From: Streptomyces sp. NRRL S-244
GTDB lineage: Bacteria > Actinomycetota > Actinomycetes > Streptomycetales > Streptomycetaceae
Direction: 5' to 3'
Assembly (NCBI RefSeq): GCF_000717915.1
Contig: NZ_JOCX01000014.1
Coordinates: 81,109 to 145,108 of the forward strand
Length of the DNA: 64,000 nucleotides
Shown here: positions 1-64,000 of the stretch, in pieces
Numbering within the stretch: position 1 is the first letter of the stretch
Layout: every line of letters starts with the position of its first letter
The notes under the pieces: model-generated
What the model was told of the DNA's origin: nothing
Databases searched by the model: none
What the model saw: the letters and a program-made list of their open reading frames with translations, nothing else
Position numbers and translations under genes: made by a program

Positions 1-287
1 AAGCCCCCGATAGTGCAGATGTCAACTGCACCGGATCATAGCTGTGTTCATAAGCGCATGCATGGGCAGATGCACGTGCACGCGGAGGGTGCTCCCCTGA
101 TCACTGTCAGGGAAGAACTCGGGTGGATCAGGGGCGAATCAGACCCTTATAAAGCCTGGATCAAGCTCCGACCAGGGCCGGGCACCGACCGCCCTTCAGA
201 CCTTCTTCAGATTTGTCCGTACGCGTGCGGCCCTGTTCGATGGTCGGAACCGCACCGGAATTCCCGTCACCCGTAGGGGGAACGCGC
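1..287. other. Gene-free left edge with inverted repeats
   Basis: I see no convincing gene here. An 87-codon frame from 13 lacks a ribosome site and has no recognisable content. Two inverted repeats stand out: GTGCAG (13-18) against CTGCAC (26-31), and CCCCTGATC (94-102) against GATCAGGGG (126-134). An AT-rich TTATAA lies near 147. The stretch probably includes the promoter of the tatA gene that follows, but no -35/-10 pair can be assigned with confidence. Confidence 0.4.
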
Positions 288-455
288 ATGCTCCGCAATG
301 CCCTCGAGCCCTGGCACCTGATCCTGCTCCTCGTGGTCTGCGTGCTGGTCTTCGGCTCGAAGAAGCTGCCCGACATGGCCCGCTCCGTGGGCCGGTCGAT
401 GCGCATCCTGAAGTCGGAGACCCAGGCCCTGCGCGGCGAGAGCGATCGCCCCTAG
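288..455 (+). CDS. tatA: TatA-family twin-arginine translocase subunit (short)
   Basis: A 55-residue protein with the TatA/TatE plan: a short N-terminus, one membrane helix at about residues 9-22 (LILLLVVCVLVFGSKKLP), the FGxKKLP hinge, then an amphipathic helix and a charged tail. TatA subunits form the protein-conducting part of the Tat pathway for folded proteins in the cytoplasmic membrane. It is shorter than usual TatA (80-100 residues). The start at 288 follows a GTAGGGGG ribosome site. The stop overlaps by 4 bases the stop of the convergent DUF2786 gene. It may be an accessory TatA paralogue rather than the main one. Confidence 0.85.
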   Translation: MLRNALEPWHLILLLVVCVLVFGSKKLPDMARSVGRSMRILKSETQALRGESDRP

Positions 456-1624
456 CGCGGCAGTGGCGGCCGCTTGCCCCCCATGTGCGCCCGGTCGGCG
501 GCGGCCGTGCCGTCCTCCCAGCCCGCGTGGTCGGTGGCCCCGCGCAGCCGGGTGGTGGTCGTACGGGGGAACATCTCGTCGGCCCGGGAGGTGACGGCGA
601 CGTCGCGGGCCACCAGGGCGGGCAGGTTGTCGGGAGCCTCGGCCGCGGCGTGCTCGGCGGTCTCGGCGAGGCGCTGGCCGAGCCGGCTGGCGTACGCGAG
701 CAGGAAGGACTGCCGGAACGTCTTGGTCCGCTTGCGCCCGCCGGAGCGCTGCGCGGCCTCGGCACGGGTCATGGCGGCCGTGCCCTGCACGAGCAGGGAG
801 GTATAGAGCAGCTCGACGGCCTCCAGATCGCTCTCGAACCCCACCACGGTGGAGAACTCGAAGGCGCTGTTCCACACGGCCCGACACCGGTTGGCGGTGG
901 CAACGGCATCCAGCAGTACCGCCTTCGCCTCCTCATAAGGGGACTCGACGCCGATCCGGCAGGCCGCCGGCACCTGGGCGGGCCCCTTGCCGCTCGCCGC
1001 GAGCACGGCCTCGTCGACGGTGTGCCGGGCCATCAGCTCCTGCGCCTTGGCGCTGAGCGCCTCCGCCTCCTCCGGGAACGTGGTCGCCTCGGCCTTGGCG
1101 AGCAGAGCCCGGATGCGCCCGAGCATGCGGGGCTCGATGTGCGCGTGCTCCAAGGCATCGGCGGCCGGATCCCCCGGCAGCGGTCCGACCGGCTCGATGG
1201 AGGGCAGCCGGATCAGCAGCCGGAACACCTCGAGCAGGGCGGTGGCGAGGCTGAACCGATCGGTCTTCTCCCGCCCCACGAGCCGTTCCCCGTACTCCCC
1301 GTCCTCGACCCACCACACCTCGGCGTCGGTCCACCGCTCGGGCAGCCGGGCGTACCGCCGCGCCTCGGCGGCGATCAGGTCGCCGGTGATCCGCACATGC
1401 CGGTCGCCGAGGTCCCGCCGCACGAGCCGGAGCACATCGACGGGCTGCCACCCCCGCTCCCAGGCCTGCCGTACGTACGCCTCCCCGCGCCCCAGCAACT
1501 CCCGCCCGACCCCACCCCACTGCCCGCCGTCCCCGACGAGCACGGACGCCCCGGCATCCAACCCGGCATCGTCCTGGCTGTAGAGCGCGGCCTGACAAGC
1601 CCGATCGACAATCTCTCTCACCAC
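452..1624 (-). CDS. DUF2786 domain protein
   Basis: A 390-residue protein. The middle part (about 165-205) carries the DUF2786 signature: a helical stretch beginning MLGRIRALLAKAEATTFPEEA, followed by SAKAQELMARHTVDEA. DUF2786 occurs in actinobacterial proteins of unknown function and sometimes with SprT-like peptidases; no HExxH is seen here. The C-terminus is basic and helical. The ATG at 1624 gives MVREIVDRACQAAL. It is a single gene, convergent with tatA. Function is unknown. Confidence 0.8.
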   Translation of the reverse strand: MVREIVDRACQAALYSQDDAGLDAGASVLVGDGGQWGGVGRELLGRGEAYVRQAWERGWQPVDVLRLVRRDLGDRHVRITGDLIAAEARRYARLPERWTDAEVWWVEDGEYGERLVGREKTDRFSLATALLEVFRLLIRLPSIEPVGPLPGDPAADALEHAHIEPRMLGRIRALLAKAEATTFPEEAEALSAKAQELMARHTVDEAVLAASGKGPAQVPAACRIGVESPYEEAKAVLLDAVATANRCRAVWNSAFEFSTVVGFESDLEAVELLYTSLLVQGTAAMTRAEAAQRSGGRKRTKTFRQSFLLAYASRLGQRLAETAEHAAAEAPDNLPALVARDVAVTSRADEMFPRTTTTRLRGATDHAGWEDGTAAADRAHMGGKRPPLPR

Positions 1625-1670
1625 CCCAGCTTGTCACGCCCCCCACCACACCCCCGGCGGGCGCGGACCC

Positions 1671-1736
1671 ATCCAGCCCCGCCGGCGTTTGAGGCGCGGG
1701 GCCAAATCCAGCCCCGCCGGCGTTTGAGGCGCGGGG
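1671..1736. repeat. Two tandem copies of a 31-bp dispersed Streptomyces repeat
   Basis: A 31-bp unit beginning ATCCAGCCCCGCCGGCG and ending GAGGCGCGGGG occurs at 1671-1701 and again at 1706-1736, a 35-bp period. Within each copy CCCCGC and GCGGGG can pair. An inverted, slightly diverged copy lies at 38254-38280. Units of this look are scattered between genes in many Streptomyces genomes (from memory). The 1625-1925 gap holds these repeats plus a hairpin and no gene. Confidence 0.8.
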
Positions 1737-1738
1737 GT

Positions 1739-1757
1739 CCGGGGGCGGAGCCCCCGG
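1739..1757 (-). terminator. GC-rich hairpin downstream of the ROK gene
   Basis: CCGGGGGC (1739-1746) and GCCCCCGG (1750-1757) form a perfect 8-bp stem with a GGA loop. It lies 169 bases downstream of the ROK regulator stop and upstream of the DUF2786 gene, so it could end ROK transcription. There is no U-tract, as is usual for Streptomyces terminators. Confidence 0.45.
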
Positions 1758-1925
1758 GAAACGGAGAAAGGGCGGGGCGGGGAGAAAGCCCCGCGCAGCG
1801 GCCCCGCCGGCCCCGACCACCCCGCCCCACCCCCGGCGGCCCCGGCCGAAGCCGACCCGACCGCCAAGCAAGGCGCAGAGCTCCGGTGGCCGGCCCCCCA
1901 ACACGGCGCGCCGCCAGGCGGAGCC

Positions 1926-3014
1926 TCACCCCACGCGCCCGAAGAGCGGGGCCAGCGCCAGTTCCGCCGCGCCCTCGGCGACACCGTCCTCGGACGCGGC
2001 GACCTCCGGAACCGGGCCGCCCAGGGTGCGCGCCTCCAGGACGCGGCGGACGCCCGTCGTGAAGACCTCCGGTGCGGAGTCCACCACGCGTCCCCCCAGC
2101 CACACCCGGTCCACGTCCAGGAGCGCGACCACGTTCGCGGCGCCCTCGCCCAGGATCCGAGCCGCCTCCTGGAGGTCCCCGCGGGCCACCGCGTCCAGGC
2201 ACAGCACCTCCGCGCACCCGCGGCCTCCGCACCGGCAGGGCGGACCGTCCAGCATCAGAACCTGGTGCCCGAACTCCCCCGCCGCGGAACGTTCCCCGCG
2301 GAAGACCTCGCCGCGGAGCCGGAGCCCGGCCCCCAGGCCGGTGCTGAGGTGCAGGTACACGGAGGTTCCGACGGCCCGGCGGCCGGGGACCGCGACCCCC
2401 GCGTTGGTGTCCTTGTCCAGCAGTACCGGCGGGGCGTCGGGCCCGAGCCGGTCCGCCACCGCCTGCCGCAGCGGGAACCCCTCCCACTCGGGGTATCCCG
2501 TCACCCGGCCCAGTACGCCGGCCCGCCAGTCGAGCGGTCCTGGCGCGGCGACGCCCACGCCGAGCAGGGACCTTGCGCCCGCGTCCCCGCACAGCCGGTC
2601 CACGGCTCGTACGACCTCGTCCGCGACGGCATCCGGTCCGGCCGCGAAGTCCAGGGGGCCGCGGACCCGCTCGATGACCGTGCCCAGCATGTCCACCCGT
2701 ACCGCCCGCAGCTCGTCGCGGTCGGCGTGCACCCCGACGGCATGCCGGGCGCCGGCGGCCAGCTGGAGCAGCGTCCGCGGCTTGCCCCCGGTGGACGCGC
2801 CACGGCCGGCTTCGGCGACGAGTCCCTCCGCACGCAGCCGTCCCGTGATCTTGCTGACGGCCTGCGGGGTGAGGCGCATGAGGGCGGCGAGCTCGGTGCG
2901 GCCGAGGCCCTCAAGACCCGCTTCGCGGAGCAGGGCGAGTACGAGCGCGTCGTTGTGGCCTCGCAGCGCCGGTAGGTTCGCGCCGCTTCCGTTGCTTCCG
3001 CTACGCCAGTCCAC
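1926..3014 (-). CDS. ROK-family transcriptional regulator
   Basis: A repressor/kinase-fold (NagC/XylR type) protein of about 362 residues. The N-terminal winged helix carries LGRTELAALMRLTPQAVSKI and the basic wing; the C-terminal sugar-kinase fold has the ROK zinc site PCRCGGRGCAEV, preceded by the AGEFGH motif. Such proteins sense a sugar or sugar phosphate and repress a nearby operon. The start is uncertain: GTG at 3014 fits homologues (VDWRSGSN), GTG at 3029 abuts AAGGAGG, and ATG at 3071 would run through the promoter region. It is divergent from a Gfo/Idh oxidoreductase, with a palindrome between them that it probably binds. Confidence 0.85.
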   Translation of the reverse strand: MDWRSGSNGSGANLPALRGHNDALVLALLREAGLEGLGRTELAALMRLTPQAVSKITGRLRAEGLVAEAGRGASTGGKPRTLLQLAAGARHAVGVHADRDELRAVRVDMLGTVIERVRGPLDFAAGPDAVADEVVRAVDRLCGDAGARSLLGVGVAAPGPLDWRAGVLGRVTGYPEWEGFPLRQAVADRLGPDAPPVLLDKDTNAGVAVPGRRAVGTSVYLHLSTGLGAGLRLRGEVFRGERSAAGEFGHQVLMLDGPPCRCGGRGCAEVLCLDAVARGDLQEAARILGEGAANVVALLDVDRVWLGGRVVDSAPEVFTTGVRRVLEARTLGGPVPEVAASEDGVAEGAAELALAPLFGRVG

Positions 3015-3040
3015 CTCTCCATTGTCCACCCTCCTTGCAC

Positions 3041-3061
3041 TTAAGCAACACTGTTGCCAAA
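3041..3061. promoter_or_regulatory. Palindromic operator between ROK regulator and oxidoreductase
   Basis: GCAACA (3045-3050) and TGTTGC (3052-3057) form a perfect inverted repeat around one C. The symmetry extends outward with mismatches to 3041-3061. It lies 9 bases upstream of the oxidoreductase start and about 27 upstream of the ROK start, where a repressor would block both promoters. Binding by the ROK protein is inference. Confidence 0.6.
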
Positions 3062-3069
3062 GTGGATGC

Positions 3070-4191
3070 ATGAACGCCTCCCCCTCCGCTTCCCCCACGC
3101 GGTCGAACGGCCCCCTCCGCGTCGGTCTCATCGGTTACGGACTCGCCGGCTCCGTCTTCCACGCGCCGCTCGTCTCGGCCACCGAAGGGCTCGTCCTCGA
3201 CACGGTCGTCACCTCCGACCCCGGCCGGCAGGCCCAGGCGCGCGAGGCATACCCCGGCGTCCGGATCGTCGGCACGGCGCAGGAGCTCTGGGACCTCTCC
3301 CCCGCCCTCGACCTGGTCGTCATCGCCTCCCCCAACAAGACCCACGTCCCGCTCGCGGAGGCCGCGCTGGGCGCCGGCATCCCGGTCGTCGTGGACAAGC
3401 CGCTCGCCGCCACCGCCGCCGAGGCCCGCGAGCTCGCCGCCCTCGCCGACAAGACCGGCACGTTCCTGTCCGTGTTCCAGAACCGTCGCTGGGACAACGA
3501 CTTCCTCACCCTGCGCCGCCTCATCGCCGACGGCGAACTCGGCGAGATCCAGCGCTTCGAGTCCCGTTTCGAGCGCTGGCGCCCGCAGCTCAAGGGCGGC
3601 TGGCGCGAGTCCGGCGCCCCGGAGGAGATCGGCGGCCTGCTGTACGACCTCGGCAGCCACGTCGTCGACCAGGCGCTGGTGCTGTTCGGCCCGGCCGTAC
3701 GCGTGTACGCGGAGACCGACGTGCGCCGGCCCGGCGCCGAGGCGGACGACGACACCTTCATCGCCGTCACGCACGCGAACGGGGTCCGCTCCCACTTCTA
3801 CGTCAGCGCGACCACCGCGCAGCTGGGTCCGCGCTTCCGCGTCCTGGGCTCCCGGGCGGGCTACGTGAAGTACGGGCTCGACCCGCAGGAGGCGGCCCTG
3901 CGCGAGGGGCACCGGCCGGGCGTCGGAGACACCCCGTGGGGCGAGGAGCCCGAGCACCTGTGGGGCCGGGTGGGCTCCGGCGAGTCCCCGCTGACCGGCG
4001 GCGGAGCCCCGGTGCCGACCGTACCGGGGGACTACCCGGCGTACTACGCGGCGGTGGAGGCGGCTCTGCGCGAGGGCGGCCCGGCGCCGGTCACCGCGCA
4101 CGAGGCGGCGCAGTGCCTGGCGGTGCTGGAGGCGGCGCGGATCTCGTCCCGGGACGGGGTGACCGTCGAGCTGAGTGCCGCCATGTCCTGA
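3070..4191 (+). CDS. Gfo/Idh/MocA-family oxidoreductase
   Basis: A 373-residue NAD(P)-dependent oxidoreductase. The Rossmann fold begins with VGLIGYGLAGSVFHAP (about residues 18-33); the EKP-type motif appears as VVDKPLAAT, and the C-terminal substrate domain has GGLLYDLGSHVVDQAL with the catalytic-type His. Family members act on sugars, inositols or related polyols; the substrate is not readable. The ATG at 3070 has almost no ribosome site, so the message may be leaderless or start-proximal. Divergence from a ROK regulator suggests induction by a sugar. Confidence 0.9.
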   Translation: MNASPSASPTRSNGPLRVGLIGYGLAGSVFHAPLVSATEGLVLDTVVTSDPGRQAQAREAYPGVRIVGTAQELWDLSPALDLVVIASPNKTHVPLAEAALGAGIPVVVDKPLAATAAEARELAALADKTGTFLSVFQNRRWDNDFLTLRRLIADGELGEIQRFESRFERWRPQLKGGWRESGAPEEIGGLLYDLGSHVVDQALVLFGPAVRVYAETDVRRPGAEADDDTFIAVTHANGVRSHFYVSATTAQLGPRFRVLGSRAGYVKYGLDPQEAALREGHRPGVGDTPWGEEPEHLWGRVGSGESPLTGGGAPVPTVPGDYPAYYAAVEAALREGGPAPVTAHEAAQCLAVLEAARISSRDGVTVELSAAMS

Positions 4192-4272
4192 AAATGGACA
4201 GTTTGAGGGTCGAATGCGATCTATCCTGCACAGGTTGTAGATCATCACACGCGTGAAGAACGGAACCTGTCT

Positions 4273-5487
4273 GTGAAGCTGCCCCGGATCGCATCGGCCG
4301 TCGCCGCCGCCGCGATAGCCCCGGCCGTCCTGCTCGCGTCTCCGGCCTTCGCCGCCGACACCCCGGCGCCGGCCGCACCGACCGTGCCGGACCAGGCCGC
4401 GGACGAGCCGACGGGCAAGCCTGCGGACAAGGGGACGGACAAGGAAGCGGACAAGAAGGCGGAGAAGCCGGCCGAGGACCCCCAGGCCGCGAAGGACCGG
4501 GCCGCCGTCCAGGCCATCCTGGCGGATCCGGCGAGCGGGCCGGGCGTACGCGAGGCGGCCGAGAAGGCACTCAAGGGATCGGCCGCGGACCTGCGGAAGT
4601 TCCTTGAGGTGGAGTGGGCCCGGGAGCAGTTCACCGACGACCGGGTACGGGTCTCGCAGATCATCAACGCGGGTGGCCGGGCCGTACAGAAGGCCGGCAA
4701 GGCCGCGCTGAAGACGGACACCCAGGCCGCGCTGACCGAGTTCCTGGGGCACGGGCAGCACACGGCCCGCTTCGAGGACGACAGGGTCGAGATGCTGCGG
4801 ATGCTCGCCGGCGCGGGCCGCGGCATCACCGAGGCGGTCAACCGGCTGATGGACAGCGGGACGCCGGAGGAGGTCCGCGAGTTCGTCGCGACGGGGCAGC
4901 ACAAGATCCGGGCGGTGGACGACCGGGTGGCGCTGTTCGCGATGCTCGACGGGGCCGGCCCGGGCCTGAAGGAGGGCATCGTCAACCTCCTGAAGGGCAA
5001 CCCGACCCCGGCGGAGCTGCGCACCTTCGTGACGACCACGCAGCACGAGCTGCGCGACGACGACAACATGGTCCTGATCTGGGCGATGCTGAACAAGGCC
5101 GGCCCGGAGCTGAAGAAGGCCGCGATCATCGCGATCAACGGCACCCCGGCGGACCGCGCCGAGTTCCTGAAGACCGGACAGTTCACGGCCCGCGACAAGG
5201 ACAAGGCCGCGGCCGACGCGCAGACCGGCAAGGACGGCACCGGCACCGGCACCGGCACCGGCACCCAGCAGACCGGAACGGGAACCGGGACCACCGCCGG
5301 GACCACCGGAACGAAGTCGGCCGCCAACACCCACACGACGACCACGGCGGGCGGTTCCGGCGGCGCGCTCGCGAACACGGGCACCCAGACCGCCCTGATC
5401 GCGGGCGGCGGCGCCGCCGCGCTCGGCGCGGGCGCCGGCCTGGTCTTCGCCAACCGTCGCCGCCGCCGCGCGTCCACGAAGGGCTGA
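4273..5487 (+). CDS. ALF-repeat surface protein with LAxTG sorting signal
   Basis: A 404-residue exported protein. Signal peptide about 1-27 (cleavage after AFA), then an Ala/Pro/Lys-rich linker. The middle consists of four or five repeats of about 45 residues with EFLxxGQ, DDR and GxGxxxxEA positions, resembling the ALF repeats of Streptomyces surface proteins. A Thr/Gly-rich stalk precedes LANTG (366-370), a hydrophobic helix and an RRRRR tail: a class E sortase signal. The GTG start at 4273 is the first that keeps the signal peptide. A class E sortase is encoded at 7661-8479. The ligand or role is unknown. Confidence 0.85.
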   Translation: MKLPRIASAVAAAAIAPAVLLASPAFAADTPAPAAPTVPDQAADEPTGKPADKGTDKEADKKAEKPAEDPQAAKDRAAVQAILADPASGPGVREAAEKALKGSAADLRKFLEVEWAREQFTDDRVRVSQIINAGGRAVQKAGKAALKTDTQAALTEFLGHGQHTARFEDDRVEMLRMLAGAGRGITEAVNRLMDSGTPEEVREFVATGQHKIRAVDDRVALFAMLDGAGPGLKEGIVNLLKGNPTPAELRTFVTTTQHELRDDDNMVLIWAMLNKAGPELKKAAIIAINGTPADRAEFLKTGQFTARDKDKAAADAQTGKDGTGTGTGTGTQQTGTGTGTTAGTTGTKSAANTHTTTTAGGSGGALANTGTQTALIAGGGAAALGAGAGLVFANRRRRRASTKG

Positions 5488-5527
5488 CCTGCGCCTCGTA
5501 CACACGCGCACGGAACTGGAAACGCAA

Positions 5528-5558
5528 GGGGCGGGACCGCAGATGGCGGCCCCGCCCC
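5528..5558. terminator. Bidirectional terminator hairpin
   Basis: GGGGCGGG (5528-5535) pairs with CCCGCCCC (5551-5558), and inside it CCGC pairs with GCGG around an AGATG loop. It lies between the convergent ALF protein and fumarylacetoacetase-family genes and probably ends both transcripts. Confidence 0.75.
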
Positions 5559-5595
5559 CGTACACGTAACGCGTCAACGCGTGAACGCGTGACGA

Positions 5596-6453
5596 CTACG
5601 CGCCCTTGAACTCCTGGCGCTGGCGCCCGAGGCCCGCGATCTCCAGCTCCACGACGTCACCGGCCCGCAGGTACGGCTTCGGCTCCGGCTGGCCCATCGC
5701 CACGCCCGCCGGGGTGCCGCTGACGATGACATCGCCCGGGTACAGCGTCATGAACTGGCTCAGGTAGCGGACGATCTCGCCGACCGGGAAGATCTGGTCG
5801 GCGGTGTTGCCGTCCTGCTTGAGCGCGCCGTTGACCCACAGCTTCACGTCCAGGTCCTGCGGGTCCGCGACCTCGTCGGCGGTGACCAGCCAGGGGCCCA
5901 ACGGGGTGAACGTCTCGCAGTTCTTTCCCTTGTCCCAGGTGCCGCCGCGCTCGATCTGGAACTCGCGCTCCGATACGTCGTTGACCAGCGTGTATCCGCC
6001 CACGTGGGCCAGGCCCTCCGCGGCGGAGGACAGGTAGCGGGCGGTGGCGCCGATGACGACGCCGAGCTCGGCCTCCCAGTCGGTCTTCACACTGCCGCGC
6101 GGGATCAGCACGGTGTCGTCCGGGCCGACCACGGTGTCCGCGGCCTTGAGGAAGAGGATGGGCTCGGCCGGCGGCTCGGCGCCGATCTCGGCGGCGTGCC
6201 CGAAGTAGTTCAGCCCGATGCCCACGATCTTGCCGATCCGGCCGACCGGCGCACCGATCCGCAGGCCTTCCGCGTCCAGGACCGGAAGCTCGCCGGACTC
6301 CGCCGCGTCCCGCACCCGGGACAGCACGGAGTCGTCGGCGAGCAGGGCGCCGTCCACATCCGTGATCAGGCCGGACAGGTCGCGCAGGGACCCGTCCTGG
6401 TCGAGCAGCGCGGGGCGCTCTGCCCCGACCGGTCCGACACGCAGCAGCTTCAT
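5596..6453 (-). CDS. Fumarylacetoacetate hydrolase family protein
   Basis: A 285-residue enzyme of the FAH superfamily. Visible motifs are VGIGLNYFGHA, the metal-ligand segment KTDWEAELGVVIG (Glu, Glu), NDVSEREFQ and the C-terminal GTPAGVAMG. Relatives hydrolyse or decarboxylate acylpyruvates, fumarylpyruvate or homoprotocatechuate products using Mg2+ or Mn2+. The ATG at 6453 follows GGGAG by 7 bases; an in-frame ATG at 6459 has no room for a ribosome site. The exact substrate is unclear. Confidence 0.88.
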   Translation of the reverse strand: MKLLRVGPVGAERPALLDQDGSLRDLSGLITDVDGALLADDSVLSRVRDAAESGELPVLDAEGLRIGAPVGRIGKIVGIGLNYFGHAAEIGAEPPAEPILFLKAADTVVGPDDTVLIPRGSVKTDWEAELGVVIGATARYLSSAAEGLAHVGGYTLVNDVSEREFQIERGGTWDKGKNCETFTPLGPWLVTADEVADPQDLDVKLWVNGALKQDGNTADQIFPVGEIVRYLSQFMTLYPGDVIVSGTPAGVAMGQPEPKPYLRAGDVVELEIAGLGRQRQEFKGA

Positions 6454-6574
6454 GGGCATTCTCCCGTGGTCGTGGGTGGTCGGCCCATGGGCGAGCCCGG
6501 GCCTGCCGATGGGTTGCGGCCATCGGAGAATTGGTTGATCCTCCAAGATGCCCGGCCAATCCGCAAGACCCTGT

Positions 6575-7186
6575 TCACAGACTGGAACGCTTGCGGTGCT
6601 GGAGCCAGGCCCGCTCGGCCACGGACCACGCGGTGGTGGTCACCAGGTACAGCCCCGCCGCCAGCGGCACCACGGCCGCCGTGATCAGCGTCCCGAACGA
6701 CAGCAGCGGCAGTACGCCGCCCAGCTTGCGCATCGCCTCCTGCTGCTCGGCGCTCACCTTGGCGGCCGCGACCGGGACGGGCGCCTCGGCGGCGGCCCGC
6801 CGTCCCCGTACGGCGCTCCACGCGGCGACCGCCGCGATGGCGGCGAACAGCCCCAGGAACACCAGCCCCTGTGCCCCGAGGAAGCCGCCCGCCCCGAGGG
6901 CATCGCTCCACCGGGCCCCGAGCGGCGCGGCGAACAGCCGGTGGTCCAGCAGTTCGCCGGACGAGGAGAAGGCCTGGTACATCAGGAAGAACACCGGCAG
7001 CTGGAGCAACACGGGCAGCAAGCCGGCCACCGGCGTCGCACCGCGGAACGCGGCCCGGTTCAGCGGATGCAGGGCGAGCCGTACGAGCACGGTGAACAGC
7101 ACGATCGCGGCAGCGGTCGCGGACTCGGCCAGTGCGGGCTCCAAGAGCCGGCCCAGCTCTTCAACAAGGCGGGTGAAAACGGACAC
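6575..7186 (-). CDS. YidC/Oxa1-family membrane insertase (short paralogue)
   Basis: A 203-residue polytopic protein resembling the insertase core of YidC: TVLVRLALHPLNRAAF, LLPVLLQLPVFFLMYQAFS, and a C-terminal stretch VPLAAGLYLVTTTAWSVAERAWLQH. The hydrophilic-groove Arg is present in FTVLVRLAL. The GTG at 7186 has an ideal GGAGGG 6 bases upstream. It is shorter than the main YidC (over 400 residues), so it is probably an auxiliary insertase. It lies just downstream of the DUF6412 gene on the same strand, and the two are likely cotranscribed. Confidence 0.85.
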   Translation of the reverse strand: MSVFTRLVEELGRLLEPALAESATAAAIVLFTVLVRLALHPLNRAAFRGATPVAGLLPVLLQLPVFFLMYQAFSSSGELLDHRLFAAPLGARWSDALGAGGFLGAQGLVFLGLFAAIAAVAAWSAVRGRRAAAEAPVPVAAAKVSAEQQEAMRKLGGVLPLLSFGTLITAAVVPLAAGLYLVTTTAWSVAERAWLQHRKRSSL

Positions 7187-7301
7187 GCGGGCCCTCCGAG
7201 GGGTCTCGTCAACGTCGAAAAGGTGCATTTCGGCGCGACGACCACGAGGGGCAAACCGACAAACGAAAGGGAGAAGAAAAGAAAGAGGAGAAAGGATGCC
7301 C

Positions 7302-7607
7302 CTACGCGGCCGTCAGGACGAGGCGGCCGGGCGCCCTGGGCCGCGACCGGCCCGAGGCATCGGGATCGCGCTGCGGCAGGAACGCCGTGCGCTGCTCGCG
7401 ATCACGTATCGCGGTGCGTATGCGGTGGGGCGGCACCGGCCGTACGAGCCGGGCGGCCAGGGCCGCGGCGCCCACGGCGACGGTGGCGGCGAGGGCGACC
7501 ACGACGGCGCCCAGCCCGCCCTCCCCGGCGAACAGCCCGAGGAGGCCGAGGAGTCCGGCGAACAGGAGCAGGGACATCAGCAACCGCCGACGATCAAGCC
7601 GTGCCAT
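7302..7607 (-). CDS. DUF6412-family membrane protein
   Basis: A 101-residue protein with two hydrophobic helices (about 9-26 and 31-53) and a conserved basic C-terminal half containing RIRTAIRDREQRTAFLPQRDPDA. This is the pattern of DUF6412 proteins that accompany short YidC paralogues in Streptomyces (from memory). It lies 115 bases upstream of the YidC-like gene. Function is unknown; a role in membrane insertion with that partner is inference. Confidence 0.7.
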   Translation of the reverse strand: MARLDRRRLLMSLLLFAGLLGLLGLFAGEGGLGAVVVALAATVAVGAAALAARLVRPVPPHRIRTAIRDREQRTAFLPQRDPDASGRSRPRAPGRLVLTAA

Positions 7608-7660
7608 TCCGAGCCCCCTCCCAAGATCCGATCGCTACCCACCACAACCAAGAACGCGAT

Positions 7661-8479
7661 CTATCTCCTCAAGGTTCCCCAGACCACGAGCCGATATTTG
7701 GAGGTGTACTCGGGCGTGCAGGTGGTGAGCGTGATGTACGCGCCGGGCTCGGCGTACCCGTACTCCGGCCGGACCGTACTGCGCGGCACGGCCGCGATCA
7801 CCCCGGTGTCCCGCTCGCTGGTCTCCCCCATGGTCTTGCCGACCACATACGTGTACCGCTGCCCCCGTACGTCGACGATCAGCTCGTCCCCGGCCCGCAA
7901 CCGGTTGATGTACCGGAACGGCTCGCCGTGGGTGTTGCGGTGCCCGGCGAGCGCGAAGTTCCCCTGCGCCCCGGGCTGCGCGGTCCCGGGGTAGTGCCCG
8001 GCGTACCCCTTGTCCAGCACGGCCCGCTTGTCGACGCCCTGCGCGATGGGCACGACCACCCCGAGCCGCGGAATCCGCAGGACCCCGTACGCGGACTCCC
8101 GCGCGGGCGCCCTGGACGGCGAAGCGGAAGGCGGCAAGGAAGGCACCGGATCCACAGAGGAACCGGCCCCGGCCCCGGCCCCAGCCCCAGCCCCAGCCCC
8201 AGCCCCAGCCCCAGGATCGGGATCGGGATCGGAAGGAAGAGCCCCGGGCTCGGAAGGAAGAGCCCACTGCTCCTCCAACTCCCGAACCTCCTCCCGGGCG
8301 GAGGCCAGGGCCTGCCGATTGGTCCACCACACCTGGTGCACCACCAGCAACAACACCACCACGCCCACGGTGACGGCCAGTTCGGCGGCCCCCCACAGCA
8401 CCCCGGCGAGACCGGCTCGCCGCCCGCGCCGGCCGCCCCCCTGCACCACCACACGCATGTGATCCCGCACGGGCCGCAC
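7661..8479 (-). CDS. Class E sortase
   Basis: A 272-residue transpeptidase that joins LAxTG proteins to peptidoglycan. It has an N-terminal membrane helix (about 27-48), a coiled/charged stretch, a Gly-Ala dipeptide run and the sortase barrel with catalytic His180 (LAGHRNT), Cys254 (TLTTCTP) and Arg263. The GTG at 8479 has GGGGGAGG 7 bases upstream, better than the ATG at 8458. The Gly-Ala run is encoded by a tandem hexanucleotide (about 8166-8215). It is divergent from the SEC-C gene. A likely substrate is the LANTG protein at 4273-5487. Confidence 0.9.
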   Translation of the reverse strand: MRPVRDHMRVVVQGGGRRGRRAGLAGVLWGAAELAVTVGVVVLLLVVHQVWWTNRQALASAREEVRELEEQWALPSEPGALPSDPDPDPGAGAGAGAGAGAGAGAGSSVDPVPSLPPSASPSRAPARESAYGVLRIPRLGVVVPIAQGVDKRAVLDKGYAGHYPGTAQPGAQGNFALAGHRNTHGEPFRYINRLRAGDELIVDVRGQRYTYVVGKTMGETSERDTGVIAAVPRSTVRPEYGYAEPGAYITLTTCTPEYTSKYRLVVWGTLRR

Positions 8480-8525
8480 CTTAAGTCCTCCCCCGTCAAC
8501 AGACCAGGGCAGTACGGTGTGAACC

Positions 8526-9533
8526 ATGCGCCCTGACACGCCTGCCGAGCACATCGCCGAAGCCGAGCGCCTCATCCGCACGGCGACCCGTTACCCCGAG
8601 GACCAGGAGCCCCTGCTCCTCCAGGCCGCGGCCCACCTCGAACTGGGTGACGCCCGGGACCGCGCCAGCGCGCTGTACGACCAGCTCCTCGCCTCCTCAC
8701 CCGCCGATCCGCACCTGATCAAGGCACTCCAGGCGGCGAACCTGTGGGAGTACGGCCACGAGCCCGAGGCCCGCGCCCTCATCCAGGGCATCCGCGCGGC
8801 GGCGCCGGCGGACCCGGCCCCCTGGGAGGTCATCGCGGAAACCCTGGAAGCGCACGACGAGTTGACCGCCTCGGAGGAGTGCTTCACCGAGGCCGCCGGC
8901 CTCCTCATCACGGAGGACGCGCCCCTCACCCAGGCCACCACGGCCCTCCTGACGGGCCGCCACCGGGTCCGCCGCCTCCTCGGACTCCCGCACGACGAGT
9001 GGGACATGGTGGCCGACACCCGCCACATCGGCCCGATCCCGCTGGACGAGCTGCACGACCCCAAGCGCATCTGGGCCCTCGGCTCCGACGACCCGGCCGA
9101 GCTGCGCGCCGAGATCGCCCGCCTCCGCGCCGAACTGGGCGACCGCCGCGCCGCCCTCTCCCGCCCGTTCCCGGTGGCGATCCTGCACTGGCCCGCCCGC
9201 GAACTGGCCGAACTCCTCACCTCGTACCCCACCCTGGCGGCGGAGTACCCCTCGCACGAGGCCCACCTGGCGCACATCGAGTCCTCACTCCGCGCCCTGG
9301 CCGCCTCGGGCACCACGAACCTGGGCATCGTCACGGCCAGCGTCCCCTCCTACGAGGCCTTCGCGGCATCCGAGAAAACCTCCCCGGCCTCCCCGTCCCT
9401 CCTCCCGGAGTACGCGACGACCCTGGCCGCCCGAGGCAAAGCCACCCCCTGGCCCCCCACCCCCAACACCCCCTGCTGGTGCACCTCAGCCAAGCCCTAC
9501 GCCGAATGCCACGGGGAGTCCAGCGGCCGATGA
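8526..9533 (+). CDS. TPR-like protein with C-terminal SEC-C zinc motif
   Basis: A 335-residue protein. The first 130 residues are helical, TPR-like repeats (LLQAAAHLELGDARDRASALYDQLL); the middle is mixed; the last 20 residues carry CWCTSAKPYAECH, the SEC-C zinc-binding motif otherwise known at the C-terminus of SecA. The motif binds Zn2+ and often mediates protein contacts. The ATG at 8526 is 46 bases from the divergent sortase start. Its stop overlaps the NaeI-like gene start (ATGA). It is probably core rather than part of the restriction island. Confidence 0.8.
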   Translation: MRPDTPAEHIAEAERLIRTATRYPEDQEPLLLQAAAHLELGDARDRASALYDQLLASSPADPHLIKALQAANLWEYGHEPEARALIQGIRAAAPADPAPWEVIAETLEAHDELTASEECFTEAAGLLITEDAPLTQATTALLTGRHRVRRLLGLPHDEWDMVADTRHIGPIPLDELHDPKRIWALGSDDPAELRAEIARLRAELGDRRAALSRPFPVAILHWPARELAELLTSYPTLAAEYPSHEAHLAHIESSLRALAASGTTNLGIVTASVPSYEAFAASEKTSPASPSLLPEYATTLAARGKATPWPPTPNTPCWCTSAKPYAECHGESSGR

Positions 9534-10429
9534 GCAGGGGACGGCTCGTTCTGCAGGCGCCAGGGGAGGTCTGCGTCAATACGCTGGGCGGAGACCATGT
9601 CCTGCTGGCTGCGGAACAGGACTCCGAAATGATGGCCGTGCTGGACTGGCTCCGCCGGCGCGACGTTGCGGGGCTTTACACGGGGGCCATAGCCAACGCG
9701 GTCGATTACGTCCTCGATGGTCCGAGGACAGGCCGGTACGACCTGCTGGGATCCGATGTCCATCCAGGTGAAAAGGCCTCGGTAGGCGCCAAGCTGGAGT
9801 ACGAGGTGCTGCGGTCGTTCGGTCTCCCTAAGGAGCCGCCGCTCGACACCCTGATCGCCGGAGTGCCGGTCGACATCAAAGCGACGGTGGGCTCAAACTG
9901 GTCAATTCCAGCCGAAGCGCACTGCCGGATATGTATCTGCACGCAGATACAGCTCGGGAAGAGCAGGCACCGTTCCTGGCTGGTCCGCGCGCACCGCTCC
10001 TGGCTCTACCGCGGCGCTGGCAACCGCGACGGCAAGCGCGGACTCGCGGTCCATGCCCGCGACCACTGGAGCGTCCCGCTCTACGATTGGACCCCGCTGC
10101 CCGTTAATCCGCTGACGCTCCTCACTACGGAACAAGCGGCCCAGGTTCTGGCCCAGAAGCCGGGGCAGGAACCGCGGCTCACAATGATGTTCCAGTTCCT
10201 GGAAGGGCACATCATCCCGCGGAGCGTAATCTCGACGGTGGGCGCCGGAAAGCACGACCCTCTGAGGCGCGCCAGGAACGTGCGGGCCAGCCTGGAACGC
10301 GGCGGCCTTACTCTGCTCTGTGGCAAGTTCCCGCAACAGCGTGATCTGGCGGCGGCCCACAAGATCACACTGGGGCCGGAGGACTGGGTCGCCCTGCGGA
10401 TGGACGGAGAGCACGACGGTGCCGGATGA
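9530..10429 (+). CDS. NaeI-type type II restriction endonuclease
   Basis: A 299-residue protein matching NaeI (from memory of that sequence). The PD-(D/E)xK core is visible: Glu90 in GAKLEYEVLRSF, Asp106, Asp115 and Lys117 in IAGVPVDIKAT, with the same spacing as NaeI Glu70/Asp86/Asp95/Lys97, followed by WSIPAEAHCRICI. NaeI cleaves GCCGGC and needs two sites; the second half is a CAP-like DNA-binding domain. The position matching NaeI Leu43 appears to be Val61, so a nuclease rather than a topoisomerase is expected. The start overlaps the SEC-C stop (ATGA); the end overlaps vsr by 11 bases. Specificity for GCCGGC is inference. Confidence 0.88.
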   Translation: MSRGRLVLQAPGEVCVNTLGGDHVLLAAEQDSEMMAVLDWLRRRDVAGLYTGAIANAVDYVLDGPRTGRYDLLGSDVHPGEKASVGAKLEYEVLRSFGLPKEPPLDTLIAGVPVDIKATVGSNWSIPAEAHCRICICTQIQLGKSRHRSWLVRAHRSWLYRGAGNRDGKRGLAVHARDHWSVPLYDWTPLPVNPLTLLTTEQAAQVLAQKPGQEPRLTMMFQFLEGHIIPRSVISTVGAGKHDPLRRARNVRASLERGGLTLLCGKFPQQRDLAAAHKITLGPEDWVALRMDGEHDGAG

Positions 10430-10886
10430 GCCTGAGTGGCAGCCGCCCGAGGGTTCCTGGGCATCCTCGGCGGCTCGTCGGCGCAACATGCAGGCCATTC
10501 GGAGCCGTGATACCAAGCCCGAGAAGGTCATCCGGCGGCTCATTCACGCGAAGGGCCTGCGCTACAGGATCGCCACCCGCCCGCTGCCGGATCTCCGTCG
10601 CACGGCGGACCTCGTGTTCCGGCCGGCGAAGGTGGCCGTCTTCGTCGACGGCTGTTACTGGCACGGATGCCCAGAGCACTACGTGCCACCCCGGACGAAT
10701 CCGGGCTACTGGTCGGACAAAGTCGCCCGGAACATCGCCCGGGACCGTGATACGGATCAGAGACTGAGAGAGGCGGGCTGGCTCGTGCTCCGGTTCTGGG
10801 AGCACGAGGAGTCAGGCCTCTGTGCGACGAAAATCGCCGATGCCGTCCGGGAGCGCCGGGAACGCTCCCAGGACGGGAACGGCTAG
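10419..10886 (+). CDS. vsr: Very short patch repair endonuclease Vsr
   Basis: A 155-residue T:G mismatch nicking enzyme that corrects deaminated 5-methylcytosine. Family landmarks are all visible: the MQAIRSRDTKPE start region, the catalytic strand TADLVFRPAKVAVFVDGCYWHGC, the NIARDRD helix and GWLVLRFWEHE near the end. The GTG at 10419 overlaps the endonuclease gene, giving tight coupling. Its stop overlaps by 4 bases the stop of the convergent methyltransferase gene. Its presence fits a cytosine-5 methyltransferase whose product mutates by deamination. Confidence 0.93.
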   Translation: MPDEPEWQPPEGSWASSAARRRNMQAIRSRDTKPEKVIRRLIHAKGLRYRIATRPLPDLRRTADLVFRPAKVAVFVDGCYWHGCPEHYVPPRTNPGYWSDKVARNIARDRDTDQRLREAGWLVLRFWEHEESGLCATKIADAVRERRERSQDGNG

Positions 10887-12079
10887 CTGCTGGTCTGCCC
10901 CACAGGCCGCGCGGCGCGCAGCACCCTGGCAATGGACTCGCCGACGGCGCGGGCGACGGGCGGCGGGAACGCGTTACCCACCTGACGGTACTGGGCGGTC
11001 TTGCCCGGCAGCGGCTTCTCCGTCTTCTTGTCCCCGGCGAAGTCCCACTCTTCGGGGAAGCCCTGGATGATCGCAGCCTGGGTGACGGTGAGCATCGGGC
11101 CTTCGGGGCGGAAGAGGTCCCGGTCCCAACTTTCTTTCTGCTCCACCTCGCCGGGCGAGTTGGCGACGCCCATGGCGTTGACTCCGAGGACCTTCCATGC
11201 GGCCTTCGCGCGGCTCGGTCCGAGGTCGGCACCACCGTGCTTCTTGGAGCCGCCCACGAGGGTCGGGGCGATTCCGTCAGGCTGCCCTTCCCAGCGCACC
11301 AGGTATTTCTGCGCCTTGGCCCCCAGCGCGCCGCCCTTGTCCACGAAGTGCTGGAACCGTGCCCTCATCGACTCGTCGAGGGCAGCACGAACGGTGAATG
11401 CGCCCGGCTTCGCCACCGGCCACGCGAACTCCGTGTCTCCCAGCACGTCCGTCCGGATCGCGACAAGAATGGCCCGCGGACGCAGCTGCGGCACTCCGAA
11501 GTCGCTGGCTTCGAGAACCTCCCAGCCGCAGACCGTGTAGGAACCCTCGTACTTGACTTCCTCGCCCGTCTGCGGATCCTTGGCCAGACCGCCTTCGAGG
11601 CGCGCCACTACCCAGTCGCGGTAATCCTGGAACTTGTCGTCCTTGATTCCCCGGACGTTTTCAATCATGACCGCCTTCGGCTTGAGCTCGTCCACGAGTT
11701 CAAGCATGCGGGGGAAGAGGTCACGTTCGTCGTCCTTGCCCAGCTGCTTTCCCGCATGCGAGAAAGGCGGGCACGGAACGCCGCCCGCAAGAAGGTCAAG
11801 GTCGCCCTCACCGAGAGAGCCACCCAGAAACGCGATCGGCTTTTCCAGCTCGGCGAGCGGCTTAAATTCGTTGACATCCTTGTGAATGATGTCGCAGTAT
11901 TCTCGCTCGAATTCCCAGCCGTCCCGGCGATCAATGTTGCGCCGCAGCGTCGCGGCGGCGTACTGGTCGATCTCGACGAGCGCTAGGTGGCTGAAGCCAG
12001 CCTGGTGGAGGCCGATGGCCTGTCCCCCGGCTCCGGCGCAAATCTCAATCGAGGTCAGCGTGCGATCGCTGGCACCCAT
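10883..12079 (-). CDS. DNA cytosine-5 methyltransferase
   Basis: A 398-residue methyltransferase with the classical C5 order: motif I ICAGAGGQAIGL (13-24), motif IV GGVPCPPFS with catalytic Cys103, motif VI ENVRG (140-144), a variable target-recognition region, and motif X QVGNAFPPPVA near the end. It transfers methyl from SAM to C5 of cytosine and should protect host DNA from the NaeI-like enzyme. The ATG at 12079 follows AGGAGG by 5 bases. It is convergent with vsr. A 120-base gap separates it from the upstream ATPase gene, so it may have its own promoter, useful for early methylation. Confidence 0.93.
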   Translation of the reverse strand: MGASDRTLTSIEICAGAGGQAIGLHQAGFSHLALVEIDQYAAATLRRNIDRRDGWEFEREYCDIIHKDVNEFKPLAELEKPIAFLGGSLGEGDLDLLAGGVPCPPFSHAGKQLGKDDERDLFPRMLELVDELKPKAVMIENVRGIKDDKFQDYRDWVVARLEGGLAKDPQTGEEVKYEGSYTVCGWEVLEASDFGVPQLRPRAILVAIRTDVLGDTEFAWPVAKPGAFTVRAALDESMRARFQHFVDKGGALGAKAQKYLVRWEGQPDGIAPTLVGGSKKHGGADLGPSRAKAAWKVLGVNAMGVANSPGEVEQKESWDRDLFRPEGPMLTVTQAAIIQGFPEEWDFAGDKKTEKPLPGKTAQYRQVGNAFPPPVARAVGESIARVLRAARPVGQTSS

Positions 12080-12199
12080 CGAGTCCTCCTGGTGTGGCAG
12101 ATGCAGACAGGCAAGTGTCGCATCCGCCACCGACAGCGTGTTCCTTCCAGGCCCGGGCAGGCGCACAGCCTTCAGTGGAACACCTGCCCAGCAGCGGTC

Positions 12200-14041
12200 T
12201 CAGCAGGCCCGTGCCGTTCCCACGTGCTCCAGGAGGGCCCGTACGTCGGCCTCGTCCATGCCCGCTGTCACAGGCCCTTCCTCCTGTAGGTCACCCAGCT
12301 GCCGCACGGAAGGATCGTCAAGGATCGCCCCCATGAACTCAAGCTTTTCAGCGAGCCTGAGCGCGACCACTTCATCGATCGTGCCTGAGGACGCGAGCAC
12401 GGTCACTCGCGTCTGAGCATCCGGAGCCAGTCCCAGACGGTGGATGCGGTCCAGGCTCTGAAGGAACCGGCCCGCCATAAAATCCCGGTCGACGTAGACG
12501 GCGTCATGGCACTCATGGTGGAGGCTGATCCCTTCGCCCAGCGTGGCCGGGTTGGAGATCAGGACGCCGCAGGCCGGATCTGTCCTGAACCTGCGGATCT
12601 CCTGCTCCCTGTCCGTCGTTCCGCCATGGACGACCGCAGGCTGGAAATCCGTGAGGATGCGCTCCAGGCTGGTGATGTTACGTACGAACGTCGACCAAAC
12701 CAGCGTCTTCCGCCCAGCGGCCGCGTTCTTCGCAACGATGTCGCGGACTTCGAGGTACTTCGGTGGCACTTCGTGCTGGTGCAAGTTCTGCAGCAGCTTG
12801 AAGAGCGACTCCCCCTCGGGGATCTCCAGGGGTGGTACCTGGAAATTGAGGGGCTCATATTTGCTGCTTCCCTCGACCAGCAAGGCGGGGCTGGTGGCGG
12901 CCATGAGCAGCCTGAGCATCGCCTTCCCGAGACCGTCGAAGTCCTCACGGGACAATTCTGCCCGGGAGGTAAAGCGTCCCACGAGAGCGTCGTAGATCTC
13001 CCGGTGCAGCCCTTCCAGGGGCACGGTCCGGATGACCGGCTGGAAGGGCGGCAGCCCCAGTTCCTTCTTAGTGGTGCGCGTGAAGAGGGGCCGGAGCACG
13101 GAGCTGGCGTGCGCAAGGTCCCCGCCTGCCACGGCCTGGGTTACCACCCGGCGCCCGTGACCGGGCCACACGAACGACAGCAGGTTCTCCAGGTCGCGCG
13201 CACCGTTCGGGGCGGGCGTACCCGTGAGGATCAGCCGGCGGCGGCTGAGTGGGCCCAGAGCCATGCAGGCGCTCCCGTACGTGCCGTCGGAGCCGAGCTT
13301 CATCCGGTGGGCTTCATCCAGGATCACCATGGAAGGCGCCGCGCGCAGCCAGCCCGCGAGCCCGGTGAGAGAGCGCTCGAGCCGCTCGTAGTTGACGACC
13401 AGGATCTCAGTGTGCGGGTCCGGGGCCCGTCCCATGACCTTGGTCACCGGGGCCTCGTCGAAGCATGAGCCGCTCTCGTTGATCCACGACTCATAGGCGG
13501 ACTTCGGGCTGACGACCAGAAGCCTGCGGGCGTCGCCCTTCTCCTTCGCCGCCGCGTATACGGCGAGCCCGACGCGGGTCTTACCCGCCCCCGGGACGCT
13601 GAAGTTGGCGCCGTGGCGCATGGCTAGCAGCCGGGCGATATCCCTGCGCTGGAAACTCGTCAGATCTGCTCGCCAGCCCGCACCAAGACGGCCGACGAGA
13701 GACTCCGTGTCCACCCCTTCCGACGGCTCGGGGCTGTGCTCCAGGTAATCGGCTGCCTGATCCGCGTCGTCGAGGACGTCATTGACGAGGGTGAGGAGCT
13801 CCTCGTCCCACTCCACGGATTCGGCATGCGGCCAGTCCGACAGGACGTGGAGCCCCGACAGGAAATCGTCGAGAGGTACTTCCAGCATCAGTGGACCGCG
13901 CTGGCCGCCCACAGGGAACCCTGCTGCCAGGTGCGTCAGCTCCGCCCCGAACGGCTCAGCGGCGCGGAGGACGGCCTTGGTCCGGGTGACGTCGAGACCG
14001 AGCCTCAGCGACAGGTCACCCATCTCACCCAGCTCGGTCAC
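12200..14041 (-). CDS. SNF2-like DEAH ATPase of the restriction island
   Basis: A 613-residue superfamily 2 ATPase. The N-terminal 110 residues are of unknown type; the ATPase begins SFQRRDIARLL with Walker A VPGAGKT (149-155) and DEAH (242-245), then LTGTPAPNG (motif III). The helicase C lobe has HGGTTDREQEIRRF, SNPATLGEGISLHH and RIHRLG, typical of SNF2/RapA-like remodellers that move along duplex DNA. The GTG at 14041 overlaps the upstream ParB-like stop (GTGA), so the two proteins are made together. Its place between methyltransferase and ParB-like genes suggests a part in DNA surveillance. Confidence 0.88.
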   Translation of the reverse strand: MTELGEMGDLSLRLGLDVTRTKAVLRAAEPFGAELTHLAAGFPVGGQRGPLMLEVPLDDFLSGLHVLSDWPHAESVEWDEELLTLVNDVLDDADQAADYLEHSPEPSEGVDTESLVGRLGAGWRADLTSFQRRDIARLLAMRHGANFSVPGAGKTRVGLAVYAAAKEKGDARRLLVVSPKSAYESWINESGSCFDEAPVTKVMGRAPDPHTEILVVNYERLERSLTGLAGWLRAAPSMVILDEAHRMKLGSDGTYGSACMALGPLSRRRLILTGTPAPNGARDLENLLSFVWPGHGRRVVTQAVAGGDLAHASSVLRPLFTRTTKKELGLPPFQPVIRTVPLEGLHREIYDALVGRFTSRAELSREDFDGLGKAMLRLLMAATSPALLVEGSSKYEPLNFQVPPLEIPEGESLFKLLQNLHQHEVPPKYLEVRDIVAKNAAAGRKTLVWSTFVRNITSLERILTDFQPAVVHGGTTDREQEIRRFRTDPACGVLISNPATLGEGISLHHECHDAVYVDRDFMAGRFLQSLDRIHRLGLAPDAQTRVTVLASSGTIDEVVALRLAEKLEFMGAILDDPSVRQLGDLQEEGPVTAGMDEADVRALLEHVGTARAC

Positions 14042-15453
14042 GCCTGCTCCTGCCGCACGGCGGTAAGGAGCCACGCGACGCCCTCACCGTGCTCCTCAAT
14101 CCGCGCGGCCTCTCGGGCAAGCTTGAGGAGGCTGCTCTTGAGGGAGAGGAGGGCCTCGTCGAGGGTCTCCTCATCCAGGTTGCGCGAAGCACGGGCGAGC
14201 GTCATGTCCGTCACGCACTGATCGATGCTCTGGACGGCATCGTGGAGACGATCCGGAGCCGCCTGCTTCCGCTTACGCACACGGGCGTCCTTGCCCGCCG
14301 GCACCAGGGCTTCCTCCACCGCTTCCCGTGCCTGCTTCCACAGCGCGGCCGCTTGGTCGGACTGCTCCTGGGTCACCGTGTCCGGAGCCCGCTCCACCGC
14401 CTTGGCGCGCAGCAGCAAGTTGGTGAACTCCTTGGCCTCCGCCACCTGGGGGCTGTCGCCCCGCACGGCACGGTTCAGCCCCGGGATCACCCGGGCTTCC
14501 TGCGGCTGAGCGGGAACCTTCTGCAGTTCCTCCGACAGGTGGCGCTGGAGGTACCGGGTCCTAAAGTCCACGTCCGCGAGGCGGACATCAGTCTTGGAGA
14601 AGTCGAGCACGATCAGGGCGAGCTTGTTCTCCTTCAACAGGTCAGCCTGCGCCGGATTCTGCCGTGACGCCTTCGCGAAAGCCCGATGCACTTCCCTCAG
14701 TTTTTCCTGCTGGTCTTCGAAATCCATCAGTTTGAGTCCGGCCGGACCGTTCTTGGAACGGTTCACCAGGTCGTTGAGGGTGGCCAGAACCCATCGGTCC
14801 TGCTCCGCCGTCTCCGTCCGGATCCGGAACTCCTTCGCGATCTCGGCGATCGGCCGGCCTGCGGTGACCTGCTCCTCGATGGTGAGCAGCCGGTTGATGT
14901 ACGAGTACGGCCGGCGCGTGTCATGACGCAGCTGAAGGGACAGCTCGACGGCATTGATATCGGACCAGGTGCAGGACTCCGGGAGCACACCGACCCGGAC
15001 GCTCGGAACTCCGAGCTCGCGCAGGGCAGCTACCCGGGTGTTTCCGTTAACGAGAATGCCGTCACGCGTGATGAGCCCCGGCTCGTTCTGGCGGTACTCC
15101 TTGAGGCTGCTCATGAGCTCATCGAAGTCGCCGTCCCGCTTGGCCGGGTTCGAGGGCAGCGCCTTGAGCAAGTGGTCAAGGTAGGCCTGGCCGTCGGAGC
15201 CCCACGGGTTGGCCGTGAGCAGTCGGTCGCGCTCGGGGTCGAAGCTGCGCTGTGCCCGGATCCGGTGCGTGGAAGGGTTGAAGTACACCTGGTCGATGGG
15301 CATATCGATGACCTGCACCACCAGAGGCTTCGTCCGCCACTCGACCGTCAGCGTTTCCTGCAGTCCACCGCCGGCGCTGACTTCCTTGAGCCGCTTCTCC
15401 ACCAGTTCCTGGTTCTCAACGGCTCGGGGCGGCCGGCCGAAGTCCATGCTCAC
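14038..15453 (-). CDS. ParB-like N-terminal domain protein
   Basis: A 471-residue protein. Residues about 45-150 match the ParB/Srx fold: IDMPIDQVYFNP, a long insert, DFDELMSSLKEY, and ILVNGNTRVAALRELG (NGNTR at 136-140, the place of the GxRR box in ParB). A helix-turn-helix-like EIAKEFRIRTETAEQ follows at about 205-225. The C-terminal third is helical and charged. ParB-fold proteins can bind CTP or cut DNA; which applies is unknown. The GTG at 15453 follows GAAGGAG by 8 bases. It is translationally coupled to the SNF2 ATPase gene. Confidence 0.8.
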   Translation of the reverse strand: MSMDFGRPPRAVENQELVEKRLKEVSAGGGLQETLTVEWRTKPLVVQVIDMPIDQVYFNPSTHRIRAQRSFDPERDRLLTANPWGSDGQAYLDHLLKALPSNPAKRDGDFDELMSSLKEYRQNEPGLITRDGILVNGNTRVAALRELGVPSVRVGVLPESCTWSDINAVELSLQLRHDTRRPYSYINRLLTIEEQVTAGRPIAEIAKEFRIRTETAEQDRWVLATLNDLVNRSKNGPAGLKLMDFEDQQEKLREVHRAFAKASRQNPAQADLLKENKLALIVLDFSKTDVRLADVDFRTRYLQRHLSEELQKVPAQPQEARVIPGLNRAVRGDSPQVAEAKEFTNLLLRAKAVERAPDTVTQEQSDQAAALWKQAREAVEEALVPAGKDARVRKRKQAAPDRLHDAVQSIDQCVTDMTLARASRNLDEETLDEALLSLKSSLLKLAREAARIEEHGEGVAWLLTAVRQEQA

Positions 15454-15557
15454 GGGGTCTTCTCCTTCTCACTACAGGTCCATGGTGTGCGTGGGGCGAA
15501 GCGGGAGCCGGCGCATCGCGCCGGCCCCCCAAGTGTGCGCCTGCTGGTTGTGGCTGC

Positions 15558-16241
15558 TCAGGCGGGGGGAAGCGAGAGGGCTTCACGCACCTTGTTCCGG
15601 GCGTCCGCCGGCAACGTCCGGATCGCCGCCCACAAGTGCTCCACTTCTGCGAATTCCCTGGCGTCTGCCAGCATCCAGTCCGCGAGAGTCTTGCGGTCCA
15701 TGCTGCCGAGCCTGCCCAGGCGGGCCAGAACGTCGGGAAGGTCGGCCGTCAGCCCCCTGCCACCGACACGGCACCGATTGCATTCGGCCACGTGTTCCAC
15801 GACAAGGGTTCCGTCCGGCTGGAGCACGGGCCGCCGCGCGATGTCGAGCTGGGCCGACACGTAGGTCCCCGGGAAGGTCTCGCCCGACGTGATGCCGCAC
15901 GAGCGGCAGTGGTGCCCGTCACGCGCCAGAACCTCACGCCGCTGGGTGTCCGTGATGGACGCAGCCGGCCGCGTTCCCTTCCCGGGCTCCCACACCGGTT
16001 CGCCCTGCGCCACGAAACGCTGCTCGTGCTGGCCGAGCGTCAAGTCCTCGCGGTTGGTGTCGATCCGCCAGCCGAAGTCCCGCAGATCGCGCACCCTGCG
16101 GTCCGCCTGGCTCACCCCGGGGAACGCCTTCTTCACGTCTTCCTTCGTGAAGACGTTCCCCTCCCCCACCACAGCGACAAGCCACAGCCCGGCACGCTTC
16201 ATGGTGCCCAGCTTCTGGTCCGTCCAGGACGGAAGCCCCAT
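15558..16241 (-). CDS. wHTH plus Cys4 HNH-like protein
   Basis: A 227-residue protein. Residues about 10-75 look like a winged helix (VFTKEDVKKAFPGVSQADRRVRDLRDFGW). From about 95 it resembles a McrA-type HNH domain: TDTQRREVLARDGHHCRSCG with Cys112/Cys115 and ECNRC with Cys154/Cys157 forming a zinc site. The central strand that normally has HH or DH reads LDIARRP, so the catalytic His is missing or displaced. It may bind rather than cut DNA. The ATG at 16241 follows GAGGAG. It heads the four-gene strand ending in the methyltransferase. Confidence 0.72.
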   Translation of the reverse strand: MGLPSWTDQKLGTMKRAGLWLVAVVGEGNVFTKEDVKKAFPGVSQADRRVRDLRDFGWRIDTNREDLTLGQHEQRFVAQGEPVWEPGKGTRPAASITDTQRREVLARDGHHCRSCGITSGETFPGTYVSAQLDIARRPVLQPDGTLVVEHVAECNRCRVGGRGLTADLPDVLARLGRLGSMDRKTLADWMLADAREFAEVEHLWAAIRTLPADARNKVREALSLPPA

Positions 16242-16471
16242 TGCGCTCTCCTCGTTCCGTTGTTCCGATCCGCCTCAGAATCAGCCGCCCCGAGCCCGAG
16301 GTATCCCCCCACCAGCACTCTCAGCGGACGACGTAACTCTTGCCCAGCGGGGCACGGCAAAGCCAGCCTTCATCCGATTTCGAGGCCAGATGAAAACATC
16401 CGGCGGTTCACCTGACGGCCTTTTACCGTGAAACTTCGGAGAGGCTGTATCGACCGGGGGAGAATGGAGCT

Positions 16472-17350
16472 GTGGTGCCACGCAGGACGAGGAATTGGAA
16501 AGCGCTGTCACCGGAACTGTCCGATGAACACCGCGCGCTGGTGACGATGCTGCGCAGGGTCCGCGACTGCAGCGCGCGGACTCAGGCTCAGATCGCCCTG
16601 GACGGCCACATCGTGGCGACGACTCTCTCCAACCACCTCAACGGCGGACGGATCCCGGAAGAACCACAGGTCAAGGCATTCTTCAAGACGATCGAGCAGG
16701 AGTTGGAACGGACAGACAACGCGGCTGTGGAGCTCCCCTGTTCACTGAACGACCTTCTGGAACTGCGGCGGCTCGCCCGGATGCAGCACTGTCACTGCGT
16801 CCCGCACACCCGCAGCGCCAGTCCCGCTCCCGCAGTGGGTTGTGACGATTCGCCGGCTTCTCCGGTGTCAGGGCCAGAACCGGCCGCAAACGCCGTTTCA
16901 CCCCATTCCAGAACGCGACCGCTTCTTCCTCGTCTCACGAGACGGCGCCTGAGCTCCCGTTCCCGGGCCTTGTCCCGTGCTTCCGTGCTCGCCGCGTCGG
17001 CACGGAAGCAGGTGCCGGTCCCCCCTGAGAAGGGGGACCGGCCGCGCAAGGACTCCTCTCGTGCCACTTGGACCGAGCTGGAGACCTTGACCGCGTTCAT
17101 CTCAAGCGGCAGGGACCGCGACGCGGGACTGCTCTTGTGGCGCGCCGGAAGGACGCTTTCCACGCCCGAACTCATCGACGCCGTCGACTCCTGCCGGGCT
17201 GCCGGGCTCCACGAGGCCGCCGAATCCGTGCTCTCGGGTGTGAGCGAACGCGTGGACCGGCAGGCCGTGTTGAACATCACCGCCGCATTCCAGCGTGCCG
17301 GCAGACATGAGGACGTCGGTTTCCTGCTGGCGGCCGCCGTTCAGCAGTAG
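16472..17350 (+). CDS. Helix-turn-helix protein, Streptomyces type
   Basis: A 292-residue protein. The N-terminus (about 15-65) has an XRE-like helix-turn-helix (RTQAQIALDGHIVATTLSNHLNGGRIP). A low-complexity, basic Ser/Arg/Pro middle follows, and the last 80 residues form a helical domain with an alternating AGLHEAAESVLSG / AGRHEDVGFLL pattern. Proteins of this plan are common as unassigned regulators in Streptomyces. The GTG at 16472 follows GGGGGAG. It is divergent from the HNH-like gene (230-base gap) and its stop overlaps the DUF559-type gene by 10 bases. Confidence 0.7.
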   Translation: MVPRRTRNWKALSPELSDEHRALVTMLRRVRDCSARTQAQIALDGHIVATTLSNHLNGGRIPEEPQVKAFFKTIEQELERTDNAAVELPCSLNDLLELRRLARMQHCHCVPHTRSASPAPAVGCDDSPASPVSGPEPAANAVSPHSRTRPLLPRLTRRRLSSRSRALSRASVLAASARKQVPVPPEKGDRPRKDSSRATWTELETLTAFISSGRDRDAGLLLWRAGRTLSTPELIDAVDSCRAAGLHEAAESVLSGVSERVDRQAVLNITAAFQRAGRHEDVGFLLAAAVQQ

Positions 17351-18417
17351 AGCGGCAGCTGGAGCTGTTGGTGGCCGCGGGCTTGGGCTGTGGGTGGGGT
17401 GGGGCGGGGGGTGGTGAGGGTGAGGAGGGTGTGGAGGGCCTTGATGACCTCCTCGGGGGTGTCGCGGATCATCGACGGGGTTGCGCTGACCACCAGGATG
17501 CCGTGGGACTCCAGGCGCAGGCGGCGGTGGAGGGTGGCGTGCCAGGCGTCGCGGGTGTAGTGGTACTCCGCCGAGTCGATCTCCAGGGCCACGCCCTCGT
17601 CCGGCCAGTACGCGTCCGGGCTGGCCAGGAAGGTGCCGTCCGGGGTGTACAGGCGGGCGTTCCACAGGGGGGTCGGGAGGTCCGTCGCCGTCAGGGTGTC
17701 CCGGGCCAGGGCCTCGGCGATCGAGCGGACCCCCGCGACGAGTTCCGACGCGGCGGCGCGGATCGCCGGGCGGGTGAGGAGGCGGGCCGCGCGGAGCTCG
17801 GCGTGCAGGTCCTGCGGGTGGCACCAGCCGGCCTGGACGACATGGGCCAGGGTCGAGCGGATGTGGTCGGGGTCCTCGGCCCGGGCGGCGAAGTCGGCCG
17901 CCGCGCGCACCGGGCGGGTGCTCGGGATGCCGGAGACCGCGATGGTGCGCGGCCAGCGGGCGGTGGCCAGCGGGCGGACCTCCGGGGTGCCGGTGAGCCG
18001 GCGCGGGGCGCGGACCAGGACGTCGGCGGGGGTGTGCAGGACGTCGCGGATGCCGAGGAGGGCCAGGGCGGCGGCGCCGGTGAGGACGGCCGTGTCGCCG
18101 GACAGCGGGTCCGCGGTGGGCTCGGCGGCGTACAGGACGGCGGCGAGGGCGCGTTGGCGGTGGTCCGGGGGGCCGGTCTGGAGGAGGTAGACCCGGGGCA
18201 GTAAGCGCTGCCAGGGCCCGCCGGGGCGGGTGCGGGAGGTGATCGTGCCCTCCGGGACGCCGGAGGCGGCGAGCTGGTGGCGGGTGGCCAGGTTGAGCTG
18301 CCTGCGAGCGGTCGTCTGCGCCGCCGTCCGGTTCGGCCCCCGGTTCGGCGCTCGGTTCGGTTCCCTGTGCGTCGGCCGCTTCGGCGCCCGCTGCTTCGTC
18401 TGACGTGTGGTGATCAT
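17341..18417 (-). CDS. AbiEi-like N-terminus with DUF559/Vsr-fold nuclease domain
   Basis: A 358-residue protein. After a basic, Arg/Pro/Asn-rich start, residues about 40-90 look like the AbiEi-type winged helix (ATRHQLAASGVPEGTITSRT, then PRVYLL). The C-terminal 110 residues match the DUF559 PD-(D/E)xK fold: SPDAYWPDEGVALEIDSAEYH with the Asp and Glu ligands, then RLRLESHGILVVSATPSMI. The activity is untested for most relatives. It overlaps the HTH gene by 10 bases at their convergent ends, and is followed upstream by a GNAT gene. Confidence 0.7.
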   Translation of the reverse strand: MITTRQTKQRAPKRPTHREPNRAPNRGPNRTAAQTTARRQLNLATRHQLAASGVPEGTITSRTRPGGPWQRLLPRVYLLQTGPPDHRQRALAAVLYAAEPTADPLSGDTAVLTGAAALALLGIRDVLHTPADVLVRAPRRLTGTPEVRPLATARWPRTIAVSGIPSTRPVRAAADFAARAEDPDHIRSTLAHVVQAGWCHPQDLHAELRAARLLTRPAIRAAASELVAGVRSIAEALARDTLTATDLPTPLWNARLYTPDGTFLASPDAYWPDEGVALEIDSAEYHYTRDAWHATLHRRLRLESHGILVVSATPSMIRDTPEEVIKALHTLLTLTTPRPTPPTAQARGHQQLQLPLYC

Positions 18418-18467
18418 GCTGGCGGTATGCCCGGTCCCGGGGCACCGACACCCCGCCCGGGGGCCCG

Positions 18468-19004
18468 TCAGCGGCCCGGGTGGTCCGGGGAGAGGAAGAC
18501 GATCACGCCCGTCTGCGTGCCCGGGCGGGCCGCGACCTCGTGCCAGCCCAGCCTGCGATACGTGGCCACCGTGTCCGTGGCCAGTCGGGAGGTCAGCAGC
18601 CAGGCCCGGCGGTCCGGGGCGTCGGCGGTGATCTCGGTGAGCAGGGCGCGGCCGGTGCCGTGGCCGCGCGCGTACGGGCGTACGGCGAGCTCGTCTATCT
18701 CCAGCGCACCCGTCAGGAGCTCCCGCACCCGCGCCGGACCGAGCTGCGCCGCGACCTGGGCGTACCCGCGGTCCTTGGGGAAGGCCGCCGGGGTGAGCCA
18801 GCCCGTGGCGAAGCCGTCGATGCCGGCCGCGGACTGGGCGAGAGCAGTACGGAAACCGCGGCGCCGGGTGTCGGCCTGGAGGCGGACCGCGAACTGGCGA
18901 ATGGTTTCTGCGTCCTCGTTCCACGGCGGGGCGGAGAAGACGTCGGCATAGGCGTCGACCAGTTCGTCCGCGAGGTCGAGGACGGCCTGTCCGTAGCAGA
19001 TCAC
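18468..19004 (-). CDS. GNAT-family N-acetyltransferase
   Basis: A 178-residue acetyl-CoA-dependent acyltransferase. The central strand EIDELAVRPYARGHGTGRALL carries the acetyl-CoA pyrophosphate loop (RGHGTG), and TYRRLGWHEVA marks the C-terminal strand and helix. The substrate cannot be read. The GTG at 19004 gives MICYGQAVLDLADEL. It lies 50 bases upstream of the DUF559-type gene on the same strand. Confidence 0.88.
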   Translation of the reverse strand: MICYGQAVLDLADELVDAYADVFSAPPWNEDAETIRQFAVRLQADTRRRGFRTALAQSAAGIDGFATGWLTPAAFPKDRGYAQVAAQLGPARVRELLTGALEIDELAVRPYARGHGTGRALLTEITADAPDRRAWLLTSRLATDTVATYRRLGWHEVAARPGTQTGVIVFLSPDHPGR

Positions 19005-19168
19005 GATGTCCGAGCTCCTCTTTCTTCCCGTTTTACCGTTTGGGGTGGGAGAGCCAATTTATGCCGATCGGGTTCCCGAGGGCACGTATCGCACGGATCC
19101 GGCGAGTGTGCGACAAATCCCCTCCCCGTCTTCCGTGTCGGGGACCGCGCAGCCGCGTTGAGCAGCCC

Positions 19169-19345
19169 GTGGACAGACTGATTCGGGCGGCCGGCCGGTG
19201 CGCGCTCGCCTTCCTCCTCGTCCTGGGCGTGGTGGCGCTGCTGCCGCGCGCCGTCAAGGACGCCGTACCGGACGGTGTGATCGGCGGAGCCGTGCTCGTC
19301 CTGGGGGCGCTGGGCGCCCGCCGGGTGGTCAAGCCCCCGCGTTAG
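19169..19345 (+). CDS. Small membrane protein
   Basis: A predicted 58-residue protein starting at GTG 19169 (VDRLIRAAGRCAL). It has two hydrophobic stretches: about 13-25 (LAFLLVLGVVALL) and 36-48 (IGGAVLVLGALG), and a basic RRVVKPPR end. An upstream extension to 19040 has no coding character. Family unknown. It precedes another small hydrophobic gene on the same strand by 50 bases. Confidence 0.5.
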   Translation: MDRLIRAAGRCALAFLLVLGVVALLPRAVKDAVPDGVIGGAVLVLGALGARRVVKPPR

Positions 19346-19395
19346 CCTCGTAGTAATACCAGTCGGATCAGATGAACTTGATTGAGGAGTTGGGC

Positions 19396-19695
19396 ATGGC
19401 GCGCGTACCGAGTTCCGCAGTGGCGGCCGCCGGACTGGTCGGCGGCTACGCCGTCGCCCGGTGGACCAAGAAGCGCCCGCTGGGCGGTGTCGTGCTCGGC
19501 GCCGCCGGACTGGCCGCCGGGCGGGAATGGCACCGGCGCGGCGGCGCCCCCGCGGCGGCCGGGCTCGGGGCGCTGTACCTCGCCGGCTTCGCGGGCGCGC
19601 ACCCGCTGGCCAAGAAGGTCGGGGCCTGGCCGGCCGTCCTCGGGGCCGCGGCCGTCGTGGCGACCGCCTCCTGGGTCGTCGCCGACCGCGGCTGA
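19396..19695 (+). CDS. Small hydrophobic protein
   Basis: A 99-residue Ala/Gly-rich protein with three or four weak membrane segments (SSAVAAAGLVGGYAVARW, GGVVLGAAGLAAG, GALYLAGFAGAHPLA, WPAVLGAAAVVATASWV). GAGGAG lies 6 bases before the ATG at 19396. I recognise no family. It is followed by a low-complexity repeat tract and a terminator. Confidence 0.65.
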   Translation: MARVPSSAVAAAGLVGGYAVARWTKKRPLGGVVLGAAGLAAGREWHRRGGAPAAAGLGALYLAGFAGAHPLAKKVGAWPAVLGAAAVVATASWVVADRG

Positions 19696-19768
19696 GGCGC
19701 CTGGCGCCGACCGCGGCTGAGCCGTCGCCGCCGGCCCCGGCCGAGGCGCCTGGCGCCGACCGCCGCCG

Positions 19769-19836
19769 AGGCTGAGGCCGAGGCCGAGGCTGAGGCTGAG
19801 GCTGAGGCTGAGCTGAGGCCGAGCTGAGGCCGAGCC
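19769..19836. repeat. GCTGAG/GCCGAG hexanucleotide tract
   Basis: About eleven hexamers or pentamers of GCTGAG, GCCGAG or CTGAG in a row between convergent genes. Just before it, GAGGCGCCTGGCGCCGACCG occurs twice (19694-19713 and 19743-19762), each copy holding a GGCGCC palindrome, so the whole 19680-19836 stretch looks built by duplication. Confidence 0.8.
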
Positions 19837-19846
19837 ACAAGACACC

Positions 19847-19876
19847 CCCTGGGGGCGTACGGCTACGCCCCCAGGG
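19847..19876. terminator. Perfect 13-bp terminator hairpin
   Basis: CCCTGGGGGCGTA (19847-19859) pairs fully with TACGCCCCCAGGG (19864-19876) around a 4-base loop. The stop codon of the DUF445 gene lies inside the stem. The hairpin serves the convergent small membrane gene and probably the DUF445 transcript. Confidence 0.75.
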
Positions 19877-21284
19877 CCTGCGACACCGTGTAGATCAGCA
19901 GTCCCGCCAGGGCGCCGACCACCGTGCCGTTGATGCGGATGAACTGGAGGTCCCGGCCGATGTGGGCCTCGATCTTCCGCGACGTGTGCTCGGCGTCCCA
20001 CCCGGCCACGGTGTCCGTGATCAGCGAGGTGATCTCGGTGCGGTAGTTGGTCACCACGTACACCACCGCGCCCTCGATCCAGCCCTCCACCTTGTCCTGG
20101 AGCCGGCCGTCCGTGGCCAGCCGCGCCCCCAGCGACAGCAGCGAGGACCGGACCCGCAGCCGCAGCTCGCTGTGCTCGTCCTCCGCCGCCGAGATGATCA
20201 TCGCCCGGATCGCGGTCCAGGCGGAGGCGATCACGTCCTGCACCTCCCCGCGCTGGAGGATCTCGGACTTCAGCCGCTCCACCCGGGCCCGGGTGTCCGT
20301 GTCCGACTGGAGGTCGGCCGCGAAGTCCGTCAGGAACCGGTCCACCGCCCCGCGCGCCGGGTGCTCCGGCATGTCCCGCATCTCGGTCAGGAAGCGGAGC
20401 AGCTCCTTGTACACGCGCTCGCCGACCTTCCGGTCCACGAACCTCGGGGTCCAGCCGGGGGCGCCGCCCTGGACCGCGCCCATCACCGACTCCCCGTGCG
20501 TCACCAGCCAGTCGTGGGCCTTGGCGCAGACGAGGTCGACGACGCGGCGGTGCCCGCCGTCCGCGACGACCTTCTCCAGGGTCTTGCCGATCCCGGGAGC
20601 GATCTCGGCGGTCTCGGCCCGCCGCGTGATGGCCTCCCCCACGACCGCCTGCACATCGGAGTCGCGCAGTACGGTCAGGGCCCCGCGCAGCGCGGTGGCC
20701 AGCTCGGCCGTGACCCGGTCGGCGTGCGCGGGCTCGGCCAGCCAGGATCCGAGGCGGGCGCCGATGCCGAGGGAGTGGAGGCGGGCGCGGACCACGTCCG
20801 GGGAGAGGAAGTTCTCGCCGACGAACTCCCCGAGGGAGACGCCGAGCTGGTCCTTCTTGGTCGGGATGATCGCGGTGTGCGGGATGGGCAGGCCCAGCGG
20901 GCGCCGGAACAGCGCGGTGACGGCGAACCAGTCCGCGAGCGCGCCGACCATGCCGGCCTCGGCGGCGGCCCGGACGTAGCCCGCCCAGCCGCCGGCCCCG
21001 GCGTGCTCCGCCCAGGTGGTCAGTACGTAGACCAGGGCGACCAGGACCAGCAGGCCGGTCGCGGTGGTCTTCATGCGGCGGACGCCGCGGCGGCGCTCCT
21101 CGTCGGCCTCGTTGAACACGAACCCGCCGGTGCCGGTGCTTGCGCCTCTGCCAGTGCCGGTGCCTGTACCAGTGCCAGTGCTTGCGCCTGGGCCCCCTGG
21201 GCCCGTGCCTCTGCCAGTGCCTGCGGCCTTGGTGCGGTGGTCCACGTGGTCCTCCCTTCCCCCGGGCGCCGGTTTTGTCTGCAT
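19863..21284 (-). CDS. DUF445 membrane protein
   Basis: A 473-residue protein. A disordered N-terminus rich in Gly-Thr repeats is followed by a membrane helix (TGLLVLVALVYVLTTW) and the DUF445 body: GMVGALADWFAVTALFRRPLGLPIPHTAIIP is the family hallmark. A second helix lies at the very C-terminus (VVGALAGLLIYTVSQALG). The family is widespread and of unknown function, with both ends in the membrane and a long helical middle. The ATG at 21284 has GGGAG upstream; an ATG at 21323 is possible. The Gly-Thr run comes from a short tandem repeat around 21130-21190. Confidence 0.88.
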   Translation of the reverse strand: MQTKPAPGGREDHVDHRTKAAGTGRGTGPGGPGASTGTGTGTGTGRGASTGTGGFVFNEADEERRRGVRRMKTTATGLLVLVALVYVLTTWAEHAGAGGWAGYVRAAAEAGMVGALADWFAVTALFRRPLGLPIPHTAIIPTKKDQLGVSLGEFVGENFLSPDVVRARLHSLGIGARLGSWLAEPAHADRVTAELATALRGALTVLRDSDVQAVVGEAITRRAETAEIAPGIGKTLEKVVADGGHRRVVDLVCAKAHDWLVTHGESVMGAVQGGAPGWTPRFVDRKVGERVYKELLRFLTEMRDMPEHPARGAVDRFLTDFAADLQSDTDTRARVERLKSEILQRGEVQDVIASAWTAIRAMIISAAEDEHSELRLRVRSSLLSLGARLATDGRLQDKVEGWIEGAVVYVVTNYRTEITSLITDTVAGWDAEHTSRKIEAHIGRDLQFIRINGTVVGALAGLLIYTVSQALGA

Positions 21285-21362
21285 AGCATCCGACTCCCGG
21301 GACCCCTCAGGAGTTCCCGGCACGCCGATCCGTCACCGAGAGCCGGCTCCGCCAGGCACCCC

Positions 21363-22058
21363 CTAGAGCTCCTTGCGCAGCTTCGGCCCGCCGCCCAGGG
21401 GCTTCTGCCGCTTCGGGGGTTTGACCTTGACCTCCACCCCGCCCCAGAAGGCCAGGCCCGTCACGACCACCCTCGGGGCGCCCGGAGCCACCGGGCCCGA
21501 GGTGTCGCCGCGCTGGTCGAAGGCGCCCATGAAGCCGAAGCCCCGTACGTCGACCTCCACGCCCGGCGGGACCGTGATCTGGATGCCGCCCATGATCGCG
21601 ATGCAGTTGATCACCACCTCCCGCTCCGCGAAGTTCGCCTCGCGCAGGTCGAGCTCCCCGCTGCCCCAGAACGCCACCGCGTCCAGCCGCGGCGGCACCG
21701 TCCAGGTGCCCTTGCGCTGGAACGAGGACATCACCGCGACCGCCGCCGAGGCCGACGCCGGTACGCCGCCGCCCCCGATCCGCGAGGCCCACGAACCGTC
21801 GCCCGCCGCCGGGACCGGGGCCGGCGCCGAGGCCGCGAGCGGCATCGGGTGGCCGCCCGGCGCCGGCAGATCGCGGGTCAGCGGCTCCAGTTCCGCGTAC
21901 GTCTTCGACTTGTACGCGACCTCCAGCCGCTCCTCGAACTCCTCCATGTCGAGCCGGCCCTCGGCGACGGCGTCCCGCAGACGCTCCACCACCCGGTCGC
22001 GGTCGGCGTCCGACGCCCTCAGCTCCGGCAACGGCTTCTCCGGCCGCTCGTTAGTCAT
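21363..22058 (-). CDS. DUF1707 / LiaF-like protein
   Basis: A 231-residue protein. The N-terminal DUF1707 domain reads ELRASDADRDRVVERLRDA followed by GRLDMEEFEERLEVAYKSKTYAEL. A Pro/Ala linker leads to a C-terminal beta domain of the LiaF/YvqF kind (AFWGSGELDLREANF, CIAIMGGIQITVPPGVEVDVRGFGFMG). Such proteins are linked to cell-envelope stress sensing. No clear membrane helix is seen. It is a single gene on the minus strand with an ATG at 22058. Confidence 0.85.
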   Translation of the reverse strand: MTNERPEKPLPELRASDADRDRVVERLRDAVAEGRLDMEEFEERLEVAYKSKTYAELEPLTRDLPAPGGHPMPLAASAPAPVPAAGDGSWASRIGGGGVPASASAAVAVMSSFQRKGTWTVPPRLDAVAFWGSGELDLREANFAEREVVINCIAIMGGIQITVPPGVEVDVRGFGFMGAFDQRGDTSGPVAPGAPRVVVTGLAFWGGVEVKVKPPKRQKPLGGGPKLRKEL

Positions 22059-22131
22059 GGGAACAGCCTATGTAGTCGTACGGAAGAGTTGTATGGCCCA
22101 ACCCTGGTAACGCCCCCTGCCCACCCCTGAT

Positions 22132-23097
22132 TTAACCCTGGTCGTACATCCTCGCGATCACGTCCTCGATGTCCGGCTCCCGCACCGACAGGTCCAGCAG
22201 CGGATACCTCGCCGCCACCTCCGCCACCAGCGGCGCCGCCGAGGCCCCCGCCGGGAACGCCAGCCACTGCCGCGGCCCGTCCACCTTCACCACCCGCGCG
22301 CCCGCCACGCTGATCTCCGGAAGCTCCCGCTCCAGGTCCACCACCAGCGTCCGCTCGCCGCCGCCCTCCCCCATCGAGTGCAGACCGGCCAGTGCGCCGT
22401 CGTACATCAGCCGCCCGTGGTCGATCACCATCACCCGCTCGCACAGCTGCTCGATGTCCTGGAGGTCGTGCGTCGTGAGCAGCACCGTCGTGCCGAGCTC
22501 CGCGTTCAGCTGCCGCAGGAAGGCCCGTACCTTCGCCTTGCTCACCACGTCGAGCCCGATCGTCGGCTCGTCCAGGTACAGCACGTCCGGATCGTGCAGC
22601 AGCGCCGCCGCGATGTCCCCGCGCATCCGCTGCCCCAGCGACAGCTGCCGTACCGGTACGTCCAGCAGCTCGGCCAGGTCGAGGCGGTCCACGCACCGCT
22701 CCAGGTTCTCCTTGAACCTGGCCGGCGGGATCCGGTACATCCGCCGCATCAGCCCGTACGAGTCCTTCAGCGGCAGGTCCCACCACAGCGTGGTCCGCTG
22801 CCCGAACACCACCCCGATGCGGTGCGCCAGCCGCATCCGCTCCCGCGCCGGGTCGATGCCCGCGACCCGCAGCCGGCCGCCGCTCGGGGTGAGGATGCCG
22901 GTCAGCATCTTGATCGTGGTCGACTTCCCGGCGCCGTTGGGCCCGATATAGCCGACCACCTCCCCCCGCGCCACCTCGAAGCTGATCCCGTCCACGGCCC
23001 TGACCTGCCGTTTCTCCCGGCGCATCAGACTCACCCGGCGCCGTACGTCGAAGACCTTCTCGACCCCGTCCAGCTCGATCAGCACATTCCCGCCCAC
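22132..23097 (-). CDS. ABC transporter ATP-binding protein (ABC-2 exporter)
   Basis: A 321-residue ATPase. Walker A GPNGAGKST, the Q-loop VVFGQRTTLWW, signature LSLGQRMRGD, Walker B VLYLDEPTIGLD and the His switch LTTHDL are all present. A 70-residue C-terminal extension follows. The GTG at 23097 has GGGGAG 9 bases upstream, inside the end of the permease gene; GTG at 23085 is an alternative. It is the last gene of a three-gene exporter operon with two ABC-2 permeases. The substrate is unknown. Confidence 0.92.
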   Translation of the reverse strand: MGGNVLIELDGVEKVFDVRRRVSLMRREKRQVRAVDGISFEVARGEVVGYIGPNGAGKSTTIKMLTGILTPSGGRLRVAGIDPARERMRLAHRIGVVFGQRTTLWWDLPLKDSYGLMRRMYRIPPARFKENLERCVDRLDLAELLDVPVRQLSLGQRMRGDIAAALLHDPDVLYLDEPTIGLDVVSKAKVRAFLRQLNAELGTTVLLTTHDLQDIEQLCERVMVIDHGRLMYDGALAGLHSMGEGGGERTLVVDLERELPEISVAGARVVKVDGPRQWLAFPAGASAAPLVAEVAARYPLLDLSVREPDIEDVIARMYDQG

Positions 23098-23102
23098 GCC
23101 GC

Positions 23103-24050
23103 TCAGCTCCCCGTACTCCGGTACGAACGAAGTCCCGCCCGCCACGCCAGCGACGCGGGTACGAACACCACCACCGCCACCAGCGGGCTCACGAACGCCA
23201 CCCACCCCGGCAGCCCCAGCGGATACGGCTGCCCCAGCACGTACAGGGCCGGCAGCCAGTTGACGAAGGCCAGCGGAACGACGAACGTGACCCCGCGCAG
23301 CATGTCCTTCGCGAACACCGTCGGCGGGTACTGGAGCATCGTGTTCCCGCCGTACGTGAAGGAGTTCTGCACCTCCGCCGCGTCCCCGGCGACGAACTGG
23401 AACGCCGCACCGGCCACCATCACCGCCCCGAAGATCGCCGCCCCGGCCAGCACCATCACGGGCACCAGCAGCACCTTCCCGACCGTCCACTCCACGTCCA
23501 GCGCCGAGACCGCCCAGGCCAGCACCGCCAGCCCCTGCCCGATCCGCCCCACCCGGCGCAGCGCGAAGCGGTCGGCGGCGACCTGCGCGAGCACCGGGAC
23601 GGGGCGCACCAGCATGGTGTCGAGCGAACCGTCGCGGATGCGGACGCCGATCCGGTCCGTATTGCCGAGGAGCAGGTCCGCCAGGCCCAGGGAGGCCGAG
23701 GAGGACCCGTACAGGAGGGCGATCTCGGGCAGCGTGAAGCCGCCGAGCACGTCCACGTGCGAGAACATGATCCAGATCGCGACGAAGTCGAGGAGCGTGA
23801 TCGCCGCGTTCCCGAAGGTGGAGAGGAAGAACGACGTCCGGTACGCCATCGTCGACCGGACCCACATCGCCACGATCAGCCCGTAGCCGCGCAGCCCCTC
23901 CACGGCCCGGTTCCGCACCGGCACGTACAGCGGTACGTCCACCGGCACTTCCACCGGTACGTCCACCGGCCCTCCGGACCGCGCCGGAGCCACCGAGGCA
24001 GCCCCCACGGCCCCCACGGCCTCCACCGCCCCGGCCTCGAGCTCAGCCAC
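23103..24050 (-). CDS. ABC-2 family permease
   Basis: A 315-residue membrane protein of the six-helix ABC-2 type (PF06182-like): after a repetitive Val/Pro/Asp N-terminus (VDVPVEVPVDVPLYVPV) come AYRTSFFLSTFGNAAITLLDF and the family element FTLPEIALLYGSSSASLGLADLLLGN and RDGSLDTMLVRPVPVL. It forms the channel with the neighbouring permease and the ATPase. The GTG start at 24050 overlaps the preceding permease gene by 8 bases. Confidence 0.88.
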   Translation of the reverse strand: MAELEAGAVEAVGAVGAASVAPARSGGPVDVPVEVPVDVPLYVPVRNRAVEGLRGYGLIVAMWVRSTMAYRTSFFLSTFGNAAITLLDFVAIWIMFSHVDVLGGFTLPEIALLYGSSSASLGLADLLLGNTDRIGVRIRDGSLDTMLVRPVPVLAQVAADRFALRRVGRIGQGLAVLAWAVSALDVEWTVGKVLLVPVMVLAGAAIFGAVMVAGAAFQFVAGDAAEVQNSFTYGGNTMLQYPPTVFAKDMLRGVTFVVPLAFVNWLPALYVLGQPYPLGLPGWVAFVSPLVAVVVFVPASLAWRAGLRSYRSTGS

Positions 24051-24930
24051 CCTGGACGACCACCTTCCGCGTCGCCGCCGACTGCAACAGCCGCCCCGCG
24101 CCCAGCAGTACGAGCACCCACACCGACTGGAAGCCCAGCGCCCGTACCGCGCCCCCGGCGCCCGCGTGCACGCCCATCAGCACGTCCAGGGGCACCTGGA
24201 GCATCGCCGCCCACGGCAGGACGCGGACGAACTCCCCGAAGGCGCCCGGGAACACCGTCAGCGGAAGCAGCATCCCGGAGAAGAAGACCGTGACGACGAC
24301 GGCCATCAAGTTGATCCCGGTCCCGTCCATCAGCCAGAACGCGGCCAGCCCCAGCAGGTACCGCACCCCGAAGCTGACGAGCAGCGCGAGCACCACCGAC
24401 ACCAGGAACAGCAGCCAGCGCAGCGGGTCGGCGGGCAGGGCCAGTTGGAAGGCCAGCGCCCCCGCGAGCAGCGGCACGACCCCGCGCCCGAGCAACTGGA
24501 AGCCCGCCCTCCCCAGATCGGCGGCGAGCCACCACATCTGGAGGTCGGCCGGCCGGTACAGGTCGACGGCGATGTCACCCGTACGGATGCGCTCCTGCAT
24601 CTCCTCCTGGAAGCCGCCGCCGATGAGCGCGCCCGCGGCCAGCAGCGACTGGCTCACCCAGACGAAGGTCAGCGCCTGCGACTGGTCGTAGCCGCCCAGC
24701 CCGGGCCGTTCGTCCCACAACGCGACGTACGTGTACGCGAGGACGAAGCCGAAGACGGTGTTGGTGAACACCCCTGCCGCCGTCGCCGTCCCGTAGGTGG
24801 CGTAGCGCCGGAACCCGCCGGCCGCGACGGCCGGATAGAGCCACGCCCCGCGCCCGGTTCCGCGCGCCGTTCCGTGCCCGGTTCCGCGCGCCGTTCCACG
24901 AGGCGTTCCACGAGCCGTTCCCTGGCGCAC
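24043..24930 (-). CDS. ABC-2 family permease with repeat-built N-terminus
   Basis: A 295-residue permease, paralogous in plan to its neighbour: ATAAGVFTNTVFGFVLAYTYVAL, RIRTGDIAVDLYRPADLQ, and FFSGMLLPLTVFPGAFGEFVRVLPW. The first 27 residues are Gly-Thr-Ala-Arg repeats (RGTARGTG) produced by a 12-15 bp tandem repeat at about 24845-24925. The GTG at 24930 follows GGAGGG by 5-6 bases. It is first in the exporter operon. Confidence 0.88.
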   Translation of the reverse strand: MRQGTARGTPRGTARGTGHGTARGTGRGAWLYPAVAAGGFRRYATYGTATAAGVFTNTVFGFVLAYTYVALWDERPGLGGYDQSQALTFVWVSQSLLAAGALIGGGFQEEMQERIRTGDIAVDLYRPADLQMWWLAADLGRAGFQLLGRGVVPLLAGALAFQLALPADPLRWLLFLVSVVLALLVSFGVRYLLGLAAFWLMDGTGINLMAVVVTVFFSGMLLPLTVFPGAFGEFVRVLPWAAMLQVPLDVLMGVHAGAGGAVRALGFQSVWVLVLLGAGRLLQSAATRKVVVQGG

Positions 24931-25105
24931 CGTATCCCTCCGTTTTCCCGGTCGTTCCTACGTCGGCCAAAGCGCGCGAGCTTAGTGCGGAGGGGCGATC
25001 CACGCGACCGGTTTATGCCCGTCCGACGCGGAACGAGCGGCCAATCGGGTAGACAGCATGAGGTACAGACGTGGATATTTCGTACGGCGTCGAGGAGTCC
25101 TGGCG

Positions 25106-27568
25106 ATGAGCGACCAGTCACCACCACCGGGCTGGACGCCTCGCGACCCGGACACCCCCGCAGGGACCCCCTCGGCAAGGCAGCCACAGACACCCCGGAA
25201 GCCGCAGAAGCCGCGGAATTCGCAGGGACCGCAGAAGCCGGCCGGCGCGAGGCAGGCCCGCCGAGCCGCCAAGAAGGCGGAGCGGAAACGGAAGCGGACC
25301 GGCTGGCGCCGCCTCGTCCCCACCTGGCGCATGGTGCTCGGCGCCGTCCTGCTGCTCGCCCTGCTGATCGTCGGCGCCTTCGTCGCCGGCTACCTGCTGG
25401 TGCACATCCCGCCCGCCAACTCCGCCGCGACCGCCCAGTCCAACCTCTACCTCTACGCGGACGGCTCCCAGCTCGCCCGCGACGGCGAGGTCAACCGCGT
25501 CAACGTCCCGCTCTCGCAGATCCCCCGCACCGTCCAGGAAGCCGTACTGGCCGCGGAGGACCGGGACTTCTACTCCGAGCGGGCCGTCGACCCCAAGGCG
25601 ATGGTCCGCGCCGCCTGGAACACGGCGACCGGCAAGGGCACCCAGTCCGGCTCCACCATCACCCAGCAGTACGTCAAGAACTACTACCTGGGCCAGGAAC
25701 AGACCATCAAGCGCAAGGTGAAGGAGTTCTTCATCGCGATCAAACTCGGTCGCGAGAAGTCGAAGGACTACATCCTGGAGGGTTACCTCAACACCAGCTA
25801 CTTCGGCCGCAACGCGTACGGCATCCAGGCCGCCGCCCAGGCCTACTACGGCAAGGACGTCGACAAACTCAACCCCGCCGAGGGCGCGTACCTCGCCACC
25901 CTCCTCAACTCCCCCAGCGCCTTCGACGTCGTCGCCCACCCCCAGAGCCGCGAGCGCGCGCTCGCCCGCTGGAACTACGTGCTCGACGGCATGGTCAAGA
26001 AGCAGTGGCTGCCGGCGGCCGAGCGGGCCGCCACCCGCTTCCCCGAACCCGGCAAGGTCCGCCCGGCCGCCGGGCTCTCCGGCCAGCGCGGCTACCTCGT
26101 CGAGGCCGTCAAGGACTACATCGTCGAGCACAAGATCCTCGACGAGAAGACCCTCGCCGAGGGCGGCTACCGCATCACCACGACGATCGACAAGCGGCGG
26201 CAGAACGCGTTCGTCGACGCCGTCGACGAGAAGATGGTCAGCCAACTCGACCCGGAGAAGAACAAGGCCGACCGCGTCGTACGGGCCGGCGGGGTCTCCA
26301 TCGACCCGGCCACCGGCAAGGTCGTCGCCATGTACGGGGGCATCGACTACACCAAGCAGTACGTCAACAACGCGACCCGGCACGACTACCAGGTGGCCTC
26401 CACCTTCAAGCCGTTCGTGTTCGCGGCCGCCGTCGAGAACGACTCCCGCACCCAGGACGGCCGCCTGATCACCCCCAACACCGTCTACAACGGCGACAAC
26501 AAGCGCCGCGTGGTCGGCACCCGGACCCCGTACGCCCCCGAGAACGAGGGGCAGATCTCGTACGGGAACATCACCGTCAACACCGCCACCGACCTCTCCG
26601 TCAACGCCGTCTTCGCGCAGATGGTCGTCGACGTCGGCACCGCCAAGGTCAAGCGGACCGCGATCGACCTCGGCATCCCCGCGGACACCCCGAACTTCGA
26701 CGCCGGCCCGGCCATGGCGCTGGGCACCATGCAGGCCAGCGTCCTGGACATGACCCAGGCCTACGCGACCCTCGCCGACCACGGGCGCTACACCCCGTAC
26801 ACCCTCATCGAGAAGATCGAGAAGGCCGACGACGACGTCCACCTGCCCGACCGCACCCCGAAGCAGACCATCAGCCGCGAAGCCGCCGACACCACCACGT
26901 CCATGCTGGTCAGCGTCGTCGACAACGGCACCGGCACGGCCGCCCTCGCCGCCGGGCACCCGGCCGCCGGCAAGACCGGCACCGGCGAACTGGACCGCTC
27001 CGCCTGGTTCGCGGCGTACACCCCGGACCTGGTCACGGTCGTCTCGATGATGGGCCAGGACCCCGATACGGGCGCCCTGGAATCCCTGTACGGGGCTCTC
27101 GGCGAGGCCCGGATCGGGGGCGGCGGGTACCCGGCCCGGATCTGGGCGCAGTACACGAAGACGGCTCTGGAGAACAGCGACCCCCTGGACTTCGACCTCG
27201 ATCTCCAGCCGGGCGCGGCCCCGTCCCCGCCGCCGTTCGTCCCGAGCAGCCCGGAGCCTTCGGAGGACGAGAGCACCCCCGAATCCCCGCCGCCGCCGAG
27301 CCGGCCGAACCGCCCGGGCCGCCCGACGCCGCCCACCGGCGGCCAGGACCAGGGAGGCCAGACCCAGGGCCAGAACGAGGGTCAGACCACCGGGGGACAG
27401 ACCACGGAGGGCGACACCACGGGGGGCCAGACGGACGCGGGCACCTCCACCGGAACGAGTACGGGGACGGGGACGACCGCAGGCACCACGACGGGCTCCA
27501 CGGCAGGCGCGCTCGGCGGCGTGACGGGCGGCCTGCGCAGGCGCCCGCCGTCGGAATACCTGGAGTAG
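25106..27568 (+). CDS. Class A penicillin-binding protein
   Basis: An 820-residue bifunctional peptidoglycan synthase. A cytoplasmic Pro/Lys-rich tail leads to a membrane helix (MVLGAVLLLALLIVGAFVAGYLL). The glycosyltransferase domain shows AAEDRDFYSE (Glu151) and GSTITQQYVKNYYL; the transpeptidase shows S432TFK, SVN in DLSVNAVFAQ and KTGTGE. A disordered Pro then Gly/Thr-rich tail ends the protein. ATG at 25106 follows GGAG by 8 bases. It acts outside the membrane in wall growth. It stands alone, divergent from the exporter operon. Confidence 0.93.
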   Translation: MSDQSPPPGWTPRDPDTPAGTPSARQPQTPRKPQKPRNSQGPQKPAGARQARRAAKKAERKRKRTGWRRLVPTWRMVLGAVLLLALLIVGAFVAGYLLVHIPPANSAATAQSNLYLYADGSQLARDGEVNRVNVPLSQIPRTVQEAVLAAEDRDFYSERAVDPKAMVRAAWNTATGKGTQSGSTITQQYVKNYYLGQEQTIKRKVKEFFIAIKLGREKSKDYILEGYLNTSYFGRNAYGIQAAAQAYYGKDVDKLNPAEGAYLATLLNSPSAFDVVAHPQSRERALARWNYVLDGMVKKQWLPAAERAATRFPEPGKVRPAAGLSGQRGYLVEAVKDYIVEHKILDEKTLAEGGYRITTTIDKRRQNAFVDAVDEKMVSQLDPEKNKADRVVRAGGVSIDPATGKVVAMYGGIDYTKQYVNNATRHDYQVASTFKPFVFAAAVENDSRTQDGRLITPNTVYNGDNKRRVVGTRTPYAPENEGQISYGNITVNTATDLSVNAVFAQMVVDVGTAKVKRTAIDLGIPADTPNFDAGPAMALGTMQASVLDMTQAYATLADHGRYTPYTLIEKIEKADDDVHLPDRTPKQTISREAADTTTSMLVSVVDNGTGTAALAAGHPAAGKTGTGELDRSAWFAAYTPDLVTVVSMMGQDPDTGALESLYGALGEARIGGGGYPARIWAQYTKTALENSDPLDFDLDLQPGAAPSPPPFVPSSPEPSEDESTPESPPPPSRPNRPGRPTPPTGGQDQGGQTQGQNEGQTTGGQTTEGDTTGGQTDAGTSTGTSTGTGTTAGTTTGSTAGALGGVTGGLRRRPPSEYLE

Positions 27569-27586
27569 CCGCCCCGGAAGCGCGGA

Positions 27587-27907
27587 TCAGTGACCGGAGG
27601 TCGCCTTCAGCCCCACCACGGCGACCAGCAGCAGGCAGATGAAGAAGATCCGGGCGGCGGTGACGGGCTCACCCAGCACCGCCATACCGAGCACGGCGGC
27701 GCCGGCCGCGCCGATGCCCACCCATACGCCGTACGCGGTACCGATGGGCAGGGTCTTGGCGGCGTACGAGAGCAGCACCATGCTGGCGACGATCCCGGCA
27801 CCGGTGAACACGCTGGGCCACAGCCGGGTGAAGCCCTCCGTGAACTTCATACCGATCGACCAGCCGACTTCGAGCAGACCGGCGACGAGAAGCAGAACCC
27901 AGGCCAT
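27587..27907 (-). CDS. sugE: SMR-family guanidinium exporter (Gdx/SugE type)
   Basis: A 106-residue four-helix small multidrug resistance protein. The sequence MAWVLLLVAGLLEVGWSIGMK and the later TLPIGTAYGVWVGIGAAGAA place it with SugE/Gdx rather than EmrE; Glu13 is the proton/substrate-coupling residue. Gdx proteins export guanidinium in exchange for protons. The ATG at 27907 follows GGAGG by 8 bases. A guanidine-III riboswitch in the leader supports this function strongly. Confidence 0.92.
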   Translation of the reverse strand: MAWVLLLVAGLLEVGWSIGMKFTEGFTRLWPSVFTGAGIVASMVLLSYAAKTLPIGTAYGVWVGIGAAGAAVLGMAVLGEPVTAARIFFICLLLVAVVGLKATSGH

Positions 27908-27940
27908 GACAGGCACCTCCGGAACGAGAGCGAACGGGGT

Positions 27941-27992
27941 GCGTCGTCTTGTCGTCCAGCCACGGCTACCCGGTACGGCGCGTCTCGTCGGG
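27941..27992 (-). promoter_or_regulatory. Guanidine-III riboswitch
   Basis: Reading the minus strand from 27992: CCCG, then ACGAG, GCGCCGT, ACCGGG, a short AGCCGTGGCT insert, GGACGACAAG and ACGACGC. P1 pairs 27989-27992 with 27969-27972. The pseudoknot pairs GCGCCGT (27975-27981) with ACGACGC (27941-27947) at six of seven positions, with one C-A. The ACGAG, GTACC and ACAAGACG blocks match my memory of the Thermobifida fusca guanidine-III RNA. It lies 33 bases upstream of the sugE start and probably frees translation when guanidinium binds. Confidence 0.85.
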
Positions 27993-28024
27993 GGTTCCCC
28001 ACCACCGTAGCAAAGCGCACACGA

Positions 28025-28054
28025 AAGGGCCGGTGACACCGGTCACCGGCCCTT
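28025..28054. terminator. Perfect 13-bp terminator downstream of the GroES-like gene
   Basis: AAGGGCCGGTGAC (28025-28037) pairs with GTCACCGGCCCTT (28042-28054) around ACCG. On the minus strand it is followed by TTTCG. It ends the GroES-like transcript just before the sugE riboswitch leader begins. Confidence 0.8.
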
Positions 28055-28091
28055 CGACGCCGGTCCGTCGCCGGAGGCGTGCTCCGCGCTC

Positions 28092-28442
28092 CTACAGGTA
28101 GAGCCCGGTGGAGTCCTTGGACCCCTCCAGCCGCTCGGCGGCCACGGCGTGCAGGTCCCGCTCGCGCATCAGCACGTACGTCGCACCCCGCACCTCGACC
28201 TCGGCCCGGTCCTCGGGGTCGTACAGCACCCGGTCGCCCGGCTCCACACTGCGTACGTTCTGCCCGACCGCGACCACCTCGGCCCAGGCCAGCCGCTTGC
28301 CCACGGCAGCGGTGGCCGGGATCAGGATGCCGCCGCCCGAGCGCCGCTCGCCCTCCGGCGAGTCGGACTTCACGAGCACACGGTCGTGCAGCATGCGGAT
28401 GGGCAGCTTGTCGTGGGTGGTGGTGTTGGTGTCGTCGCTCAC
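28092..28442 (-). CDS. GroES-like co-chaperonin paralogue
   Basis: A 116-residue GroES-fold protein. It has IRMLHDRVLVKSD, a mobile-loop region GERRSGGGILIPATA (the usual GGI/GGIV loop), EVVAVGQNVRSVEPGDRVLYDP and a C-terminal strand with EDRAEVEVRGATYVLMRERDLHAV. It is longer and more divergent than the groEL-linked GroES, and no groEL is next to it. It may cap a GroEL ring with altered specificity. GTG start at 28442. Confidence 0.88.
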   Translation of the reverse strand: MSDDTNTTTHDKLPIRMLHDRVLVKSDSPEGERRSGGGILIPATAAVGKRLAWAEVVAVGQNVRSVEPGDRVLYDPEDRAEVEVRGATYVLMRERDLHAVAAERLEGSKDSTGLYL

Positions 28443-28488
28443 GTCACGAACCTACCCGCCCGCGACCGGCCCGTACGCCGCAGGGTCA

Positions 28489-28812
28489 TCAGCGCTTGCG
28501 CCGCGCCGATACGACGAGCAGGCCGATCACACCGGCCGCGACCAGCGCGATGGGCGCGATCCGCTCGAAGCGCGGGGCGCCGTCCTCGTGGCGCAGGCCC
28601 TCCCGTACGTCCGTCAGGAGACGGTTCACGGCGACGACGGCACGCCCGGCGGTGTGGTCCACGGTCGAGGCGACCCTGGCCTTCGCGTCCCCGATGATCG
28701 TCTTCGGATGCACGCGCACGCCGATCTCGTCGAGCGTCTCGGCGAGCTGCTCGCGGCGGCGGACGATGTCCGCCTCGATCTGTGCGGGGGTCCTGGCTTC
28801 GGGCACGGGCAC
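28489..28812 (-). CDS. DUF3618 protein
   Basis: A 107-residue protein. DUF3618 is clear near the N-terminus: RTPAQIEADIVRRREQLAETLDEI, followed by RVHPKTIIGDAKARV. A hydrophobic helix (IALVAAGVIGLLVVSA) and RRKR end the protein, so it is probably tail-anchored in the membrane. The GTG at 28812 has GGAGG 7 bases upstream. Function unknown; the family is common near phage-holin-like and stress genes in actinobacteria. Confidence 0.85.
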   Translation of the reverse strand: MPVPEARTPAQIEADIVRRREQLAETLDEIGVRVHPKTIIGDAKARVASTVDHTAGRAVVAVNRLLTDVREGLRHEDGAPRFERIAPIALVAAGVIGLLVVSARRKR

Positions 28813-28920
28813 CGCGCTGCCTCCGTCGTCGTCGGGTCGAGTAGGGGGCGTAGCCCACCATGAACAGTCTGTCAGCTTAGTCTCGGACGGTACCGATCCC
28901 CTCCCGAGGAGACTGTTGAC

Positions 28921-29388
28921 ATGAGCGAGCGACTCCAGCCGGGCGACACCGCCCCCGCCTTCACCCTGCCCGACGCGGACGGCAACGAGGTTTCGCTCGC
29001 CGACCACAAGGGCCGCAAGGTGATCGTGTACTTCTACCCCGCGGCGCTGACGCCGGGCTGCACGAAGCAGGCCTGCGATTTCACGGACAACCTGTCGGTG
29101 CTGGCCGAGGCCGGTTACGACGTGATCGGCGTGTCCCCGGACAAGCCGGAGAAGCTGGCGAAGTTCCGCGAGAAGGAGCACCTGAAGGTCACCCTGGTCG
29201 GCGACCCGGAGAAGAAGGTCCTGGAGTCCTACGGCGCGTACGGCGAGAAGAAGCTGTACGGCAAGACGGTGACCGGCGTCATCCGCTCCACGGTGATCGT
29301 GGACGAGGAGGGCAAGGTCGAACGCGCCCTCTACAACGTCAAGGCCACGGGCCACGTAGCCAAGATCATCAAGGACCTGGGCATCTGA
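28921..29388 (+). CDS. bcp: Thiol peroxidase Bcp (peroxiredoxin Q)
   Basis: A 155-residue peroxiredoxin that reduces hydrogen peroxide and organic hydroperoxides with thioredoxin. Peroxidatic Cys47 lies in YPAALTPGCTKQACDF, with Cys52 as the likely resolving residue, the normal BCP spacing. The AALTPG segment replaces the usual KDxTPGC but keeps the Thr and Pro. ATG at 28921 follows GAGGAG. It is monocistronic, with a terminator 22 bases after the stop. Confidence 0.94.
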   Translation: MSERLQPGDTAPAFTLPDADGNEVSLADHKGRKVIVYFYPAALTPGCTKQACDFTDNLSVLAEAGYDVIGVSPDKPEKLAKFREKEHLKVTLVGDPEKKVLESYGAYGEKKLYGKTVTGVIRSTVIVDEEGKVERALYNVKATGHVAKIIKDLGI

Positions 29389-29409
29389 CGCCACCCACCC
29401 TCCCCCGAC

Positions 29410-29440
29410 AGCGGCCCGCACCCACCCGGTGCGGGCCGCT
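29410..29440 (+). terminator. Terminator of bcp
   Basis: AGCGGCCCGCACC (29410-29422) and GGTGCGGGCCGCT (29428-29440) form a perfect 13-bp stem with a CACCC loop. Confidence 0.8.
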
Positions 29441-29536
29441 CCGCTTATCGGACGAAAAAACCCGTAACTGTCCGACTATCACCCCGTTACTCCGTACGAG
29501 AGCCGCACACGCGGCCGGAAACGGAGGGGGCGTCGG

Positions 29537-30184
29537 ATGGCGACGAGCCAATACACGAGGGAACGCCTGACGGAGGCGGCGCGTACGTCGCGGACGCTGA
29601 GCGAGGCGGTGGAGAAACTGGGGGCGATCCCGCGGAGCGGGTCCCGGGAATACGTTCGCGTGCGCATGCGGAAGCTGGGGATCGACACATCGCACTTCGA
29701 GCGGGAGGGGGTGAAGTGGACCATGGAGGTCCTCGAGAAGGCTGTGGCCGCCTCCAGCAACATGTACGAGGTGCTCCACCGACTCGGCCTGGAGGCCGTG
29801 GGCGGACACCACGCTCACATCAGCCGCAAGGTGAAGGCATTCGGCATCGACACCTCGCACTTCACCGGCCCGAGGCGGACGGAGCGAATGCGGGACAACA
29901 GACGCCGTCGCACAGCCGAGGAGATCCTCTGCAAGGACACCTCACCACAGGCCACAAGAACGCCCAACTCCCGGCTGCGGCGCGCCCTCCTGGAGGCTGG
30001 GGCCCACGAGTGCTGCGCCTTCTGCGGCATCGAGGCGGTCTGGCTGGGTGAGCCGCTCGCCTTGGAGGTCGACCACATAGACGGCAACTGGCGGAACAAC
30101 CTGCGAGAGAACTTGCGGTTCCTCTGCCCCAACTGCCACTCCACGACTGATACATACCGCGGCCGAGGCAAGGTGCGACGATGA
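29537..30184 (+). CDS. wHTH-repeat HNH endonuclease, first of a tandem pair
   Basis: A 215-residue protein. Two N-terminal helical repeats of about 55 residues each end in a KLGIDTSHF / AFGIDTSHF motif, as in DNA-binding domains of HNH proteins. The C-terminal HNH domain has CCAFCGI, LEVDHIDGNWRNN with the metal-binding Asp-His, LRENLRFLCPNCHS. All expected catalytic and zinc residues are present, so it should be active. ATG at 29537 follows GGAGGGGG. Its stop overlaps the start of a paralogue (ATGA). Relatives include phage and housekeeping HNH proteins; target unknown. Confidence 0.85.
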   Translation: MATSQYTRERLTEAARTSRTLSEAVEKLGAIPRSGSREYVRVRMRKLGIDTSHFEREGVKWTMEVLEKAVAASSNMYEVLHRLGLEAVGGHHAHISRKVKAFGIDTSHFTGPRRTERMRDNRRRRTAEEILCKDTSPQATRTPNSRLRRALLEAGAHECCAFCGIEAVWLGEPLALEVDHIDGNWRNNLRENLRFLCPNCHSTTDTYRGRGKVRR

Positions 30185-30834
30185 CCACCGCCAACCGCTA
30201 CACGAAGGAAGCCCTTGCCGAGGCGGCCCAGCTCTGCTCGAGCATCGAGGAGGTCATCGCCCACCTGGGCACGCGACCGTACTCCCGGCTCACCTCCTAC
30301 CTTCTGAAGCGGTTCGGCGACCACGGTATCGACGTGTCCCACTTCCCCGCCGTTGGCCGGCCGCCGCGGCCGACGGCGGCGGAGCTCCGGCACGCCGTGG
30401 ACGCATCGCGCTCACTCTCCGAGTCCCTTCGCGTCCTCGGCCGGCCGGACAACCATCGTCAGCGCGCACGCCTGAAGGCATGGATCGCGGAGGAGGGCAT
30501 CAGCACCACCCACTTCCTGGGGCAAGCCCACCAGCGCGGCAAGCCATCGCCCACCGCCAAAACACCGGACGAGATACTCGTCCGGCATGACAGGCAGCGG
30601 AGAACCGGCACCAAGGCGCTGCGTCGCGCGCTGCGCGAGATCGGTGTCCCGGAATGCTGCGACCGGTGCGAAGCACCTCCCGAGTGGCGCGGGCGCCCCA
30701 TGACCTTGGAGATCGACCACATCAACGGCGACTGGAGCGACGACCGCCGGGAGAACCTCCGGCTGCTGTGCCCCAACTGCCACGCGATCACCAGCACATG
30801 GTGCCGAGGAGGCCGTCGCCGGTCGAGTTCCTGA
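30181..30834 (+). CDS. wHTH-repeat HNH endonuclease, second of a tandem pair
   Basis: A 217-residue paralogue of the preceding gene with the same layout: two helical repeats ending HGIDVSHF and EGISTTHF, then CCDRCEAP, LEIDHINGDWSDD, RENLRLLCPNCHA. HNH residues are complete. The two proteins differ widely outside the motifs, so the duplication is old and both are probably kept for different targets or a heterodimer. Start at 30181 overlaps the previous stop by 4 bases. Confidence 0.85.
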   Translation: MTTANRYTKEALAEAAQLCSSIEEVIAHLGTRPYSRLTSYLLKRFGDHGIDVSHFPAVGRPPRPTAAELRHAVDASRSLSESLRVLGRPDNHRQRARLKAWIAEEGISTTHFLGQAHQRGKPSPTAKTPDEILVRHDRQRRTGTKALRRALREIGVPECCDRCEAPPEWRGRPMTLEIDHINGDWSDDRRENLRLLCPNCHAITSTWCRGGRRRSSS

Positions 30835-30843
30835 TCTTGCGCA

Positions 30844-30882
30844 TTTTCGTACAGCCGCCTGCCGCTATCATGGCAGGCGGCT
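30844..30882 (+). promoter_or_regulatory. Palindrome with probable tRNA promoter in its loop
   Basis: AGCCGCCTGCC (30853-30863) and GGCAGGCGGCT (30872-30882) form a perfect 11-bp inverted repeat. The 8-base loop contains TATCAT (30866-30871), a good -10 box, with TTTTCG (30844-30849) 16 bases upstream as a weak -35. Transcription would begin about 7 bases before the tRNA. The same hairpin could terminate the HNH operon. Confidence 0.5.
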
Positions 30883-30883
30883 A

Positions 30884-30967
30884 GCGGCGGTGGCGCAACG
30901 GCGACGCAGCAGACTTAGGATCTGTGGCCCGTGAAACGGCTTGAGGGTTCGAATCCCTTCCGCCGCA
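30884..30967 (+). tRNA. tRNA-Leu (UAG)
   Basis: An 84-base class II tRNA. The acceptor stem GCGGCGG (30884-30890) pairs with CCGCCGC (30960-30966), discriminator A at 30967. The anticodon loop CTTAGGA gives anticodon TAG, reading CUA/CUG leucine codons. A long variable arm (TGGCCCGTGAAACGGCTTG) and the T-loop GGTTCGAATCC are clear. CCA is not encoded. A terminator follows 5 bases later. Confidence 0.95.
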
Positions 30968-30971
30968 CAGC

Positions 30972-31012
30972 AATGGCCTGCGAATCGAAAGATCGATGCG
31001 CAGGCCATTTTT
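30972..31012 (+). terminator. Rho-independent terminator of tRNA-Leu
   Basis: AATGGCCTGCG (30972-30982) pairs with CGCAGGCCATT (30999-31009), followed by TTT. This is one of the few hairpins here with a U-tract. Confidence 0.85.
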
Positions 31013-31022
31013 GTACCCGCCC

Positions 31023-31631
31023 TCAGGCGACCAGGGCGCGGATGAAGGGGACCAGGGCGCGGAAGGCCTGGCCTCGGTGGGAGATGGCGTTCTTTTCCGC
31101 CGGGGTGAGTTCCGCGCAGGTGCGGGTTTCGCCCTCGGGCTGGAGGACCGGGTCGTAGCCGAAGCCGCCGGTGCCCGCCGGGGTGTGGCGGAGGGTGCCG
31201 AGGAGGCGGCCCTCCACGACGCGTTCGGTGCCGTCCGGGAGGGCGAGGGCCGCCGCGCACGCGAAGTGGGCTCCGCGGTGCTCGTCGGCGATGTCCCCGA
31301 GCTGGGCCAGCAGCAGGTCCAGGTTCGCCCGGTCGTCTCCGTGCTTGCCCGCCCACCGCGCCGAGAAGATGCCGGGGGCGCCGTTCAGGACGTCCACGCA
31401 GAGGCCGGAGTCGTCGGCGATCGCCGGCAGTCCGGTGGCCTGGGCCAGGGCGTGCGCCTTGAGGAGGGCGTTCTCGGCGAAGGTGACGCCGGTCTCCTTG
31501 ACGTCCGGGATCTGCGGGTACGCGTCCGCGCCGACCAGCTCGTACGGCAGGCCGGCGTCGGACAGGATGGCGTGGAGCTCGGCGACTTTGCCCGCGTTGC
31601 GGGTGGCGAGGATCAGGCGGCTGCTGGTCAT
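31023..31631 (-). CDS. rdgB: RdgB/HAM1 non-canonical purine NTP pyrophosphatase
   Basis: A 202-residue enzyme that hydrolyses XTP and dITP to monophosphates, keeping deaminated purines out of DNA. Family motifs: LILATRNAGKVAELHAIL, TFAENALLKAHA, AIADDSGLCVD, GIFSARWAG, GFGYDPVL and EKNAISHRGQAF. Start chosen at ATG 31631 (MTSSRLIL); ATG at 31640 is equally open and has a GGAA upstream. It follows rph on the same strand with a lipoprotein gene between, an arrangement normal for actinobacteria. Confidence 0.94.
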   Translation of the reverse strand: MTSSRLILATRNAGKVAELHAILSDAGLPYELVGADAYPQIPDVKETGVTFAENALLKAHALAQATGLPAIADDSGLCVDVLNGAPGIFSARWAGKHGDDRANLDLLLAQLGDIADEHRGAHFACAAALALPDGTERVVEGRLLGTLRHTPAGTGGFGYDPVLQPEGETRTCAELTPAEKNAISHRGQAFRALVPFIRALVA

Positions 31632-31677
31632 GGACCCCATTATTCCGCGTCCGTCATGACGGCCACCTGCGGCCCCG

Positions 31678-32064
31678 TCAGCCCGGGGTGCAGACCTTCG
31701 AGAGTTCCTTCGCGGCGTCGGCGACCGGCTGGATGTCCGGGGTGGCGTTGCCGTTCTCGATGGCCGTGCGGACGTTCTTGACCGCCGTGGTCATGGAGGA
31801 GACGGCCTTGCTCAGGTCGGCGTTGTCCGTCTGGTCGCCGACCTTCTTGAGGTTCGCCTCGATCTGGTTCAGCGCGTTCTGGGCGTCCTGCGGGCTGTTG
31901 CCGGCCTGGGAGACCGCCTGCTGGAGGTCGTTGGCGCCGTCGGTGATGGCCACCGCCGTGTTCGCGCAGTCCATCGCCGTCGAGATCGCGTCACAGGACG
32001 TCAGCGCCGGGACGGCGAGAGCCGCTGCGAGCACGACCGCCGCTATGCGGTGCTTCGGGTTCAT
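31678..32064 (-). CDS. Secreted lipoprotein, helical
   Basis: A 128-residue protein with a lipoprotein signal peptide: basic start, hydrophobic AAVVLAAALAVPA and lipobox LTSC (Cys23). The mature part is Asn/Asp/Gln-rich and helical (NDLQQAVSQAGNSPQDAQNAL). It is probably tethered to the outer face of the membrane. The ATG at 32064 follows GGGAG by 9 bases. Function unknown. A heptanucleotide repeat lies just upstream. Confidence 0.82.
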   Translation of the reverse strand: MNPKHRIAAVVLAAALAVPALTSCDAISTAMDCANTAVAITDGANDLQQAVSQAGNSPQDAQNALNQIEANLKKVGDQTDNADLSKAVSSMTTAVKNVRTAIENGNATPDIQPVADAAKELSKVCTPG

Positions 32065-32094
32065 GGTTCGGGTCTCCCAGGAATCGACACGGAT

Positions 32095-32129
32095 GCGAGA
32101 AGTGAGAAGCGAGAAGCGAGAAGCGAAAT
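32095..32129. repeat. Heptanucleotide direct repeats upstream of lipoprotein gene
   Basis: Units GCGAGAA, GTGAGAA, GCGAGAA, GCGAGAA and a partial GCGAAAT run head to tail, 31 bases upstream of the lipoprotein start. They could vary in number or bind a regulator; neither is shown. Confidence 0.75.
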
Positions 32130-32207
32130 ACGAGGACGGGCGCACGGCTTTGACACCGTGCGCCCGTACCCGGGGGGACGCACCAGCGGCCCCCGCGGTT
32201 CTGCGGC

Positions 32208-32933
<726 letters not shown>

Positions 32934-32953
32934 GCGTCCGAGCCTAGTCGGTG

Positions 32954-32998
32954 GCCGGGTGCGCGAGAGCCGGGTGGGCGAGAGCCGGGTACGCGAAG
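32954..32998. repeat. Three 15-bp tandem repeats
   Basis: GCCGGGTGCGCGAGA, GCCGGGTGGGCGAGA and GCCGGGTACGCGAAG run in sequence between rph and nagF. They end at the foot of the nagF terminator hairpin. Confidence 0.75.
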
Positions 32999-33028
32999 AC
33001 CCCGTCCGGGTGGGGCCCGTACGGGGTC
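32998..33028 (-). terminator. Hairpin downstream of nagF
   Basis: GACCCCGT (32998-33005) pairs with ACGGGGTC (33021-33028), with an inner CGGG/CCCG stem. It lies 28 bases beyond the nagF stop. Confidence 0.65.
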
Positions 33029-33055
33029 TGGCGGAGGTCCGAGCGGGAGCTCAGC

Positions 33056-33289
33056 TCACATCATGTCTTCGATGTCGGCGGCGATCGGGTCGGCGTCGGT
33101 GCCGATGACGACCTGGACCGCGGTGCCCATCTTGACGACGCCGTGGGCGCCGGCGGCCTTCAGGGCGGCCTCGTCGACCTTGCTGGGGTCGATGACCTCG
33201 GTGCGCAGGCGGGTGATGCAGCCCTCGACCTCTTCGATGTTCTCGATGCCGCCGAGCCCGGCGACGATCTTCTCAGCCTTGGTGGCCAT
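33056..33289 (-). CDS. nagF: PTS EIIB component for N-acetylglucosamine
   Basis: A 77-residue EIIB domain of the glucose family. Cys24 in EVEGCITRLR is the phosphorylated residue; KMGTAVQVVIGTDADPIAADI is the family C-terminal half. In S. coelicolor the free-standing NagF hands phosphate to the NagE EIIC proteins during GlcNAc uptake (from memory). The ATG at 33289 follows GGGAG. It diverges from nagE1, with a DasR box in the 247-base space. Confidence 0.9.
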   Translation of the reverse strand: MATKAEKIVAGLGGIENIEEVEGCITRLRTEVIDPSKVDEAALKAAGAHGVVKMGTAVQVVIGTDADPIAADIEDMM

Positions 33290-33469
33290 GTGTTTCTCCC
33301 TGAGTTCTACGAAGAACGAGTCTCGGCGGTCCCGGTCCAGCCAGCGCGATCCGCTTTGTCACGGTAGCCCACTGTTGGCCCAGCTACGCGAGCGTGGGTC
33401 CGGCTTCTGCCGAATGATGACGATCAGCAGCAACCTGCCCTCCGGGCGGGTGAATGCGACCGCACCACA

Positions 33470-33485
33470 AGTGGTCTACACCAGT
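33470..33485. promoter_or_regulatory. DasR-responsive element (dre) between nagF and nagE1
   Basis: AGTGGTCTACACCAGT closely matches the dre consensus ACTGGTCTAGACCACT and is nearly symmetrical. DasR, a GntR regulator, represses GlcNAc uptake genes and is released by glucosamine-6-phosphate. The box is 52 bases before nagE1 and may serve both genes. Confidence 0.85.
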
Positions 33486-33536
33486 GTGCCGCACCGGACG
33501 CACCTGCCCAAAAACGGGCCCGCCAGGAGGACGCCG

Positions 33537-34838
33537 ATGAGCGCGAGCAGCACCGCAGCAGCACCGCAGCCGAAGTGGTGGAGCGGCTTGTACCCGGGGC
33601 TGCAGAAGATGGGGCGAAGCCTCCAGCTGCCGATCGCGGTGCTGCCCGCGGCGGGCCTCCTCAACGGGCTCGGGCAGCCCGGCGTCTTCGGCGAGGAGGG
33701 CCTGAACTGGACGATCGTGTCGAAGGTGATGGTGGCCGCGGGCGGCGCGCTGCTGAACGCGGACATCGGCCTGCCGCTGCTGTTCTGCATCGGCGTCGCG
33801 ATCGGCATGGCGAAGAAGGCGGACGGTTCGACCGCCCTCGCGGCGGTGGCGGGCTTCCTGGTGTACCGGGGCGTGCTGCACGCCTTCCCCAACGACTGCC
33901 CGATCGGCACGAAGGCCGTCGGCGGCGGCTGCATCGGGCCGAACAACACCTTCGTGGAGTTCACGTACCAGAACCCGGGGGTGTTCGGGGGCATCATCAT
34001 GGGCCTGCTGGCGGCCTGGTTCTGGCAGCGGTTCCACCGGGTGAAGCTGGTCGACTGGCTGGGCTTCTTCAACGGCCGCCGGCTGGTCCCGATCATCATG
34101 TCGTTCGTCGCGATCGCGTTCGCGGCGCTCTGCCTGTGGATCTGGCCGCCGGTCGGCAGCGCGCTGGAGTCCTTCTCCGACTGGCTGGTGGGGCTGGGCT
34201 CCTGGGGCGGCGGCATCTTCGGCGTCGCCAACCGCGCGCTGCTGGTGATCGGCCTGCACCAGTTCCTGAACGTGCCGGTGTGGTTCCAGTTCGGCAGCTA
34301 CACCAAGCCGGACGGGACGACGGTGCACGGCGACATCAACATGTTCCTGGCGGGCGACCCCAACGCGGGGCTGTTCTTGACCGGCTTCTTCCCGATCATG
34401 ATGTTCGCGCTTCCGGCGGCGGCGCTGGCGATCACGCACTGCGCGAAGCCGCAGCGGCGCAAGGAGGTCGGCGGCCTGATGCTGTCGGTCGCCCTGACGT
34501 CCTTCGTCACGGGCATCACGGAGCCGCTGGAGTACTCGTTCCTCTTCGTGGCGCCGGCGCTGTACGTGATCCACGCGGTGCTGACGGGTGTGTCGATGGC
34601 GGTGACGTGGGCGCTGGGGGTGCACGACGGCTTCAGCTTCTCGGCGGGGCTGATCGACTACGTCATCAACTGGAGCCTGGCGACCAAGCCGTGGCTGATC
34701 ATCCCGATCGGGCTGGGCTTCGCGGTCGTCTACTACGCCGTCTTCCGCTTCGCGATCACGAAGTTCGACATCCCGACGCCGGGCCGGGAGTCGGACGAGG
34801 AGATCGCCGCCATGGAGGCGGAGAACACGAAGGCGTAA
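33537..34838 (+). CDS. nagE1: PTS EIIC permease for N-acetylglucosamine (NagE1-type)
   Basis: A 433-residue EIIC membrane protein with about ten helices. Glucose-family motifs include MGRSLQLPIAVLPAAGLL, KKADGSTALAAVAGFLVY, TGFFPIMMFALPAAALAI and SFVTGITEPLEYSFLFVAP (the conserved GITEP). It lacks EIIB and EIIA domains, which must come from NagF and Crr. The ATG at 33537 follows AGGAGG by 6 bases. It is paired with nagE2 downstream; in S. coelicolor NagE2 is the main GlcNAc transporter and NagE1 is less clear (from memory). Confidence 0.88.
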   Translation: MSASSTAAAPQPKWWSGLYPGLQKMGRSLQLPIAVLPAAGLLNGLGQPGVFGEEGLNWTIVSKVMVAAGGALLNADIGLPLLFCIGVAIGMAKKADGSTALAAVAGFLVYRGVLHAFPNDCPIGTKAVGGGCIGPNNTFVEFTYQNPGVFGGIIMGLLAAWFWQRFHRVKLVDWLGFFNGRRLVPIIMSFVAIAFAALCLWIWPPVGSALESFSDWLVGLGSWGGGIFGVANRALLVIGLHQFLNVPVWFQFGSYTKPDGTTVHGDINMFLAGDPNAGLFLTGFFPIMMFALPAAALAITHCAKPQRRKEVGGLMLSVALTSFVTGITEPLEYSFLFVAPALYVIHAVLTGVSMAVTWALGVHDGFSFSAGLIDYVINWSLATKPWLIIPIGLGFAVVYYAVFRFAITKFDIPTPGRESDEEIAAMEAENTKA

Positions 34839-34856
34839 CGAACCCCGCGCCGCGCG

Positions 34857-34886
34857 AGGCCCTCGGATCCACGGATCCGGGGGCCT
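34857..34886 (+). terminator. Terminator of nagE1
   Basis: AGGCCC-T-CGGATCC (34857-34870) pairs with GGATCCG-G-GGGCCT (34873-34886) with one mismatch, then TCCGCTT. It separates nagE1 from nagE2, which has its own promoter and DasR boxes. Confidence 0.7.
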
Positions 34887-34926
34887 TCCGCTTGTCCCGG
34901 GCCGCGGGTCGCCTCCGCGGACCGAG

Positions 34927-34942
34927 TGTGGTGTAGACCACA
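34927..34942. promoter_or_regulatory. DasR box upstream of nagE2, distal
   Basis: TGTGGTGTAGACCACA is a perfect palindrome in its core apart from the centre and fits the dre pattern. It is the first of three boxes before nagE2, 168 bases from the start codon. Confidence 0.75.
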
Positions 34943-34982
34943 GGAAATCGAAGGTTCCTTATCTATCCCCGACCATGCTACA

Positions 34983-34998
34983 ACTGGTCTACACCATC
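34983..34998. promoter_or_regulatory. DasR box upstream of nagE2, central
   Basis: ACTGGTCTACACCATC matches the dre consensus. It is one base from the next box, so DasR dimers would bind side by side. Confidence 0.85.
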
Positions 34999-34999
34999 A

Positions 35000-35015
35000 A
35001 TTGGTGTAGACCACG
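35000..35015. promoter_or_regulatory. DasR box upstream of nagE2, proximal
   Basis: ATTGGTGTAGACCACG is a dre in the opposite sense, 17 bases centre to centre from the previous box, giving nagE2 a double operator. Confidence 0.8.
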
Positions 35016-35109
35016 CAAGCCCGGTCCGGAGCTCGCGTACCCCCATTTTGAGACGCCGCCATCCCCCGTTGCACGCGCTGGGCGGCGCCTTGCCTTCTGG
35101 AGGAACCTC

Positions 35110-36366
<1,257 letters not shown>

Positions 36367-36383
36367 GCGCGGCCGCGTACGGC

Positions 36384-36421
36384 GAAGCCCCCGCTCTCCC
36401 TTCCGGGAGGGCGGGGGCTTC
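36384..36421. terminator. Perfect 17-bp terminator after nagE2
   Basis: GAAGCCCCCGCTCTCCC (36384-36400) pairs with GGGAGGGCGGGGGCTTC (36405-36421) around TTCC, one G-T apart from full complementarity. It sits between convergent nagE2 and the MBL hydrolase gene. Confidence 0.85.
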
Positions 36422-36451
36422 CTCGTGCGTACGGCCGGCCGAGGGCCGTGC

Positions 36452-37204
36452 TCAGACCTCGTAGACGGCGCCCGCGTACGCCAGGTCCACCGGGCCGTCG
36501 TAGACCGCGCGGGCGTCGGCCAGGTTCTGGCGGGCGTCCGTCCACGGCGGGACGTGCGTCAGGACGAGCCGGCCGACCTTGCCGCCGCGCGCGAACTCCC
36601 CGGCCTCGCGGCCGTTGAGGTGGAGGTCCGGGACGTCCTCCTTGCCGTGCGTGAAGGAGGCCTCGCACAGGAACAGGTCCGTGCCCTCGGCCAGCATCCC
36701 CAGCTCGGGGCAGGCGCCCGTGTCGCCGGAGTACGTCAGGGAGCGGCCGCCGTGTTCGACGCGGATGCCGTACGCCTCCACGGGATGGCTGACCCGCTCG
36801 GTGCGGACGGTGAACGGGCCGATCTCGAAGCTGCCGGACTTCAGGGTCCGGAAGTCGAAGACCTCGCTCATGGAGCGCTCGTCGGGGACGTCGTCGTACG
36901 CGGTCGTCAGGCGCTTCTCGGTGCCGTCGGGACCGTAGACGGGGATCGTGCCGCACCGGCCGCCCTCGTGGCGGTAGAAGCGGGCGACGAAGTACGCGCA
37001 CATGTCGATGCAGTGGTCCGCGTGCAGATGGCTCAGGAAGATCGCGTCGAGGTCGTAGAGACCGACGTGGCGCTGCAGCTCGCCCAGGGCGCCGTTGCCC
37101 ATGTCGAGGAGCAGCCGGAAGCCGTCGGCCTCGACGAGGTAGCTCGAGCAGGCCGATTCCGCGGACGGGAACGACCCCGAGCAGCCGACGACGGTGAGCT
37201 TCAT
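36452..37204 (-). CDS. MBL-fold metallo-hydrolase (RNase Z-like fold)
   Basis: A 250-residue metallo-beta-lactamase fold protein. MKLTVVGCSGSFPS opens it; the metal motif is LSHLHADHCIDM, with further His in VSHPVEAYG, Asp in LTYSGDTGACPEL and a late VLTHVPPW. This is the layout of the ElaC/RNase Z-type and cyclic-nucleotide phosphodiesterase-like hydrolases; no flexible arm is obvious. The ATG at 37204 follows GGAGG by 10 bases. The substrate is unknown. Confidence 0.87.
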   Translation of the reverse strand: MKLTVVGCSGSFPSAESACSSYLVEADGFRLLLDMGNGALGELQRHVGLYDLDAIFLSHLHADHCIDMCAYFVARFYRHEGGRCGTIPVYGPDGTEKRLTTAYDDVPDERSMSEVFDFRTLKSGSFEIGPFTVRTERVSHPVEAYGIRVEHGGRSLTYSGDTGACPELGMLAEGTDLFLCEASFTHGKEDVPDLHLNGREAGEFARGGKVGRLVLTHVPPWTDARQNLADARAVYDGPVDLAYAGAVYEV

Positions 37205-37443
37205 GGAGCGAGAACCTCCGGGGACGGTCCGTGGACGGAATGCGGGCCGTGCGTGGGTCGAGCGTAAGGCGCGAAACGTCAGGTCGCTCCTCCGCGGCAG
37301 GCCGTTGTGGGGGGAATCACCTGTGCTGTCACCCGGGGGAGCGACGGTGGGCACGGGCGTGCCGGTGCCGGGCCCGGCGCGCTTCCGGCGCGCTTGCGGC
37401 GCACTGCCGTGCCGGGGTGCTGGGGCGCGGCTACCTTCGGAAT

Positions 37444-37863
37444 ATGGACACGTCCTGGTGGCCCGCGGCGGTCGCGGTGGTGGCCGTGGTGCTGGTGGTA
37501 CTGGTCGCGGGGCGGCGGCCGGGGCGCGCCCGGCGGGCCCCGCCGCCGCACGGGCCGGGCGCGGCGCCGCAGCCGCGGGCCGGTGAGCTGTGGTGTCTCG
37601 CGGACGGGCGGCTGTGCCTGGTGCTGGCGGTGGCGTCCGTACGGGCGCACCGGGCTCGGGTCGCGTGGATCACCGGGAAGTACGACGACCGGCGGGCCGG
37701 GGTGATCCCGCTGCCGCCGGGGACCGTGGGGTCGCAGGGCCGGGCGGGCTTCCTGGAGGCGGACCGGCCGGCGGAGGTGTGGGTGTGGGAGTTCCGGAAC
37801 CGGCTGGGAGTCCTGGATCCCGCGGTGTGGGACGAGGTCAAGGGACTCGGAGGCGGTGCGTGA
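37444..37863 (+). CDS. Membrane-anchored protein with possible PemK/MazF-like domain
   Basis: A 139-residue protein: N-terminal membrane helix (WPAAVAVVAVVLVVLVAG), a Pro/Arg-rich linker, then a small beta-rich domain starting RAGELWCLADGRLCLVLAV and including AGVIPLPPGT. The GELW opening and strand order recall PemK/MazF, but RNase residues cannot be confirmed. ATG at 37444 chosen; upstream extension is low-complexity. It overlaps the DUF488 gene by 4 bases, so the pair is cotranslated. Confidence 0.55.
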   Translation: MDTSWWPAAVAVVAVVLVVLVAGRRPGRARRAPPPHGPGAAPQPRAGELWCLADGRLCLVLAVASVRAHRARVAWITGKYDDRRAGVIPLPPGTVGSQGRAGFLEADRPAEVWVWEFRNRLGVLDPAVWDEVKGLGGGA

Positions 37864-38210
37864 TCCGGTTGCGGCGTGTGTACGACCCCCCGGAGCCGGG
37901 GGCCGACGGCGTGAGGGTCCTCGTGGACCGGCTGTGGCCGCGGGGTCTGGCCAAGGCGGCGGCCGCGGTGGACCGGTGGCCGAAGGCGGTGACCCCGTCC
38001 GGCGAGCTGCGCAAGTGGTTCCACGGGGGCGGGGGCTCGGCGCAGGAGTTCCGGGCCCGCTACGAGGCGGAGCTGGCGGAGCCGGAGGCGGCGGCGGAAC
38101 TGGCCCGCCTGCGCACGCTGGCCGAGGCGGGCCCGGTCACCCTCCTGACCGCGGTCAAGGACCCCGCGTCGAGCCACGCCGCCGTTCTGGCGGAGCTGCT
38201 GTCCGGCTGA
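37860..38210 (+). CDS. DUF488 family protein
   Basis: A 116-residue protein with family motifs RVYDPPEPGADGVRVLVDRLWPRGLAK, DRWPKAVTPSGELRKWFHG and VTLLTAVKDPASSHAAVLAELL. DUF488 proteins are small, soluble and of uncertain function; some are linked to haem or nucleic-acid binding. The GTG at 37860 overlaps the previous stop (GTGA). Confidence 0.88.
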   Translation: MIRLRRVYDPPEPGADGVRVLVDRLWPRGLAKAAAAVDRWPKAVTPSGELRKWFHGGGGSAQEFRARYEAELAEPEAAAELARLRTLAEAGPVTLLTAVKDPASSHAAVLAELLSG

Positions 38211-38240
38211 CCGGCTGACCGGCTGTCCGGCTGAACGGCT
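38203..38240. repeat. CCGGCTGA octanucleotide repeats
   Basis: Four full units and a partial of CCGGCTGA/T run directly from the stop codon of the DUF488 gene; the stop TGA is part of the first unit. Confidence 0.8.
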
Positions 38241-38253
38241 CCGCCGGGCGGGG

Positions 38254-38280
38254 CCCCGCGCCTCGGACGCCGGCGGGGCC
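38254..38280. repeat. Inverted copy of the 1671/1706 dispersed repeat
   Basis: On the minus strand this reads GGCCCCGCCGGCGTCCGAGG then CGCGGGG, differing from the copies at 1671-1736 mainly by GTCCG for GTTTG. It forms a GC-rich hairpin between the convergent DUF488 and cysM genes and may act as their terminator. Confidence 0.75.
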
Positions 38281-38288
38281 GGTGCGGC

Positions 38289-39526
<1,238 letters not shown>

Positions 39527-39568
39527 GGCAGGCTCCAGTGGTGAAGTAAGGCGGGAGGGGCATAAGGG

Positions 39569-39593
39569 CGCGCGGCGCAAGGGCCCCCGCGCG
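39569..39593 (-). promoter_or_regulatory. Hairpin between leader peptide and cysO
   Basis: CGCGCGG and CCGCGCG (39569-39575 with 39587-39593) form a perfect 7-bp stem with an 11-base loop, 15 bases after the leader-peptide stop and 42 before the cysO start. It could act as an attenuator or translation block coupled to the leader. Confidence 0.45.
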
Positions 39594-39607
39594 AGGGGCT
39601 GTGGTGC

Positions 39608-39715
39608 TCAGGCGGCAGGACAGATGCTGCTGGCGAGACGGCACAGGTCGACGTGCAGCCGCGCCACGAGCAGCAGCCTGCCGGGCGTCTCGATGCTCAC
39701 GTCGTGGGGAACCAT
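39608..39715 (-). CDS. 35-residue leader peptide of the cysO-cysM operon
   Basis: An ATG at 39715 opens a short frame ending TGA at 39610-39608. It reads MVPHDVSIETPGRLLLVARL then HVDLCRLASSICPAA. The RLHVDLCRLAS block is the signature of a putative leader-peptide family found before sulfur-metabolism genes in Streptomyces (from memory). The Cys codons (residues 25 and 32) could sense cysteinyl-tRNA by ribosome stalling. It lies 81 bases upstream of cysO. It is too short for most gene finders. Confidence 0.75.
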   Translation of the reverse strand: MVPHDVSIETPGRLLLVARLHVDLCRLASSICPAA

Positions 39716-39792
39716 GCGGTCATGTTAACGATTCCCGGTCCCCCGTTTGGAGTGTGATCCCGCATCGTGGACGCAAACCGCTCACATCGTGG

Positions 39793-40215
39793 TCAGTAGC
39801 CCTCCACGACCTGCACTTCTTCCTCCGTGATGACGCCTTCGACGATCCGGTACGAGCGGAACTGGAACTCGCCGAGGCCGTCGGTGTCCGCCGTGGAGAC
39901 CAGGACGTAGTGCGCGCCGGGCTCGTTCGCGTACGTGACGTCCGTACGGGAGGGGTAGGCCTCGGTCGCGGTGTGCGAGTGGTAGACGATCACGGGCTCC
40001 TCGTCCCGGTCGTCGAGCTCGCGGTAGAGCTTCAGCAGATCCTTCGAGTCGAACTCGTAGAACGTGGGCGAGCGGGCCGCGTTGAGCATCGGGACGAACC
40101 GCTCGGGGCGGTCGGTGCCGGCCGGTCCGGCCACGACGCCGCAGGCCTCGTCGGGGTGGTCCTTGCGGGCGTGCTCGACGATCCGGTCGTACAGCGCCTG
40201 GGTGAGGGTCAGCAT
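39793..40215 (-). CDS. mec: JAMM/M67 zinc metalloprotease of the CysO pathway
   Basis: A 140-residue JAMM-fold peptidase. The zinc motif is complete: Glu23 (DEACGVVAG), HSH at 79-81, Ser89 and Asp92 (HxHx7SxxD). Mec of M. tuberculosis frees cysteine from CysO-cysteine; relatives also trim carrier tails. The gene starts at ATG 40215 and lies upstream of the leader peptide and cysO on the same strand. A strong terminator separates it from the permease gene upstream. Confidence 0.92.
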   Translation of the reverse strand: MLTLTQALYDRIVEHARKDHPDEACGVVAGPAGTDRPERFVPMLNAARSPTFYEFDSKDLLKLYRELDDRDEEPVIVYHSHTATEAYPSRTDVTYANEPGAHYVLVSTADTDGLGEFQFRSYRIVEGVITEEEVQVVEGY

Positions 40216-40235
40216 GGTCGACAGGATAAGCAGAC

Positions 40236-40272
40236 GGGCCCTCCCGTACCGAGGTGTGGTACGGGAGGGCCC
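40236..40272 (-). terminator. Perfect 15-bp terminator between permease and mec
   Basis: GGGCCCTCCCGTACC (40236-40250) pairs with GGTACGGGAGGGCCC (40258-40272) around a 7-base loop. It ends the permease transcript before mec. Confidence 0.85.
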
Positions 40273-40291
40273 GGATGCTGGACAGAGTCGG

Positions 40292-41752
40292 TCAGGCGAC
40301 GGGCTCCGAGGCCCTGTCGGCCTTGTTGAACGCGGCTCCGGCCGGGTTGCGCTTCTTGAGCACCAGGTAGGAGACGCCCAGGATCAGGCCCCACAGCGGC
40401 GCGCAGTACAGCGAGACGCGGGAGTCCTTGTCGATGCCCATCATCACGATGACCATGCCGATGAACAGCAGGGCGAACCAGCTGGTCCACGGGGCGCCGG
40501 GGGCGCGGAAGGCGGACTGCGGCAGCTCGCCGCGGTCGGCCTTGGCGCGGTAGCGGATCTGGCAGACCAGGATCATGATCCAGGCCCACATGCCGGAGAT
40601 GGTGGCGAAGGAGACGACGTAGTCGAAGGCCTTGCCCGGGGCGACGTAGTTGATCCAGACGCCGACCAGCATCAGCGCGGCGGAGAAGGTGGTGCCCACG
40701 AGCGGGGTGCCGCTCTTGGTGAGCTTGGTGAAGAACTTCGGGCCCTGGCCGTTGAGCGCGAGGTCGCGCAGCATGCGGCCGGTGGAGTACATGCCCGAGT
40801 TGCAGGAGGAGAGCGCGGCGGTCAGCACGACGAAGTTGACGATCGCGGCGCCGACGCCGAGGCCCATCTTCTCGAAGGCCAGCACGAACGGGCTCTCGCC
40901 CGCCTTGAAGTTGGACCACGGGATGACCGACATGATCATGATGAGCGCGCCGACGTAGAAGACGGCGATGCGCCACGGCACGGTGTTGATGGCCTTGGGC
41001 AGGGTCTTCTCGGGGTCCTTGGACTCGCCGGCGGTGACGCCGACCAGCTCGACCGCCAGGAAGGCGAACATGACGATCTGGAGCGTCATCAGCGTCTCGC
41101 CGATGCCGTTGGGGAAGAAGCCGCGGTCGCTCCAGAGGTTGGAGACGGAGGCGGTGGCGGCGGCGTCGGAGAAGCCGACGGTGAGGATGCCGGCGCAGAT
41201 CAGGATCATGCCGACGATGGCGGTGACCTTGACCATGGAGAACCAGAACTCCAGCTCACCGAAGAGCTTCACGGAGATCAGGTTGGCGGCGTAGAGGATG
41301 ACCGTGAAGATCAGCGCGTAGGCCCACTGCGGGAAGCTGTCGTGGGTCCAGTACGACATGTACTTGGCCGCGGCCGTCACCTCGGTGATGCCGGTGACCA
41401 CCCAGAAGAGCCAGTACGTCCAGCCGGTGGCGTACCCCCAGAAGGGGCCGAGGAACTCCCGGGCGTAGTCCGAGAAGGAGCCCGAGACCGGGCGGTACAT
41501 CAGCAGCTCGCCGAGGGCGCGCATGATGAAGAAGATGACCAGGCCCGCGATGGCGTAGGCCAGGATCAGGCTGGGTCCGGCCTTCGAGATCGCCTTGCCG
41601 GCGCCCAGGAAGAGGCCGGTGCCGATGGCTCCGCCGATCGCGATCATCTGGATCTGGCGGGCTCCGAGTGCGCGGTGGTAACCCTCGCCACCCTCGGCCG
41701 CGGCGCCCTCGCCGGGCGTCTTGTCGTGCTGCTCGACCTGCACAGAGGTCAT
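40292..41752 (-). CDS. APC-family amino acid permease
   Basis: A 486-residue transporter with twelve predicted helices. ALGARQIQMIAIGGAIGTGLFLGAGKAISKAGPS is the classic first-helix signature of the AAT subgroup; FVVLTAALSSCNSGMYSTGRML and MILVCQIRYR are further family marks. It carries amino acids into the cell with protons; specificity (GabP, AroP, CycA types) cannot be set. ATG at 41752. It has a long upstream region with palindromes. Confidence 0.9.
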   Translation of the reverse strand: MTSVQVEQHDKTPGEGAAAEGGEGYHRALGARQIQMIAIGGAIGTGLFLGAGKAISKAGPSLILAYAIAGLVIFFIMRALGELLMYRPVSGSFSDYAREFLGPFWGYATGWTYWLFWVVTGITEVTAAAKYMSYWTHDSFPQWAYALIFTVILYAANLISVKLFGELEFWFSMVKVTAIVGMILICAGILTVGFSDAAATASVSNLWSDRGFFPNGIGETLMTLQIVMFAFLAVELVGVTAGESKDPEKTLPKAINTVPWRIAVFYVGALIMIMSVIPWSNFKAGESPFVLAFEKMGLGVGAAIVNFVVLTAALSSCNSGMYSTGRMLRDLALNGQGPKFFTKLTKSGTPLVGTTFSAALMLVGVWINYVAPGKAFDYVVSFATISGMWAWIMILVCQIRYRAKADRGELPQSAFRAPGAPWTSWFALLFIGMVIVMMGIDKDSRVSLYCAPLWGLILGVSYLVLKKRNPAGAAFNKADRASEPVA

Positions 41753-42092
41753 GTCTTGGTGCGCCTTTCTCCACGCCGACCCGCGCCTTCGAAGGCAGCG
41801 GATCGGGTCCTCGATCCCCCCGGATACGGATGGAGTTGCACCCGGCGGTCAGCCGGTTCAAGCGGGCCGGGGGACATGGGTGGCGCCCCGTCGGCGGTCG
41901 TGAAGATTTATCACGGGCTTACGGGTGTCGGAGGCGCGGAAAAGTGACCTGGAGCACAATAAATTCAGGACATAGGTCCTGAAGCGCGTCAGACCACCGC
42001 ATCGCGGTGATCTGATCGTTATCCGGATTTGAGCGTCCGCTGAGCGAACGGCGCCCGCTCCGGCGGCTGCCCCGTTGGTTCACTGCGGGGGC
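41753..42092. other. 340-base region upstream of permease with palindromes
   Basis: No gene is seen. The stretch lies between the permease start and the end of the DUF2017 gene on the same strand, so it contains the permease promoter. AT-rich 41935-41970 (ACAATAAATTC) stands out. Besides the palindrome at 41965-41984, CACCGC-ATC-GCGGTG at 41996-42010 is a second inverted repeat. Confidence 0.6.
41965..41984. promoter_or_regulatory. Operator-like palindrome upstream of permease
   Basis: TTCAGGAC and GTCCTGAA form a perfect 8-bp inverted repeat around ATAG. It lies in an AT-rich patch 213 bases from the permease start. It looks like a dimer-binding site for a GntR- or Lrp-type regulator; which one is unknown. 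Confidence 0.5.
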
Positions 42093-42713
42093 TCAGAGCG
42101 TTTCGATGAGCGTCTCCTGGAGGCCACCGAGCCACAGGTACGCCATCACCATCGGCTTGCGCGGATCGTCGTCCGGCAGCCGGAAGAGCATCGCGCTCTC
42201 GTCGTCCTCGGTGATGTCGAGCCGGGCCGCGATGGTCAGGCGCAGGTCGTTGAGCGCGCCCAGCCAGCGCAGCGGGAGCTCTCCGGTGAGCTCCAGCACC
42301 GCGGCCGCCCCCTCGCCGCCGGGCGTGAGCCCGTCCAGGCTCCGTACGACGGCCAGCGCGTCCTCGCGCTTGCGGGCGCGCAGGTCGTTCTCGGTGAACC
42401 GGCGGAACTCCGCCGACCGGGTGGCCAGCTCGGCCGGGTCGACGCCCTGGTCCTCGGGGCCGGGGCCGCCGTAGGCGTCGGGGAAGAGCCGGATCAGCGC
42501 GGGGTCGGAGGGCCGCTCGGTGGGCCCCTGGTTGCCCTCGGCGAACAGCACGGCCAGCGGGTCGGCGTCCTCTTCGGGCTCGGGCGCGCCCGGTCCGATG
42601 AGCTCCAGCAGCTGCACGGCCAGCGAGCGCAGGATGGAGATCTCGATCTCGTCCAGCGCGATGGCGGCGCCGCCGCCCTTCAGGGCTTCGAACATCCCGG
42701 TGGAGCGCCCCAT
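42093..42713 (-). CDS. DUF2017 family protein
   Basis: A 206-residue protein: LDEIEISILRSLAVQLLELI near the start, SDPALIRLFPDAY, and WLGALNDLRLTIAARLDITEDD near the end are DUF2017 hallmarks. The family always sits beside clpS in actinobacteria, so a link to ClpS/ClpAP substrate delivery is inferred. The ATG at 42713 overlaps the clpS stop by one base (TGATG), so it is made by re-initiation after clpS. Confidence 0.88.
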   Translation of the reverse strand: MGRSTGMFEALKGGGAAIALDEIEISILRSLAVQLLELIGPGAPEPEEDADPLAVLFAEGNQGPTERPSDPALIRLFPDAYGGPGPEDQGVDPAELATRSAEFRRFTENDLRARKREDALAVVRSLDGLTPGGEGAAAVLELTGELPLRWLGALNDLRLTIAARLDITEDDESAMLFRLPDDDPRKPMVMAYLWLGGLQETLIETL

Positions 42714-43027
42714 CAGAAGCGGTCCTGGGAGAGGGTCGCCCACAGGCCGTAGCCGTGCATGGCCTGCACGTCGCGCTCCATTTCCTCGCGGCTGCCGCTG
42801 GACACGACCGCCCTCCCCTTGTGGTGGACGTCGAGCATCAGCTTGTGCGCCTTGTCCTTCGAATAGCCGAAGTACGCCTGGAACACGTACGTCACGTAGC
42901 TCATGAGGTTGACCGGGTCGTTGTGCACCAGGGTCACCCAGGGGACGTCGGGTTCAGGGACAGCGAAGGTCTCTTCGGCCGACTCGGTGCGTTCGATCTC
43001 AATGGGAGCAACACTCACTTGTCCCAT
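42713..43027 (-). CDS. clpS: ATP-dependent Clp protease adaptor ClpS
   Basis: A 104-residue adaptor that hands N-degron proteins to the Clp unfoldase. The core [45 protein letters not shown] is textbook ClpS, with the Asn-Asp and Met of the N-degron pocket. The start at ATG 43027 has a weak ribosome site; GTG at 43018 is possible. It diverges from pncB across 81 bases. Confidence 0.95.
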
Positions 43028-43108
43028 GCTGCCACTGCGACCGGCCGGTCGCACAAACGGGTCCCGAGATCTCGTCACTTTGACGAAATGTGCGCTAGCA
43101 TCCGAGGC

Positions 43109-44437
43109 ATGAACCCTGCGGACCTGGGCCTGCCGGTGGACGTGCCGTCGACAGCGCTCTTCACGGATCATTACGAGCTCACGATGCTGCAGGCCGCCCT
43201 GGCGAACGGCACCGCCGACCGCCGGTCGGTCTTCGAGGTCTTCACCCGGCGGCTGCCCGAGGGGCGCCGCTACGGGGTGGTGGCGGGCACCGGCCGCGTC
43301 CTGGACGCGGTGGAGAACTTCCGCTTCGACGCGGCCGTGCTGGAGTTCCTGCGCGAGCGTGCCGTCGTCGACATGCGGACGCTGGACTGGCTGGCCTCGT
43401 ACCGCTTCTCGGGCGACATCTGGGGCTACCCGGAGGGCGAGGTCTACTTCCCCGGCTCGCCGATCCTGCGCGTCGAGGGCAGCTTCGCCGAGTGCGTGCT
43501 GCTGGAGACCGTGATCCTGTCGATCCTGAACCACGACTCGGCGATCGCGGCCGCCGCCTCCCGGATGGCCTCGGCGGCCGGCGGGCGGCCGCTGATCGAG
43601 ATGGGCGCGCGGCGCACGCACGAGCTGGCCGCGGTGGCCGCCTCGCGGGCCGCGTACGTCGGCGGCTTCACCTCCACCTCGGACCTGGCGGCCGGCTTCC
43701 GGTACGGGATCCCGACGGTCGGGACCTCGGCGCACGCCTTCACCCTGGTGCACGACACCGAACGGGACGCCTTCCAGGCCCAGGTGGCCTCGCTGGGCAG
43801 CGGGACCACGCTGCTGGTGGACACGTACGACGTGGCGGAAGCCGTACGGACGGCCGTCGAGGTCGCCGGTACGGGGCTGGGCGCGGTCCGGATCGACTCC
43901 GGCGACCTGCTGCTCGTCGCGCACCGGGTGCGCCAGCAGCTCGACGAGCTGGGGGCGACGGGGACGCGGATCGTGGTGACCTCGGACCTGGACGAGTACG
44001 CGATCGCCTCGCTGGCGGCGGCTCCGGTGGACGCGTACGGGGTCGGCACCCAGCTGGTGACGGGCAGCGGGCACCCCACGTGCTCGATGGTCTACAAGCT
44101 GGTGGCGCGGGCCACGTCGGCGGACCCGAAGGCGCCGCTGGTGCCGGTGGCGAAGAAGTCCACGGGCGGGAAGACCTCGATCGGCGGCCGCAAGTGGGCG
44201 GCGCGGCGGACGGACGCGGAGGGGGTCGCGGAGGCGGAGGTGGTCGGGACCGGCGCGGTCCCGGCGGCGCTCGCGGACGCCCAGCTCCTGGTCCAGCTGG
44301 TGAAGGCGGGCGAGGTGGTCGCCCGCGAGCCCCTGGAGGCGGCCCGCGCCCGCCACCGCGAGGCCTGCGCCGGCCTCCCCCTCTCGGCGACGCAGCTCTC
44401 GCGCGGCGAGCCGGTCATCCCGACGGAGTACGCCTAG
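43109..44437 (+). CDS. pncB: Nicotinate phosphoribosyltransferase
   Basis: A 442-residue enzyme of the Preiss-Handler NAD salvage route, joining nicotinate and PRPP with ATP. Motifs: [74 protein letters not shown] and [11 protein letters not shown]. The His in GTSAHAF is the autophosphorylated residue position. ATG at 43109. It is followed 76 bases later by a nicotinamidase gene, forming a functional pair. Confidence 0.95.
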
Positions 44438-44513
44438 AGCCCGGTTTCGGGAAGGGGCGGGGTGGGGGATGAGCCCGCGCAGCGGCAAACACGACTACCG
44501 AAGGACACGCGAC

Positions 44514-45107
44514 ATGCACCGCGCACTGATCGTCGTCGACGTACAGAACGACTTCTGCGAAGGCGGCAGCCTCGCGGTCGCCGGCGGGGCCGATGTCGCC
44601 GCCGCGATCACCGAGCTGATCGGCCAGGCCACGGCCGGTTACCGGCACGTCGTCGCCAGCCGCGACTGCCACATCGACCCCGGGTCGCACTTCGCCCGCC
44701 CCCCGGCCGAGCCGGACTACGAGACCTCCTGGCCGGTCCACTGCGTCGCCGGGACCGAGGGCGTCGGGTTCCACCCGAACTTCGCCCCCGCCGTCGCCTC
44801 CGGAGCCGTGACCGCCGTCTTCGACAAGGGGGCCTATGAGGCCGCGTACAGCGGGTTCGAGGGGGCCAACGAGAACGGCACCCCGCTCACCCAGTGGCTG
44901 CGGGACCAGCGCGTGAGCGAGGTGGACGTCGTCGGGATCGCCACCGACCACTGCGTGCGGGCCACGGCCCTCGACGCCATACGCGCCGGCTTCACCACCC
45001 GCGTGCTGCTGGACCTGTCGGTCGCCGTGGCCCCCCACACCGCCGCCCGGGCGCTGGAGGAGCTCCGCTCGGCCGGCGTCAAGCTGATCGGCGAGAGCCC
45101 CCGCTAG
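44514..45107 (+). CDS. pncA: Nicotinamidase
   Basis: A 197-residue isochorismatase-fold amidase converting nicotinamide to nicotinate for PncB. The triad is Asp9 (ALIVVDVQNDF), a Lys in VFDKGAYEAAYSGFEG and the Cys of GIATDHCVRAT; metal ligands lie in DCHIDPGSHF. Start at ATG 44514 with AAGGA 8 bases before. Its last codons and stop fall in the first unit of a 17-bp tandem repeat. Confidence 0.94.
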   Translation: MHRALIVVDVQNDFCEGGSLAVAGGADVAAAITELIGQATAGYRHVVASRDCHIDPGSHFARPPAEPDYETSWPVHCVAGTEGVGFHPNFAPAVASGAVTAVFDKGAYEAAYSGFEGANENGTPLTQWLRDQRVSEVDVVGIATDHCVRATALDAIRAGFTTRVLLDLSVAVAPHTAARALEELRSAGVKLIGESPR

Positions 45108-45142
45108 ACGAGAGCCCCCGCTGGACGAGAGCCCCCGCTGGA
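45092..45142. repeat. Three 17-bp tandem repeats overlapping the pncA stop
   Basis: CGAGAGCCCCCGCTAGA at 45092-45108 is followed by two copies reading CGAGAGCCCCCGCTGGA (45109-45125, 45126-45142). The TAG stop exists only in the first unit. Confidence 0.85.
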
Positions 45143-45178
45143 GGGCCGCCGAGGCCCTGCCAGGCCCCGCCGGGCCCT

Positions 45179-45481
45179 CTAGTGCCCCAGCAGGGCCCGG
45201 ATCGGGTGCCAGAGCTCCTGCGCCCGGTCCGGGGCGCCGCGCCAGAGCAGGCCGTCCGGGTGGTGCAGGACGGCCGTGACCTCGTCCGGGGTCGGCGGCT
45301 GTGCGTTGCCGCGCAGGTACACCGCCCGCATGCCGAGGTTCCGCAGCCTGGTCAGGGCGCGGGCCCGGTTCGCGGCGTGCACCAGGACGCGGACGTTCCC
45401 GCCCTCGCCGCAGGGCCGCGGCAGCGTGAGTGCGACCACCACGCTGCCGCCTGGCAATCTGACGAAACCTCCACCGGGCAT
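45179..45481 (-). CDS. Conserved Streptomyces hypothetical protein
   Basis: A 100-residue soluble protein: MPGGGFVRLPGGSVVVALTL, then NVRVLVHAANRARALTRLRNLGMRAVYLRGNAQ and EVTAVLHHPDGLLWRG. The alternation of strands and helices suggests a compact alpha/beta fold. The ATG at 45481 follows GGGGGAG by 9 bases. No function known; located between pncA and a secreted protease. Confidence 0.75.
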   Translation of the reverse strand: MPGGGFVRLPGGSVVVALTLPRPCGEGGNVRVLVHAANRARALTRLRNLGMRAVYLRGNAQPPTPDEVTAVLHHPDGLLWRGAPDRAQELWHPIRALLGH

Positions 45482-45532
45482 GATCTTCAGCTCCCCCGTC
45501 AATAAGAAAAACTCGCACCCGCATCTAAACGC

Positions 45533-45568
45533 GATCGGCCGCCGCCCGCTAGGGGGCGACGGCCGATC
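45533..45568 (-). terminator. Hairpin downstream of the M6 protease gene
   Basis: GATCGGCCG-C-CGCCC (45533-45547) pairs with GGGCG-A-CGGCCGATC (45554-45568) with one mismatch. It lies 27 bases after the protease stop. Confidence 0.7.
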
Positions 45569-45594
45569 ATGTTTTGACCTGCGGGTTTACCGAA

Positions 45595-48006
45595 TTACTT
45601 GGCGGCGGGGCCGACCTCGACCGTCATCTGGAGACCGTCGTACGGCTCCTTCACGATCTTGATCTTGGTGTTGGTGTCAGCGACCTTCACCGAACCGGTC
45701 GGGTTCTCGTCGTAGTAGTACTTGCCCTTGTGGTCGTCGAAGACCAGGTTCGCGGGCTTCGGCTTCAGGAACAGCGACTCACCGTTCTTGTGCAGGGTGA
45801 ACGCGTCCGTCGAGTACGCGCTGAACGTCGCGTCGTACGGCTGGATCTTGTTGCGCAGCAGGGTGCCGTCCGCCCACTTCATCGGCTTGGCGTTGGCGTC
45901 GATCGGGAGGATCAGACCCGAGCCCGGGTGCTGGCTGGTGTTGTTGTCCTTCTGGGACTTGTCCCACAGCCAGATCAGCAGGCCGTCCTGGTACGGGTAG
46001 TGCTCGACCCAGCCCGGCTTGGAGTTGGCCCAGCCGAAGTTGTACGGGCCCACCTTGAGGGTGGAGTCGTACGAGACGTAGCGCCGGTTCTCCGCGATGT
46101 AGTACTGCGGGTACTCCTTGGTGAACCCGGCACCGACGCGGGAGAAGCCCTTGCCGGTCCAGCCGTTGTCGCCGTTCTCGGCGCCGTCGGTGAACAGGGT
46201 CTGGCCGTCCGCGGTGATCGCGAGGGCGTCGGCGGTGAAGCCCTTGCCGCCCGCGCCGCCGTCCGTCTGGTAGCGGAAGCGGAGGTCGATCTTCTTGCCG
46301 GCGTAGGCGTCGAGCGGGAACTTCAGGTCCTGCCAGCCGCCGGAGACGTCGGTCAGACCGGCGTTGCCCGCGGCGTCGGCCGGGATGGCCTTGCCGCCCG
46401 CGGTGCCGTTCAGGACGGTCCAGGTGGCGCCGCCGTCGGTGGACACCTCGGTGTAGAGGTAGTCGTAGTCCTTCTCGATGTCCCACCAGCCCTTGAGGGA
46501 CAGTGCGGCGGAGGACTTGCCGGTCAGGTCGACCGTGCGGGTGAGGGTGTTCTTGAGGTCGTCACCCATGTTGCTCCACCACTGCGAGGAGCCCTCGGCG
46601 GGAGCGACGATGTCGGTCTTGACCTGCTTCTTCGGCAGCTCGACGACCAGCGCCTGCTTGTCCTTGGTGTTGTACTCCGACACACCCAGCTTGTGGGTGG
46701 ACTTCGTCGCGGCCTTGGCCGTGTCGTAGTTCAGCCAGCCCAGCTGGAGCTTGTCCCAGGCGGTCATGTCGCCCGGCATGTCACCTATGGAGTCCTTGCC
46801 CTCGCCGAGCCAGGAGCCGGCCGACATCAGGGACCAGAAACCGACCGAGTTCTCGCCGCCACCGGAGGTGTCGTAGAGGTCCGGCAGACCGAGGTCGTGA
46901 CCGTACTCGTGCGCGAAGACGCCGAGGCCGCCGTTCTCCGGCTGCATCGTGTAGTCGCCGACCCAGATGCCCGTGCTGCCGATCTGGGTGCCGCCGGCCT
47001 TGTTGTTCGCCGGGCCGGTCTTGCCCGCGTCGGTGCCGTAGGCGTACCAGCGGTGCGCCCACAGGGCGTTGGTGCCCTGGACACCGCCGCCGGCCGACTC
47101 GTCCTCGCCCGCGTGGACGATCTGGAAGTGGTCGATGTAGCCGTCGGGCTCGTTGAAGTTGCCGTCGCCGTCGAAGTCGTTGCGGTCCCACTGGTCGTAC
47201 TGGGCCAGCGTGGCCTTGATCTCGGCGTCGGTCTTGCCGGCCTTCTTCTGGCCGTCGACCCAGGCGTTGACACCGTCGCGGACGGTGTCCCACACGTTGG
47301 CGCAGTTGGTCTGGCCGCAGTAGTTCGAGCCGTAACGGGCCTCGTTGTTCGGGATCTTGACCCAGTCGGCGACCTGGCCGTCGACCGAGTAGCGACCCGA
47401 GGAGGTCTTCTCGTAGTAGGTCTTCAGCGAGTCCTTGCCCTGGCCGGTACCGAAGTACAGGTCCTGGAAGTAGTCGCGGCTGAAGTCCTTGCGCCAGGCC
47501 GTGCTGTTGTTGTCCTTGCGGTCCGGCTGCGCGATGGTGTTGTGCAGCGGACCGGGGGTGCCGCCGTACTTCGGGACCGCGGGCTTCGGGCCGTCAGGAC
47601 CGTCCGGGTCGAACATGGTCGTGTTGTCGACCTGGTCGCCGAACTCGACGAGGATCGTGAAGATCTTGTCGGTCTTCTCGCGGCCGAGCTCGACGTACTT
47701 CTTGTCGTCGAGCTTGACGACCTTGGAGGCGCCGCGCTGCTCGACGGTCTTCTTGCCGGACAGCACCTGGTCAAGGGCTGCCTCGCGGGCCTGGGCCTGC
47801 TGGTCGCTGAACGGGCCCTTCAGGTTGTGCTGGACCTGCTCCTTGGCGGGAGCGGTCGGGTCCTGGCGGTCCGCGGCGGGCGCGGTCGACGGCGCCTCGG
47901 AAGCCTGGGCGGTGACGAGGAAGGCGCCGGAAGCCGCGGTTGCGGCCAGGGTCACACCGACGGCTGCGGCGCGCAGCGCTCGTCTGCGAGCGGAATTGCT
48001 GGTCAC
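45595..48006 (-). CDS. Secreted M6 (immune inhibitor A) metalloprotease
   Basis: An 803-residue exported zinc protease. Basic Sec signal peptide (SARRRALRAAAVGVTLAATAASGAFLVTAQA), a propeptide, then the M6 domain with HEYGHDLGLPD at about 366-376 (two His and Asp for zinc, Glu367 catalytic). Further on are a MAM/CUB-like beta region (WDIEKDYDYLYTEVSTDGG) and a C-terminal immune-inhibitor-like domain. GTG at 48006 is chosen because it gives the signal peptide. Such proteases degrade extracellular proteins in development or nutrition. Monocistronic. Confidence 0.92.
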   Translation of the reverse strand: MTSNSARRRALRAAAVGVTLAATAASGAFLVTAQASEAPSTAPAADRQDPTAPAKEQVQHNLKGPFSDQQAQAREAALDQVLSGKKTVEQRGASKVVKLDDKKYVELGREKTDKIFTILVEFGDQVDNTTMFDPDGPDGPKPAVPKYGGTPGPLHNTIAQPDRKDNNSTAWRKDFSRDYFQDLYFGTGQGKDSLKTYYEKTSSGRYSVDGQVADWVKIPNNEARYGSNYCGQTNCANVWDTVRDGVNAWVDGQKKAGKTDAEIKATLAQYDQWDRNDFDGDGNFNEPDGYIDHFQIVHAGEDESAGGGVQGTNALWAHRWYAYGTDAGKTGPANNKAGGTQIGSTGIWVGDYTMQPENGGLGVFAHEYGHDLGLPDLYDTSGGGENSVGFWSLMSAGSWLGEGKDSIGDMPGDMTAWDKLQLGWLNYDTAKAATKSTHKLGVSEYNTKDKQALVVELPKKQVKTDIVAPAEGSSQWWSNMGDDLKNTLTRTVDLTGKSSAALSLKGWWDIEKDYDYLYTEVSTDGGATWTVLNGTAGGKAIPADAAGNAGLTDVSGGWQDLKFPLDAYAGKKIDLRFRYQTDGGAGGKGFTADALAITADGQTLFTDGAENGDNGWTGKGFSRVGAGFTKEYPQYYIAENRRYVSYDSTLKVGPYNFGWANSKPGWVEHYPYQDGLLIWLWDKSQKDNNTSQHPGSGLILPIDANAKPMKWADGTLLRNKIQPYDATFSAYSTDAFTLHKNGESLFLKPKPANLVFDDHKGKYYYDENPTGSVKVADTNTKIKIVKEPYDGLQMTVEVGPAAK

Positions 48007-48390
48007 TTGATGTCGTTCCCCTCCCGCGGCCGCGACACAGGTCGGAACATCTCCGTTGGAGTGGGGGGTTCCGCGCGGCGCGCGTCTCAAGTGACGACAT
48101 TTGACCGGAGAGTCGAGGGAAAAGACAGACCTTGACTTGTTCCTTACAACTGCACTATGCGGTCAGGCAGTTCCGGTATACGGACGTTCCTCTGCCAGAC
48201 GGGACGAAGGCCGCGTCCCGGCCCCGCCGTGTGACGGGGGAATGATCCCGTACGCCCCCCGTGCGCCGGGCACCGTGGGTTAGGTCACGCTTACTGGCGG
48301 TTCCGCTCGGGAATCCCCCGACGTAGAGTCGCCTGACGCGCGACCCAGTTGAGCAGACTCCCCCTCCCCGCCTTGAGGACGGATACCGCC
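48007..48390. other. 384-base divergent promoter region, no gene
   Basis: This space separates the M6 protease start from a divergent small membrane gene. It is locally AT-richer at 48120-48165 (TTGTTCCTTACAACTGCACTATG), the likely promoter zone of the protease, but I cannot fix -35/-10 boxes. No RNA gene or strong repeat is seen. Confidence 0.6.
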
Positions 48391-48789
48391 ATGCCGCGTC
48401 CGACCGCCGCCCAGTTGTTCTACGGGTCCGCCACCGTCGTCGTGTCGACCATCGCCATGCTCCTGCTCTCGCAGACGAGCACGGGAGGCGGGATCGCCGT
48501 CATCACCACCGCCGCACTGGCCCTCGGACTGCTCGTCGCGCTCACCGCGGCCAGCCCCCGCCGGCGCGGCCGGCACGCGGCTCCGGCCGGGACGGCCCGA
48601 GCGGCCGCCCGTACCCCCCGCGTTTCCCCCGGTGTTACCGAAATCACTCCCGGGATCGCCCCCGGAATCACCCCCTCCGCCCCCGCCGCCCCCGGGAACG
48701 CGCCCGAGCCGGTCCCCGCGGACGCGGCGGCGGCCGCCCGGGTGCCTGAGCCCCGGACGGCCGCCGTCGAACAGCCGGTGCACCACTGA
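48391..48789 (+). CDS. Small membrane protein with Ala/Pro tail
   Basis: A 132-residue protein with two N-terminal membrane helices (FYGSATVVVSTIAMLLLS and GGIAVITTAALALGLLVALTAA) followed by a basic hinge and a disordered Ala/Pro/Thr-rich tail. ATG at 48391; an upstream ATG at 48349 adds only low-quality sequence. No family recognised. Confidence 0.65.
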   Translation: MPRPTAAQLFYGSATVVVSTIAMLLLSQTSTGGGIAVITTAALALGLLVALTAASPRRRGRHAAPAGTARAAARTPRVSPGVTEITPGIAPGITPSAPAAPGNAPEPVPADAAAAARVPEPRTAAVEQPVHH

Positions 48790-48828
48790 GCCGTATGCGG
48801 CCCCGCCGTACCCCGGTGCGCTCCGCCT

Positions 48829-49569
48829 TTACGCGCTGACCACCACGGTCTTGCCCACCTTGTCGTGAAGGCCTTGCTTGTACGGCTTGTCCACGAGGAT
48901 CGACACGATCAGCACGATCTCCCACAGGCACGGGCAGCAGATGAGCGCCGGCAGCCAGAGCATGGCGGCGCGGCCGAGCGACGCGCCCGACTGCGGGACG
49001 CTGCCGTCGTTGAGCATCGCGACGCGCAGCCCGAGCGCCCGCTTGCCGATGGTCCTGCCGTCCTTCTTGGTGAACCACCAGTCGTAGCCGACGAACAGGA
49101 CGATCGAGATCAGCGTCATCACCAGGCCGCTGCCGCTGTACGACTTGGTGAAGACCTCGCTGACGTCCTCCCCCTTGCTGGTCTCCACGGTGTACCGGTT
49201 CGTGCCGAACGCCAGCTGGATGAGGAACAGCGGCACGAGCACGATGATCACGTCGATGATGCGGGCCCCGAGCCGCTTGCCGAAGTCGGCCAGCGGGGGC
49301 ATGCCGGCGAGCGGGTCGGGCATGCCGTAGCCGCCGCTCCCGCCGTACGGGTCTCCGGGCGGCGGGGGTGGCGGCGGGGGCGGGTATCCGCCGCCACCGC
49401 CCGCACCACCGCCCGTACCGCCGTACGGGCCGCCCGGCGGCGGGGGCGGCGGGCCGCCCGGGGGCCGGTCGTACGGCGAACCGCCCGACGGAGGCGTCGG
49501 TTCCTGGGGCTTCTTGAGGAACGGGTCGTCCTCGGGCGGCTGGCCCGGCGGCGGCTGATCGGTACTCAT
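48829..49569 (-). CDS. RDD-family membrane protein with Pro/Gly-rich head
   Basis: A 246-residue protein. The first 90 residues are Pro/Gly/Tyr repeats (GGPPPPPPGGPYGG). The RDD domain follows: LADFGKRLGARIIDVIIVLVPLFLIQ (Arg and Asp of the RDD name), FVGYDWWFTKKDGRTIGKRALGLRVAM, and GASLGRAAMLWLPALICCPCL. RDD proteins are three-helix membrane proteins, some linked to cation transport. ATG at 49569. It lies downstream of a second RDD gene on the same strand. Confidence 0.87.
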   Translation of the reverse strand: MSTDQPPPGQPPEDDPFLKKPQEPTPPSGGSPYDRPPGGPPPPPPGGPYGGTGGGAGGGGGYPPPPPPPPPGDPYGGSGGYGMPDPLAGMPPLADFGKRLGARIIDVIIVLVPLFLIQLAFGTNRYTVETSKGEDVSEVFTKSYSGSGLVMTLISIVLFVGYDWWFTKKDGRTIGKRALGLRVAMLNDGSVPQSGASLGRAAMLWLPALICCPCLWEIVLIVSILVDKPYKQGLHDKVGKTVVVSA

Positions 49570-49658
49570 GGCCCGAGTCGAACCCGGCTCCGCGAACCCC
49601 GCAACGGGACGGCGTCCGTTCGGGGGAAGGAGTCCGGCACCGGCCCGCGGGCCGGGCG

Positions 49659-51344
49659 TCAGCGGGCCACGTACGTCTTGGCCGCCCGGTCGTGCCAGCC
49701 CCGGCGGCGGGGCCGGTCCCCGAGGCACCAGAGGCTGCCGGGGAGCCCGAGGACCGCGTACACCAGCCAGCGGCGCAGGGCCGCCCCGAACGTGGGCGGG
49801 CGGAGCGTGGCGGCGGACAGCACCCGGATCCCGAGGAGCTTCTTGCCGGGCGTGCGGCCCCAGCGGGCGGTGGGGAGCACCTCGTAGAACACCCCGAAGA
49901 GCAGTACGGCGCCCAGGACGAGGCCGAGGTATCCGGCGATGGTGGTGTCGAACAGCCACACGGTGGTGGTCCGGCCGCTGCCCATGGCGGCGTCGACCTT
50001 GGCCTCCAGGTGGGCGGTGGCCGCGGGGACGAGGGGCCGGGCGACGCCCGCCGCGACCGCGCCGAGCACGAGGGTGTCCAGCGTGCGGGCCACGGCGCGG
50101 CGTACGAGCCCGGCGGGCCGGATGGCCCGCTCCGCCATCCGCTCGAACACGGCCCGCTCGGTGACCCGGGGGACGCCCCGGCCGGCCGCCGGCGCCGGAC
50201 CGGCTTCGAGGCCGGGATCCGCTTCGGCGGGGGCGGCCGCCCGGCGGGGGGCGGGTGCGGAGGCCTGGCCGGCCGGGACGGGCCGCCGGGCCGCCGGGGC
50301 CTGCGCGGCCTGCGGCTCCTCCGGCACGAAGGGGTCGGCCTGCGCCTCGGGCTCGGGCCAGGCAGCGGCGTCACGACGGACCGGAGCCCCCGGGCTCCCG
50401 GGCGCGGGGCGCGCCGCCGGGTCACGGCGTACCGGGGGCTGCGACCACGCGGCGCGGTCCACCGCGGCCTCCGGCTCGGGCCGGGCGGCCGGGTCGCGGC
50501 GGGGCGGGGCCTGCGACCACGGGGCGGGGTCCGAAGGCGCCTCCGGCTCGGGGCGGGTCGCCCGGTCGCGGCGGGGCGGCGCCTCCGGCTCGGGGCGGGC
50601 CATCGGGTCCCAGCCGGCCGGGATCTCCGGCTCCGGGCGGGGTGACGGGTCGCGGCGGAGGGGGGTTTGCGGCCATGACGAGGTGAGGCCGGACGGGCCG
50701 GCGCTGCCGCCGGGGGCGGCGGGCCACTCGGGCTCGACGGGAGCCGGCGCCGGGGCGGGGGCGGCCGGGGAGCGGGCCGACAGGATGCCCACGCTCTCGG
50801 CGGAGCCCCGTACGGCGGCCTGCGCGGGGAACCGCTCCGCGGTACGGGCGAAGGACACCCCGGGCCCGCGCGGGGCCCGTTCGGCCGCCTCCAGCGGCTC
50901 CGGGCGCGGCCCGCGGCCCTGCGAGACCCCCGCCGACGCCGAAAGGGCGGGCGCGTGGCCCCCGTCGGGCTCGGGCTCGGGCTGCGCCGGGCTGCCCCAG
51001 GACACCCGGTGGTCGCGCGGCCCGCCGAAGCCGGACTGGTGCAGGGGATCGGCCTGCCACGAAGCCGCGGGCGCGGCGGGAGCGGCGGGCTCCGGCAGCG
51101 GCTCCGGCCCCGGCTCCGGCTCCGGCTCCGGCAGCGCCTCGGTCACGCCGGTCTCGTCCAGGAACACCGGCCCCGTCTCGTCGGACCGGGCGACGGCAGG
51201 GGCGGGGGCGGCGGCAGGGGCGGGGCGGCTCGTACCCGGAACCCAGTTGAGGCCGTTCCAGTACCGGACGAACCCGGGGATGGACGGATCGGGGTAGTAG
51301 CCCTCGCGGGCCGCGTGCTCGCCGTCACCAGGGGAGGCCGTCAA
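49659..51344 (-). CDS. RDD-family protein with N-terminal DUF2510 and long disordered linker
   Basis: A 561-residue protein. Residues about 10-35 are a DUF2510 motif (REGYYPDPSIPGFVRYWNGLNWVPG). About 350 residues of low-complexity Pro/Glu/Arg repeats follow (RRDPAARPEPEA, repeated), then the RDD domain (PAGLVRRAVARTLDTLVLGAVAAGV, GRTPGKKLLGIRVLSA, WLVYAVLGLPGSLWCL). A TTG at 51344 is the only sensible start upstream of DUF2510. Both features suggest a membrane protein with a long cytoplasmic tether. It precedes the other RDD gene. Confidence 0.83.
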   Translation of the reverse strand: MTASPGDGEHAAREGYYPDPSIPGFVRYWNGLNWVPGTSRPAPAAAPAPAVARSDETGPVFLDETGVTEALPEPEPEPGPEPLPEPAAPAAPAASWQADPLHQSGFGGPRDHRVSWGSPAQPEPEPDGGHAPALSASAGVSQGRGPRPEPLEAAERAPRGPGVSFARTAERFPAQAAVRGSAESVGILSARSPAAPAPAPAPVEPEWPAAPGGSAGPSGLTSSWPQTPLRRDPSPRPEPEIPAGWDPMARPEPEAPPRRDRATRPEPEAPSDPAPWSQAPPRRDPAARPEPEAAVDRAAWSQPPVRRDPAARPAPGSPGAPVRRDAAAWPEPEAQADPFVPEEPQAAQAPAARRPVPAGQASAPAPRRAAAPAEADPGLEAGPAPAAGRGVPRVTERAVFERMAERAIRPAGLVRRAVARTLDTLVLGAVAAGVARPLVPAATAHLEAKVDAAMGSGRTTTVWLFDTTIAGYLGLVLGAVLLFGVFYEVLPTARWGRTPGKKLLGIRVLSAATLRPPTFGAALRRWLVYAVLGLPGSLWCLGDRPRRRGWHDRAAKTYVAR

Positions 51345-51620
51345 TGTCCCCAACTCCGATCGTGGCTTGAGGCTTGTGCAAGGGGAGGACCATAGCCAAG
51401 AACCGTGCCCCGACAGGTCCGGTAACGGGAGAATCCAAGCCTTTGAGCGAACGCCACGCCCTACGGCTGTTTTCGGACACCCGACAGGATCCGGCCAATC
51501 CCCGGTCCGGTGCACGAAGTCGCGTCATACCCGGGCACATCGCTGCTCTCACCGGGTGTGGGGCGCGGACCCGGCCCCACGCCACGAACCGGAGAACCGA
51601 AGAACCGAAGTGAGGCCGCC

Positions 51621-52100
51621 ATGCACCACCCCGTCGTCGAGCGCGAGCTGGAACTCAAGCTGGTCCTGTCCCCCGAGCGCAGCGTCGCCGTCCCGGCCCG
51701 GCTGGTCTACCTGACGGACGACCCGTTCGCCGTGCACATCACCTTCCACACCGGCTCCAGCACCCCGGTCAACTGGACCTTCGCCCGCGAGCTGCTGGTC
51801 GAGGGGGTGTTCCGCCCGTGCGGCCACGGAGACGTCCGGATCTGGCCCACCAAGGTCGACAACAGGGCCGTCCTCTGCATGGCGCTCTCCTCCCCCGACG
51901 GCGACGCCCTGCTGGAGGCCCCGGCCGCCGCCGTGTCGGCGTGGCTGGAGCGCACGCTGCGCGTGGTCCCGCCCGGCACCGAGGCGGATCGGCTGGGCCT
52001 GGACGCCGCGCTGGCGGAGCTGCTCGCGCCGACCCCGGCCGACGACCTGTGGATGCGGGACCCGTGGCCGTCGGACGAGTCGGCGGACGGGGACCTGTGA
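51621..52100 (+). CDS. ssgG: SsgA-like sporulation/cell-division protein, probably SsgG
   Basis: A 159-residue SALP. Family core: LVYLTDDPFAVHITFHT, PVNWTFARELLVEGV, GHGDVRIWP and VLCMALSSPDGDALLEAPAAAVSAWLERTL. SALPs guide septum placement and spore-wall work; SsgG controls where septa form in S. coelicolor. The symbol rests on gene order (RDD genes on one side, FAD oxidase and hppD on the other) and is less certain than the family. ATG at 51621 follows GAGG by 5 bases. Confidence 0.85.
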   Translation: MHHPVVERELELKLVLSPERSVAVPARLVYLTDDPFAVHITFHTGSSTPVNWTFARELLVEGVFRPCGHGDVRIWPTKVDNRAVLCMALSSPDGDALLEAPAAAVSAWLERTLRVVPPGTEADRLGLDAALAELLAPTPADDLWMRDPWPSDESADGDL

Positions 52101-52159
52101 TCATGCGGATCCGCCACCTCCGCCTCGTCCACCCGGCACCCTCCATACCCGGCGTACGG

Positions 52160-53611
52160 TCAGAAGAGCTTTCCGGGGTTGAGCAGGCCGAGCGGGTCGA
52201 AGGCCTGCTTGACCGCCCGCTGCATCTCCAGCCCCACCGGCCCCAGTTCGCGCGCGAGCCACTCCTTCTTGAGGACCCCGACCCCGTGCTCGCCGGTGAT
52301 GGTCCCGCCGAGGGCCAGTCCCAGCGCCATGATCTCGTCGAAGGACTCGCGGGCCCGCCGCGTCTCGTCCCCGTCGGCCGGGTCGAAGCAGACCACCGGG
52401 TGCGTGTTGCCGTCGCCGGCGTGCGCGCAGACCCCGATGAGCAGGTCGTACGCGCGGGCGATGGCGGCCGTCCCGTCCAGCATCTCGGCGAGCCGCGAGC
52501 GCGGTACGCAGACGTCGTCGATCATCGTCGCGGGGCGCAGGGCGTCCAGGGCGGTCAGCGACATCCGGCGCGCCTGGAGCAGAAGTTCGGACTCCGCCTC
52601 GTCCTCGGCGGGGACGACGGCGGTGGCCCCGGCGGCCCGGCACAGCTCCCCCACGGCGGCGAGGCCGTCGGGCGCGTCCGGGGTGTCGAACGCGGCCAGC
52701 AGCAGGGCCTCGGTGGTCTCGGGCAGGCCCTCCCCCAAGCTCTCGGCTTCGCTCGAGCAGGGGGGACCCCCACGCCCGAGCGCGTTGACGGCGCGGACGG
52801 TCGTACGGTCCATCAGTTCCAGCAGCGAGGGCGCGAGCCCGGCCTCCATGACGGCGCAGACGGCCGCGCAGGCGGCCGCGGCCGAGGGGAACTCGGCGGC
52901 CAGCGCGAGCTGCCGGGGCGGCGCGGGGCGCAGGGCGAGTACGGCCTGGACGACGACGCCGAGGCTGCCCTCGGAGCCGACGAACAGCCGGGTGAGGTCG
53001 TATCCGGCGACGCCCTTGGCGGTGCGCCGGCCCGTACGCAGCAGCCGCCCGTCGGCGAGGACCACGTCGAGGCCGAGCACGTACTCGGCGGTGACCCCGT
53101 ACTTGACGCAGCACAGGCCGCCGGACGCGGTGCCGATGTTGCCGCCGATCGTGCACTGCTCCCAGCTGGAGGGGTCCGGCGGGTAGAACAGGCCCCGGTC
53201 GGCGACGGCCCGTGAGAGCACCGCGTTCACGACGCCGGGTTCGACGACGGCGATGCGGTCGACGGTGTTGATCTCCAGGATCCGGTCCATCTTGACGAGG
53301 GAGAGCAGGATGCAGCCGTCGGAGGCGTTGGCCGCGCCCGACAGACCGGTGCGGGCGCCCTGCGGGACGACGGGGATCCGCAGGGCGGTGGCCGTGCGCA
53401 GCACGTGCTGCACCTGTTCGACGGTGCGGGGCAGGACCACGGCCGCCGGGGTGCCGGCGGCGCAGAAGGTGGCCATGTCGGTGGTGTAGGAGGCCGTCAC
53501 CTCGGGGTCGGTGAGGAGGGCCTCGGCCGGGAGCCCCTCCAGGAGGCTCGCGCGCAGACGCGCGGGGAGATCGTGTTCCCCGGCGCCGTCCATGACATCC
53601 ATGACATCCAT
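52160..53611 (-). CDS. FAD-binding oxidase (GlcD/lactate dehydrogenase type)
   Basis: A 483-residue flavoprotein of the VAO family. FAD-binding motifs: VVPQGARTGLSGAANA, WEQCTIGGNIGTASGG, KGVAGYDLTRLFVGSEGSLGV; the C-terminal domain has CAHAGDGNTHP and TGEHGVGVLKKEW. Relatives oxidise glycolate, D-lactate or other 2-hydroxyacids. A stretch of about 15 residues (GGPPCSSEAESLGEG, near 280-295) is encoded by a palindromic repeat and looks inserted. The start lies in a 9-bp repeat: ATG at 53611, 53602 or 53593. Confidence 0.88.
   Translation of the reverse strand: MDVMDVMDGAGEHDLPARLRASLLEGLPAEALLTDPEVTASYTTDMATFCAAGTPAAVVLPRTVEQVQHVLRTATALRIPVVPQGARTGLSGAANASDGCILLSLVKMDRILEINTVDRIAVVEPGVVNAVLSRAVADRGLFYPPDPSSWEQCTIGGNIGTASGGLCCVKYGVTAEYVLGLDVVLADGRLLRTGRRTAKGVAGYDLTRLFVGSEGSLGVVVQAVLALRPAPPRQLALAAEFPSAAAACAAVCAVMEAGLAPSLLELMDRTTVRAVNALGRGGPPCSSEAESLGEGLPETTEALLLAAFDTPDAPDGLAAVGELCRAAGATAVVPAEDEAESELLLQARRMSLTALDALRPATMIDDVCVPRSRLAEMLDGTAAIARAYDLLIGVCAHAGDGNTHPVVCFDPADGDETRRARESFDEIMALGLALGGTITGEHGVGVLKKEWLARELGPVGLEMQRAVKQAFDPLGLLNPGKLF
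52731..52771. repeat. Palindromic repeat lying inside the FAD oxidase gene
   Basis: TCCCCCAAGCTC and GAGCAGGGGG bracket CTCGGCTTCGCTC, forming a hairpin followed by GACCCCC. Elements of this look are common between Streptomyces genes; a cousin (GTCCCCCCCAGCGCAGCGAG) lies at 55290. Here the reading frame stays open through it. Confidence 0.7.
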
Positions 53612-53707
53612 GAGCCCAGCGTGGCACCGGGGGCCATCGGTGTGAACACGGCCGCGACGGGCTTCGGACACCTCGGCGAACTCTTCATATTGACGCACAG
53701 TGACCCC

Positions 53708-55279
53708 ATGGACCGTGCCACCCGTACCGCGCGTATCTCCCGTATCGCCCGTACCGCTCGTACTGCCCGCGCCGCCCGCGCGGCCCGCATCGAGGAGGAA
53801 GCACAGCAGCCCGCGCCCCCCGTGACCTTCACCGGCCGCAAGACGCTCGTGGCGGCCGGGGTCGCGGTGGTGCTGATCGCCGGGGCCCTGGTGATCCGGC
53901 CGGCCCGCCAGAGCGACGACGCCCGCCCGCCGGGGCCCACCGAGCGCGCCGCGTCGGCGGTCGGCATGGGTGCGCCGGCGGCCGCGGTGGATCTGACGGC
54001 GCTGGTCGCGGACCGGGAGAAGTGGGTCGCGGGGCACGAGAAGGACGACGCGTCCTGGGCCGTGCTCGGGGCGGCCTACCTGGAGCAGGCGCGCCGGACG
54101 GCGGAGCCGGCCTGGTACCCGAAGGCCGAGAAGGCGCTGAAGCGGTCGCTGGAGATCCGCCCGGCCGAGAAGGGCAACTTCGACGCGATGACGGCCATGG
54201 GCACGCTGGCCAATGCCCGGGCCGACTTCGGGACCGGCAAGAAGTGGGGCGAGCTCGTACGGGCGCAGGCGCCGAGCCGGTGGACGGCGTACCCGGTGCT
54301 GGTGGACGCGTACACGGGCCTGGGCGACTACAAGGCCGCCGAGCGGTCGATGGAACGGCTGCTGGACCTGAGGCCGGGGCTCGCCGCGTTCATCCGGGCC
54401 TCACAGGTCTACCGGGACCGCGGCTGGCGCGAGGACGCGACGATGGCGATGGAGCACGCGGGGGGCGCGGCGAAGGCGCCGGCGGAGAAGGCGTACGTCC
54501 TGTTCCGGCTCGGGGAGCTGTCGTGGGAGCGGGGCGACGCGGCGGAGGCGCTGCGCCAGTACGAGGGCGCGCTGCGCGCGGACCCGGCGCAGGCGCAGGC
54601 GCTGGGCGGCCGGGCCAGGGCGCTGGCCGGGCTGGGCCGGGGCGGGGAGGCGGTCCGGGACTACCGGATGGCGCTGGGCCGGGCGCAGGTGCCGAGGCTG
54701 GCGCTGGAGCTGGGCGAGCTGCTGGACGCTCTGGGGCGCCGGGACGAGGCGAAGGCGCCGTACGACATGCTGCGTACGGCCGCTGCGCGGGGCGCGGCGG
54801 ACGGGGTGAACGAGTCGGTGGTCCTGGGCCTGTTCGAGGCGGACCACGGGGATCCGGCGGCGGCCGTGCGGCGGCTGACGCAGGAGTGGTCGCGGCACAA
54901 GAACATGGAGGTGGCGGACGCGCTGGCGTGGGCGCTGCACAAGACGGGTGACGACACGGCGGCGCTGGAGTACGCGAAGAAGTCGACGGACCGGGGGATG
55001 CGCAGTGCGGAGTTCGCGTTCCACCGGGCGATGATCGAGCGGGGCCTGGGCGATGAGGCCGGGGCCCGGCGGTACTTGCAGGAGGCGCTGCGGACCAACC
55101 CGCGGTTCTCGCCGGTCCGGGTCCAGCAGGCGAAGGCGGCCCTCGCCACGATCGGCCAGCCGCCGCCGGGCGGCCCGGAGAACATGCAGCCGGCCAAGCC
55201 GTGGGTGGCCCCGGACCTCCCGAAGGCGGCCAAGCCGAAGCCCTCACCGTCACCCAAGCCGGGCCCCGCCGGCGCCTGA
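53708..55279 (+). CDS. Membrane-anchored TPR protein
   Basis: A 523-residue protein. A cytoplasmic head of Arg-Thr-Ala repeats (RTARISRIARTARTARAARA), one membrane helix (KTLVAAGVAVVLIAGALVI) and about 400 residues of TPR repeats, e.g. AVLGAAYLEQARRT, ALRQYEGALRADPAQAQALGGRARALAGLGR. A Pro/Lys tail ends it. TPRs bind partner proteins, here outside or periplasm-like space if the topology is N-in. ATG at 53708. Divergent from the FAD oxidase, convergent with hppD. Confidence 0.83.
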   Translation: MDRATRTARISRIARTARTARAARAARIEEEAQQPAPPVTFTGRKTLVAAGVAVVLIAGALVIRPARQSDDARPPGPTERAASAVGMGAPAAAVDLTALVADREKWVAGHEKDDASWAVLGAAYLEQARRTAEPAWYPKAEKALKRSLEIRPAEKGNFDAMTAMGTLANARADFGTGKKWGELVRAQAPSRWTAYPVLVDAYTGLGDYKAAERSMERLLDLRPGLAAFIRASQVYRDRGWREDATMAMEHAGGAAKAPAEKAYVLFRLGELSWERGDAAEALRQYEGALRADPAQAQALGGRARALAGLGRGGEAVRDYRMALGRAQVPRLALELGELLDALGRRDEAKAPYDMLRTAAARGAADGVNESVVLGLFEADHGDPAAAVRRLTQEWSRHKNMEVADALAWALHKTGDDTAALEYAKKSTDRGMRSAEFAFHRAMIERGLGDEAGARRYLQEALRTNPRFSPVRVQQAKAALATIGQPPPGGPENMQPAKPWVAPDLPKAAKPKPSPSPKPGPAGA

Positions 55280-55280
55280 G

Positions 55281-55338
55281 GCGCTGGGGGTCCCCCCCAG
55301 CGCAGCGAGGGGGAGGCCCGGGGGGGCAGAGCCCCCGG
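55281..55338. terminator. Double hairpin between TPR gene and hppD
   Basis: GCGCTGGGGG (55281-55290) pairs with CCCCCAGCGC (55294-55303), and CCGGGGG (from 55318) with CCCCCGG (to 55338). It begins 2 bases after the TPR gene stop and serves both convergent genes. Confidence 0.75.
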
Positions 55339-55353
55339 ACCCCCGACCGCGGC

Positions 55354-56571
<1,218 letters not shown>

Positions 56572-56638
56572 TCAGTAGAGGCGGAGGATTGCTGAGAGAT
56601 CTGTGCAGTATGACCACCCCCGCGCCCGGGAGGCACCC

Positions 56639-57109
56639 ATGGGGATCGACGAACTCGACGGCCGCCTGATCGTCCTGCTCGCACGCGAGCCCCGGATCGG
56701 GGTCCTGGAGGCCTCGCGCCGGCTCGGCGTGGCCCGCGGCACCGTGCAGGCCCGGCTCGACCGGCTCCAGTCGAACGGGGTCATCCGCGGCTTCGGCCCC
56801 CAGGTGGACCCGGCGGCCCTCGGGTACCCGGTGACCGCGTTCGCGACGCTGGAGATCAAGCAGGGGCAGGGGGTCGACGTACGGGCACACTTGAACGGCG
56901 TGCCGGAGGTACTGGAGCTGCACACCACGACCGGGCAGGGGGACATGCTGTGCCGGCTCGTGGCCCGCTCCAACGCCGATCTGCAGCGGGTCATCGACCG
57001 GGTGGTCGGGTTCGAGGGGATCGTGCGCGCCTCGACGGCGATCGTCATGGAAAACCCGGTGCCGCTGCGGGTGATCCCCCTGGTGGAGCAGGCGGCGCAG
57101 GAGGGCTGA
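56639..57109 (+). CDS. Lrp/AsnC-family regulator
   Basis: A 156-residue regulator. N-terminal helix-turn-helix: DELDGRLIVLLAREPRIGVLEASRRLGVARGTVQARLDRLQSNGVI. The C-terminal RAM domain follows (VTAFATLEIKQ, VLELHTTTGQGDMLCRLVARS). Lrp proteins bind DNA as multimers and sense amino acids. ATG at 56639 with GGGAGG 5 bases upstream. Placed back to back with hppD across 130 bases, so tyrosine or its products are likely signals. Confidence 0.92.
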   Translation: MGIDELDGRLIVLLAREPRIGVLEASRRLGVARGTVQARLDRLQSNGVIRGFGPQVDPAALGYPVTAFATLEIKQGQGVDVRAHLNGVPEVLELHTTTGQGDMLCRLVARSNADLQRVIDRVVGFEGIVRASTAIVMENPVPLRVIPLVEQAAQEG

Positions 57110-57154
57110 ACCGGTCGGGTCGGCTCCCACGCCCGGGTTTCGAAGAGCGGCGCG

Positions 57155-57189
57155 TTGCAGATAAACCTTTTGCAGAGAAGTCTTTGCAA
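57155..57189. promoter_or_regulatory. Operator-like repeats before the ArsR-family gene
   Basis: TTGCAG at 57155, TTGCAG at 57170 and TTGCAA at 57184 repeat with 14-15 base spacing in an AT-rich patch. The segment 57170-57189 (TTGCAGAG-AAGTCTTTGCAA) is also an imperfect palindrome, 16 of 20 positions symmetric. It ends 15 bases before the start codon, suiting autorepression by the ArsR-type protein. Confidence 0.6.
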
Positions 57190-57204
57190 CCCTACGGTCG
57201 CCCC

Positions 57205-57873
57205 ATGCCCGAAGAGCGGAACCCCGAAGAGCCCAGAGTCCGTACGCTCGACGCCCGCTCCCTGCGCGGCCTCGCCCACCCGCTGCGCATCCGCATGCTG
57301 GCCGCGCTGCGCCACGAGGGTCCGGCCACGGCTTCCCAACTGGCGGAGCGGCTCGGCGAGTCCAGCGGCTCCACCAGCTACCACCTGCGCCAGCTCGCCG
57401 CGCACGGCTTCGTCGAGGACGCGCCGGAGCAGGGGAAGGGCCGCGAGCGCTGGTGGCGGGCGGCCCACGACGGCACCCGGTTCGACGAGCGGCTCCTGTA
57501 CGCCGAGGACCCGGCCACGCGCGGCGCGGCGGACCTCTTCCTGCACGAGATCGCAACGATCCACACGCAGGAGACGAGCACCTGGCTCGGGACGGCCCAC
57601 GGCTGGTCCCAGGAGTGGCGGCGCGGCTCGGACATCAGCGATTTCACGCTGCGCCTGACCGCCGCGCAGAGCCTCGAACTCATCCACAGGCTCCACGAGT
57701 TGATCGGCAGCTACCGCGACCTGCCGCCGGCGGAGGGCACGGAGACGGTCCGCTTCCACGTGCACGCGTTCCCGCGCGCCGACAGCGCGGACAGCGCGGA
57801 CAGCGCCGACAGCGCGAACAGCGCCGACAACGCGAACAGCGCCGACAACGCCGACAACGCCGACGCCGCATGA
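57205..57873 (+). CDS. ArsR-type winged-helix regulator with repeat tail
   Basis: A 222-residue regulator. Winged helix at about 12-75: RTLDARSLRGLAHPLRIRMLAALRHEGPATASQLAERLGESSGSTSYHLRQLAAHGFVED, the common helix_turn_helix_5 type. A helical ligand or dimer domain follows. The last 30 residues are Ala-Asp-Ser/Asn repeats (NSADNADNADAA) from a 9-bp DNA repeat at about 57778-57865. Its stop overlaps the MFS gene start (ATGA), so it probably represses that exporter. Confidence 0.88.
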   Translation: MPEERNPEEPRVRTLDARSLRGLAHPLRIRMLAALRHEGPATASQLAERLGESSGSTSYHLRQLAAHGFVEDAPEQGKGRERWWRAAHDGTRFDERLLYAEDPATRGAADLFLHEIATIHTQETSTWLGTAHGWSQEWRRGSDISDFTLRLTAAQSLELIHRLHELIGSYRDLPPAEGTETVRFHVHAFPRADSADSADSADSANSADNANSADNADNADAA

Positions 57874-59180
57874 GCCGGCGGCCCTTCGCAGCGGTCCTGG
57901 CCGCCAACGCCATCTCCATAGCGGGGAGTTCCGTCACCCTGATCGCCGTCCCGTGGTTCGTGCTCCAGACCACGGGCAGCGCCGGCCGGGCCGGGGTCGT
58001 CGCCTTCTGCGCCACCCTGCCCGTCGTCATCGCCGCGCTCGTCGGCGGCCCCGTCATCGACCGGCTGGGCCGCCGCCGGGTCTCGGCCGCCTCCGACCTC
58101 GTCTGCGCCGCATCGGTCGGCGCGATCCCGCTGCTGCACTACGCGGGCGTGCTGGAGTTCTGGATGCTGTGCGCGCTGATGGCCGTCGGGGGCCTCGTCC
58201 ACACGCCGGGCCTGACCTCCCGCGGCGTCCTGCTGCCGAACCTCGCCGAGCACGCCGGCACCCCGTTGACCCGGGCGGCGAGCCTGTACGACGCGGTCTC
58301 GCGCGGAGCCCGGATGATCGGGGCCGCGCTGGCCGGCGTACTGATCGCGGCCTTCGGCGCCGAGTCCGCCCTGCTGCTGGACGCGGCCACTTTCGCGGTC
58401 TCGGCGCTGCTGGTCGCCGCCTTCCTGCGCGGGGTCCCGGCCGCCGAGCCGCAGCCGGCCGCCGGGAAGATCTCCTTCGCCGGCTACCGGGCCGAACTGG
58501 CCGAGGGCTGGGCCTTCCTGACCCGCGCCCGGCTGCTGATGGGCATCACCGTGATGGTGATGATGACCAACGGCCTGGACCAGGGCTGGTCCGCCGTCCT
58601 GCTGCCCGTGCACGGCCGCGAGGCCCTCGGCGGCGCCACGGCGGTCGGCCTGCTCGTCTCCGTCTTCGGCGGCTTCGCGCTGCTGGGCGCCCTGCTCTAC
58701 GGAGTGTGGGGGGAGCGGTTCCCGCGCAGGGCGGTGTTCACGGTGGCCTTCCTGCTGTGCGGGGCTCCCCGGTACGCGGCCGCCGCCTTCACCGACACCC
58801 CGCTGCCGCTCGCGGTGACGATGGCGCTGTCCGGGCTGGGCGCGGGCATGCTCAACCCGATCCTGACCACCGTGGTCTACGAGCGGATCCCGGAGGAGCT
58901 GCGCAGCCGCGTCTCGGGCGTGACCACGGCGGGCTGCGAGCTGACCATGCCGCTGGGCGGGCTCGCGGCGGGCCTGCTGGTCGACGGGTTCGGGGCGACG
59001 CCGGCGCTGCTGCTGTTCGGCGGCACCTACCTGCTGGTCACGCTCTCGCCGCTGGTCTTCCCCGCCTGGCGGACGATGGAGCGCGTGGCGGAGAGCGGAT
59101 CCACCGAGGTCAGCAGGACGGAACCGGCTCTCCCCGGGTCAGCGCACGCAGCGCCTGCACCGCGTCCGTCAGCGAACTGA
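57870..59180 (+). CDS. MFS transporter (MFS_3/enterobactin exporter-like)
   Basis: A 436-residue twelve-helix transporter. AAVLAANAISIAGSSVTLIAVPWFVLQTT and VIDRLGRRRVSAASD (loop 2-3 motif) are clear; a mid-protein loop precedes MGITVMVMMTNGLDQGW. Coupled by ATGA to an ArsR regulator, it is probably a drug or metabolite exporter induced by its substrate. The last 23 codons overlap the end of the Lon-like gene on the other strand by 71 bases. Confidence 0.88.
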   Translation: MSRRPFAAVLAANAISIAGSSVTLIAVPWFVLQTTGSAGRAGVVAFCATLPVVIAALVGGPVIDRLGRRRVSAASDLVCAASVGAIPLLHYAGVLEFWMLCALMAVGGLVHTPGLTSRGVLLPNLAEHAGTPLTRAASLYDAVSRGARMIGAALAGVLIAAFGAESALLLDAATFAVSALLVAAFLRGVPAAEPQPAAGKISFAGYRAELAEGWAFLTRARLLMGITVMVMMTNGLDQGWSAVLLPVHGREALGGATAVGLLVSVFGGFALLGALLYGVWGERFPRRAVFTVAFLLCGAPRYAAAAFTDTPLPLAVTMALSGLGAGMLNPILTTVVYERIPEELRSRVSGVTTAGCELTMPLGGLAAGLLVDGFGATPALLLFGGTYLLVTLSPLVFPAWRTMERVAESGSTEVSRTEPALPGSAHAAPAPRPSAN

Positions 59181-59907
59181 CGGGGACCAGCCGGAGCCCC
59201 TCGGGGAGTTCGGACTGCGCGTCGGAGCACTCCGCCTCCGGTACGAGGAACACGCTCGCCCCGTCGCGCTGCGCGGCCTGCGTCTTCAGGGCCACGCCGC
59301 CGACGGCGCCGACCTTGCCGTCCGCGCTGATGGTGCCCGTACCGGCGATGGTGCGGCCGCCGGTGAGATCGCCGCCGCTGCCGTCGCCGTCGAGCTTGTC
59401 GACGATGCCGAGGGAGAAGAGCAGACCGGCGCTCGGGCCGCCCACGTCGGCGAGGTTCAGCTGGACCTTCACGTCCTTCGGGTCCTTGTGGAGGTAGCCG
59501 AGGGCGGCCTGGGTGGCCGTGGACTGCGAGGCGGCCATTTGCTCCAGGTTGTGCGCCTCGATCTCCTTGTCGCTTCCGCCGGAGGGGTAGACCGCCTCCT
59601 TGGGCATGACCGCACGGGTGCTGTCGAACCAGTCGTCGACGAGCTCGGGCAGGGTCACGGTGGTGGAGGGACCGGTGGCCTGGATGGTGGTCATCCGGAG
59701 CTGGCCGGTGGTCTGCCGGGTCGGGGCGCCCGTCACGGAGATCACGGGCTTGCCGTCGCGGTCGCCGAGCACGTCGGCCGTGAGGCCCGGCTGGGCGATC
59801 ACGAAGGGCAGCGGCGCGAAGGCCGCCGCGGCGAACAGCCCGAGCACGGGCACGGCGCAGATGGCCAGGGCGGCGGGACGCGGCAGACGTGTGAGGCGAG
59901 AGAGCAC
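59110..59907 (-). CDS. YlbL-type Lon-like protease lacking a PDZ domain
   Basis: A 265-residue membrane-anchored protein. N-terminal helix (AALAICAVPVLGLFAAAAFAPLPFVI), a beta domain (LRMTTIQATGPSTTVTL), then directly the S16 domain: LADVGGPSAGLLFSLGIVDKL with Ser159 and GKVGAVGGVALKTQAA with Lys208, the Lon dyad. Typical YlbL proteins (about 350 residues) have a PDZ domain between STATQAAL and the protease; here about ten residues replace it. GTG at 59907 is the likely start. Convergent overlap with the MFS gene is 71 bases. Confidence 0.82.
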   Translation of the reverse strand: MLSRLTRLPRPAALAICAVPVLGLFAAAAFAPLPFVIAQPGLTADVLGDRDGKPVISVTGAPTRQTTGQLRMTTIQATGPSTTVTLPELVDDWFDSTRAVMPKEAVYPSGGSDKEIEAHNLEQMAASQSTATQAALGYLHKDPKDVKVQLNLADVGGPSAGLLFSLGIVDKLDGDGSGGDLTGGRTIAGTGTISADGKVGAVGGVALKTQAAQRDGASVFLVPEAECSDAQSELPEGLRLVPVSSLTDAVQALRALTRGEPVPSC

Positions 59908-60084
59908 CCGGCCAATGTATCGGGCGCCCCCGCCGCCCCCGCGCCCCACCGTGCGGGACGCGGCGGGGACGCCGGTGCGACGCGGCGGGACGGCCTTCCT
60001 CGCGGCCTTCCCGCGGCCCCTTCGGGGCCCCTCGCAGCCTTGCCTTCCTCCCGCAGAGGTCCCCGGTGCCGGCGGCCGTACGGC

Positions 60085-60726
60085 TCAGCGCAGGGCGTCG
60101 GCCACCTCGCGGGCCGCGTCCACGACGCGCGGGCCGACCCGCTCCGGTACGGCGTCGGCCAGCATCACGACTCCCACGCTGCCCTCCAGCCCCGTGATGC
60201 CCACGAGCGGGGCTGCCGCGCCGCTGGCGCCCGCTTCGAGCTCTCCGTGGGTCAGCGTGTACCCGGGCTCGGTGAGCGTGCCCTGACGGGCGGCCAGAAT
60301 GGCCCGCCCGGCGGCCCCCCGGTCCAGCGGGTGGCGGAAGCCGGCCCGGTAGGCCACGTGGTAGTCCGTCCAGGTGGGCTCGACGACGGCCACGGCGAGG
60401 GCCTCGGTGCCGTCGACGAGGGTCAGGTGCGCGGTGGCGCCTATGTCCTCGGCGAGGGACCGCAGCGCGGGCAGGGCCGCCTCGCGTACGAGCGGATGCA
60501 CTTGCCGCCCGAGCCGCAGCACGCCCAGCCCGACGCGGGCCCGGCCGCCGAGGTCGCGGCGGACCAGGGCGTGCTGCTCGAGGGTGGCCAGCAGGCGGTA
60601 GACCACGGTGCGGTTCACACCGAGGCGGTTGGAGAGCTCGGTGACGGTCAGACCGTGGTCGGTGTCGGCGAGCAGTTTGAGGACCCTGAGTCCTCGGTCC
60701 AGAGTCTGGGAGGTTTCCGCGGTCAC
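60085..60726 (-). CDS. IclR-family transcriptional regulator
   Basis: A 213-residue regulator. Winged helix: SQTLDRGLRVLKLLADTDHGLTVTELSNRLGVNRTVVYRLLATLEQHALV. Effector domain: RSLAEDIGATAHLTLVDGTEAL and HPLDRGAAGRAILAA. The effector is unknown. GTG at 60726 follows GGGAG by 7 bases. It stands alone, with no obvious target gene beside it. Confidence 0.92.
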   Translation of the reverse strand: MTAETSQTLDRGLRVLKLLADTDHGLTVTELSNRLGVNRTVVYRLLATLEQHALVRRDLGGRARVGLGVLRLGRQVHPLVREAALPALRSLAEDIGATAHLTLVDGTEALAVAVVEPTWTDYHVAYRAGFRHPLDRGAAGRAILAARQGTLTEPGYTLTHGELEAGASGAAAPLVGITGLEGSVGVVMLADAVPERVGPRVVDAAREVADALR

Positions 60727-61107
60727 GACGCCTCTCCCTCTCTCGGTGAGCGGCGGTGACTCTCGGGGTGGATGCGGCGCCGGTCCCACGGCGACGCACG
60801 AGAGGCCGCCGGTAGCGGCCATGGCACCGGCTGCGCTCCCGCGGCGGCTCTGCCACGGGGCGTTCGATGCGGGGACATTAGCGAGCGGGTCCGCTCAGCG
60901 GAAGGGCTCGTCCAGAATCCGGGCGCCAACTACCCCTTTGTGCCGGTTAACGATCGCCGCCGGAGTCGTTTCGTTACCTCGGCCGACCGGCGGGGCCTGT
61001 GCGATCGGCCGACACGGATCTCGGGTTCCGCGCCCCGGGCGCGGCCGTACCGCCCCCGGGCCCGGACACGGAACGTGACGGCGCCCCCGTGCGAAACTCC
61101 AACGGGA
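60727..61107. other. 381-base region without a gene
   Basis: It holds the IclR promoter and the end of the helicase transcript. Short frames on both strands lack ribosome sites and family resemblance. GTTTCGTTACC near 60968 is a local AT-richer spot. No repeat or RNA gene is recognised. Confidence 0.6.
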
Positions 61108-62892
61108 TCACCGCATCCGGGTGGCCCATTCCTGGACCTTTTTGATCCGTTCCCGCAGCTGACCCGCCGTCGCCTCCGCGCTCGGCGGCCCGCCGCACAC
61201 GCGCCGCAGCTCGGTGTGGATCACCCCGTGCGGCTTGCCGCTCTGGTGGACGTACGCGCCCACCATCGTGTTCAGCGACTTCCGCAGCTCCAGCAGCTCC
61301 TTGTGCGAGACCACGGGACGCCGGTCGGCCGGCAGCTCCAGCAGGTCCGCCTCCGCGTCCGGCTTGCGGCGGCTGTGCGCGATCTGCCGCGACTGCCGCT
61401 TCTGGAGCAGCATCTGCACCTGGTCCGGCTCCAGCAGCCCCGGGATGCCGAGGTAGTCCTGCTCCTCCTCGCTGCCCGGGTGCGCCTGCATGCCGAACTC
61501 GGCGCCGTCGTAGAGCACCCGGTCGAAGACGGCGTCGGACTCCAGCGCCTCGAAGGACATCTGCTCGTCCTCGCCGGTGTCCTCGTCCTCCTGCCGGTTC
61601 GCCTCGTCCATCTCCTTCTCGGACTCGGCGTACGGGTCCTCCTCGCCCTTCTTCTTGGGCTTGTCGAGGACGTGGTCGCGTTCGACCTCCATCTCGTTGG
61701 CGAAGCCCAGAAGATAAGGAATGGTCGGGAGGAAGACGGAGGCGGTCTCGCCGCGCCTGCGCGAACGCACGAAGCGGCCGACGGCCTGCGCGAAGAACAG
61801 CGGCGTCGAGATCGTCGTGGCGTACACGCCGACCGCGAGGCGCGGTACGTCGACGCCCTCGGACACCATGCGGACGGCGACCATCCAGCGGTCGTCGTTG
61901 CCGCTGAACGTGTCGATGTTCTTCGAGGCGCCGGTGTCGTCGGAGAGCACCAGGGTCGCCTTGGTGCCGGTGATCTCGCGGATCAGCTTGGCGTACGCGC
62001 GCGCGGAGTCCTGGTCGGAGGCGATGACGAGCCCGCCCGCGTCCGGGATGCCCTTGCGGACCTCGGTCAGCCGCTGGTCGGCGGCGCGCAGCACGTTCGG
62101 CATCCAGTCGCCGCGCGGGTCCAGCGCCGTGCGCCAGGCCTGGGAGATGGCGTCCTTGGTCATCGGCTCGCCGAGGCGGGCGGCGATCTCGTCGCCGGCC
62201 TTGGTGCGCCAGCGCATGTTGCCGCTGTAGGACAGGAAGATCACGGGGCGCACGACGCCGTCGCCCAGCGCGTTCCCGTACCCGTAGGTGTAGTCGGCGG
62301 AAGAGCGCCGGATCCCGTCGTTGCCTTCCTCGTACGTGACGAAGGGGATGGGGTTGGTGTCGGACCGGAAGGGCGTACCGGTCAGCGCGAGTCGGCGGGT
62401 CGCCGGGTCGAACGCCTCCAGGCAGGCCTCGCCCCAGGACTTCGAGTCACCGGCGTGGTGGATCTCGTCGAGGATGACGAGGGTCTTGCGCTGCTCGCAG
62501 CGGTTGCGGTGCAGCATCGGGCGTACGCCGACGCCCGCGTACGTCACGGCGACCCCGTGGTAGTCCTTGCTCAGCGGCCCGGCGGAGTACTCCGGGTCCA
62601 GCCGGATGCCTATCCGGGCGGCGGCCTCGGCCCACTGCTTCTTCAGGTGCTCGGTCGGCGCGACGACGGTCACCTGCTGCACGACGTGGTGGTGCAGCAG
62701 CCAGGACGCGAGCGTCAGCGCGAAGGTCGTCTTGCCTGCGCCGGGCGTCGCGACCGCGAGGAAGTCGCGGGGCTGGGTCTGGATGTACCGGTCCAGCGCA
62801 CCCTGCTGCCAGGCGCGCAGCTTGCTGGCGGTACCCCAGGGGGCACGGCCGGGGAAGGCGGGTGAGAGGTGGTGGGAGGCGGTAGTAGTCAC
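61108..62892 (-). CDS. DEAD/DEAH-box helicase (SF2, RecB/XPB-like)
   Basis: A 594-residue helicase. LRAWQQGALDRYIQTQPRDFLAVATPGAGKT (Walker A), VVAPTEHLKKQW, LDEIHHAG (DEIH box), LTGTPFRSD, then the second lobe with VSEGVDVPRLAVGVYATTISTPLFFAQAVGRFVRSR. An acidic insert (EEDPYAESEKEMDEANRQ) and a helical C-terminus follow. It is conserved in actinobacteria and distinct from the SNF2-type ATPase at 12.2 kb. GTG at 62892 follows GGAG. Role unassigned, probably DNA repair. Confidence 0.9.
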   Translation of the reverse strand: MTTTASHHLSPAFPGRAPWGTASKLRAWQQGALDRYIQTQPRDFLAVATPGAGKTTFALTLASWLLHHHVVQQVTVVAPTEHLKKQWAEAAARIGIRLDPEYSAGPLSKDYHGVAVTYAGVGVRPMLHRNRCEQRKTLVILDEIHHAGDSKSWGEACLEAFDPATRRLALTGTPFRSDTNPIPFVTYEEGNDGIRRSSADYTYGYGNALGDGVVRPVIFLSYSGNMRWRTKAGDEIAARLGEPMTKDAISQAWRTALDPRGDWMPNVLRAADQRLTEVRKGIPDAGGLVIASDQDSARAYAKLIREITGTKATLVLSDDTGASKNIDTFSGNDDRWMVAVRMVSEGVDVPRLAVGVYATTISTPLFFAQAVGRFVRSRRRGETASVFLPTIPYLLGFANEMEVERDHVLDKPKKKGEEDPYAESEKEMDEANRQEDEDTGEDEQMSFEALESDAVFDRVLYDGAEFGMQAHPGSEEEQDYLGIPGLLEPDQVQMLLQKRQSRQIAHSRRKPDAEADLLELPADRRPVVSHKELLELRKSLNTMVGAYVHQSGKPHGVIHTELRRVCGGPPSAEATAGQLRERIKKVQEWATRMR

Positions 62893-63009
62893 GGTCTCCG
62901 GTTCGGGCTCTCGGCGGCGGTCGTACGTAGGACAACCGGGCCACCCTACCGGGGCCGGCCGACCCCTCGGGAAGGGACAGGCCCGTGACCTCGGCGGGTG
63001 CGGCGAGCG

Positions 63010-63468
63010 TCACATCCGGCGCAACCGCTCGGCGATGCGGGCGACATCGGCCTCGTCGCCGGCGGCGACATCGATGACCAGGCCGTACGCGGCGTCCTGG
63101 TCGACGTCGGCGAGGTCGATGCCGTTCACGGCCAGGAAGGTCGCTGCGGCGAGCCAGGCCGTCCGCTTGTTCCCGTCGACGAGGGGGTGGTTGATCGCGA
63201 TCCCGTGCAGCAGCGCGGCGGCCTGCTCGTACGGGTCCTCGTACGCGGGCGTACCGAACATCCGCGCCCGCGGCCGGTGCACGGCGGATTCCAGCAACCC
63301 GGGGGCCCGCAGCTCGACGCTCTGGTCGAGGCAGGCGAGCCCGGCCAGGTCGACCACCTCGGCGAGGGTCAGGTACCGCACCCCCGTGCCGGCGCTCCCG
63401 CTGCCGTCGCGGCTCCCGCTTCCGCTGGTGCCGCCGCTGGTGCTGCCGCTGCCGCGGGTGCCGCTCAC
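63010..63468 (-). CDS. doc: Doc-type Fic toxin
   Basis: A 152-residue Fic-fold protein. The motif HPLVDGNKRTAW matches Doc (GNKR with Lys) rather than AMP-transferring Fic (GNGR); Doc phosphorylates elongation factor Tu. YLTLAEVVDLAG starts the fold and ESAVHRPRARMFG is typical of Doc. The first 29 residues are Ser/Gly/Thr repeats; GTG at 63381 would remove them, but GTG at 63468 overlaps the antitoxin stop (GTGA), as in coupled TA pairs. Confidence 0.88.
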   Translation of the reverse strand: MSGTRGSGSTSGGTSGSGSRDGSGSAGTGVRYLTLAEVVDLAGLACLDQSVELRAPGLLESAVHRPRARMFGTPAYEDPYEQAAALLHGIAINHPLVDGNKRTAWLAAATFLAVNGIDLADVDQDAAYGLVIDVAAGDEADVARIAERLRRM

Positions 63469-63665
63469 TGGCCGAGCCGCTTCAGGAGCGCGTCGTGCCG
63501 CTGGGCCAACCGCGCGGCCTCGCCGCCGACCCGCGCCCGCTCCGCCCGCAGGTACTGGCGCACGGCGTCGTACGCCACGTCCTCGGGGGTACGCCCACTG
63601 GCGTCGGCAAGATCGGCGAGCTCGGCCCGGTCGCCACGGTCAAGCCGAATGATCAAGTTCTCCAC
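63465..63665 (-). CDS. Ribbon-helix-helix antitoxin of the Doc pair
   Basis: A 66-residue protein: an N-terminal strand ENLIIRLDRGDRAELADLADASGRTPEDVAYDAVRQYL of the ribbon-helix-helix type, and a basic helical C-terminus likely to cover the toxin. GTG at 63665 is chosen; GTG at 63704 is possible. It precedes and overlaps the toxin by 4 bases, the normal TA order, and probably represses the pair. Confidence 0.8.
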   Translation of the reverse strand: MENLIIRLDRGDRAELADLADASGRTPEDVAYDAVRQYLRAERARVGGEAARLAQRHDALLKRLGQ

Positions 63666-63749
63666 CCCCGCAGCGTACGCACCCGCTCCCCCGCCCCTCA
63701 CCACCTTTTCGAGCCCGGCCGGGCCGCGGCCCGGACCGGGCTCGCCCGC

Positions 63750-64000
63750 TCACGCCGGCGCAGCCCCCTGCTCCGGCCGCTCCCCGTACAGCCGGGTCGC
63801 GACCCACGCCCCCACCAGCGCCACGCAGGCCATCGGCAGGAAGACCACGACGAACGCGGCGGGGTGCGAGGCGGCGTGCGAGGAGGCCGCCCCCTCGGCG
63901 GCAGCGGCGTGCGCGGCCGCCCCCACCGCTCCCCCGCCCAGCGCGGCGACCGCCCCCCCGCCCGCCCCCAGCAGCACCACATTGGCCAGCGCGTCCGAGA
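63750..64000 (-). CDS. C-terminal end of a membrane protein, cut by the window
   Basis: The frame runs out of the window. It ends with LLGAGGGAVAALGGGAVGAAAH, a small Ala/His loop, and AAFVVVFLPMACVALVGAWVATRLYG followed by a charged tail. This looks like the last two helices of an MFS-type transporter. The first visible codons are incomplete. Confidence 0.6.
   Translation of the reverse strand, partial: SDALANVVLLGAGGGAVAALGGGAVGAAAHAAAAEGAASSHAASHPAAFVVVFLPMACVALVGAWVATRLYGERPEQGAAPA

Follow-up and report, generated by a model that had tools for sequence, protein, structure and literature searches.

CglI and NgoAVII are restriction systems that hydrolyse ATP, and translocation and communication along DNA have been proposed for them (PMC5737866, PMC4267653). 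MORC and paraMORC operons were described as conserved neighbourhoods of a cytosine methylase, Vsr, a SWI2/SNF2 ATPase and nucleases of the HNH or other types (Iyer 2008, PMC2292703), and gene neighbourhoods were likewise described for the HEF_HK/Response_reg_2 systems, in a survey whose section 8 mentions ParBc (PF02195) solely among the nuclease domains occurring nearby (Bellieny-Rabelo 2021, PMC8011034).

The island described here lies in a 64,000-nucleotide stretch of Streptomyces sp. NRRL S-244, the whole of which is called the window. Like CglI and NgoAVII, it comprises a methyltransferase, a separate nuclease and a helicase-like ATPase; these systems, however, use a single DEAD-family ATPase together with an R protein, and their abstracts name no ParB-fold or HNH-derived protein (PMC5737866, PMC4267653), whereas the island family joins an SNF2 ATPase and a ParB fold to NaeI, NgoMIV, NOV_C or MutH-type nucleases. 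MORC and paraMORC systems are defined by GHKL-type proteins, but the island carries no GHKL gene: no GHKL Pfam match was obtained with its seven proteins and no profile match between positions 4001 and 22,000 of the window. The term 'parb' is absent from the main text of the 2008 study (PMC2292703). DISARM, Dpd and Zorya share a distant SNF2 similarity with the island, whose ATPase scored 28.9, 28.3 and 13.7 bits against the DrmD, DpdE and ZorD NCBIfam models (cut-offs of 610, 500 and 1500, respectively); no DrmB or DrmC model is among the PADLOC matches listed at E 0.1 for the seven proteins (the methyltransferase being represented by 25 of its 60 matches). The Druantia methyltransferase model DruM2 is matched, but other Druantia models are absent among the PADLOC matches listed for the other island proteins. 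The island resembles NaeI type IIE restriction-modification in having a NaeI-family endonuclease and a C5 methyltransferase, and differs from it by an extra motor-clamp module and by an endonuclease that varies between loci. We found no description of this motor-clamp restriction gene set in the consulted portions of the open-access literature.

Comparison with two genomes (G038 and G012) that have both flanks in common and lack the stretch between them places the island at positions 9517-17,363, with blastn breakpoints in the window at 9517/17,363 and 9514/17,362. Between the shared flanks, these two genomes, both of close relatives, have other genes of restriction type instead, which confirms the insertion between core genes that an earlier note on this DNA had proposed. 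On the left, the landing site is a flanking core gene outside the system, encoding a TPR/SEC-C protein (8526-9533, plus strand) and present in 34 of the 41 Streptomyces genomes searched; its stop overlaps the start of the NaeI-type gene (ATGA). Seven genes make up the island. The NaeI-type endonuclease (299 aa; 9530-10,429) and Vsr (155 aa; 10,419-10,886, from a probable GTG start at 10,419) are encoded on the plus strand, followed on the minus strand by the C5 cytosine methyltransferase (398 aa; 10,883-12,079), the SNF2-family ATPase (613 aa; 12,200-14,041), the ParB-fold protein (471 aa; 14,038-15,453) and a winged-helix protein with a putative degenerate, zinc Cys4 HNH domain (227 aa; 15,558-16,241). 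The gene overlaps previously pointed out are present: the stop codons of the vsr and methyltransferase genes share the four bases CTAG stop-to-stop (10,883-10,886), and the GTG start of the SNF2 gene overlaps the TGA stop of the ParB-like gene (14,038-14,041). The earlier note ended the unit (9530-16,241) at the HNH-like gene; the genes that it listed are real, but the unit extends to 17,363, since comparison with the relatives places a divergent gene for a putative HTH-type regulator (292 aa; 16,472-17,350, plus strand) within the island. The regulator matches no Pfam family above the cut-off, and its HTH label is a tentative one, taken from its sequence and from how the equivalent gene on a plasmid is annotated. 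Of 107 related loci, 100 match one or the other of two regulator profiles. No repeats were found in an operator search between the divergent genes (16,235-16,475).

The gene set was borne out by family matches for the endonuclease, Vsr, the methyltransferase and the ATPase and, for the ParB-like protein, by its model fold. The endonuclease belongs to the NaeI family (PF09126, 120.5 bits, cut-off 25) and aligns with residues 8-234 of the solved NaeI chain (PDB 1ev7, E 9e-13), with the DxK motif and the upstream glutamate aligned. A topoisomerase-like variant was rejected: position 43, which is lysine in the topoisomerase mutant NaeI-43K, is valine here when counted on the 1ev7 alignment. Vsr belongs to its family as well (TIGR00632, 130.7 bits, cut-off 97.85), and the DGCxWH and RD columns are conserved at 95% or more over 106 aligned copies of ordinary sequence. 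The methyltransferase matches PF00145 (167.8 bits, cut-off 22), its best PADLOC model being DruM2 (352.8 bits). The ATPase matches PF00176 (56.1 bits, cut-off 24.9), and its helicase motifs are intact: motifs I, II and VI are present in 108/108 SNF2 proteins, and motif III as TGTP in 104 of them, the window included. In one locus (L123), SNF2 is fused to a PLD domain.

The ParB-like protein has no Pfam match above the cut-off, and PADLOC yielded only a 14.7-bit methyltransferase match. Its predicted structure resembles CTP-binding ParB and KorB, with the N-terminal nucleotide-binding fold of ParB CTPases and an HTH domain over residues ~34-307, followed by a helical C-terminal part. The arginine of the Box II P-motif is found as [DN]GNxR in 109 of 114 ParB-like proteins, the window included, and N138 and R140 are conserved in at least 90% of a 12-row alignment in which one row (L103, taken from the SNF2 frame) is misplaced and was left out of account. 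Known ParB-type clamps act in chromosome segregation and in the control of genes; the island differs from the ParB, KorB and Noc CTP clamps by its adjoining SNF2 motor and restriction genes, and its putative Box II reads GNTR. The nucleotide bound is not reliably predictable from sequence in ParB-fold proteins (PMC12704722).

The HNH-like protein has no Pfam HNH match, a winged-helix match of 16.2 bits that lies below the cut-off of 21.3, and no PADLOC match. An arginine or lysine stands at the catalytic histidine column in 106/106 copies, and a leucine in two further ones (L054 and L091), whereas 7 of the 8 paralogues adjoining a second methyltransferase retain the histidine. The putative HNH domain is thus degenerate and not a plausible nuclease, and a role as cutter was rejected because of this replacement. 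A reader matched to the methyltransferase was also considered, and a distance test gave it no support.

To follow the recurrence of the gene set, 107 loci were selected by the ParB-like gene alone and neighbours were counted within 10.5 kb. The ParB-like and SNF2 genes adjoin in all 107, the HNH-like gene is found in 105 (directly upstream in 101), a C5 methyltransferase in 104 and Vsr in 103. Two of the three loci lacking the methyltransferase are contig ends (L024 and L050), and the third, in Crossiella (L037), has full flanks. The SNF2/ParB/HNH trio is thus a recurrent partner of C5 methyltransferases, as the earlier note had suggested, and not found mostly without them, the outcome it had named as contrary. 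A GHKL gene lies within 10.5 kb in 24 of the 107 loci. The ParB-SNF2 pair occurs in at least three bacterial phyla. Outside Actinomycetota, it neighbours nucleases of the NOV_C or MutH/Sau3AI type, in most cases together with a C5 methyltransferase and Vsr; in one case, Paracoccus, it stands beside an N4/N6 methyltransferase in a stretch without a Vsr profile match. Among 150 Streptomyces genomes, 27 of the 28 ParB-like matches, a total that counts the window and two weak matches, have a Vsr match within 10.5 kb; for the remaining one, the contig begins just 2.8 kb away. Assuming a mean genome of 8.5 Mb, ~0.05 such neighbours would be expected by chance; the ParB-Vsr association is therefore far above chance. 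A phylum-wide search of 198 genomes returned only the window and G087. Phage records gave no match, and the 29 pattern matches in viral contigs included no relative.

The endonuclease, by contrast with the motor-clamp genes, is an exchangeable part, which is NaeI here. Using a profile built on aligned domains for NaeI, we counted NaeI in 33, a NOV_C nuclease in 30 and NgoMIV in 8 of the 107 loci, four loci having two; at least one lies within 10.5 kb in 67 loci and all three are missing from 40, so that NaeI is not a fixed part. The endonuclease type switched repeatedly on the tree. The 33 barest loci include 8 where the TPR/SEC-C core gene is the next recognised gene past Vsr or the methyltransferase, at 82-772 bp; six of these gaps are below 460 bp and leave no room for any of the endonucleases found across the 107 loci.

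These results suggest that the ParB-SNF2 pair, found with differing restriction systems, represents an undescribed form of energy-driven restriction. We rate as evenly balanced the proposal, drawn from sequences and predicted folds, that the island is an energy-dependent restriction-modification system with an exchangeable endonuclease, built around a conserved motor-clamp module. The module would consist of the ParB-fold protein, the SNF2 ATPase, the degenerate winged-helix/HNH protein and the regulator, acting with the C5 methyltransferase and Vsr. As their known families imply, the methyltransferase would mark host sites and Vsr would mend T:G mismatches arising from 5-methylcytosine. The ParB-fold protein may bind a nucleotide and load as a DNA clamp, with the winged-helix/dead-HNH protein reading the DNA to assist it. 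Starting at this clamp, the SNF2 motor, whose gene overlaps that of the ParB-fold protein, could then use ATP to remodel DNA or travel along it, and so scan for or bring together distant unmodified sites. Such scanning would license or guide cleavage by whatever nuclease is there. NaeI and NgoMIV each act on two recognition sites, and a site-gathering motor would therefore suit both. In islands without a separate endonuclease, Vsr is the sole recognised nuclease and might be the cutter, which is the weakest step of the proposal.

Alternatively, the trio, methyltransferase and Vsr could form a complete ATP-dependent system in which the cutter is Vsr or some unrecognised part, NaeI being an independent endonuclease that shares the mark and adds a second, uncoupled layer. 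The 40 loci devoid of the three endonucleases and the short gaps in the barest loci fit this explanation, which we nevertheless consider rather unlikely: one of the three is nearby in 67 loci with repeated switching, the Vsr sequences are ordinary, and an endonuclease may exist beyond the regulator or belong to an unrecognised family. The trio might instead serve very-short-patch repair, clamp and motor replacing MutL and UvrD as Vsr helpers at T:G in a genome without MutL. Interplay of MutL and Vsr is mentioned in the 2008 study (PMC2292703). In agreement with a repair role, a search for the MutL family PF01119 found nothing in the window's genome, though it did find a match in the Caulobacter control, and 103 of the 107 loci have Vsr together with the ParB-like gene; however, 90 of 119 Streptomyces Vsr matches (150 genomes) lack a ParB-like gene within 10.5 kb, the Paracoccus pair stands beside an N4/N6 methyltransferase and has no Vsr profile match in its stretch, and MutL is present in Alphaproteobacteria, which makes this role quite improbable.

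Control of methyltransferase and endonuclease expression by the ParB-like, HNH-like and HTH proteins, with SNF2 acting on transcription in a RapA-like manner, was also considered, as KorB and VirB are ParB-fold clamps able to regulate genes (PMC12704722) and a divergent HTH-type gene lies within the unit. A purely regulatory accessory is very improbable in our estimation, leaving unexplained the recurrence of the pair with different endonucleases, the SNF2-PLD fusion and the intact motor in 108/108 SNF2 proteins. Finally, the TPR/SEC-C site holds other defence-type genes in relatives, as would be expected if unrelated defence genes had merely gathered in a hot spot. Such hitch-hiking is already disfavoured and appears most implausible, given the order and tight spacing conserved in three phyla and at loci without TPR/SEC-C nearby (it is found in 26 of the 107 loci), the invariable ParB-SNF2 adjacency and the HNH-like gene directly upstream in 101 loci.

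Extending the energy-dependent motor-clamp reading, we tentatively propose, as a possibility that we hold doubtful, that a nucleotide-gated ParB-type sliding clamp and an SNF2 motor form a portable engine. Joined to any pair of type II endonuclease and methyltransferase, it would yield an energy-dependent immune machine that scans DNA, and an HNH restriction enzyme, now disarmed, would have been recycled to read the DNA for it. If true, this engine would correspond in function to the GHKL (MORC-like) ATPases of related restriction operons, would place a ParB-type clamp at the heart of immunity and would explain the companion motor of simple type II enzymes. As NaeI, NgoMIV, NOV_C and MutH-type nucleases all accompany the same putative engine, coupling between motor and endonuclease is directly testable. 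The ParB-like gene was found in 27 of the 150 Streptomyces genomes sampled, a count that takes in the window and two weak matches, and plasmids of Pseudomonadota and Bacillota carry it too; these islands may therefore hamper genetic work on industrial Streptomyces.

The island comprises seven genes within 7.8 kb, extending from the TPR/SEC-C gene (8,526-9,533) to position 17,363. The NaeI-type endonuclease and Vsr genes are carried by the plus strand and those encoding the C5 methyltransferase, the SNF2 ATPase, the ParB-like protein and the HNH-like protein by the minus strand, the regulator gene being divergent from the HNH-like gene. The gene overlaps described in the earlier note were correct when checked in the sequence. 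The G+C content of 1-kb windows is lower within the island (0.63-0.69) than in the nearer flanks, where most such windows have 0.70-0.77. The start of the NaeI gene lies inside the stop codon of the TPR/SEC-C gene (ATGA); the endonuclease may therefore be translationally coupled to this host gene. A putative sortase-like gene, so labelled from reading alone, also adjoins the island (7661-8581, minus strand).

The relatives G038 and G012, neither of which has the ParB-like gene, match the window on both sides of the island, and the alignments break at 9,517/17,363 and 9,514/17,362, respectively. The intervening stretch in these relatives encodes a GmrSD-type protein (PF03235, 108 bits versus a cut-off of 33.2) together with a PLD-helicase protein (PLDc_2, ResIII, DUF3427). 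The site next to the TPR/SEC-C gene, a gene present in 34/41 Streptomyces genomes, thus receives varying restriction-type genes in Streptomyces, and the regulator is part of the island cargo. In genome G039, the TPR/SEC-C gene has a solitary Vsr gene as its neighbour, and the opposite flank lies in inverted orientation.

To collect related loci, the ParB-like gene was used as the sole criterion. A scan of species genomes gave 201 stretches, 170 of which were confirmed; the best 80 of these 170 were kept, which biases the sample toward nearer relatives. Of 150 Streptomyces genomes searched, 27 contained a total of 28 matches, those in G030 and G126 being weak; the 27 matches beyond the window's own were added, giving 107 loci and 102 distinct ParB-like proteins. 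The presence of the other genes was scored as a profile match within 10.5 kb. The ParB-like and SNF2 genes are adjacent and on the same strand in all 107 loci. The HNH-like gene is present in 105, being absent from the two weak matches. In 101 loci it is found immediately upstream of the ParB-SNF2 pair and in the same orientation, whereas L103-L106 have it away from the pair, directly before the C5 methyltransferase gene and on that gene's strand. A regulator profile matched in 100/107 loci, the C5 methyltransferase in 104 and Vsr in 103. The methyltransferase is missing at two contig ends (L024, L050) and in one locus with full flanks (L037); Vsr is missing in the same three loci and at a contig start (L105). 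The clamp-motor-reader module is conserved, the methylation system is nearly always present and the endonuclease varies. These data confirm and extend the gene set reported in the earlier note, and its proposal that the trio represents dedicated extra parts holds. In the 150 Streptomyces genomes, Vsr was found within 10.5 kb of 27/28 ParB-like matches (about 0.05 expected), whereas a ParB-like gene was near only 29/119 Vsr matches; the module therefore depends on the Vsr-methyltransferase setting, but not the reverse.

The 33 loci with the fewest recognised genes include some on short contigs; in eight of the 33, the TPR/SEC-C gene is found 82-772 bp past Vsr or the methyltransferase (L051, L052, L054, L063, L073, L079, L097 and L101; less than 460 bp in six). 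Vsr is the sole nuclease recognised in these minimal islands, Pfam cover beyond the regulator being incomplete across loci.

Over 89 loci, distances between ParB-like proteins correlated with those of SNF2 (0.89), HNH-like (0.74) and methyltransferase (0.55) proteins. Beyond the ParB-like protein, SNF2 still tracked the methyltransferase (partial r 0.32, equalled in 0/500 permutations), whereas the HNH-like protein did not (0.01, 192/500). As Mantel-type tests on related sequences, these values are only suggestive; they favour a link between motor and modification and disfavour a specificity link for the HNH-like protein. A second C5 methyltransferase adjoins a wHTH-HNH paralogue in L007, L008, L016, L017, L019, L021, L025 and L083, and the HNH histidine is kept in seven of these eight paralogues. 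This pair may form a small restriction system in its own right, related to the ancestor of the HNH-like protein in the trio.

The proposed mechanism would involve loading of the ParB-fold clamp, scanning by the SNF2 motor and licensing of cleavage. Among small systems built on a methyltransferase, CglI offers the best precedent for such a motor, having been proposed to translocate and to communicate along DNA (PMC5737866). The closest published gene neighbourhoods, MORC/paraMORC and HEF_HK operons, are defined by GHKL-type proteins, which the island lacks. All components can be placed in known families or folds, and restriction that consumes energy is already known, while the combination of a ParB clamp and an SNF2 engine with changing endonucleases seems not to have been described within the literature searched.

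Relatives were also found on eight plasmid records, which extend the module to other phyla, and none among the phage records or viral contigs searched; the Rhizobium ParB-like protein as query retrieved 473 proteins (E up to 1e-5). ParB and SNF2 genes are adjacent in 8/8 plasmid records. Six carry a C5 methyltransferase (Rhizobium, Mesorhizobium, Kozakia, Azospirillum and two closely similar Lactiplantibacillus plasmids), with Vsr annotated in five of them. The Paracoccus plasmid encodes an N4/N6 methyltransferase, and its BglII-like gene scores slightly under cut-off (25.2 versus 26); that of S. albidoflavus has no annotated DNA methyltransferase within the 40 kb examined. A DUF3883/NOV_C gene follows SNF2 in 6/8 records, with an intervening insertion sequence in Mesorhizobium. 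In Lactiplantibacillus L123, the scanned one of the twins L122 and L123, the gene after SNF2 is annotated as MutH/Sau3AI family (MutH, 25.7 bits versus 23), and SNF2 has an N-terminal PLD domain (29.5 bits versus 27). In four alphaproteobacterial loci, a conserved protein of ~280-320 aa (P0121-P0124; L110 7030-7896, L111 7084-7929, L112 599-1558, L113 7042-7884) replaces the HNH-like protein upstream of ParB; the two of four copies scanned had no Pfam match. The 18,625-bp Kozakia baliensis plasmid pKB14400_4 (L112/L120) carries the entire alphaproteobacterial version of the module, with ParB, SNF2, DUF3883, Vsr, C5 methyltransferase and GIY-YIG nuclease genes next to plasmid replication and partition genes.
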